A DNA stretch of 26,283 nucleotides from a virus: the IMG/VR virus record IMGVR_UViG_3300030101_003375, positions 1 to 26,283 of that record; one strand, written 5' to 3'. The position numbers were made by a program, and so were the translations under genes. The notes under the pieces are model-generated. The model did no database searches. It had not been told where the DNA came from and saw only the letters and a program-made list of their open reading frames with translations. Shown here piece by piece: positions 1 to 26,283 of this stretch; positions within the stretch are counted from its first letter, which is position 1, and the number at the start of each line of letters is the position of its first letter.

Positions 1-233
1 GTCACCGTCAAACGCAAAATAAAAAAATGACCCCCCCTATACCTGCGTTTTTAGCCTGTTATGGCGGTTTTTGGACATCGAACCTTCGTTTAAAGCTCGT
101 AAACGGGGTTTTACGCATTTCCCAGTTTTTTGGAGCGTACCAGATTTCGTAATTTTTTTCGGTCAGCTGTTGAGCTGGCCCCCAAGCTGGCCGATACAGA
201 AGATGGCACTAATGCCAACAAAAGGAAAAGCTT
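1..233. other. Left non-coding region with hairpins ahead of the lysozyme-like gene
   Basis: No convincing gene is seen here. The stretch is rich in T and A runs. It holds an inverted repeat AAACGCA (10-16)/TGCGTTT (44-50), a hairpin CGTAAA (98-103)/TTTACG (110-115), and an imperfect palindrome GGTCAGCT (161-168)/AGCTGGCC (173-180). A short stem GGCA (205-208)/TGCC (213-216) lies just before the ribosome binding site AAAAGGAA of the gene starting at 234. That last arrangement, a small GC stem followed by AAAAGGAA, recurs before the next two plus-strand genes. A weak promoter could be TTGAGC (171-176) with GATACA 17 bases later, but the match is poor. The region is probably the control region of the rightward arm. 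Confidence 0.45.
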
Positions 234-719
234 ATGCGTATCTCCAAGTCTTTTTTTACTGCAGCTCTCGCACTCTTTACCACTCCAGCTTTCGCAGACC
301 CACCAAGCTACATGGACCCGCTGCTAGTAGCGATATGGGAAGTAGAAAGCTCTAGGAATCCTGGCGGTGTTCCCTTCTATGCGGACTCTGGTAAGACAGC
401 TGGTCCCCTTTGTATATCTGCTGCTTATTTCGCAGACAGCAGGAAGCCTGGTAGATGGCCAGAGTCTGTATTTGATCTAGAATACTCCTGCCAAGTCTTC
501 CGGGCCTATATGGCCCGCTGGGGCTCTCCACAGAGAATCCAAGCCCAAGCCCCCGGTATGTCCCGCGAAGAAGCTTGGAGCCGTCTACACAATGGCGGAC
601 CCCAAGCTTTAAAAGCCAAGCCTGGGACCAAGAAAAGACAGAATCTGGACCGTTACTGGGGCAAGGTAAAAAAAATCTTAAAAAGATTAGAACAAACGTC
701 CCCCAGCCGGGACATTTAA
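234..719 (+). CDS. Secreted lysozyme/transglycosylase-like protein (probable endolysin)
   Basis: This 161-aa protein probably cleaves peptidoglycan at lysis. Residues 1-21 look like a Sec signal peptide: basic start, hydrophobic AALALFTTPAFA, then a signal peptidase-type site AFA|DP. The mature part has a lysozyme-like pattern: IWEVESSRN with Glu38 in the position of the catalytic Glu of the 'ESGgN' motif, then AGPLCIS (compare GPLQI in goose-type lysozyme and SLT families), and RLHNGGPQA near residue 120. The C-terminus is basic (KVKKILKRLE). A signal peptide would let it reach the periplasm without a holin. The ATG at 234 follows AAAAGGAA at good spacing. It is the first gene of the rightward arm. 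The family assignment rests on short motifs; an inactive lysozyme-fold virion protein is the alternative. Confidence 0.7.
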   Translation: MRISKSFFTAALALFTTPAFADPPSYMDPLLVAIWEVESSRNPGGVPFYADSGKTAGPLCISAAYFADSRKPGRWPESVFDLEYSCQVFRAYMARWGSPQRIQAQAPGMSREEAWSRLHNGGPQALKAKPGTKKRQNLDRYWGKVKKILKRLEQTSPSRDI

Positions 720-758
720 TATAAGCTGTCGTTGGCGGAATGAACCGCCCAAAAGGAA
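687..758 (+). repeat. Duplicated leader, copy 1 (operator/hairpin plus RBS)
   Basis: This 72-bp element sits just upstream of the gene at 767 and is matched by a second copy at 1205-1276; I count 64 of 72 identical positions. It contains a perfect inverted repeat GTCCC (698-702)/GGGAC (709-713). A second stem follows, GGCGG (734-738)/CCGCC (745-749), and then directly the ribosome binding site AAAAGGAA (751-758). The TATAAG at 720-725 could be a -10 box. It could act as a promoter with an operator, or as an RNA element controlling translation. Confidence 0.75.
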
Positions 759-766
759 TCTAGTAA

Positions 767-1132
767 ATGACCAACCCAGAACAAAGAGAACAAATCCACC
801 AAGAAGCTGTAGAAGCTTTTAAGGAAATGCTGTCCAGCCCAGTAGCCGCCAGAGCTCTTAGCCAACTCGAAGCCAAGCCAGAGTCCAAGCCAAAGCCCAA
901 GCCCTACGAATACATGGACCAAGAGTACACGAAGCCCCAGTTTGGAGTTAAAGAGCTTCGTAACCGGATCAACTCTTTTAAAGCAGACATAACCCAGCTG
1001 CAGAAGTCCAACTGGCGAATCGGAGACCGGGACCACGATTCCCACAAAGAACAATTTCGATTCTGTCTCCTAGTGGACGAACTGATTGCCGACCTAGCGA
1101 ATATCCGCCATTCAGTCTGCGAAGGGGACTGA
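767..1132 (+). CDS. Hypothetical phage protein, Lys/Pro-rich linker
   Basis: I do not recognise this 121-aa protein. Residues 1-35 look helical and hydrophilic, followed by a linker of repeated Lys-Pro pairs (about 36-46), then a second helical charged part (about 60-115) with no membrane segment or signal peptide. The ATG at 767 is preceded by AAAAGGAA at 751-758 at the end of the duplicated leader. A strong terminator follows the stop codon within ten bases, so the gene ends its transcription unit. Sharing its leader with the gene at 1285 suggests the two are expressed together, perhaps as early anti-host genes. That role is inference only. Confidence 0.7.
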   Translation: MTNPEQREQIHQEAVEAFKEMLSSPVAARALSQLEAKPESKPKPKPYEYMDQEYTKPQFGVKELRNRINSFKADITQLQKSNWRIGDRDHDSHKEQFRFCLLVDELIADLANIRHSVCEGD

Positions 1133-1141
1133 TTGGCCCCA

Positions 1142-1166
1142 GGGGGGGGCTTCGGCCCCCCTTTTT
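1142..1166 (+). terminator. Rho-independent terminator with UUCG loop
   Basis: A G-run ending in C (1142-1150) is followed by the tetraloop TTCG (1151-1154) and GCCCCCC (1155-1161), then TTTTT (1162-1166). The C(UUCG)G loop on a GC-only stem with a T-tract is a textbook intrinsic terminator for rightward transcription. It lies directly after the stop of the gene at 767-1132. Confidence 0.92.
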
Positions 1167-1204
1167 GGCCCAAGATCGCGGGTTCAAAGAAAAAGTAAAA
1201 AAAC

Positions 1205-1276
1205 TTAGAACAAACGTCCCACATCCGGGACATTTCGACTAAGCTGTCCCTGGCGGAATGAACCGCCCAAAAGGAA
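1205..1276 (+). repeat. Duplicated leader, copy 2 (operator/hairpin plus RBS)
   Basis: Second copy of the element at 687-758, same length, eight mismatches by eye. Both stems are conserved: GTCCC (1216-1220)/GGGAC (1227-1231) and GGCGG (1252-1256)/CCGCC (1263-1267), again followed by AAAAGGAA (1269-1276). Differences fall in loops and in the stretch between the stems (1235-1250). Because it follows a strong terminator, it must either contain a promoter or receive read-through. Confidence 0.78.
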
Positions 1277-1284
1277 ACCAACCA

Positions 1285-1554
1285 ATGGCCAACTCAACCA
1301 ACCAACTCGAACCAGTCCAAATCGTCGCCCAATTCGTCGCAGGCCAAACCTACTCTATGGCCTGGAACGACGACAGCGACACTCGTACCAATCACCTGGT
1401 AATCCGTCGTACTGCTAAGTCCATCTGGATTAACAAAGGTGGAGAAGTCGTACGTAGAGCTGTGAAAGTCTACGGTGGTACGGAGTATGTCTGGCACGGC
1501 AACTACTCCCAGTCCCCTTGGCTTCGTGCTGCTGATCGGGTCGAAACCGACTAA
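1285..1554 (+). CDS. Hypothetical small phage protein
   Basis: I do not recognise this 89-aa protein. It has a neutral N-terminus, then alternating hydrophobic and charged residues suggesting beta strands (LVIRRTAKSIWI, VVRRAVKVYGG, TEYVWHGNY), and no membrane segment or signal peptide. An in-frame ATG exists at 1258, but it lies in the loop of the leader hairpin and upstream of the ribosome binding site AAAAGGAA (1269-1276), so 1285 is the likely start. It is the last gene of the rightward arm and ends about 40 bases before a strong stem-loop. A DNA- or RNA-binding role is possible but not shown. Confidence 0.72.
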   Translation: MANSTNQLEPVQIVAQFVAGQTYSMAWNDDSDTRTNHLVIRRTAKSIWINKGGEVVRRAVKVYGGTEYVWHGNYSQSPWLRAADRVETD

Positions 1555-1592
1555 GCTAGACTAACCTTCCTGCTTCTCTTCTCGTCTCCCTA

Positions 1593-1630
1593 AACCCCCT
1601 TAGCAATCCACCCGCTAAGGGGGTTATCTT
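1593..1630. terminator. Terminator between converging arms
   Basis: A perfect 12-bp stem, AACCCCCTTAGC (1593-1604) with GCTAAGGGGGTT (1614-1625), encloses a 9-base loop and is followed by ATCTTTT on the plus strand. It ends rightward transcription after 1554 and lies exactly where the leftward gene at 1631 stops. It may slow leftward transcription too, although the minus-strand side lacks a good T-run. Confidence 0.85.
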
Positions 1631-2653
1631 TTAGCTACAAGCTCCCCAAGAAGACAGTACGACCAGGACAGCTTCTAAGCCATTGTTCGTCTGGGGGTGA
1701 TACTGAAAGCCTGCATAGTCGCCTAGGACCTTTAGCAAATCTTCGAAGCCTACCCGTCCGTTTTCGTCCAGGTCCGCTGGGCAGATATTGTCTAGCTCGT
1801 AACTAACTTGGTAGGGGGAAGGGTCGCAAGGGTAGCTATTTCCACAGGCAAAACGAATTACGCCAGAGCTGGCGAAAAGGTCTGGACCTGTAAACCTGGC
1901 GATATGGAAAGACCCAGGAAACTTGGAGCTAGACCAGTCTTGTAAATGGCCACGCCAAATAATCAAGTCCGCGTAATCGTTTTGGCTTGGCGAGCTACAG
2001 CAGACCTGGCTTGGAACCTGTCCAACTGGGTAGGGGTCCCAAGCTTTATAAGTGTTCGATTCGATCAAGTCTTTGTGCTGGGCTTGGACCTGGGGGTAAA
2101 TCATCTGCTGATTCTGTCCGTACTTCCGCCCAGGTTCCCCGGACAGGATCCAAGAATCACACCAGAAGTATTCCAGTCCAATCAAGTCGTAAGTATTGGG
2201 ACAGCAGGACCCAGCTTGTACTTGCCAGTTAACTGGAGTGTAGTTTTGGCCAAGGTACATCCACCTTTGGTACGGGTTACTTTGGATACAGTCCCAGTAA
2301 GCACCAGGACTGGGGCATTTAATACCCGTATCCTGCTCCCAGTATTCTTGGCATTCTGTACAGTTTTCTAGAAATGGGTAAGTAGCGTCTCGGCGGTTCT
2401 TAAATACTTCGCCTTCAATAACCCAGGAAAAAGACCTAGCTGGAGATTCGTTACCCCTGGTGGCCCCAATCATGTACGGCGGTCTGGGTCGTCCGCTTGG
2501 CGGTGTAAACTCTGGATCTAACCCAGTCTGTATGTAAACGTCAAACGTCCGGCCAAAGGGGGTAAGCCTTCCCAGGTCGTCTACCCACATAGCCACAGAG
2601 TTTGGGTCTGCTGGTGGACCAGAAAAAGCCAAAGCCAAAGCAGTTAAGAACAT
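1631..2653 (-). CDS. Secreted Cys-rich protein with planctomycete-type dockerin/EF-hand C-terminus
   Basis: This 340-aa protein begins with a short hydrophobic segment (MFLTALALAFSGPPA), a probable signal peptide. The central part is rich in aromatic residues and Cys (ENCTECQEYW, GSCCPNTYD, QVCCSSPS), suggesting a disulfide-bonded exported domain. The C-terminus has CPADLDENGRVGFEDLLKVL, with Asp-x-Asp-x-Asn-Gly-x-Val and a terminal Asp as in an EF-hand/dockerin calcium loop, then a second half ending SSWGACS. This closely follows the CPADL-(D/N)-G-V-DLL-VL-WG-C tails common on planctomycete secreted proteins. The ATG at 2653 has GGGAG nine bases upstream. It is the last leftward gene. It could be a surface, virion-decorating or superinfection protein; the function is unknown. 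Confidence 0.75.
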   Translation of the reverse strand: MFLTALALAFSGPPADPNSVAMWVDDLGRLTPFGRTFDVYIQTGLDPEFTPPSGRPRPPYMIGATRGNESPARSFSWVIEGEVFKNRRDATYPFLENCTECQEYWEQDTGIKCPSPGAYWDCIQSNPYQRWMYLGQNYTPVNWQVQAGSCCPNTYDLIGLEYFWCDSWILSGEPGRKYGQNQQMIYPQVQAQHKDLIESNTYKAWDPYPVGQVPSQVCCSSPSQNDYADLIIWRGHLQDWSSSKFPGSFHIARFTGPDLFASSGVIRFACGNSYPCDPSPYQVSYELDNICPADLDENGRVGFEDLLKVLGDYAGFQYHPQTNNGLEAVLVVLSSWGACS

Positions 2654-3117
2654 CGTTTACGACTCCCAAAACCAAAAGCTAAAAACATCAAAGCCAGCCC
2701 GCTGGACTGGGGAACAAATGAGTAAGTTTCACCAGACCAAATGTCCTGGTCTTGGGACGAATTAGGAAAGAAGCTTTTACCAAGCTCTGGAGTTAAAGCT
2801 GGCAAGTATGGAAAAAGGGGAAGCTCTATAAGAGAGCTACCAGAACTGTTCCAGCTGCGAGCTTCCTGGTCTGGAGCTGTCACAGCTGCCAGCTCTGTAT
2901 CTGGTCCAAGCTGGCTAGCTTCGCTTGTAAATGCGTCCAAGCTAGACGAAAGACCTAGAGCTAGGTCCAAAGATTCTTTACCCAGAAGCGTAGCCATAAC
3001 TGTAAGAGCTAGGGTAAGCCGTTGGTTCTTCTTGGACATTTCCCTACATTTAGACTCGCAGTCCGAAAGCTGTCTGGCTTCCTGGGCTTGTCTTTTTTCG
3101 CAAGCTGGACAGCTCAA
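2644..3117 (-). CDS. Membrane-associated protein with Cys-rich N-terminus and PEP-CTERM-like tail
   Basis: Unrecognised protein of about 157 aa. The N-terminus has CPAC and later DCESKC, a possible metal-binding or disulfide cluster. A moderately hydrophobic helix follows (LTLALTVMATLLG), then a long Ser/Leu-rich region. The C-terminus reads VPQSSGLALMFLAFGFGSRK: a Val-Pro, a hydrophobic stretch and a basic end. This resembles PEP-CTERM sorting signals (VPEP, transmembrane, RRR), which are frequent in planctomycetes, although the second Pro is missing. A longer TTG start exists at 3132. I prefer TTG at 3117, overlapping the upstream stop as TTGA with GGGAG eight bases before. Its 3' end overlaps the next gene by ten bases. 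Confidence 0.6.
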   Translation of the reverse strand: MSCPACEKRQAQEARQLSDCESKCREMSKKNQRLTLALTVMATLLGKESLDLALGLSSSLDAFTSEASQLGPDTELAAVTAPDQEARSWNSSGSSLIELPLFPYLPALTPELGKSFFPNSSQDQDIWSGETYSFVPQSSGLALMFLAFGFGSRKRCS

Positions 3118-3476
3118 CCCCTGGTCTCCCAAGGATTATGCCTTACAACTGTGCTACCTAAGCTAGCTCTTTCGATTCCTGGAACTGGTCTAGATTCCGC
3201 CAGGGTCTTAGCCTGGTGGCATGAAATACAGAGTCCCTGGAGATTCGTATAGCTATCGTCCCCCCCACGGGACAGGGGTACTATATGGTCTACCTGTTGC
3301 GAAGCTGCAGCGTTACAAGCTTTACAAACTGGGTCTCTGGCCAGGATCTGGGCTCTAAGCTTCATCCAACGCCGACCACGGTTAGCCCTGGTACTTCTGT
3401 CTTTCCTGGGTTCTGGTCCCCGGTCTCTTTGCCCCAGGGGAACCAGCCTACCGTCCCCAGTAACTCGCTTAATCAT
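3114..3476 (-). CDS. HNH endonuclease
   Basis: A 120-aa HNH nuclease. The core shows CKAC (about residues 51-54), VDHIVPLSRGGDDSYTNLQG with the catalytic His, and CISCHQAKT with the second CxxC zinc pair and final His. A basic N-terminal region (RKDRSTRANRGRRW) precedes it. Phages with HK97-type large terminases and cohesive ends often encode such a protein next to the terminase, where it assists packaging cuts. Here it lies some 21 kb away on a linear map, but only about 6 kb from the terminase if the molecule is circular. The ATG at 3476 overlaps the stop of the upstream 31-codon gene as ATGA. A homing-type HNH is the alternative. Confidence 0.88.
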   Translation of the reverse strand: MIKRVTGDGRLVPLGQRDRGPEPRKDRSTRANRGRRWMKLRAQILARDPVCKACNAAASQQVDHIVPLSRGGDDSYTNLQGLCISCHQAKTLAESRPVPGIERASLGSTVVRHNPWETRG

Positions 3477-3568
3477 TTACCAAGCTTTTTAAGAACTCTG
3501 GACTTGTGAACCAGTCCAAGAACAAAGCCCACAACCATACCTACTGCTGCGCCGGACATGAAAGACAT
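3473..3568 (-). CDS. 31-aa single-span membrane peptide
   Basis: A small gene with the signal AGGAG about eight bases before its ATG at 3568 (…GGAGACGAGTTATG), one of the best ribosome binding sites in the window. The peptide starts MSFMSGAAVGMVVGFVLGLV, a Gly-rich transmembrane helix with glycine-zipper spacing, and ends with a basic tail (HKSRVLKKLGK). It overlaps the 3' end of the upstream lipoprotein gene by 28 bases in another frame, and its stop overlaps the HNH start as ATGA. A holin-like or regulatory role at the membrane is possible; no homologue is recognised. Confidence 0.65.
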   Translation of the reverse strand: MSFMSGAAVGMVVGFVLGLVHKSRVLKKLGK

Positions 3569-3963
3569 AACTCGTCTCCTTCTTTTCGTCGTCGCTCCCA
3601 AGAGCGAGCCAAGTAAAAAATAAGCATACCCCCACCAATAACCACAGTAGCCAAAGACACTGGGACCAGAAGACTAGCTTCTAAAGCCAAAAACAATGGG
3701 GGAACCAAGCTAATAAGAATGCCAAGAATAAGAGCCCGTTTACCTGTTCTACCTGGGTAGACGATCATCGCAATAATCCCAGCCAAGATAGCCAGACCAC
3801 CCGAAAGACTCAACGGAAACAGAGACCAAGCTACATGGTCCGAGCTAGCTGGAGCTTGTGGTAAAGCTTGTACAGGGTTAGGCAAGCTGCCAGGAAGCTG
3901 GAGCTTTGGCGAGCTTTGGCAAGCTACAACAAAACTAAGGGTCAAGTACCAGAGCTTGGACAT
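3541..3963 (-). CDS. Polytopic membrane lipoprotein
   Basis: This 140-aa protein starts with a lipoprotein signal: Lys3, a hydrophobic run and lipobox VVAC with Cys15 as the lipidation site. A Pro-rich linker (about 16-42) follows, then three predicted membrane segments (about 50-68, 76-95 and 98-117) and a basic C-terminus (ARSWERRRKEGD). It follows a gene for a membrane-anchored coiled-coil protein, so a spanin-like pair or holin function in lysis is plausible. Classical outer-membrane spanins lack several membrane spans, so this is not a standard one. The start at 3963 has only a weak Shine-Dalgarno sequence. Confidence 0.68.
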   Translation of the reverse strand: MSKLWYLTLSFVVACQSSPKLQLPGSLPNPVQALPQAPASSDHVAWSLFPLSLSGGLAILAGIIAMIVYPGRTGKRALILGILISLVPPLFLALEASLLVPVSLATVVIGGGMLIFYLARSWERRRKEGDELCLSCPAQQ

Positions 3964-3991
3964 ACCAGCTCATTCGGAAACCAGCTAGGTC

Positions 3992-4225
3992 CTACCTGGA
4001 CCTGTCTCTAAGGTCTCTTTCGAGCTGGTCTAGCTTGTCTTCTAGCCTTCCGATCCGTTCCCCCTGTAGCTTCTGTATAGCTGTAACTTCCGAAAGCATC
4101 CGATCATGGTTCGAGTAAGCAGAAAACACAGCCAGAATAATAGAAGCCGCGATAGTCATTATTCCAACCCAATCCCTGGCCGCTAACAGTACTACTTCGG
4201 GTTTTCTAGCTGGTTCTTTATTCAC
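3992..4225 (-). CDS. Membrane-anchored coiled-coil protein (i-spanin/XhlA-like candidate)
   Basis: A 77-aa protein with a hydrophilic N-terminus, one membrane helix (about residues 18-37, WVGIMTIAASIILAVFSAY), and a C-terminal charged coiled coil with heptad Leu/Ile spacing (IQKLQGERIGRLEDKLDQLE). This layout matches small phage lysis accessory proteins such as XhlA-type haemolysin-like proteins or inner-membrane spanins. It starts at 4225 with an ATGA overlap on the upstream gene. The lipoprotein gene follows after 28 bases, supporting a lysis or envelope cassette. Function is inferred from topology only. Confidence 0.68.
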   Translation of the reverse strand: MNKEPARKPEVVLLAARDWVGIMTIAASIILAVFSAYSNHDRMLSEVTAIQKLQGERIGRLEDKLDQLERDLRDRSR

Positions 4226-4596
4226 TTTAAAAGCCTTACAAAGTCTTCTAGGGATTTCATAGCTCGAAGTATTGACGGTAGAACTACGTCTACAACTTCT
4301 GGTAATTCGGTTTTCCCAGGTGTTACATAACCCAGCTCTTTGTCTGTGTGGTATGTCCGTCCATGTCCTGGGGTACGTCTAATTTTCTTACCCAAGCTTC
4401 TTTGGTATCGGTCTGGTAAACGACAGTTAAAAGCTTGCTTTGCCAAGCCCCGCCAGCGTTCGTCTAAGTCGTCCCCGTACTTTCTAACCAAGCCAGACCA
4501 GACCAGCCAACACTCCGCTATTATTTCGTCCCTGGACCACCTAGGAAACTTCCTAGCTATCTGTACCTTGATAGCGTAAGCCGTAAGGTATTCCAT
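4222..4596 (-). CDS. Hypothetical protein, possible sigma-70 region 2-like fold
   Basis: A 124-aa, mostly helical protein. The stretch AYAIKVQIARKFPRWSRDEI followed by IAECWLVWSGLVRKYGDDLD and RWRGLAKQAFNCRLPDRYQR loosely recalls region 2 of small sigma-like proteins (helix, 'DElisEa', aromatic helix, then a basic helix), but the match is weak. The C-terminal half is basic and then hydrophobic. A TTG start at 4623 is possible. The ATG at 4596 forms a TAATG overlap with the upstream stop, the usual junction in this operon, so it is preferred. It could be a transcription or replication factor; this is uncertain. Confidence 0.6.
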   Translation of the reverse strand: MEYLTAYAIKVQIARKFPRWSRDEIIAECWLVWSGLVRKYGDDLDERWRGLAKQAFNCRLPDRYQRSLGKKIRRTPGHGRTYHTDKELGYVTPGKTELPEVVDVVLPSILRAMKSLEDFVRLLK

Positions 4597-4970
4597 TACG
4601 TCTTTGTCTGTAGGTCGTCCCAAGTTATTTCCTTAGCGTCCAAAAACCAGCTATTGGTTTTGTCGTCCCAGCCCCAGCCCCATATTTCCAGTCTTCTTCC
4701 CTGGCAAGACAGCCAAGCTCTAGCTTCTTCGTGTTTATCTCCAAGAATTTTACGCTTCCGAGCACTAACGTTAGACAGACTCGTAGCCTGTACGCCCAAA
4801 GTCTCGTAGGGACAAACCGCCAGGAAGTCAATAAAACCGTAAAGGTCTCTTTTGATTCCCCTGGTTCCCGGTATTGTCTGCTCAACGTTCTGTACCAAAT
4901 ACCCTTGGTTTTCTAGGGTCGTCTTCGTTAGTGGGTTTACTCTGTCGCAGTTTCGGCGTTTCTTCTTCAC
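4596..4970 (-). CDS. PD-(D/E)XK-like phage endonuclease candidate
   Basis: About 124 aa from a GTG at 4970. The core reads YLVQNVEQTIPGTRGIKRDL, then YGFIDFLAVCPYETLGVQAT and SLSNVSARKRKIL, and ends RRLEIWGWGW. This follows a phage family in which Glu (VEQ), Asp (RDLYGFIDF) and Gln/Lys-type residues (GVQATS) form a degenerate PD-(D/E)XK nuclease site. The longer reading frame from 5066 would overlap the zinc-ribbon gene by 185 bases and adds an unrelated hydrophobic start, so it is rejected; an 89-base overlap remains even with GTG. It may act in recombination or host DNA degradation. Confidence 0.62.
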   Translation of the reverse strand: MKKKRRNCDRVNPLTKTTLENQGYLVQNVEQTIPGTRGIKRDLYGFIDFLAVCPYETLGVQATSLSNVSARKRKILGDKHEEARAWLSCQGRRLEIWGWGWDDKTNSWFLDAKEITWDDLQTKT

Positions 4971-5112
4971 GGTAAACCAGCTCGTAGTCCAGGACGATTC
5001 TTTCGCATACTGGACAGCTAAGGTTATGGACAATGTAAACACCGCCCAAGCCGTCGTTATCATCATGCGAGCCGCCTGGTATCAACTCGCCACAGCCTTT
5101 AGGACATAGCAT
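4882..5112 (-). CDS. Small zinc-ribbon protein
   Basis: A 76-aa protein with two Cys pairs, C3-x3-C7 (MLCPKGCGE) and C33-x2-C36 (LSCPVCE), spaced as in zinc ribbons. A flexible Gly/Asp-rich loop lies between them and a charged, Pro-rich C-terminus follows. The ATG at 5112 directly abuts the upstream stop (TAGATG), pointing to coupled translation. The 3' end is overlapped by the downstream nuclease candidate in another frame. Small zinc ribbons in phage replication regions often bind nucleic acid or contact the host polymerase; the role here is unknown. Confidence 0.65.
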   Translation of the reverse strand: MLCPKGCGELIPGGSHDDNDGLGGVYIVHNLSCPVCERIVLDYELVYREEETPKLRQSKPTNEDDPRKPRVFGTER

Positions 5113-5301
5113 CTAGATGTCTTCTCCTTCGTCTTCTTCTTCTGGTTCGTCGTTATCAATAATCGACCATTCAGACAGACATAACTCGAAAGCTACAAGT
5201 ATTAAAGCACCTAGAAGCTCGGCGGTAGATATGTTCCACTCCATCCGCCAACGCTGGACGACAGACCTAAGCTCTCTAGCTAGTTTCTCTGGTGCGTCCA
5301 T
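5113..5301 (-). CDS. Small acidic protein
   Basis: An unrecognised 62-aa protein. The N-terminal half is a basic amphipathic helix (EKLARELRSVVQRWRMEW), then a hydrophobic helix (TAELLGALILVAFELCL), and the last fifteen residues are almost all acidic (NDEPEEEDEGEDI). The acidic tail could mimic DNA or bind a basic partner. It overlaps the upstream HTH gene by 26 bases and abuts the zinc-ribbon gene. The ATG at 5301 has GGTAAG nearby as a weak ribosome binding site. Its tight fit in the operon supports it being real. Confidence 0.6.
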   Translation of the reverse strand: MDAPEKLARELRSVVQRWRMEWNISTAELLGALILVAFELCLSEWSIIDNDEPEEEDEGEDI

Positions 5302-5626
5302 ACTTACCGTTTCGGTTCTTGGCCACCAGCCTTTTAGCTGCAGCTTCGCGGAATACTTCTACCTGGGTCTCTTCTGGGAAACTCTGGAAAGCTAGCCATA
5401 ACCTAGTGGTCGTATGTCTATCAAAACCAAACTCTAAAGCTATGTCTGGAATCGAATGCCCAAGAGAAACCAAGCCACCTACCAGCTTTTTGGCATTCAT
5501 TGGTAAACGACAGTCTGGGCTTAGCTCTCTACGTTTCCAGGTGGTAAGCGTACGCTTTACGCCACCAGTCCGAAACTCTTCTGCTTCTAGGTGGAGCTTA
5601 AGTCTTTTTTCGTGGGTCATGCTCAT
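5276..5626 (-). CDS. Helix-turn-helix DNA-binding protein
   Basis: A 116-aa basic protein. Residues about 48-80 (LVGGLVSLGHSIPDIALEFG then FDRHTTTRLWLAF) fit a helix-turn-helix: a first helix, 'G-x-s-i-p-d-I-A' like the second helix of homeodomain-like/HTH domains, and a recognition helix with DRHTTTRLW. The flanks are Lys/Arg-rich. It begins with TAATG overlap on the replication protein gene. It could regulate the phage genes, bind a replication origin, or be a minor terminase-like factor. ATG at 5626 is used; a second ATG two codons later is possible. Confidence 0.7.
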   Translation of the reverse strand: MSMTHEKRLKLHLEAEEFRTGGVKRTLTTWKRRELSPDCRLPMNAKKLVGGLVSLGHSIPDIALEFGFDRHTTTRLWLAFQSFPEETQVEVFREAAAKRLVAKNRNGKYGRTRETS

Positions 5627-6381
5627 TACTGGCCATCTTCGTTAGCTTCACGAATCAAACCAAGAACATAAGCAGTAGGGTTTTTTATCTGCTGCTTTGG
5701 GTTATTTACCCCGTTCTTGTACGCATCGGAAAAAGCTCCTTCAATCATCGCCCAAGTACCCTGGTCCAAGCTTCGAGCTGCGATAGCTAGCCGCTTAGTA
5801 CCAAGACGGACAGACTTACCGTAGCTCTCTAGCTTTTGGTTCCAAGCCAGACACCAGGCTTCTACCTGTTCCACGATGACTAAATCCGACCCACCCCCCT
5901 TTTCCCCCTGGGGGGGGTTAGGGGGGGGAAGGTTCTGTTTCTGGTTCTTCTTCTGGTTCTTCTTCTTACTGGTACACGAAGTAGACTCTGTGGTAACCAC
6001 GTTTCCACCACGCATAGCGGCCTTTTTATCCCGCCATCGTCTGGTGGATTCGACCTTTTCTGTCCTAAGCTTCTCTGCTCTCTGGACTTCCTGTTCCATC
6101 TTGCGGTTTACCAGGTAGCTTTCCCCGCTGTCTGGGTCCGTTTCAACTTCGAAGAATGGCCTAACAAGCTGCCAGGTCGTAGGCTTTAGTCCTGGACAGC
6201 AGACCGTTAACAGCTCAAAGTTATCTGGAATCCTTCCGCCGTTGGCCTGGTAGCAAAGAAGCGTTACATAAGCCCCGCGAGCTTCTAGGGGTAGCATCAT
6301 TACAGCCGTAGAAAACTTCTGGGGAAACCACCTAACCCAGCTGGCGGACGTTGGAGCTCCTGGTAATTCTTGGCCACTCAA
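5626..6381 (-). CDS. DUF1376/O-like replication initiation protein
   Basis: A 251-aa protein. Residues about 14-60 (SWVRWFPQKFSTAVMMLPLE then ARGAYVTLLCYQANGGRIPD) match the start of the DUF1376 family, a winged-helix-type domain of phage replication proteins related in role to lambda O or DnaD-like proteins. A low-complexity linker follows (KKNQ repeated, then PPPNPPQGEKGGG). The C-terminal part (VEAWCLAWNQKLESYGKSVR onward) resembles the C-terminal segment of phage replication proteins. The start is TTG at 6381, overlapping the upstream stop as TTGA; no ATG precedes the conserved WVRWFP block. It is likely to bind the origin and recruit host helicase. Confidence 0.72.
   Translation of the reverse strand: MSGQELPGAPTSASWVRWFPQKFSTAVMMLPLEARGAYVTLLCYQANGGRIPDNFELLTVCCPGLKPTTWQLVRPFFEVETDPDSGESYLVNRKMEQEVQRAEKLRTEKVESTRRWRDKKAAMRGGNVVTTESTSCTSKKKNQKKNQKQNLPPPNPPQGEKGGGSDLVIVEQVEAWCLAWNQKLESYGKSVRLGTKRLAIAARSLDQGTWAMIEGAFSDAYKNGVNNPKQQIKNPTAYVLGLIREANEDGQ
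5896..5964. repeat. Low-complexity G/C runs and 12-bp tandem repeat inside the replication gene
   Basis: On the plus strand a C-run and CCCCCT are followed by G8 (5910-5917), TTA, G8 (5921-5928). Two tandem copies of CTGGTTCTTCTT (5941-5952, 5953-5964) follow. They encode the Pro/Gly linker and the KKNQ repeat of the replication protein. Iterons or G-rich structures inside an initiator gene can mark an origin (as in lambda O), so this is a candidate; a simple linker is the plain reading. Confidence 0.5.
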
Positions 6382-6794
6382 AACGGGACACCGTCATTAG
6401 AGCCTTGGTTTGGCTTCTGCTGGCTTTCGTACCTTGGCTGGGGTACTGGGGCATTGTTGTAGCCCTGGCCCCCCTGGGGCAAGCTACCGCCACCAGGAGC
6501 CCTAAGCCTTACGCCAAAGCTGGCCGTACCCTGGAAATTCACCGGCTCAACGTAAAGCTCTACTTTGTTGCTTTGGTAGTTTCTGGTTTCCCGTCCGAAA
6601 AGCTCTATAAGCCTGGTACGGTTTGTAACATTCAGACCTAGACGCATGGGGGTTTCTTCGAAGCTAAGAGCGTAGCTAACGGACCCGTCCTGATACTGTC
6701 CGATTTCTACATCCCCCTTAATGGTTAGAACCGCTGGGAATTCGAAATTATTATGGCGAATCCAAGACCCGCCGACTGTCTGCTGAAAATCCAT
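6378..6794 (-). CDS. SSB-like single-stranded DNA-binding protein candidate
   Basis: A 138-aa protein with a beta-rich first two-thirds (FEFPAVLTIKGDVEIGQYQD, YALSFEETPMRLGLNVTNRT, RLIELFGRETRNYQSNKVEL, YVEPVNF). A disordered Gly/Gln/Pro-rich linker follows, then the tip NDGVPF. Linker plus an acidic DGVPF end is the layout of bacterial SSB proteins (DDIPF tip that recruits partner enzymes). The 'N-T-LIELFG-T--W/Y-K-V-LYV' block is shared with an uncharacterised phage family next to recombination genes. ATG at 6794 has AAGGAG nine bases upstream. It lies between two nucleases and the replication protein, which fits an SSB role. Confidence 0.65.
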   Translation of the reverse strand: MDFQQTVGGSWIRHNNFEFPAVLTIKGDVEIGQYQDGSVSYALSFEETPMRLGLNVTNRTRLIELFGRETRNYQSNKVELYVEPVNFQGTASFGVRLRAPGGGSLPQGGQGYNNAPVPQPRYESQQKPNQGSNDGVPF

Positions 6795-6809
6795 ATATCC
6801 ACTCCTTGG

Positions 6810-7355
6810 CTATTGGAATAATGGCCCTTTCCCGTATGGGGTGAGCTCTGAAAAAGAAACCTTTTGGGCTCCACGATTTACCCCAGTCTTGGGGTCTGTC
6901 CAAGTAAATCGGTTACTTGGGTCGAATAACTCCAGCTGGCTTGTATATCCGATTATGCAAGCGTAAGCGTTACGCATATCGACCATAACAGCGAACCAGT
7001 AGTCAGCCGTTTTAGCTATGTCGTTTTCCCAAGCTACCAGGCTTCGGGTCTGTGGCCCCTTAGCTTTGACTTCGATTCTTTGCCCCCTAAAAAATAAGTC
7101 CCAGGTCCCAGCTTCATTGGAGTTAGCTACAGACTCTGGTAGCTGGGACTGTAAAAACCATTCAGCTACAGCTCCCTGGTGCTGTCTGGAAAAATATTCT
7201 CTCTCGTCGCATGCGTCCCCAGGTCCCCGTCTAGGGATATGTACATGCTTAGAAAATCTTTCCTTAGCTATAGCTCTGGTAACGTCTAGGTCGTCCCCAG
7301 AAAGCCATAGGTCTGGACCGTGTAAGTAGTCGCCGTGGTCGTTAAATATCGCCAT
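6810..7355 (-). CDS. PD-(D/E)XK-type nuclease
   Basis: About 181 aa from ATG at 7355, which overlaps the RecE-like gene by 14 bases. The key block is GTWDLFFRGQRIEVKAKGPQ: Asp in WDL and Glu-x-Lys in IEVK match the PD-(D/E)XK active site, and the upstream GAVAEWFLQ helix supplies a possible first Glu. This is the fold of restriction endonuclease-like enzymes and resolvases. The longer frame from 7454 adds an unrelated Ser/Arg-rich start and lies inside the upstream gene, so it is rejected. Likely roles are junction resolution or DNA trimming alongside the RecE-like nuclease. Confidence 0.68.
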   Translation of the reverse strand: MAIFNDHGDYLHGPDLWLSGDDLDVTRAIAKERFSKHVHIPRRGPGDACDEREYFSRQHQGAVAEWFLQSQLPESVANSNEAGTWDLFFRGQRIEVKAKGPQTRSLVAWENDIAKTADYWFAVMVDMRNAYACIIGYTSQLELFDPSNRFTWTDPKTGVNRGAQKVSFSELTPYGKGPLFQ

Positions 7356-8238
7356 CGGTGCTTTCTGCGAAGAACGGACGGACCTTTTCGTAACCTGTTG
7401 GCCAGTTACCCTTCTGCTCCCAAATACGGGACAGCTCCTGGATATGGTGTTCATTTTCTAGCTGGATTCTGGACAGCTCCGAGCTTTGGAAATTCCAGCA
7501 TCCGACCTTATACGGTGGGTGTTTTTCGACAGCTACCAACAGAACTGGGATACCACAGCCACAGGAGTTAGGCACTGTCTTAGAAAACAAATCCCGGTAG
7601 AAAGCCAGCTGCTCTGGGTATCCAAACTTAAGAGCTCTGCTTTTAAAGCTACGCAAGTCTTCCGTAGTTTTTAGGTCTACCAGGATTGTTCCCCCCTGGC
7701 CCCACTCCCCTACCCAATCGACCTTACATTGTCTAGCGAAGGGTTCGTTATCGCACTGGTAACGAAAGACCTTTTCTGGCTGTCCTGTTTCCAGCTGCTT
7801 AGAAGCTACAGGGTTTTCCCTTACAGCTTGGGCCATACCCTGGCACTGTTCCCACTGAGCTTTAGACAAAAGCTGTAGTCCTGGTCTTACTTCGTCCAAG
7901 CTAGCTTTAGCAGCTCTCCAGGCTTTCGTATTCTCTCCGTAGACTTCCCCGGTACGCTTGTTGATGAAGCCAAGCTCTGGGTCTAAGTCTTCGATTACTA
8001 CAAACTCAGACTCGAACTTTTTAGTACCTTCAAGAATCAAAGCGTGAGCTGCGCGGCCTAGCACCAAAGCTGGGCTTTCGGCGTGCTTTACTTCGTATGT
8101 TTTATACTTGGCCTGGTAGTCCCTGGGAGATTGTCTAAAGACCTTCAAAGCAGAAGCTGAGATAGCCCGACCTTCTTTGGCGTGCGCATGGTAAACGCTG
8201 TCTTCTTCTTCTAAAAAGCTACCCGTTGGAATCGTCAT
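7342..8238 (-). CDS. RecE-like PD-(D/E)XK exonuclease (exodeoxyribonuclease VIII family)
   Basis: A 298-aa protein of the RecE/PDDEXK_12 (DUF3799) type. Seen in order: ISASALKVFRQSPRDYQAKY near the start, LGRAAHALILEG with the conserved His, RQCKVDWVGEW with the catalytic Asp, and TILVDLKTTEDLRSF with Asp-x-Lys. GYPEQLAFYRDLF follows, as in RecE and RecB-type nuclease domains. Such enzymes resect duplex 5' ends for single-strand annealing with a RecT-type partner. No RecT gene is seen here, but an SSB-like protein is two genes downstream. ATG at 8238 is chosen over TTG at 8247 because AGAGGG is correctly spaced from the ATG. It overlaps the upstream gene by 20 bases. Confidence 0.85.
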   Translation of the reverse strand: MTIPTGSFLEEEDSVYHAHAKEGRAISASALKVFRQSPRDYQAKYKTYEVKHAESPALVLGRAAHALILEGTKKFESEFVVIEDLDPELGFINKRTGEVYGENTKAWRAAKASLDEVRPGLQLLSKAQWEQCQGMAQAVRENPVASKQLETGQPEKVFRYQCDNEPFARQCKVDWVGEWGQGGTILVDLKTTEDLRSFKSRALKFGYPEQLAFYRDLFSKTVPNSCGCGIPVLLVAVEKHPPYKVGCWNFQSSELSRIQLENEHHIQELSRIWEQKGNWPTGYEKVRPFFAESTDGDI

Positions 8239-8536
8239 ATCCGTCAACCCTCTTAGCGTTTTTTACTGTGGTGTTAAGAAGACTGGCGAACTCGTCCAGG
8301 TCTGGAACTCTTTTTTCTAAGTCCCAAACTCTAGAAAGCTCGTCGTCTCCCCTTTGTTCTATAAGTATCTGGGTTCCTAACAAACCCCGAAGAATCCAGG
8401 GCGCGCAGCAAAACCAACGGGTAGCCGTCTTAGTTACGTCGTCTGCTCTTTGTAAAGCTGCGCCTTCGCTTATTCCGTTTATCTCATGGAATAAGTCCAA
8501 AGACCGTTGGATTTTTTGGGCGAGTCCGTCCGCCAT
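8219..8536 (-). CDS. Hypothetical protein at head of the DNA metabolism module
   Basis: Unrecognised 105-aa protein, mostly helical, with an unusual aromatic/Cys patch (TRWFCCAPWILRG) in the middle and an acidic C-terminus (DGYDDSNG). ATG at 8536 has GAGGG six bases upstream. The open frame continues to a TTG at 8668, but that extension lacks a ribosome binding site. It overlaps the RecE-like gene by 20 bases, so the two are probably co-translated; it may assist that nuclease. Confidence 0.62.
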   Translation of the reverse strand: MADGLAQKIQRSLDLFHEINGISEGAALQRADDVTKTATRWFCCAPWILRGLLGTQILIEQRGDDELSRVWDLEKRVPDLDEFASLLNTTVKNAKRVDGYDDSNG

Positions 8537-8702
8537 AATTAACCCTCGTATATGTCTGGCCGTAGCCAAATGCCCGCCCCGGTCAACCAAAAAACCAGGA
8601 CGGGCCAAAAGGAAGCTCGCGGACTTTTCCATCCATCCCGCCGCAGCAGTCAGAAAGCCCGCAGCCAAAAGCTACCAAATGTTATTTAATCTGTCAAAGG
8701 TC
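8537..8702 (-). promoter_or_regulatory. Gap between tail and DNA modules with weak promoter candidate
   Basis: The largest gap in the leftward block after the capsid leader. On the minus strand a perfect TTGACA (8697-8692) is followed after 17 bases by TAGCTT (8674-8669), which matches only three of six -10 positions. An independent promoter for the early DNA genes would make sense here, because they would otherwise depend on late transcription. Nothing else was seen. Confidence 0.3.
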
Positions 8703-10283
8703 CTAGCCCATAGCAGCAGAACGACCAGGACCCAGCTTAAGCCCGGACCCGCCCTGGGACGTTAAGACCTTGGAGCTTCCGAAGGTAACCTGTCCAGTAG
8801 AGCTACCCGTCAAGTCCATAAAACCACCTGGGTAAACACGAACTACGCCAAACTCCAAAGCTGCTTTATCGCTAGAGCTACCAAGCTTTAACGTACCGCC
8901 CAGCAAGTCCGAAACACCGCTTAGTAAATCACCGTCAAAAATAGCTGTACCGCCCCTTAGAAAGAAAGCTGGCATAGAGCTAACGGTATGTATGTACCTA
9001 CCGTTTCCGGTTATTTCTACGGTATCTGATCCGGCACTATGACTGTGCTCGACATTACCACCAAAGCCCACAGTAGTTTTTAGCGGGTCTCCAGACGTAT
9101 GGTTTACCAAACCACCGTTACCGCTCGGATGCCTTACGTCGATATTCATAGAGTTATTATTTGTTAAAGCTAGCGTGGTAGAGTTTTTGGACCTCATAAA
9201 TATATTGGTCCCAGAGCCAGTTAGGTTTACTCCACCAGCCGATCCAGTAACGAACGTCTGTGTATTAGACGCGAGCTCTATATTTAGCTCTCCATCATCT
9301 GTAGCAAGTACCACGGTTTCAGCTGTAAAAGTAGCAGGGGTTTCGGACGTTCCAATCGTTCCAGAAAAGCTAGGTGTTACGAAAACGCTACCGCATGTAA
9401 GAGAGCCGGTAATAGTATTAGCTGTGTACTCCGCATCAAAAAGAACTTTATCTCTGGCTGTTGGTACTGCTGCGCTACTCCAGTTAAGAGCATTACCCAA
9501 GCTTCCGTTTACCCCACCTTGCCAGCGTATAGGGTCGATTGTTGGTTTGTGGAATCTGTAAGTATGGGAGCTGGGTAAATTTGCCTGGAGTCCATACTTC
9601 CAAGCTAGGTAACCTTCAATCTTTTCTCTATTCTGCGTAGATAACGTAGCACCCCCTACTAAAATTTCTGCTATGTCTCCCTGCATAGGATTACCACCTA
9701 CCGAAGCTGCACCAATATCAAAAACGTTGGCATTACTAATACTCCCAGTGTTGGTCGTATTTGTGGTAGTCATAGGAGAACCGTCTACGAAGCCCGTACA
9801 AGTCGAAGAAACCCTAGAACCCGTCACTAAGACAAACTCTGTACGACTCCAGTTACCAGCCGTTTGTAACGGTATATTGTTTGTACCCCCTAAACGTACT
9901 GCTAAATTTCCGTTCTTTGCAGCCATCAAAGCTAGCTGGTTTGTTCCCTTCTCAAAAATGAAGTCTACGTTACTCTGGTCAGAGCATTTAAACAAAGCAG
10001 CTACCCAAACATCCCCTGTACCAACGTCGAGAGCTGATATATCACTATCGCTCAAAATGTCGTTAGTACCATCAAAACGAACCACTGGTAGACCCGCTAA
10101 CTCGTTGGTCTCTAGGGTAGGCTGTCTTGTGGACGTAGCTTGGCTTGCGTTATTTCCGTTTCCAGAAGAATCTTCCCAGCTAGAAACGCTAGATCCATCA
10201 GCACCAGTAATACTGTCTGCTTTAAACCAGGCAGATAGAGTAGAGCTACCTAATTCGTCCGGTGTCCAATCTCCCCCAGCCAT
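8703..10283 (-). CDS. LamG-like plus beta-repeat tail fibre/adhesion protein
   Basis: A 526-aa protein, probably part of the receptor-binding tail tip. Residues about 13-245 form a LamG/concanavalin-like domain: LSAWFKADSI, SVSSWEDSSGNGNNA, VVRFDGTND, then the hallmark ending EGYLAWKYGLQANLPSSHTY. From residue 254 (RWQGGVNGS) a second module begins, with NWSSAAVPTARDKVLF followed by Thr/Ser/Gly-rich beta strands that fit a beta-helix or autotransporter-like repeat. The same module forms the whole of the preceding gene product. Such domains are common in planctomycete exoproteins. It starts by TAATG overlap and has fewer AGCT sites than the rest of the window. Confidence 0.72.
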   Translation of the reverse strand: MAGGDWTPDELGSSTLSAWFKADSITGADGSSVSSWEDSSGNGNNASQATSTRQPTLETNELAGLPVVRFDGTNDILSDSDISALDVGTGDVWVAALFKCSDQSNVDFIFEKGTNQLALMAAKNGNLAVRLGGTNNIPLQTAGNWSRTEFVLVTGSRVSSTCTGFVDGSPMTTTNTTNTGSISNANVFDIGAASVGGNPMQGDIAEILVGGATLSTQNREKIEGYLAWKYGLQANLPSSHTYRFHKPTIDPIRWQGGVNGSLGNALNWSSAAVPTARDKVLFDAEYTANTITGSLTCGSVFVTPSFSGTIGTSETPATFTAETVVLATDDGELNIELASNTQTFVTGSAGGVNLTGSGTNIFMRSKNSTTLALTNNNSMNIDVRHPSGNGGLVNHTSGDPLKTTVGFGGNVEHSHSAGSDTVEITGNGRYIHTVSSMPAFFLRGGTAIFDGDLLSGVSDLLGGTLKLGSSSDKAALEFGVVRVYPGGFMDLTGSSTGQVTFGSSKVLTSQGGSGLKLGPGRSAAMG

Positions 10284-11131
10284 TATGTAACCGTCAAAAT
10301 TCTGTTTACGTTTGGTCGAATAGTACCTTCGCCAATAATGGTGATACCATTGGTAAATGTCGTATTCGCAGCGCCGTTTCTTTCGTCTACTGTTCCATCG
10401 TATAGGTTTGTATTTGTAAAAACAGCCCCAGTAGAAGTAGAGTTATTAACGGTACTAGCCAGGCTAGCAGTATCGAAAACATTAAGTGTCGCTACCGTCC
10501 CGGTGGAGTTGTGGTTTAGGTTTCCAGCACCTGTAAGGTTTACGGTCGTAGCTCCAGCTGCCCCGGTCAAATCCACGCTTCCACCAGATACGTCCGCTGT
10601 AGTAAAACTTTTAGCAGTAGTAACTTCCCCAGAGTCCATTAACAGATTGGCAAAAGCTGTAGCTGTAGATAGTACAGATACGGTAACCCTGGGGGCTTGT
10701 AGCACCTGTAGAGTAGTTACCGTCCCCGCAAATTCTATAACCGAGTTACCACCAACAACCCGTAACGTACTAAAGCTGCTAGGTGTACCAAAAGTAATCC
10801 CCGGAGAACTAGCACTACCATTAAAGACTTCCGTAATAACCCCAGTCGTATAGTCCCCGTCCAGGTGGACTTGGGCTTGGTCCGTAGCAATAATAAGGTT
10901 AGCTGCGTCTACTTCTAGTTTTGTACCAGCAACTCCGAGCTTGCCCGTAAAGCCTGGAAGAATCCTAATACTATTGTAGTTTGTAGAAGCTACGCTAGAA
11001 GAAACGGTAACGTCCCGGCTAGTCGTGTTAAAAATAACATCGTCCCCAGCATTAGGAAGAGCACCTGTAGACCAATTAGTTACGGTGTTCCAGTCCCCAT
11101 CAGTATTTCCAGTCCATGCGACAATAGCCAT
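10283..11131 (-). CDS. Beta-helix tail fibre/adhesion protein
   Basis: A 282-aa protein that starts directly with the module AWTGNTDGDWNTVTNWSTGA followed by LPNAGDDVIF, then short Thr/Val/Ser-rich repeats to the end, typical of beta-helix adhesins. The opening block aligns with residues 254-285 of the next gene product, so the two are partial paralogues. No signal peptide, consistent with a virion part rather than a secreted protein. ATG at 11131 is preceded by AAAGAG. Likely a tail fibre or tip protein contacting host surface glycans or protein. Confidence 0.68.
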   Translation of the reverse strand: MAIVAWTGNTDGDWNTVTNWSTGALPNAGDDVIFNTTSRDVTVSSSVASTNYNSIRILPGFTGKLGVAGTKLEVDAANLIIATDQAQVHLDGDYTTGVITEVFNGSASSPGITFGTPSSFSTLRVVGGNSVIEFAGTVTTLQVLQAPRVTVSVLSTATAFANLLMDSGEVTTAKSFTTADVSGGSVDLTGAAGATTVNLTGAGNLNHNSTGTVATLNVFDTASLASTVNNSTSTGAVFTNTNLYDGTVDERNGAANTTFTNGITIIGEGTIRPNVNRILTVT

Positions 11132-11147
11132 ATTTACTCTTTCGGAT

Positions 11148-12755
11148 CTAGGTTACGAATAACAAAGCTTGGGTAGGAAATGGTCCAATCTGGACCGTAC
11201 CGCTACCGCTTAGAATTGGTGGCTCTGGGCCATTAAAGAAAAAGTCCACCAGTGGCGGGAAGACCCCACCGCTACAAGCTGTGTCCGGTGTACTCACCAG
11301 ATAAGACGAAAGACCTGGAGAGCTTGGCTTTTCTACTGAGACTGTCACAGCTGAGTTAGTAGCTTTACCCCAGGTAAATACCGGGGCTATGTCTAGCCCT
11401 TCGATAAAGTTAGCGCAGCCCTGAGAGAATTGGAAGGAATACCCTAAAGGTAAGTCGTCAGAAAACAAACCCTCGACATAATCAAAGCCAACAGTGTTAT
11501 CTTGAAAGACAGAGCTTTCGTCTACTTGGTCTAACAATGGAAAACAGTTTTTACGACCTAAGCTAGAGCCTGGGTAATTCTTTGGACTGCAGTTTCCGTA
11601 AACGTACTCTCCGCTATTTGGGTTACAGTCTGAACAAACAAAACCATTTAGACCAGGTTGGTAACCAATATCAGTAGTACAGGTTATGGGAGAAAAAAAG
11701 GAAACTGGGAATCCCGGAAACTCCAAAGTTTCTGTTCTTCCTTGCCAGTGTAATGGAAAGCTTCCTGTAGTCTGGTTTAGAATTTCTATGGTCTTGGTGG
11801 TTATGTTTCCAGACCCGTCGTCTACTTGTACGTCTACCGATCCAATGGTAGGACTGCTTGCGCTCGCATCCACTTCATAGACACAAGGGAAGACTCCCCC
11901 ACCAGCTGGGAACTGCGATACCTTATTTAGAACAATCGAACCCGACAGAGAAACGTCCGCATACTTTGGAGCTTGCGTCCCTGGTACAGCGTTTGTATGG
12001 GTTCCGTCTCCGTAGGCTATTGGAGTTGTACCAGATATGTTTAGCGTTATGGTGCTTGGGAAATGATGGGTAAAGTCGTAGAACTTTTTACCTGAACCAA
12101 CAAACCCGTAAGTAGCTGGGACATTAGCAGCTAAAGCCGTATCGTATTCCCATGTTAAATTGGGACCAGTAAAAGTTAAGGTCGGTGATTCTGTAAAAGT
12201 GTTTTTAAATATGAAGCCTGGAAAGCCACTAATGTTTTCCAACCTACGGGCTCCAAGCCCACCAAAGTCAAGGGGAAACGTAAAAAGCTGCCGGTGTTCG
12301 TCCAATGCTGCCCAAGCTGAAGCACTAAGTACCCTGGAGCTCGTAGTAATTTTCCAGCCCCTTCGGAACAAAGCTATAGGTCCCCCAAACATGGTTCCCT
12401 GAATGAACCCCGTGGTAGACGATCCACGTTCACGCATTCCCACTATGTCGTTTTGGGGAATAAAAACAAAATCGTCTGTAGTGCTTTTCAAGTCGCCCAA
12501 ACTAACGGGTCCAGCTTGTAGACCTGTATCTGGTACACCAGAACTATTAGTAACGAAAGACGAACCCGACCTATAAGTACCGAAGTTGAAACTGTCGTCT
12601 AGGTCTCCTGGGTCTATGTCTATCTCAATCCAAAAGCTGTATGTACCAGTCTGGGTTTTCTCAGAACTGTTTATAGGAATTTTTGGGAAGCACTCTACGA
12701 AGGTGGGACCCACTACGGGAGTATTGCAACAGCACTGTCGTTTCTTATTAAACAT
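11148..12755 (-). CDS. Large putative tail-tip structural protein, Cys-rich segment
   Basis: Unrecognised 535-aa protein, beta-rich, with a run of Cys near the start (QCCCN) and a Cys-rich segment about two-thirds along (CTTDIGYQ, CSDCNPNSGEY, NCSPKNYP, KNCFPLL) that could bind metal or form disulfides. Position between the tape measure region and the fibre genes suggests a baseplate/tip or fibre-attachment protein. ATG at 12755 gives a TAATG overlap with the upstream stop; a TTG three codons earlier is less likely. Composition is intermediate, with about four AGCT sites per 300 bases. Confidence 0.68.
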   Translation of the reverse strand: MFNKKRQCCCNTPVVGPTFVECFPKIPINSSEKTQTGTYSFWIEIDIDPGDLDDSFNFGTYRSGSSFVTNSSGVPDTGLQAGPVSLGDLKSTTDDFVFIPQNDIVGMRERGSSTTGFIQGTMFGGPIALFRRGWKITTSSRVLSASAWAALDEHRQLFTFPLDFGGLGARRLENISGFPGFIFKNTFTESPTLTFTGPNLTWEYDTALAANVPATYGFVGSGKKFYDFTHHFPSTITLNISGTTPIAYGDGTHTNAVPGTQAPKYADVSLSGSIVLNKVSQFPAGGGVFPCVYEVDASASSPTIGSVDVQVDDGSGNITTKTIEILNQTTGSFPLHWQGRTETLEFPGFPVSFFSPITCTTDIGYQPGLNGFVCSDCNPNSGEYVYGNCSPKNYPGSSLGRKNCFPLLDQVDESSVFQDNTVGFDYVEGLFSDDLPLGYSFQFSQGCANFIEGLDIAPVFTWGKATNSAVTVSVEKPSSPGLSSYLVSTPDTACSGGVFPPLVDFFFNGPEPPILSGSGTVQIGPFPTQALLFVT

Positions 12756-13255
12756 TAGGTACAAGAACCGTCTATAGCGTTAGCGATAGTAAACAGAGCT
12801 ATAGCTTCTCCGTTAGTGTCCCGTTTGATAAGACAGAGAGCTACAGTGTTTGTAAAGACTGGCTGTAACGACATACCAGGGGGAAAGTCTGCAGCAGATA
12901 AATTTACTCCAGGACCAGCAAAGCTAGAAGTGTTGGCAATCTCAACTGTGTTAAATGCTTGGATATCTGTAAATCCGCCCACCTTGTCAGTAAAGGTAAA
13001 CGTGCCAGAAGAGCTATCGAAGTCCCCCATAGCCTGCTCTGTAACTGTGTACTTAAAACGGTTTGTACTTACAGAGCTTCCAGTAGCTGTAATTTTCCCC
13101 AGGATAACCCGCTCTTTGGTACTGGAGCTTTTGCGTTGGCCCTGGAGAAACTCAGTAGGCGAAGTTTCGAAAGCTCGAAGCATCGACATAAGCCTGGCGA
13201 AAATGTCTGGAGTAAATTTACCCAGACCTTTGGTAATCGTAGGGTAGTTTCTCAT
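12755..13255 (-). CDS. Hypothetical tail protein
   Basis: Unrecognised 166-aa protein. A helical start (GKFTPDIFARLMSMLRAFET) is followed by beta-rich sequence (VILGKITATGSSVSTNRFKY, FTFTDKVGGFTDIQAFNTVE) ending in DGSCT. It sits in a chain of TAATG-coupled genes behind the tape measure and probably belongs to the tail tip or fibre. No signal peptide, membrane segment or catalytic motif was seen. Confidence 0.66.
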   Translation of the reverse strand: MRNYPTITKGLGKFTPDIFARLMSMLRAFETSPTEFLQGQRKSSSTKERVILGKITATGSSVSTNRFKYTVTEQAMGDFDSSSGTFTFTDKVGGFTDIQAFNTVEIANTSSFAGPGVNLSAADFPPGMSLQPVFTNTVALCLIKRDTNGEAIALFTIANAIDGSCT

Positions 13256-14073
13256 TAGACCGGATTTGGGAGACCCAGAAGACTAAACTCTGCGACTTTT
13301 GGGAAAGGTTGCTTTAGGTGGACTGTTTTAGCTGCAAAATCCGGCTCCCCGGTGGTCCCATTGTTCTTAGGGATAACCACCCCGTCCGGGTCCTTTAGTG
13401 GTACTTGTCTCCTGTGGGCGAACTCGTCAAAGGTAAAAGTAAGGGTAGAGTTATAGCTGTTGACCCCATCCCGCTGGACGCTAAGACCCGTGTACAGAAG
13501 GAAGCCAGCAGCAGCTCCAAAAAATGCGGTTTGGTTTCTTTTACCTAGCAGTCCCAGGGAAGTAGAAATAGGGATTTCTGCGAAGGATTCTGTCCTAATC
13601 GTAATAGACAAATCCTGCTGATTAACAAACGTGGTAAGGGGTTCCCCGCCAGTGTCTAAGCTTTCTCCTGCAATATCTGTAAGAATGTTTCCAGTACCAG
13701 AGTTATCCGCCGTACGGTCTCTGTAAGTGTCGATTGGTACAGGTCGCTGGGTTATTGAAAAGTCGATAAACGACGGGTCCCCTGGTTCTGTCTCAAGGTC
13801 TGTTACGACATCTAGACCATACTTCCAAGAGACCTTAAATTTATTTGGACCCTCCAGGTCTGTTGAAACAGTAACTTCCAAAGGAAGCAGTCTGCCTAGA
13901 ACTGGGTTCTTATCCCTACGAAATAACTTAATACCCGTAGCAGCTATAGCAGCATTAAGCGAAGCTGTAGCTGCGCTTGTATCGTCGTCAAAAACCAAAA
14001 ACTCTCTGGTCCCAGACGGGTTATCTGTCGTGCTAGTTTGGGTTCTCGAAACTTCTACAGCTTGTAAACTCAT
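13255..14073 (-). CDS. Putative distal tail protein
   Basis: Unrecognised 272-aa, beta-rich protein directly after the tape measure gene, the usual place of the distal tail (Dit-like) protein in siphoviruses. Features: REFLVFDDDTSAATASLNAA near the start, then VTVSTDLEGPNKFKVSWKYG, YNSTLTFTFDEFAHRRQVPL and a short LGLPNPV end. The first part recalls a repeated 'F-V-----d---A' block seen in baseplate proteins, but the link is weak. It starts by ATGA overlap with the tape measure stop. Function is inferred mainly from gene order. Confidence 0.62.
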   Translation of the reverse strand: MSLQAVEVSRTQTSTTDNPSGTREFLVFDDDTSAATASLNAAIAATGIKLFRRDKNPVLGRLLPLEVTVSTDLEGPNKFKVSWKYGLDVVTDLETEPGDPSFIDFSITQRPVPIDTYRDRTADNSGTGNILTDIAGESLDTGGEPLTTFVNQQDLSITIRTESFAEIPISTSLGLLGKRNQTAFFGAAAGFLLYTGLSVQRDGVNSYNSTLTFTFDEFAHRRQVPLKDPDGVVIPKNNGTTGEPDFAAKTVHLKQPFPKVAEFSLLGLPNPV

Positions 14074-16064
14074 GTAAACGGACTTTCTGATTTATCGGCT
14101 AGGTTAGCGGTATTCTTAGCGATACGCTCCAGGTTATCAGAGTCTTTCTTTCCAGCCTGGGTGTCTACTTTTACAGCTCCCAGAACTGTTTGGATAGCGT
14201 CCGCTTGGATTGTTTTTGGTGCTTCTACTTCTGCTGCTTTTGCCGCTTCTGGCAAGCTGTCCAAGATTGTCTTTCTTAAACGTTCCGGGTCGATAGCTCC
14301 AGCCAAACCGCCAGAACCCAGGAGAGCTTCCGCCAGGTCTATTTCTGCTAGTCGGCTTTCGATTTCTCTAAGGTCGGACAGCTTAATTCCTTCTTCAATA
14401 CTCGCAGAAATAACACCTTCACCAACGCCAGCAGAAGTAAGAACTTTTCTAATTTCTTCCGCTGTAGCCTGGAAGTCTCCCCGTACCTTCGCCAAGTCTG
14501 GGAACATTTCGCCCAGTGTTGGTACTACCTTCTGCTCTACAGTTTCTGCTACTTCTTCCAGACCCGTCTTAATTTCTTCCGTTACTTCTTCTGCTACGTC
14601 TTTCGTTGTCTGTAATGCGTCCCGCATATCGTCGAAAGTTTTACGGACCCCGGTTTCATTAAACAAACCGCCGATAGCGTCCGCATCAGAGACAACCCCA
14701 GAAGCTAGCTCGTCCCGCAGGTGGGTTAGCATAACTACCCCGTCTTCGATATCTTTAGCTGCTTCGTCGCTAAACAGTCCAACGACCATACCAGCTACGT
14801 TAGAAAACTCCCGAAGGAAAGCTACGATAGCGGTAAGCAGTCCGCCGATAGCTACCCTCAGACCTAAGAAGACTGCGCGGAAAGTATCGCCAACGAACAT
14901 AGCACCAACGGCCAACTCTTCTAGTCCGTCTAGGAGCATTTCGAAAGCCTTAGAACCGGACAGCTCAGTAGACCCGAAACGCTCGCCAAGCTTTTTAACT
15001 TGATCCAGAAGCACACCGAGAGCTTCCGCCAGGCTATCCATAAAGCCTATAGAAGCTGGCCCGAAAGCTTCCCCGATTCCTTGCACTACAGCATCAAAAG
15101 CAGACTTAAGCTCCAGAGCTGAGCCAGTTACCCCGGACATAAGGGTATCGGCCATATCTTTAGTAGTACCGTCCGCGTTACGCATGGCTTCCGTAAGCTC
15201 TTCTGCTCTATCGGTATTGTTCGCTAAGGCGATAGCAGCCGTACCAGCTCTAGCTCCCAGGTCTTTCATAGCCCCAGTTACTGCGCGGATACCTTCGGAG
15301 TCCAGCTTTTTAAGAGTAGCTGTTACGTCCCCCCCGGACTTAATGATTTCTGGACCAAGCTTTACCAGAGCCTGTCTAAGTCCAGTACCACCCAAAGACC
15401 CCTTAAGTCCAGCGTCCGCCAGAACCCCCAGGAGAGCTGCTGTCTCTTCGATGGAAACCCCCATAGCAGAAGCTACGGGACCAACAAACTTAAACCCCTC
15501 GCCCATTTCCTGTACAGAAGTGTTAGAGCTCGAAGCTGCTTTGGCCAGAATGTCTGCGACGTTACCAGCTTCCGCTGCACTCTTACCGAAGCCGCGAAGT
15601 ACAGAAGCTGTAATATCTGCAGCGTCCGCGAGCTCTAGCTGTCCAGCTGCTGCCAGGTCCAGAACGCTTGGCATAGCTTCCATAATCTCGTTAGCAGAAA
15701 AGCCAGCCTGTCCCAAGAACCCCATACCCTGGGCCGCTTCCTGGGCCGTAAAAGCTGTAGTAGCTCCAAGCTGTTTAGCCTGGTCAGACATAGATTTAAA
15801 ATCGGAACCAGTAGCCCCAGTAACAGCTTTTACCCTAAGCATAGCGGACTCGAACTGGGCGAAGCTTCTAACAGCCAGAGCTACCCCGCCAACTACAGCA
15901 GCTACGCCAGCTCCAGCAGCTAGGAAACCGCTTTTAACAGCTCTACCTATGGGAGCTGCAGACCGCATAAAAGTACGGAGCTCCCGTCTGGCTTTCTTCA
16001 TCCCGCGAGAAAATCCAGAAGTGTTAGCACCGATAGCAATATGTAGAGCTTTTACTGTCGCCAA
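14070..16064 (-). CDS. Tail tape measure protein (TP901 family)
   Basis: About 664 aa, setting tail length and acting in DNA passage. After an N-terminal helical part with a hydrophobic Ala/Gly/Val-rich stretch (about 48-68), the TP901-type core is clear: FESAMLRVKAVTGATGSDFK, LGATTAFTAQEAAQGMGFLG, QAGFSANEIMEAMPSVLDLA, ADITASVLRGFG. Two hydrophobic segments follow near 390-430, then coiled-coil-like sequence. By the usual 0.15 nm per residue it implies a tail of roughly 100 nm. There is no ATG; TTG codons at 16070 and 16064 both fit, and the second has AAAGGG eight bases upstream. It lies behind the two-part chaperone as expected. Confidence 0.93.
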   Translation of the reverse strand: MATVKALHIAIGANTSGFSRGMKKARRELRTFMRSAAPIGRAVKSGFLAAGAGVAAVVGGVALAVRSFAQFESAMLRVKAVTGATGSDFKSMSDQAKQLGATTAFTAQEAAQGMGFLGQAGFSANEIMEAMPSVLDLAAAGQLELADAADITASVLRGFGKSAAEAGNVADILAKAASSSNTSVQEMGEGFKFVGPVASAMGVSIEETAALLGVLADAGLKGSLGGTGLRQALVKLGPEIIKSGGDVTATLKKLDSEGIRAVTGAMKDLGARAGTAAIALANNTDRAEELTEAMRNADGTTKDMADTLMSGVTGSALELKSAFDAVVQGIGEAFGPASIGFMDSLAEALGVLLDQVKKLGERFGSTELSGSKAFEMLLDGLEELAVGAMFVGDTFRAVFLGLRVAIGGLLTAIVAFLREFSNVAGMVVGLFSDEAAKDIEDGVVMLTHLRDELASGVVSDADAIGGLFNETGVRKTFDDMRDALQTTKDVAEEVTEEIKTGLEEVAETVEQKVVPTLGEMFPDLAKVRGDFQATAEEIRKVLTSAGVGEGVISASIEEGIKLSDLREIESRLAEIDLAEALLGSGGLAGAIDPERLRKTILDSLPEAAKAAEVEAPKTIQADAIQTVLGAVKVDTQAGKKDSDNLERIAKNTANLADKSESPFT

Positions 16065-16076
16065 AGCCAAGACCCT

Positions 16077-16340
16077 TTATTTTGGGCGGACCATCATTTG
16101 GAACCGTCTTTTCATTTCTTCGGCTGTCGTAGCTTTGTTGGCATCCTTGAAAAACGGTAAGAAGTCCTGGGGCTTATATTGTTTAGAACCTTTGCCCCTG
16201 TGGACGTTAGCCAGGACAGCTGTACCGATAGCCTGGTTAATGTCCTGGCGTTCTGGACCGATTGGAGAAAGCCGGTCGTAAGCTACCCAGGCTGATAGCT
16301 CCAGACTGGACATCTCGCGTCTTATCTGCCCTACGGTCAT
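16077..16340 (-). CDS. Tail assembly chaperone, T-like second part (probably made by -1 frameshift)
   Basis: An 87-codon frame from its first ATG (16340), resembling small tail assembly proteins of the lambda T/GTA type (MSSLELSAWVAYDRLSPIGP, DINQAIGTAVLANVHRG, DFLPFFKD). The frame stays open upstream of the ATG into the end of the G-like gene, and is the -1 frame relative to it. The product is therefore probably a GT-type fusion of about 220 aa rather than a separate protein. In such phages the fusion and the short form are both needed to assemble the tail around the tape measure, which is encoded next. Confidence 0.82.
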   Translation of the reverse strand: MTVGQIRREMSSLELSAWVAYDRLSPIGPERQDINQAIGTAVLANVHRGKGSKQYKPQDFLPFFKDANKATTAEEMKRRFQMMVRPK

Positions 16341-16354
16341 CCCCAGCGCAAGAG

Positions 16355-16400
16355 CTAGCCGGAATATAAACCGGCTAGTGGGTCGGGCCTTTATTCCCCC
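16355..16400 (-). promoter_or_regulatory. Probable programmed -1 frameshift site with downstream stem-loop
   Basis: On the minus strand a run of five G (16400-16396) sits two codons before the G-like stop TAA (16393-16391): GAG GGG GAA TAA. About twelve bases after the stop is a perfect 8-bp stem, CTAGCCGG (16378-16371)/CCGGCTAG (16362-16355), with an 8-base AT loop. The P-site GGG re-pairs perfectly in the -1 frame; the A-site codon GAA does not, and the spacer is longer than usual. The site is therefore non-classical. Confidence 0.7.
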
Positions 16401-16738
16401 TCTAGCTCTTCGATATCTGAGCTGGTAAACCCGTTGAGCTTGGCGGAAACGCTAAACACCTTGTCTACAGCTGCAGCAGACTTTTTAGAAAGAGCTTCGA
16501 TATCGCTATGCTTAAAAAGCTGTTCCCCGTCCTGGTCGCAAGCTGTTAAAACTACTAGGCGAGCCCGTAGGTTAGTCATATTTTTAGACTTACCACCAAG
16601 CCCAGCTACTTCGCTTTCGAACTTATCACGCTGTCCAGCTGTAAGCATTCGAACCCGGACTTCGCCGTTCCACTCTGGGACCTGGACAGTATCAAACGCC
16701 AGGTCGTCAGACCCTAAAATATCTAATCTGGTTAACAT
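16391..16738 (-). CDS. Tail assembly chaperone, G-like first part
   Basis: A 115-aa protein of the phage tail assembly chaperone family. Typical blocks are seen: VQVPEWNGEVRVRMLTAGQR near the start, NLRARLVVLTACDQDGEQLF in the middle, and EALSKKSAAAVDKVFSVSAK then LNG toward the end. It keeps the tape measure protein soluble and loads tail tube subunits. ATG at 16738 is preceded by GAGGG. It lies between the tail tube and the tape measure genes, and its last codons carry the probable frameshift site leading into the T-like frame. Confidence 0.88.
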   Translation of the reverse strand: MLTRLDILGSDDLAFDTVQVPEWNGEVRVRMLTAGQRDKFESEVAGLGGKSKNMTNLRARLVVLTACDQDGEQLFKHSDIEALSKKSAAAVDKVFSVSAKLNGFTSSDIEELEGE

Positions 16739-16759
16739 TGTTCCCTCGCTTTTTTAGAT

Positions 16760-17179
16760 TTAGCCAGAAGTATGGTCCACGCCGCCGGTGATCTTGATAG
16801 TAACGTTAGCTCGGTTAACTTCGTCGATAGCTTGGGAGAAGCTCATAGAACGAATAAACCCGGTAAACGTGTAGTTATCTCCGTCTGAGAAAGACACAGT
16901 AACCGACCGACTCGTACCGCTTTCGAAGTCGTCCCACATAGCCCCCTGACCGCTGTCGTCGTGGTCGAATTGGAGCTCCATAGAGAATTCGCCACCGTCC
17001 GCGTAACCAGCTGCAAAAGTACGGTAACGAACCGTATTACTGTCTACGGTTTGAGTCGTGGAAAGGTTGGTGGTATCAATCATGGCCCGCTCGACGTTTG
17101 GACCGTCCATACTAAGGATCTGCCCAACCGCTCCGCTGTTCCAAGTTAAAGAAGCACCTTGTCCAAGAAATGCAGCCAT
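16760..17179 (-). CDS. Major tail tube protein
   Basis: A 139-aa beta-rich protein of the phage tail tube class (lambda V/TP901-1 major tail protein-like). It opens GQGASLTWNSGAVGQILSMD, followed by VERAMIDTTNLSTTQ (the 'id.T.l.s' block of these proteins), GGEFSMELQFDHDD, and ends with NRANVTIKITGGVDHTSG. It polymerises into the tail tube. ATG at 17179 lies one base after the stop of the tail completion gene. A terminator does not follow, so expression of this abundant protein would rely on strong translation. Confidence 0.85.
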   Translation of the reverse strand: MAAFLGQGASLTWNSGAVGQILSMDGPNVERAMIDTTNLSTTQTVDSNTVRYRTFAAGYADGGEFSMELQFDHDDSGQGAMWDDFESGTSRSVTVSFSDGDNYTFTGFIRSMSFSQAIDEVNRANVTIKITGGVDHTSG

Positions 17180-17180
17180 A

Positions 17181-17639
17181 TTAGTTATCCACCGTGTTAG
17201 CTCTGTAGGTCATCAAAAAAGAAAGCATGCGCATGTATACGCCGGTTCTGCCCCCGTCCACTGGGGAGCTATAACTTGTTCGGCCATTGGTATGGGTACA
17301 TCCCAAGACCGTAACATTTGTTGTACCGCCCCCGTCTAGCGGGACAGAAACCGTCTCTCTCCGTCCGCTTAGACATTTTCGGATTTCTTCCCCCAGGTCC
17401 GAAGCTGCGCTAAAAGTTTCGGCCATAGCGAACAAATCGAAGTCTAGAGAAATAATGTTACTAGCCCCGCTAAGGGTAGACATCGGCCTAGAGCTGGACA
17501 GCTCGTAAGTTATAGCTGGTAACTGTAGCTCTTGGTCCAAAACCAACGGGGAGACTCTAGTACCTACCACCGCTGATACCTGGGCATCTACGGTAAGCAT
17601 TCTAACCAGGGCTCTTTCTGCTGGACTTAACGTACTCAT
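17181..17639 (-). CDS. Tail completion protein (DUF3168, SPP1 gp17-like)
   Basis: A 152-aa protein matching the DUF3168 pattern: an N-terminal helix with ERALVRMLTVDAQVSAVVGT, then RVSPLVLDQELQLPAITYEL, followed by a beta region and the C-terminal RTGVYMRMLSFLM. Proteins of this family cap the tail end that joins the head. It starts by ATGA overlap with the gp10-like gene and ends one base before the tail tube gene, the standard order of HK97-type phages. Confidence 0.85.
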   Translation of the reverse strand: MSTLSPAERALVRMLTVDAQVSAVVGTRVSPLVLDQELQLPAITYELSSSRPMSTLSGASNIISLDFDLFAMAETFSAASDLGEEIRKCLSGRRETVSVPLDGGGTTNVTVLGCTHTNGRTSYSSPVDGGRTGVYMRMLSFLMTYRANTVDN

Positions 17640-18226
17640 GCCGCCCGCCGTCTAGATTTGGTTCTAGCTTTTCTCTCCGCACTTCTAAGCTTGCGCATAA
17701 TCTCTTCCACAAACTTTATACGAAGACTCTTTTCGAACCTTGGTAAATGTCTTTGAGCTGTCCTAGTTAGGAAAAGCTGTCCTGGTACAGCTGGGATTTC
17801 TACCTTATACAAGCCAGAAGTAGGGTTTTGGATGATGGCTGTAAAGCTTCTGCGTCCAAACTCAATGATAGCCGCCAAGTTTCTACGGGATTTGGGGCCT
17901 GTACTTCTTCCACGAAGTCCAACACCGACCCTACCCATAAAGCCTTTTTCCAAATTTCCCTTAATCGAAAACTGGATTTGTTCCCGTGTATGGCCTTTGT
18001 CAACAGATACAAAGCTTTGGGCTGTGCTTCTCATTTCCCCAAGCTCTCTTCGGTATGTCATCCTTACCGCGCCTTCTATCGCCCTACCTTCCAACAGCTT
18101 AAAAGCTTTGTCGAGATTTGCACCACCTACCAGGTCTGTACTAAGTCCAATGTTGAGCGCAGCAGTACCGCCAAGCCCTGGGGCCGTAGGTCTAGAAGCC
18201 AAAGCAGACAAAGATTTAGCAGCCAT
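17636..18226 (-). CDS. HK97 gp10-like neck/tail component
   Basis: A 196-aa basic protein. After a variable start, the gp10-like layout appears: GANLDKAFKLLEGRAIEGAV as first helices, an Arg-rich stretch, RRNLAAIIEFGRRS in place of the usual 'a..vEfGt', then a PAVPGQLFLTRTAQ segment and C-terminal helices with many Lys/Arg. It acts at the head-tail joining region. It starts by TGATG overlap with the head closure gene and overlaps the DUF3168 gene as ATGA. It is somewhat longer than usual because of its basic C-terminal tail. Confidence 0.85.
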   Translation of the reverse strand: MAAKSLSALASRPTAPGLGGTAALNIGLSTDLVGGANLDKAFKLLEGRAIEGAVRMTYRRELGEMRSTAQSFVSVDKGHTREQIQFSIKGNLEKGFMGRVGVGLRGRSTGPKSRRNLAAIIEFGRRSFTAIIQNPTSGLYKVEIPAVPGQLFLTRTAQRHLPRFEKSLRIKFVEEIMRKLRSAERKARTKSRRRAA

Positions 18227-18543
18227 CAGACCATTTCCCTAGCTCTAATCTCTAGAGCTTGGTCTAGCTCCAGACGGTTAAGGATTTCGATTATTTCGAA
18301 GTTTCTAGACTCGTATACCAGTCTGGACGTAGTGGTAATGTTGGAGCTGTAGCGGACCAAGATTTTGTGGGTTATACGTCCCTTGGTCTGGTTCGCGTCC
18401 TGGAGCTCTGTACCCTGGAAGGGTTCAATAGCTGCCCAAACGGTTTCCGCTGTGGTATAGCTGGCCGTTCTTTCCCCAAAGCCGTTAGTAGCCATGCTTG
18501 GGTTTTGGACTTGGACCCTATGCCGTAACCGCCCGATCCGCAT
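18226..18543 (-). CDS. Head closure/head-tail joining protein (SPP1 gp16-like)
   Basis: A 105-aa protein of the head-tail joining family. MRIGRLRHRVQVQNPSMATN with GFGERTASYTTAETVWAAIE is the characteristic opening, followed by THKILVRYSSNITTTSRLVY and FEIIEILNRLELDQALEIRA, the usual 'y...i.i.rYr..it...r' and 'y.I..v.d' strands. It seals the portal and connects to the tail. Translation is coupled to the connector gene by TGATG. Confidence 0.9.
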   Translation of the reverse strand: MRIGRLRHRVQVQNPSMATNGFGERTASYTTAETVWAAIEPFQGTELQDANQTKGRITHKILVRYSSNITTTSRLVYESRNFEIIEILNRLELDQALEIRAREMV

Positions 18544-19154
18544 CAGTACGCCCTAGCTAGGTAAAACTGTTGGATCAGATTATGGACCCCTAGCGGGACT
18601 TCTCCAAACTGTCCCCCCCTGGGGTCTACAGCTTCCCGGTGTTCGTAGAAATGAGCTGTAAGCATTAGCACAGCTTGTAGAAGACCTGGAGCCACATCAG
18701 ACCCAGAAGACCCGTAACCAGCTACAGCCACCACAGAAACAGCGTTAGCTTGGTCTAGGGTACTTGGCCACTCTTGGCCGGACTTGAGAAAGATTCTCCC
18801 TGGATCTGTTGTCGTATCTACCCCATAAACGCTAGTCGGTAAGGTTTGGCTAGCTCCGTCCCCGTCCAGGTAAGAAATACTGGTTACGGACTGCAGGGGA
18901 GCCACCGGGAAATGGATAAAAGACCCATGCGGGAAGCTGTCCAGCTTCATCGTCCACGATGCGTTAACCAGCTGTCGCCGGGTCTCATTTTCTACATACT
19001 GGGTAGCCCTGGCCACCAGAGCTGCAATAACGGTATCGTCGTCGGAATTGGTAACGCGAAGCCAAGCTTTAGCGTCCGAAGTCGGGACAGCTACAGCTCC
19101 TGGAGCCGTAGTTTGTTGCAAACCGTAGCGGTGTGGGTCTAGCTCTAAAGCCAT
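18543..19154 (-). CDS. Head-tail connector (phiE125 gp8/HK97 gp6-like)
   Basis: A 203-aa protein. DAKAWLRVTNSDDDTVIAAL, ARATQYVENETRRQLVNASW, then a strand block FPHGSFIHFPVAPLQSVTSI, and C-terminal helices with LLQAVLMLTAHFYEHREAVD match the phiE125 gp8 family. It forms the adaptor ring under the portal. ATG at 19154 has GGAGAAA upstream. A longer frame to TTG at 19202 runs into the terminator stem and is rejected. Since a terminator precedes it, this gene needs read-through or its own promoter between 19155 and 19191. Confidence 0.85.
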   Translation of the reverse strand: MALELDPHRYGLQQTTAPGAVAVPTSDAKAWLRVTNSDDDTVIAALVARATQYVENETRRQLVNASWTMKLDSFPHGSFIHFPVAPLQSVTSISYLDGDGASQTLPTSVYGVDTTTDPGRIFLKSGQEWPSTLDQANAVSVVAVAGYGSSGSDVAPGLLQAVLMLTAHFYEHREAVDPRGGQFGEVPLGVHNLIQQFYLARAY

Positions 19155-19191
19155 TAAGGTTTCTCCATAAGACTTGTTCGGAACTAACAAA

Positions 19192-19214
19192 GGGGGGGGC
19201 AAAAGCCCCCCCCC
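19192..19214 (-). terminator. Terminator after the major capsid gene
   Basis: On the minus strand a G-run plus C (19213-19205 side) pairs with GCCCCCCCC (19200-19192 side) around a four-base TTTT loop, followed by TTTGTT. A 9-bp GC-only stem with a T-rich tail 27 bases after the capsid stop is a strong leftward intrinsic terminator. Confidence 0.88.
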
Positions 19215-19240
19215 AAGAGAAGTCCAAAAGCTAGAAGCTT

Positions 19241-20437
19241 TTAGGATGATGCCAGGGTAATTACCTTACAAGCTGCAGTATTCAAGAGCTCGCCGTCGTT
19301 AAACGCGATACCCCGGACACCGACCTGGCCGTTAGCTGCGAAGAGCTCGTCCAGACGGGTAAACTCGAAACCGCCGAAGTCCACAATCTGATAATAACTG
19401 GTATCACCAAAGAGAATAGGCTTCTTGGTAGCAGCCATATCGTCAACTTTAGCGGACTCGTAGACAGGATGGCCCAGAAGAGTATCTGGAGAGCCACCAA
19501 GACCAGGGGTCCAAAGATAAGAGTTAGTACCGCTGCTGTGCTTCAACTTGCGAATAGCCTGGGCCGCTTCGGTGGAAATGATCCAGTTAGCAGAAGGAGC
19601 CGTACGGTATTGGACAGCGACAGAGTAATAAAGGTCGATAAGCTCGTCAGACGTAACAGCGTTGGTAGCTGCTGCAGTGATGGAGCTAGTCGCATTGTCA
19701 AAAATGCCCCGTGGAGCATTTGAGTTATTACCAGTAAGGAAAGCTGCCAGCTCAGCTTCTGCGAAGCTACGCCCGAAGCTGTTAGAAATGTAGTTTTCCA
19801 AAACTTGTGGGCTAAACGGAGAACCAGCGTAACCCAGGAGCTCTTCGGAAACTTTCATAATCCGACCAAGCCGGACGGGGTTAAAAGTAACTTGGCCAAA
19901 GGCATGGTCCGATTCGGAAATGCTAGCACCTTCTGCGCCGTAAGCTGCAGCTCCAATATCGGTCTCGGTAGCGAAAGCCGTTTTCTGGTCAACGCTAATA
20001 ACGGTCCCGATTTGTCGCATAAAGTTTTGCTCTTCCCGAAGCTGGGAGATAGCAGCCGCGACTTGGGTAGTAGCAAGGTTACCACCAGCAGTACCAGTGC
20101 CAATAGACAAAGCTCGAACTTCGGCTTCGTTCAACCGTTCGCCACGCAAGTTTTTATGCCAAGCGTCCCGATACTCGACAGAATCCACGGTAACGTCGCG
20201 GGCTTCTACTTCAGCGTCGATAGTAACGTTAGCCAGCTCAGCTTCCCGCTTCGCGGTTCGCTCTTCTCGGCTAATGGAATCTTCCAGGCTTCGAAGCTCC
20301 GATTCGATGTTTTCGAATTTTTCGGTAGCTTCTGCTGTAAGGTTAGATTGTCCGTCAGCTTCCGCCGCGTCCAGGATTGACCGCTGTTCGTTGATAAGCG
20401 CGGCCCGTTTTTCTTTCATGTCGTGAACTTTACGCAT
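19241..20437 (-). CDS. Major capsid protein (HK97 fold)
   Basis: A 398-aa HK97-type capsid protein. Residues about 1-75 form the charged coiled-coil delta domain (MKEKRAALINEQRSILDAAE, FENIESELRSLEDSISREER) that acts as scaffold and is removed by the protease. Cleavage probably falls around residues 105-112, before SIGTGTAGGNLATTQ. The mature part shows FMRQIGTVISVDQ, FNPVRLGRIMKVSEELLGYA, SFGRSFAEAELAAFLTGN, a GIFDNATSS loop, ANWIISTEAAQAIRKLK, LLGHPVYESAKVDDM and ILFGDTSYYQIVDFGG, all typical. ATG at 20437 has AAGGGGA well spaced. It stands alone between candidate terminators, which favours high separate expression. Confidence 0.96.
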   Translation of the reverse strand: MRKVHDMKEKRAALINEQRSILDAAEADGQSNLTAEATEKFENIESELRSLEDSISREERTAKREAELANVTIDAEVEARDVTVDSVEYRDAWHKNLRGERLNEAEVRALSIGTGTAGGNLATTQVAAAISQLREEQNFMRQIGTVISVDQKTAFATETDIGAAAYGAEGASISESDHAFGQVTFNPVRLGRIMKVSEELLGYAGSPFSPQVLENYISNSFGRSFAEAELAAFLTGNNSNAPRGIFDNATSSITAAATNAVTSDELIDLYYSVAVQYRTAPSANWIISTEAAQAIRKLKHSSGTNSYLWTPGLGGSPDTLLGHPVYESAKVDDMAATKKPILFGDTSYYQIVDFGGFEFTRLDELFAANGQVGVRGIAFNDGELLNTAACKVITLASS

Positions 20438-20623
20438 GATTTTTTCCCCTTATGGGTTTGGGTGTAATACAAAAAAAAGCAGCGCGCACCAGGTCGAAAG
20501 CCTGGAACACCTGTAGCGGGAAGAGCTGGACCAGCTGGCCACCGCGTCAGCAGACGCACTCTTTCCAACAAAACCCAAGGGAGAGTTTCCCCAAACCCTT
20601 GGGCCGGATGGAGTCTTGTTCGG
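20438..20623 (-). promoter_or_regulatory. Capsid leader region
   Basis: This 186-bp gap holds no gene. Reading leftward it contains a terminator-like hairpin (20603-20574), a stem GCGTC (20544-20548)/GACGC (20553-20557), the palindrome CCAGCTGG (20531-20538), and a stem CCAGG (20489-20493)/CCTGG (20501-20505) before a T-run and the capsid ribosome binding site. A capsid promoter or a stabilising 5' leader is expected here, but no clear -35/-10 pair was found. Confidence 0.5.
20574..20603 (-). terminator. Terminator between protease and capsid genes
   Basis: An 8-bp perfect stem CCCAAGGG (20574-20581)/CCCTTGGG (20596-20603) with a 14-base loop is followed on the minus strand by TTTTGTT. It lies 20 bases after the protease stop. 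The loop is long and the T-run short, so termination may be partial. Confidence 0.65.
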
Positions 20624-22378
20624 TTATCTGTTTTCGTTGATACGAATCCGAAGACGAAGAAGGTCTACCGGAGCTCCACCGTCTCTACGGTTAAGCTGTC
20701 TGTCCAAACGACGGACAGCTACGCTCGTCTCTTCGTAAGCTGGAAAACTTACTAGCGAAACTTCGTGTAGGTCCAGGTCGCGGATTTCTCTTACAGCTCT
20801 ACCTTCCACTTCGGACCAGTCGTCTTCTCGAACTACGAAGCCAAAAGACATAGAGTCCAAATCCCCGCGTCTAACAGACTCTACGGTATCTCTTCCAACG
20901 GTCGTATCTGGGGGGGTAATCTCGACCCGAAGACCTACCCCGTCTTGGGTAAGCTCCAACGTCCCAGCTTTGGTACGGCCAAGAATCTTAGAAGCGTCAT
21001 GGTCTACGAAAGCTCTTACGTCCTGGTTTTCGTCCAGAGCTCTGTTAAAAGCTCCAGGCTTGATAACTTCCGTAAAGTTTCCAAGGTCTCTAGATTCCGA
21101 ATCGAAGACCGCAGCGTAACCAACGATTTTAGGAAGCTCGCCTTCTCCCTGGATATCCAAGTCTTGGATAGCTCTACGCTCGAAGTTTTTAGGGTCTTGT
21201 GTTCGATTTCCGTAACCGTGAAGCCCTGGTTCTTCCTGCTGGCTAGCTCCGTCTGTAAGTCTCTCGTACTCACTGTGGGTATTGCATGGCATAAAGATAA
21301 CGTCCCCGTCCACGGTCATTTCATGGGAACCCTCACAGCCTAAAGCGTCTGCGCGCCTGTTAGCTTCGGCTTCTGTCGTGTACTGGTCCACGCCTACTCT
21401 AGCTCTATTTTCTTCCATGTCTTCGCCCTTCGTGCTTAGTGGGTGATCTTTAGGTAAAAGGTCGGTATCGAACTTGGACCGACGAAATTTAAGGTTAGCT
21501 AGGGCATACAAGAAAGCGTTTACCCTGGCAAAAGCCCAAGCTTCCGCGTTAGGTATATTCGGCCTAACGCTAGACGGATTCCCCTTATAAGCACCTACGC
21601 CACGTTTAAAGACTTCTTCCAGCATGGAAAGCGTAGCTCTCTTCCTGGAATCGTCCCCGTGTTCTTCGTTATGTTCTTCCAGCTTGTTTTCCAAAGCTGT
21701 TAAAACTCTCCCAGAAAGCTGTCTGGCTTCAAGCTCTCCAGTAACCGTAAGCTGGGAAATAGGAACCCCGACCACTCGCCCGGTTTCTTCTAGCTCGTCT
21801 TCGTTTGGTATTAGGATTTCTACCAAAGCTACTGGCCCGACTTCTTCTACTTCCAGCTTTTCTTCCCCAAAGCTAGCCGTACCTTCTGTAACCAGCTGGT
21901 CTACGACTCCCTGGTAAATCCCTTTTCGAGTACGCCAGGTAACCAGGTCGCCAGCTTGGATAGATTCAAGAGCTACCCGCTCTTCCTGTTTTTCTTTCAG
22001 CTCGTTAATTACCTCAATCATTCGAGCCCGGCCAAGAGTCCCTACGGTTCCCCATTTGATTTGAGCAACTACCCCGGCAACATTGGACAGGTTAGGTTTG
22101 GTATCCCGGTCGTTAAATTGTGCGCCGTCTTCGAAATGTCGCGCAGACCAGGATTCTCTTTCTTTGATCCAATCCAGGACAGCTGGCGAAGTTACACCAC
22201 GGTTAGCACGTTTCCAAAGCTCGAAAGCTTCGTTACCGCGAATGTTCCCACCAGCAGACCAGATATCTGGGAAGCTTCTTTTAAGCTCCCTGGCGAACGC
22301 ATGGGGGAAAACTTCGAATCTCGAATTCGAAAGCCTTATAGCTTCGTCGTCGCCAGCTCTTGGAAAGTCTGTACTCAT
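20624..22378 (-). CDS. Multidomain HK97-family prohead protease (peptidase U35)
   Basis: A 584-aa protein, far longer than the usual 200 or so. The protease is at the C-terminus (about 400-570): GYAAVFDSESRDLGNFTEVI, FVDHDASKILGRT with His460, GDLDSMSFGFVV with Ser511, and LHEVSLVSFPAY with Glu539. Before it lie (a) an N-terminal helical domain (about 10-130), (b) a GDLVTWRTRKGIYQGVVDQL segment (about 143-210) like DUF2945/hypervirulence-type small barrels, (c) a block VFKRGVGAYKGNPSSVRP with WAFARVNAFLYAL (about 256-310) common in phage prohead proteases, and (d) a Cys/His motif YTTEAEANRRADALGC…MPCNTHSEY (about 333-372). It overlaps the portal gene as ATGA. It matures the capsid; the extra parts may be scaffold. 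Confidence 0.9.
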   Translation of the reverse strand: MSTDFPRAGDDEAIRLSNSRFEVFPHAFARELKRSFPDIWSAGGNIRGNEAFELWKRANRGVTSPAVLDWIKERESWSARHFEDGAQFNDRDTKPNLSNVAGVVAQIKWGTVGTLGRARMIEVINELKEKQEERVALESIQAGDLVTWRTRKGIYQGVVDQLVTEGTASFGEEKLEVEEVGPVALVEILIPNEDELEETGRVVGVPISQLTVTGELEARQLSGRVLTALENKLEEHNEEHGDDSRKRATLSMLEEVFKRGVGAYKGNPSSVRPNIPNAEAWAFARVNAFLYALANLKFRRSKFDTDLLPKDHPLSTKGEDMEENRARVGVDQYTTEAEANRRADALGCEGSHEMTVDGDVIFMPCNTHSEYERLTDGASQQEEPGLHGYGNRTQDPKNFERRAIQDLDIQGEGELPKIVGYAAVFDSESRDLGNFTEVIKPGAFNRALDENQDVRAFVDHDASKILGRTKAGTLELTQDGVGLRVEITPPDTTVGRDTVESVRRGDLDSMSFGFVVREDDWSEVEGRAVREIRDLDLHEVSLVSFPAYEETSVAVRRLDRQLNRRDGGAPVDLLRLRIRINENR

Positions 22379-24285
22379 AACTTAGCTACTAGGTAACTCT
22401 CGTCCCCAGTTAAAAGGGGTGTATGTCTAATGTCTGTCCTGGCTTCGTAGGTTCGTCCATCTGAGTTAGTTACTACTTCTCCCCTGGAAACAAATAAATC
22501 CCCAGGCTTAACAGTCTTACCTTCCAAGCTCCAGCTAGCAGCGTCTCCAGAACGCCAAGTAACCCCAGGGACTCCAGCACGTTTAAAAGCTTCAAGTACC
22601 AATGCCCCTTCTGCTCTGCGTTGTTCGTCTTCGATAATGCCAGAAGTATGCTCGTTGGCCCAAGTATCCACAGCTGCGCGTTTATCTTCCGCGCCAGTTA
22701 GGGAAGCCCTAGACCTAGCAGCTCGCCTGGTAGCAAATCGTCTAGCGATATCTTCCAAGCCAGCTAAAGTTTCCGACCCTGGGTCTTTACCGATTTCCTT
22801 CTGTACGGAAAGTCTTACCTGTTCCGCCAGCTCGTCTAGAGCTGGTAGCACTTTTCTAAAAGCTAAGCGTTGGTAATCCTGGTCGAACCAGCGTTTCGCC
22901 CAGCTATCCAGCTGGCTACCGTCTTTGTTGAGCTGTGCCAGGACAGCTCGCTTCTCGTCTTCTGCGATACCTTCCAAAGCCGTAAGCCAGCTGGCCCGGC
23001 TCTTAGCTCTAGCTTCTTCTCTGAGTGCAGAAACGGAAACGTCGTCTAAAGCTCTAGCTTCGCTCATAGCTTCCGTTTGGCTAGCTGGTTCTTGGCCAGG
23101 GGCTAGAGCTTCCATATTCAACGGAGATAGGTAACGGTCTCCAACTTCCCCGATAGGGTCCAGATTCTCTATTTTACGGATATCGTTTACGGACAGGAAG
23201 CCAGCTTGTCTAGCTACCTGGTAAGCTCCAAACCGTTTCTCCAAGTCGCCCCGAAGCAGATGGTCAAACTGGAACTCTGTAAAAATCTCGCCAGAGCTTG
23301 GCAACAGCTTAAGACGGATTTCGGACTCGATACGCCTAGCCCAAGGGGTAAGCGTATGGACCACGAAAGCCCGGTTAAGCTCTCCAATGGACCCGTAGCT
23401 ACCTGCGTTTTCCAAATCAGCCAGCATGGATGGCGGAACCCGGAAAATCCGAGCTACTTCTGCTACCTGGAAACGCCGGGTCTCTAGAAACTGTGCGTCT
23501 TCTGGAGTAACAGAGATAGGCTTAAATTCTACCCCAGCTTCCAAAAGAGCTACCCTGGCGGAATTGGCCGATCCCCTGTGTAGCTTTTCCCAGGACCTTC
23601 GAAGATTCTGGAAAGCTTCGTCCGACATTTTACCTGGTACGGAAAGAATCCCAGACGGAGTACCAGAGTTACCAAACCAAGCCGCGCCGTATCTTTCAGA
23701 AGCCAAGCCCAAACCGATAGTCTGTTTTGCCAATCCAACTGGCGAATAACCGACCAAGCCCAAAGGTCCCAGAGCTCTAACGTGTAGGACTTCTTCGGAG
23801 CTCCAAGCCCCCTGGAACTGTCCAGTATTGACCTCGTAAGCTACCCGTCCAGACTCGGTAAGTTTGACCTGGACCGTACTTGGATCTACAGGAGTTAGAC
23901 CTGTTACCTGGCCAGCTCTGTTACGGGAAATGTAGGCATACCCGTTTCCATAAGTACAGGCATGGGAAACGATGGTTTCGATAAGCATAAAAGCAGACAG
24001 GTTTTCGTCCGCTTGATCGTGGAGTATCTCGTAAATGGGAAGGTCTGTAGCTCTACGTCTTCCATCCCTGGTATTCCTGTAGGTAACCAGGGGAAGAGCT
24101 GCCAAGCTTTCCGAAATAATACGAACGCAAGAGTAAACAGCCGACAGACCCAGCGCGCTTTGTTCCGTTACGTCCAACCCAGCTACGGACGGACTGCCCA
24201 TAAAAGACCATTTATCTGGCTGTTTAAAGGTGTGTCTTTGCTCGGTTTGTACGTTTGTTCTTCGGAACCAATTACTTATAGGCAT
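22375..24285 (-). CDS. Portal protein (HK97 type) with C-terminal extension
   Basis: A 636-aa protein. Residues about 1-390 are an HK97-type portal: VYSCVRIISESLAALPLVTY, YEILHDQADENLSAFMLIET, GNGYAYISRNRAGQVTGLTP, FGNSGTPSGILSVPGKMSDE, ETRRFQVAEVARIFRVPPSM, and a DIRKIENLDPIGEVGDRYL end. The remaining 240 residues are helical and charged, then WRSGDAASWSLEGKTVKPGD and RHTPLLTGDESYLVAKL. This recalls the Mu F/SPP1 gp7-like minor head domain that is normally a separate gene after the portal. The fusion would explain why no minor head gene is present. It starts 10 bases inside the terminase gene. Confidence 0.92.
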   Translation of the reverse strand: MPISNWFRRTNVQTEQRHTFKQPDKWSFMGSPSVAGLDVTEQSALGLSAVYSCVRIISESLAALPLVTYRNTRDGRRRATDLPIYEILHDQADENLSAFMLIETIVSHACTYGNGYAYISRNRAGQVTGLTPVDPSTVQVKLTESGRVAYEVNTGQFQGAWSSEEVLHVRALGPLGLVGYSPVGLAKQTIGLGLASERYGAAWFGNSGTPSGILSVPGKMSDEAFQNLRRSWEKLHRGSANSARVALLEAGVEFKPISVTPEDAQFLETRRFQVAEVARIFRVPPSMLADLENAGSYGSIGELNRAFVVHTLTPWARRIESEIRLKLLPSSGEIFTEFQFDHLLRGDLEKRFGAYQVARQAGFLSVNDIRKIENLDPIGEVGDRYLSPLNMEALAPGQEPASQTEAMSEARALDDVSVSALREEARAKSRASWLTALEGIAEDEKRAVLAQLNKDGSQLDSWAKRWFDQDYQRLAFRKVLPALDELAEQVRLSVQKEIGKDPGSETLAGLEDIARRFATRRAARSRASLTGAEDKRAAVDTWANEHTSGIIEDEQRRAEGALVLEAFKRAGVPGVTWRSGDAASWSLEGKTVKPGDLFVSRGEVVTNSDGRTYEARTDIRHTPLLTGDESYLVAKL

Positions 24286-25919
24286 CGTATACCCCGTTCG
24301 GAATAGACCTCGTTCGCGTCGTCTGGTATGTCGTTCGAATCCATCAGACGACCCAGCCCCATAACTAAGGCCACAATTCCATCTATTCTTTCGGAATTTT
24401 GACGGGACCCAGCAGCTTTCTTTGTTGGCTTGATGTTTCCAGCTGGGTCGGACTCTACCCGTACCTGGCTAGCTTGGGCTCTAAGGATCGGATGCCCACC
24501 ATGTAAAAGCTTTCCAGACAGGACCAGCTCTTCCAATCTTTTAGACGGTCCAGACAAAGACCTGTAACCCTGTCCCATCCAAGTTATCGGCGCGCCCTGC
24601 TGAGCTAGACGGTTAGAAATATCTGTAGCGTTCCACCTGTCCAGCGTTACTTCCCTTACCTGGAACATCTCGACCAGCTCCAGAATCTTCGCTTCTACAA
24701 ACGCATAGTCCGTAACCACTCCTGGCGTAAGCTGTATGTACCCTTCGTGAGCCCAAGCCCTATAGGGCAAACGGTCCCGTCTTTCCCTGTTTTCTATGTT
24801 TTCTTTGGGAAGGAAGAACCAGGGTAAGACCTTTACGCTTCCGTCCGGTTCTGGGAATACAGCTACTAGAGCTGTAGTGTCTTGGGTAGAACCAAGGTCG
24901 AGAGCTAACCAGCATTCTCGCCCACGGAGCTTTTCGGCTTCTATCTGGGTTTCCCCGGATTCGTCCCACTTGTCCATAGGAAGCCACCGGGTCTCTTGTT
25001 CGGTCCAAACGTTTAGGTGGAGTCGTAAAAACGTATTTACATACCCTGGGACTTCTTTAGCTCTTTGGCACTCCTGCTCTAAGTAATCTTTGGATATCGA
25101 AACGCCCAAGCTTGGGTTAGCTGCTTCCCAGGTTTCCGGTTTCGTCCAGTCTGAGCCTTCTGGAGCTGCGTAAACCACAGGTAAAAACCGTTGGTCTTTA
25201 ATTGTCCCATCCCGGACTTTTAAAGCGTAGTCGTGCTGTTCCCAAGCTATGGACGTTCTGCTGTGTCCAGCTGTCGTAATACAAATGGACAGTGGTTGAG
25301 ACCTGGCCCCCATAGACGTATGGAGAGTGTCGAATAAATCCCGGTTTGGCCAAACGTGTACTTCGTCTGCTATGAGTCCGCTTAGGTTCATGCCATGCTT
25401 AGTACCAGCGTCCGAAGAAATGACCCGGAAAACGGAACCAGTCCGCTCGTATCGGATTTCCCGTCTAAGCACCTTGGCAAGCTTGGAAAGCATTTGGTCC
25501 CCCTGGACCATACCTTTAGCTACGTCGAAAACGATACCAGCCTGTTCTCTGTCGCCAGCTGCGCTAACGACTTCGGCGGATTGTTCCCCGTCCCCGAAAA
25601 GCAGATACAAACCAAGACCAGAGCTAAGGGTAGATTTGCCGTTTTTTCTTGGTATCTCCAACCATACCCGCCGGTAACGACGAAGACCCTTTTCGTCTAC
25701 CCAGCCAAAAATCGTAGCCAAAAGGTCTGTCTGCCAGGGTAGAAGCTCGAAAGCTTCCCCAGCTTTAAAACCCTTTTGATGCTTCAAAAACTGGGAAAAG
25801 AATTTTACAGCTTTCGTAGCTCTCTCTTGGTCGAAGACAAATCCCTTAGCGTCTGTGGTCGGGTCGTAGCCAGCTAGATTTGTTGGAGCTTCACAATCCA
25901 AGAAGCTTTTTCTTTTCAC
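24276..25919 (-). CDS. Terminase large subunit (HK97/Terminase_1 type)
   Basis: A 547-aa packaging motor and nuclease. The ATPase part has the Walker A-type IPRKNGKST (about 89-97) and Walker B LIADEVHVW with Asp185-Glu186. The coupling motif follows near ICITTAG (about 212-218). The nuclease part shows ALDLGSTQDTTAL with Asp341, TLDRWN with Asp427 and RIDGIVAL with Asp513, the three metal-binding acids of the RNase H-like fold. The start codon is GTG at 25919, 29 bases inside the small terminase gene. HK97-type large terminases usually make cohesive ends. Confidence 0.96.
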   Translation of the reverse strand: MKRKSFLDCEAPTNLAGYDPTTDAKGFVFDQERATKAVKFFSQFLKHQKGFKAGEAFELLPWQTDLLATIFGWVDEKGLRRYRRVWLEIPRKNGKSTLSSGLGLYLLFGDGEQSAEVVSAAGDREQAGIVFDVAKGMVQGDQMLSKLAKVLRREIRYERTGSVFRVISSDAGTKHGMNLSGLIADEVHVWPNRDLFDTLHTSMGARSQPLSICITTAGHSRTSIAWEQHDYALKVRDGTIKDQRFLPVVYAAPEGSDWTKPETWEAANPSLGVSISKDYLEQECQRAKEVPGYVNTFLRLHLNVWTEQETRWLPMDKWDESGETQIEAEKLRGRECWLALDLGSTQDTTALVAVFPEPDGSVKVLPWFFLPKENIENRERRDRLPYRAWAHEGYIQLTPGVVTDYAFVEAKILELVEMFQVREVTLDRWNATDISNRLAQQGAPITWMGQGYRSLSGPSKRLEELVLSGKLLHGGHPILRAQASQVRVESDPAGNIKPTKKAAGSRQNSERIDGIVALVMGLGRLMDSNDIPDDANEVYSERGIRCL

Positions 25920-26217
25920 TGTCCAAGCTGTCCAGCTCTTCTGTAGCTTCGTCCAAAAGTCCCAGCTGGCGGAACCACCTAGAAACCCTATCCGCTGCTG
26001 TTACCTTCATAGCTTGCGCGGGATGCGGGACAGGTTGACCCTGGGACCCTTCGCAAATCAAACCGTCTCTCTCCAGAATAGCTTTGGCTTCTAGCCAGTC
26101 TCTTACATGCTCTCGGACCTGGTTTAGGGCCAGACGTTCTGCTGGGTTCCAGGGTCTTACCCCTTCCAGCTTTTCTAGCATTAAGTCTGCTTCTATGTCT
26201 GCTGCTTTACTTCTCAT
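25891..26217 (-). CDS. Terminase small subunit (P27 family)
   Basis: A 108-aa protein with the P27-type layout: helical start (DIEADLMLEKLEGVRPWNPA), a long charged helix (NQVREHVRDWLEAKAILERD), and the family's C-terminal block HPAQAMKVTAADRVSRWFRQ followed by LGLLDEA. It recognises the packaging site and hands DNA to the large subunit. The ATG at 26217 has GGGA upstream. It is the first gene of the leftward operon, so the main promoter should lie to its right or across the window ends. Confidence 0.88.
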   Translation of the reverse strand: MRSKAADIEADLMLEKLEGVRPWNPAERLALNQVREHVRDWLEAKAILERDGLICEGSQGQPVPHPAQAMKVTAADRVSRWFRQLGLLDEATEELDSLDSEKKKLLGL

Positions 26218-26283
26218 AGGTTCCCATCCCGCCAGGTCCTACCCTGGAAAAACCCCAAAAAAAACAGGGGGTGTCTGTGAAGC
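26218..26283. other. Right end, upstream of the terminase operon
   Basis: No gene. The minus strand has CCCCC (26270-26266 side), a T-rich loop and GGGG, then TTTTT, a weak terminator-like element (4-bp stem). Nearer the start codon is CCTGGCGGGATGGGAACC, which resembles part of the plus-strand leaders (CCTGGCGGAATGAACC). No clear promoter is visible in these 66 bases. Confidence 0.4.

Follow-up and report, generated by a model that had tools for sequence, protein, structure and literature searches.

The window analyzed here, that is, the entire 26,283-base record, carries the tailed-phage gene set of an uncultured bacterial virus. The genes for the terminase (TerL), portal, S78 prohead protease, HK97-type capsid, and tape measure proteins are on the minus strand, and three genes at the left end, denoted 234, 767, and 1285 by their start positions, are on the plus strand. 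Searching the viral collection with the terminase detected 63 loci, of which 12 are 78–100% identical, and because the full-length terminase-matched relatives span 25.7–27.8 kb, the window is taken as a near-complete tailed-phage genome of ~26 kb. A terminase scan of bacterial genomes did not reveal a host; it returned a single relative at 34%, from a metagenome bin assigned to Proteobacteria.

Gene 234 (234–719) encodes a 161-residue lysozyme-like protein with a predicted destabilase (invertebrate-type lysozyme) fold, which is unusual for a phage lysozyme. The structural model (pLDDT 66) matched leech destabilase in a Foldseek search (E = 2.1e-4), and the match to the Pfam Destabilase family (E = 0.0076) was under the Pfam cut-off. 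A close-relative search of the viral collection with this protein found none. For the product of gene 767 (767–1132; 121 residues), neither a family nor a relative was found: no close relative was found in the viral collection and none in 20 related records. Gene 1285 (1285–1554) encodes an 89-residue protein of unassigned function that is predicted, at low confidence (pLDDT 54), to be all-beta, and this structure was left out of the interpretation. All three plus-strand genes are preceded by AAAGGA. The main minus-strand gene block may rely on SD-independent starts: even when any start in the first 40 codons is allowed, a ribosome site of 5 nt or more was found for only 3 of 33 genes. By a lenient rule, ribosome sites were found in 8–10 of the 30–32 homologues in each of five relatives and before all four gene 234 homologues among them.

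Genes 767 and 1285 share a leader. The first-pass annotation described a duplicated 72-nt element (687–758 and 1205–1276); its coordinates were right, and it turned out to be part of a 111-nt direct repeat (668–778 and 1186–1296; 81% identity, E = 3.6e-26) that reaches four codons into each gene. Copy 1 consists of an A-rich stretch, stem 1, a presumed promoter, stem 2, the ribosome site, and the first four codons of gene 767; copy 2 stands before gene 1285. Per 20-nt block, the identity of the copies is 15–30% before 668, 55–90% inside the repeat, and at most 35% from 788 on. Because the 767 and 1285 proteins do not align to each other and identity falls past 788, it is the leader, not a gene, that has been copied, which eliminates simple gene duplication.

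Stem 1 is a perfect GTCCC-N6-GGGAC in both copies, as annotated (698–713, arms 698–702/709–713; 1216–1231, arms 1216–1220/1227–1231). Stem 2, which is GGCGG-AAUGAA-CCGCC in copy 1 (734–749, arms 734–738/745–749) and likewise perfectly paired in copy 2 (1252–1267, arms 1252–1256/1263–1267), had been placed one or two bases before the ribosome site; the spacing is one base in both copies. The ribosome site itself, AAAAGGAA (751–758, ATG at 767; 1269–1276, ATG at 1285), is not rare in the window (5 occurrences versus 2.2 expected). The 72-nt copies differ at 8 positions, and none of these falls in the 20 stem positions or in the ribosome site, as the annotation had noticed; the avoidance of the stems is only suggestive (hypergeometric P = 0.063). 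Among 5,000 dinucleotide shuffles, a perfect 5-bp GC-rich upstream stem such as stem 1 appeared in 42, a stem whose end is no more than 2 nt away from the ribosome site appeared in 8, and both in none, so that the presence of the stems by chance is unlikely. No Rfam family matched the window over the gathering threshold. Comparison of the leader DNA with the phage collection yielded short chance matches only, and no other genome was found to carry the complete leader; three leader sequences of other contigs used as queries gave no matches or chance matches.

In copy 1, stem 1 is contained in the last codons of the 234–719 open reading frame. The 8 C-terminal residues of the encoded protein are absent from its four aligned homologues, which would fit an arrival of the cassette at the 3′ end of gene 234. 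Alignment to relatives points to a candidate −10 element in copy 1, TATAAG (720–725), which is separated from stem 2 by 8 nt and lacks a matching −35; the stretch of copy 2 aligned to it, ACTAAG (1238–1243), is a poor match. No sigma-70 promoter was recognizable in the window copies (best scores, 7/12 in copy 1 and 6/12 in copy 2), and a general promoter scan of positions 1–3000 yielded one promoter-like site versus 2.1 expected; the promoter and transcription start of both copies are accordingly treated here as putative. Each of the two genes is followed by a terminator. A strong plus-strand intrinsic terminator (1142–1167; −21.2 kcal/mol, then TTTTT) lies between gene 767 and copy 2, and another (1593–1635; −21.7 kcal/mol) follows gene 1285, between the converging arms.

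The resemblance of the gene 234 leader, which the annotation had also pointed out, is borne out: the hairpin TGGCACTAATGCCA (204–217) is followed by AAAAGGAA (220–227), and a candidate promoter, TTGAGC-N17-GATACA (7/12), is located just upstream of the hairpin. The left arm is readable in five full-length relatives and one further contig, L117; gene 234 homologues are present in four of the five and in L117. The exception is L106, a contig that stops within a later gene. The leaders of gene 234 and its homologues form an orthologous set that was chosen without regard to hairpins. In all six genomes, a hairpin occupies the same place before the ribosome site, in three sequences: TGGCACTAATGCCA in the window, GGCTTCGAGCC in L103 and L104, and GGGCAACTGCCC in L105, L107, and L117; CCGAT is invariant at the −10 place of all six. 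In L103 and L104 (genomes G002 and G003), gene 234 and a terminator-like stem are followed directly by the homologue of 1631–2653, and genes 767 and 1285 are absent from between them.

In the related phages, a short hairpin of the GGC-N6-GCC type stands right before the ribosome site of small genes, so that stem 2 is the conserved part of the leader. L006 carries three 114-nt direct repeats at its terminase end (73%, 85%, and 100% identical to the reference copy), and L004 contains two 77-nt direct repeats of promoter and hairpin. The order in both is a terminator tail, TTGACA-N17-TATACT, the hairpin TGGC-AAYNAA-GCCA, AAAGGAA, and the start codon. L105, L107, and L117 each have one such leader behind gene 234, with a weaker candidate promoter (TCAACA-N17-GATAAA or similar). 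We scanned 20 loci, namely, the window and relatives, some overlapping or near-identical, for a promoter (at least 9/12), a hairpin, and a ribosome site in this order. Seven of the 164 starts with a ribosome site were positive, versus none in 10 rounds with shuffled upstream sequence: two in L004, three in L006, and one each in L009 and L011, which are near-identical. The window copies, given the required promoter score, are not among the seven. In all seven, the hairpin begins 5–7 nt after the −10 element, and with this spacing behind a near-consensus promoter, the mRNA should begin at the hairpin in L004, L006, L009, and L011.

The covariation with related phages that the annotation proposed to examine supports stem 2; stem 1 was not found in the relatives. 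In an alignment of ten hairpin leaders (A5), four of the five stem 2 pairs change on both sides, with a covariation score of 0.58 versus 0.11 in shuffles; the rows were picked for having the hairpin, which biases the pairing counts in this direction, and this is thus not an unbiased test. The gene 234 leaders, those at L105 1368 and L107 1182, and the L009/L011 leader were left out of A5. Less prone to this bias are the orthologous gene 234 leaders described above and the matches of a covariation model built from the ten leaders (R1). This model matched the L009/L011 leader, outside its training set, with 24.3 bits (E = 6.8e-5); in L105 and L107, it matched the second cassette genes with E = 0.0045, and in the window, the gene 234 leader with 17.7 bits (E = 0.011). 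Two of the five full-length relatives, G003 and G010, had no match under E = 0.01. A further model match, in L182, was dropped, as inspection by eye revealed no such hairpin.

The hairpin loop is less uniform. An AAUNAA-type loop was found in only 1 of 34 hairpins in a loop-blind scan, and we rejected this loop as a universal signal. A scan with the loop fixed, which presets the loop and is hence uninformative about it, yielded 82 stretches, 80 of them among the matches listed; 72 were distinct (with L004 added), and 66 of these had sufficient upstream sequence together with an open reading frame of 35 codons or more; the dissimilar ones numbered 41. A promoter scoring at least 10/12 was present near the hairpin in 7 of the 41 (shuffles: mean 0.2, largest 2), and at 9/12 in 8 of the 41 (shuffles: mean 1.8, largest 7). 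In L210, L214, L217, L218, L258, L263, and other phage contigs, a palindrome, for example, TAGGTA-TTTT-TACCTA, precedes GGC-AAUNAA-GCC and then AAAGGAAA, and this order of palindrome, hairpin, and ribosome site recurs among them.

The annotation took the leader to be a dedicated element that switches or co-regulates the rightward arm. A dedicated leader at more than one rightward gene stood up, with stem 2 and the ribosome site recurring in relatives; a switch is not supported because the ribosome site lies outside both stems and none of the relatives was found to carry stem 1. The calculated mean unpaired probability of the ribosome site is 0.77 in copy 1 and 0.43 in copy 2, where a CCU can pair with the AGG of the site. 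Among 11 leaders folded from the presumed start, the site is mostly open in 8 (mean unpaired, 0.63–0.86) and less open in those of gene 1285 (0.43), gene 234 (0.42), and one L006 copy, L006b (0.16), so sequestration of the ribosome site is not the general design.

Relative to TATAAG, stem 1 is located where the −35 element would be. It is probably promoter DNA, and its position, taken alone, is best explained by a DNA site for a protein, possibly an operator-like one. The one scan of the collection for GTCCC-N6-GGGAC hit two unrelated stretches; given its absence from the relatives searched, stem 1 was rejected as an operator common to the group. A third perfect occurrence in the window (3258–3273) is best explained by coding, as it corresponds to the VPLSRGGDDS codons of an HNH gene. 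The link to the HTH protein encoded at 5276–5626, suggested as the binding partner, is weakened because homologues of this protein occur in relatives where stem 1 was not found.

Cassettes of this type occupy different places within the group, as seen from their positions in L011, L004/L006, and the window. In L011 (7070–7560, minus strand), the capsid gene is separated from the structural gene that follows by a 113-codon gene on the opposite strand; this extra gene, also present in L009, has its own promoter, a hairpin leader, and a terminator behind it. In L013, near 7400–7436, the sequences that flank the L011-type gene abut, that is, the site is empty, and L012 has other sequence at this place. 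The cassettes are upstream of the terminase gene in L004 and L006 and behind gene 234 in the window.

We consider it likely, with a probability of about 0.6, that these leaders are the start of a single-gene expression cassette akin to PeSLs, SAS, and morons, with stem 2 capping the mRNA and stem 1 acting as DNA. The promoter would produce a transcript starting at or a few bases from stem 2, followed by AAAAGGAA and the start codon. At the mRNA 5′ end, stem 2 would protect against 5′-end-dependent decay and, by folding on itself, would keep the ribosome site open irrespective of the gene downstream. Stem 1 would be a palindromic protein site in the promoter DNA, standing in the −35 place, and the terminator would close each one-gene unit. 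Because the genes behind the cassette are unrelated and its location varies among the relatives in which it recurs, it appears to be a portable start module. Hairpins at the 5′ end stabilize mRNA and can block end-dependent decay in Escherichia coli and Bacillus subtilis, and ompA, papA, and aprE have such 5′-terminal hairpins upstream of the ribosome site, according to the available part of the source (PMC3997798). In the relatives, the hairpin is predicted to lie within a few nucleotides of the transcript start at seven starts; a difference from the cases covered there is that here it is a repeated phage module.

The closest known kinds of elements are morons, PeSLs of T4-type phages, and SAS/ESAS of cluster K and EF phages; the literature search, in the portions of the sources it returned, found no description of such a cassette in this phage group. 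A moron is an extra phage gene with its own promoter and terminator, and the L011/L009 gene, with its promoter, hairpin leader, and terminator and with a site that is empty in a relative, is similar. In the window, terminators are present, whereas genes 767 and 1285 lack a recognizable promoter, and both genes are missing from G002 and G003. PeSLs (promoter early stem loops), for which Arbiol 2010 and Comeau 2014 are reportedly the source papers, are said to be a promoter-terminator motif, to go by the title of the latter. In the accessible part of a source on T4-type phages, they are described as a repeated promoter plus stem-loop thought to mediate gene shuffling (PMC4503421). Like PeSLs, the leaders occur in several copies beside unrelated genes, with a promoter in L004/L006 that is not recognizable in the window. 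Unlike in PeSLs, the promoter here precedes the conserved hairpin, which adjoins the ribosome site; in place of a terminator stem-loop, stem 2 precedes AAAAGGAA and a start codon with no T's, and a separate terminator stands before copy 2. Furthermore, the window, with its TerL, portal, S78 protease, and HK97-type capsid in a 26-kb record, is not T4-like. The SAS/ESAS elements of cluster K mycobacteriophages and cluster EF Microbacterium phages, as far as the accessible text goes, are repeated, unusually conserved sequences that occupy the place of the ribosome site in several genes belonging to different families; an inverted repeat lies upstream of some of them (PMC3203893, PMC7302621). The leader of the window and its relatives is likewise repeated at starts of different-family genes, but the cluster K SAS, in the same portions of text, is the 13-bp GGGATAGGAGCCC, to which ESAS adds 17-bp imperfect repeats, whereas here AAAAGGAA stands in a different context.

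A hairpin that touches the ribosome site could also be an RNA operator. A phage protein would then bind stem 2, alone or together with stem 1, and turn translation of the rightward genes down or up in the manner of T4 gp43 and gp32. The AAUNAA loop common to the window and several relatives fits this scheme, and T4 gp43, which uses a hairpin that precedes its ribosome site and has a specific loop, is a precedent, as presented in the accessible part of the source (PMC3014915). The loop is missing, however, from the gene 234 leaders, L011, and the loop-blind set, and we regard such an operator as unlikely. Transcription could instead start in the A-rich stretch near 668–690, with the leader folding as two RNA hairpins; the conserved block starts at TTAGAACAAACG, the folding energy of the two leaders is low (z = −2.05 and −2.59), and a palindrome directly precedes the hairpin in some phage leaders found by pattern. 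This appears improbable, given that the relatives with clear promoters would start transcription at the hairpin and that stem 1 of copy 1 lies within the 234–719 open reading frame.

There is also only a slim chance that stem 1 serves to terminate or attenuate, as a short element, read-through from the preceding gene, making the repeat a terminator-promoter hinge like the PeSLs of T4: positions 698–713 scored as terminator-like in the scan, but the stem has only five pairs, its T tract is broken, copy 2 is unlisted in the same scan, and the strong terminator at 1142–1167 already precedes copy 2. If the repeat were just ordinary intergenic sequence, recently duplicated and without a particular function, this would agree with the suggestive-only substitution pattern (P = 0.063) and with the failure to find the entire leader in any other genome; it is very improbable, however, considering the same architecture in relatives, the intact stems in both copies, and the unrelated genes.

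Going beyond the single-gene cassette, we would tentatively, and with considerable doubt, extend it to a lineage of small tailed phages, perhaps to many unrelated phages, that would share a portable 5′-cap hairpin plus ribosome site, with a phage regulator here binding GTCCC-N6-GGGAC in place of the −35 element. With such a module, any captured gene, whichever it is, would be expressible upon arrival. The leaders described here give one-at-a-time uptake and expression of accessory genes by small phages a concrete, testable structure; they flag hairpins of this kind as markers of accessory genes in uncultured viruses and offer compact natural gene-start parts that lend themselves to functional tests in a laboratory host.

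Several additional features of the genome were noted. The minus-strand gene at 1631–2653 encodes a conserved protein found at no fewer than 80 viral loci, many on contigs of other sizes, with an end that we take to be dockerin-like. The C-terminus of the adjacent minus-strand product (2644–3132) resembles a PEP-CTERM sorting signal, a hint of the host cell surface; this protein had no NCBIfam match. Contig ends coincide at positions 1 and 26283 of the window, the starts of L008 and L012, and L105 1–220; L105 spans the end junction, with about ten extra bases separating the ends, as expected with cohesive ends.

Follow-up and report, generated by a model that had tools for sequence, protein, structure and literature searches.

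An open reading frame of a 26,283-base linear viral record from IMG/VR (the whole of which is called the window below) encodes a member of a conserved, mobile family of exported proteins, here called family A. Computation establishes this, and that in the collections searched the family is found only in phages. Its members end in a dockerin-like tail of the type seen on Phycisphaerales exoproteins, and this one well-conserved gene moves among siphovirus-, podovirus- and myovirus-type backbones.

An exported protein family on unrelated phage backbones

The ORF (1631–2653, minus strand) starts with ATG and specifies 340 aa, exactly as given in the earlier note. The phage of the window is siphovirus-like, with TerL (phrog_9), an HK97-type major head protein (phrog_10) and a tape measure, all encoded on the minus strand. 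The family A gene is the final gene of the minus-strand block, and just 3′ of its stop codon lies a hairpin (1591–1624; −23.3 kcal/mol, z −3.8), a likely terminator between converging genes. This agrees with the place at the end of a late operon proposed earlier; judging from that position, the protein would be expressed late.

The protein begins with a short hydrophobic leader (residues 1–11; 2621–2653, minus strand), called on hydropathy, without SignalP. It is followed by a core domain (residues 14–288; 1790–2614, minus strand), delimited by an AlphaFold2 model and conservation, and by the tail (residues 291–339, between two Cys; 1637–1783, minus strand), delimited by conservation, profile alignment and the model. 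The segment CPADLDENGRVGFEDLLKVL covers residues 291–310, and WGAC residues 336–339. As the earlier note had proposed from one sequence, a putative signal peptide and many Cys characterize the protein: a hydrophobic stretch (9-mer mean KD of at least 2.06) stands at the N-terminus of all 58 near-full-length homologues, with no further TM-like stretch in any of them, and 10 of the 13 Cys are kept in at least 98% of these homologues (the remaining three in 83–84%). Export, predicted from sequence, thus appears well supported. No Pfam, PHROGs or NCBIfam model matched the 340-aa protein above cut-off, the only tblastn matches among 50,697 phage records were due to chance, and literature searches turned up nothing on the family.

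Searched with the single protein, 2.9 million viral contigs yielded 4 homologues, and an alignment of those raised the number to 80. An exact-pattern scan for the N-terminal motif of the family gave 78 stretches, so the earlier scan was near exhaustive. The claim that such a tail is not a hallmark of phage proteins is not supported, since the protein in its full length forms a family of phages, present on about 80 viral contigs. Distinct proteins extracted numbered 67, and the 58 near-full-length ones share 59–99.7% pairwise identity (mean 75%).

Carriers in IMG/VR fall into at least four unrelated tailed-phage backbones, as judged from gene clustering and from the PHROGs that representative genes matched (per-locus group labels come from shared gene clusters), together with smaller unassigned groups. 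In addition to the type of the window, these are a second sipho type (TerL phrog_2, portal phrog_2662), T7-like phages (portal phrog_449, head protein phrog_267, TerL phrog_38) and T4-like phages (gp23 phrog_138, tail tube phrog_45). Each of the six long carrier records checked held a single copy. T7- and T4-like relatives whose capsid genes are more distant were also retrieved by capsid similarity; most of these records had no copy, though as fragments they cannot prove absence, and two had a partial match at the contig end. The head protein of the window has a 97% identical counterpart on a 17-kb contig, which ends before the region of the family A gene. A partial homologue adjoining a gp23 gene 87% identical to that of a carrier prompted a separate pattern scan, and this revealed two further subfamilies in T4-like relatives: the second aligns over almost the full length (30–34% identity, E 1e-28 to 1e-38), and the third has in common with family A the leader, an N-terminal GR-TP-G-T motif and the tail.

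We compared the phage groups with the protein phylogeny. Mapped onto a maximum-likelihood phylogeny of these 58 sequences (quick search), the group label changed 28 times, where 7 changes would be the fewest possible and shuffled labels averaged 35.7; it is partly clustered but far from congruent with the tree. Starred branches join a T7-like copy to a window-type sipho copy (L042, L048) and a T7-like copy to a second-sipho copy (L014, L025). The median dN/dS was 0.09 (65 pairs in the usable range). Taken together, incongruence with phage lineage and the low dN/dS indicate that the gene is exchanged among unrelated phages and is under purifying selection.

The dockerin-like tail and the host group

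The two Cys bounding the tail are invariant in family A. Aligned with a profile of Phycisphaerales tandem tails, the phage tail profile matched end to end over 50 columns (HHalign 98.8%, E 4.3e-17), whereas reversed and column-shuffled controls reached at most 2.6%. A chance motif was rejected on these controls, and the planctomycete exoprotein type read from the single sequence was borne out. The exact DNA pattern for VGFxDLLx(L/V)LxxWGxC occurred in at least 102 stretches among 84,980 species genomes. Among the 80 matches listed, 79 fell on contigs of MAGs assigned to Phycisphaerales or Phycisphaeraceae, and the last on an Acidimicrobiia MAG. Since nearly all of them come from two MAGs, the pattern shows association with Phycisphaerales and not exclusivity; in these MAGs the motif comes as a tandem pair that mostly ends the protein. 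The Acidimicrobiia contig (JABDJC010000111.1), with Phycisphaerales-type tails, is from the same sample series and probably misbinned. Of 201 genomes from the order, 30 had tails by profile, at up to 64 places per genome, as did 2 of 149 genomes sampled across the phylum and 1 of 149 for Actinomycetota (a suspected misbin). One MAG from the order (L212) encodes, beside an ABC-transporter gene, a protein with a compact one-loop tail like that of the phages.

The tail has a single canonical EF/F-hand loop (residues 294–305; 1739–1774, minus strand), identified by conservation, in which the D/N positions of the EF ligand pattern are kept (D294, D296, N298 and D305). The second loop is degenerate, with QTNNG(F/L) in place of DLDxSGxVGF. 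Against Pfam, phage tails matched EF-hand_1 alone (E 0.16–0.17), and host tails matched EF-hand with near-cut-off scores for Dockerin_1; a PDB search with the tail gave weak dockerin matches. In the second AlphaFold2 model the tail was the best predicted region (block pLDDT 73–91, helices 303–314 and 326–334), and the objection foreseen earlier, that no calcium-loop fold might be predicted, does not apply. A search of 20 genomes from the order that carry such tails, as candidate hosts, found no cohesin (PF00963), and ‘dockerin' therefore denotes a shape and not a cohesin-binding role. Judged by its sequence, the tail is not a classical dockerin.

The tail had also been put forward as the best clue to the host, and its match to Phycisphaerales exoproteins makes it one. 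The backbones of the homologues are unrelated, yet their common tail suggests one host group; most likely, the carriers infect one Phycisphaerales-like group. No CRISPR spacer or provirus link to a host was found, and relatives of the TerL of the window (28–46% identity) in 4 of 181 candidate genomes are no proof of host. The literature searched contained no isolate-based study of Phycisphaerales phages.

The core domain and the neighbouring genes

The earlier note had taken the protein to be host-derived. We found no support for this in the core, which was absent from the 84,980 species genomes when sought with two short patterns (distant forms may escape these). Profile searches gave no convincing match in 392 Planctomycetota genomes, none in 181 genomes of one family and, with a broader profile, none in 350 genomes of the order. 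The search works, as a similar profile recovers the known carriers with E values of at most 1e-141. Short Planctomycetota matches at E 0.03–0.7 were judged on inspection to be due to chance. With no core found in the genomes searched, capture of a whole host exoprotein was rejected.

Two AlphaFold2 models suggest N- and C-terminal strands in a beta-sandwich-like arrangement, with a Cys-rich insert (about residues 85–200) predicted at low confidence. The first model (32 sequences, pLDDT 53) had no PDB match, and the second (60 sequences, mean pLDDT 60) none in PDB or BFVD at E 0.001; the best VIA-align score of the second, Z 3.9 with bacterial adhesins, is weak and non-significant.

The gene immediately upstream (2644–3132, minus strand; likely start at an internal TTG, 3117) overlaps the family A gene by 10 nt and belongs to a family that we call comp3. 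Its product has a Cys-rich N-terminus, one N-terminal TM and no profile match; its C-terminus (VP…SRKR), with VP, a hydrophobic stretch and basic residues, resembles PEP-CTERM by eye only. A comp3 gene lies within 2 kb of the family A gene in 17 of the 22 loci that have both, the window included. Likewise, 15 T4-like loci encode, within 0.9 kb, a leader-bearing protein with a PEP-CTERM-like end, which aligns with PF07589/TIGR02595 in the right register at 17.5 and 16.3 bits, below the 20.7 cut-off. Exported proteins with host-type C-terminal tags thus recur around the gene. In seven loci a second dockerin-tail gene overlaps it, and in L002, L003 and their relatives a gene of the third subfamily overlaps it by a few bases.

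The wider setting varies with the backbone. In T4-like loci the gene adjoins gp23, between gp23 and the tail genes, and in T7-like loci it is near the portal or TerL gene. A lipoprotein/TM gene is present at 3541–3963 of the window, and its family is within 2 kb in all 16 loci that have both. Window positions 234–719 (plus strand) encode a leader-bearing protein resembling i-type lysozyme (Destabilase; Pfam E 0.0076, a relative 1.3e-4), found in 16 related loci, in 8 of which it is within 2 kb of the family A gene. Among other genes, one T4-like carrier has, between gp23 and the tail-tube gene, a gene for a porin-like outer-membrane barrel (L005:4324–5307; Porin_4, E 4.4e-5, just below cut-off). 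The window encodes a Laminin-G-like structural protein (8703–11131, minus strand; phrog_10356), which, like its neighbour, has WTG-TDGDWNT-type or similar repeats, with related ORFs in 25 and 9 loci. A small basic Cys-rich protein ending in RRRWKC or similar (L056:9630–10055 and relatives), related to PHROGs of unknown function, is encoded near the family A gene in several carriers.

A possible role at the host surface and parallels with known systems

We propose that family A is a phage-specific protein made along with the late genes, which its short leader would route through Sec. Disulphides and the beta-rich core may give a compact extracytoplasmic protein, and the C-terminal module, the same tag as on host exoproteins, could then pass it to a host export or surface-anchoring route. 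Since this tag is that of exported Phycisphaerales proteins, the infected cell probably bears the protein on its surface, and we hold this location, export included, with some confidence. There it might alter or mask something that many phages of the host group need, most plausibly keeping progeny and rival virions from re-adsorbing and superinfecting. As a whole, this chain of steps is a tentative proposal, somewhat short of probable. Envelope-acting superinfection-exclusion proteins are known in phages, and exclusion is our leading specific guess at the function, albeit a doubtful one; exclusion genes are often early and fast-evolving, so the late look and strong conservation of family A count against it.

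The main rival is a role in lysis or egress, by which the late exported protein would displace host tail-bearing surface proteins or disrupt the outer coat, freeing virions. Its position as last gene of the late block and the lysozyme-like and lipoprotein/TM genes nearby would suit such a role, which is nevertheless unlikely, because the T4-like copies are away from the lysis genes and the protein has no catalytic or spanin signature. It is also conceivable, though improbable, that the exported protein binds released virions or cell debris and aids attachment to the coated host. In a component of a virion assembled in the cytoplasm, an export leader would be unexpected, and one protein would serve backbones with unrelated tails, even if the capsid gene next door in T4-like loci and the beta-sandwich-like core, with its non-significant adhesin resemblance, point that way. 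Finally, phages may have acquired a host gene and kept it as an auxiliary gene, as the plainly host-type tail and its compact counterpart in the L212 MAG would suggest; given the lack of a core homologue in the genomes searched and the large phage-only diversity, with two further subfamilies, we consider this very unlikely.

More generally, surface placement through a host tag might be a common device, whereby Phycisphaerales phages share exchangeable late exported proteins that borrow host C-terminal sorting tags, the dockerin-like tail of family A and the PEP-CTERM-like ends of its neighbours among them, and convert the surface of infected cells, with the compact dockerin-like tail serving these bacteria as a signal for export or anchoring and not as a cohesin ligand; we offer this as speculation that is less than probable. 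The recognisable sequence of family A makes it a marker for the phages of a host group that is poorly sampled, and as a small phage protein it opens the function of the Phycisphaerales C-terminal tail to testing.

The phage tail resembles type I dockerin (PF00404) in its loop-helix EF/F-hand segment, D/N ligands, C-terminal place and predicted helices, but differs in its degenerate second loop and the lack of a Pfam Dockerin_1 match. It is closer to the tandem tails of Phycisphaerales exoproteins, with which it shares the end-to-end profile match, the bounding Cys, the WGxC end and the extreme C-terminal position, although it is shorter (about 49 aa, one canonical loop, versus 54–58 aa). PEP-CTERM/EpsH (exosortase) sorting is a functional parallel, in that the tail may work like a host C-terminal sorting tag, and a neighbouring gene in T4-like loci has a PEP-CTERM-like end; family A itself, however, has no PEP-CTERM, and the neighbours score below curated cut-offs. 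PEP-CTERM tags occur in outer-membrane bacteria, planctomycetes included (Haft et al. 2006, PMC1569441). Although its late place and the lack of any sequence or fold link found set family A apart from envelope-acting superinfection-exclusion proteins of phages, it is like them in being exported, mobile across unrelated phages and apparently not part of the virion.
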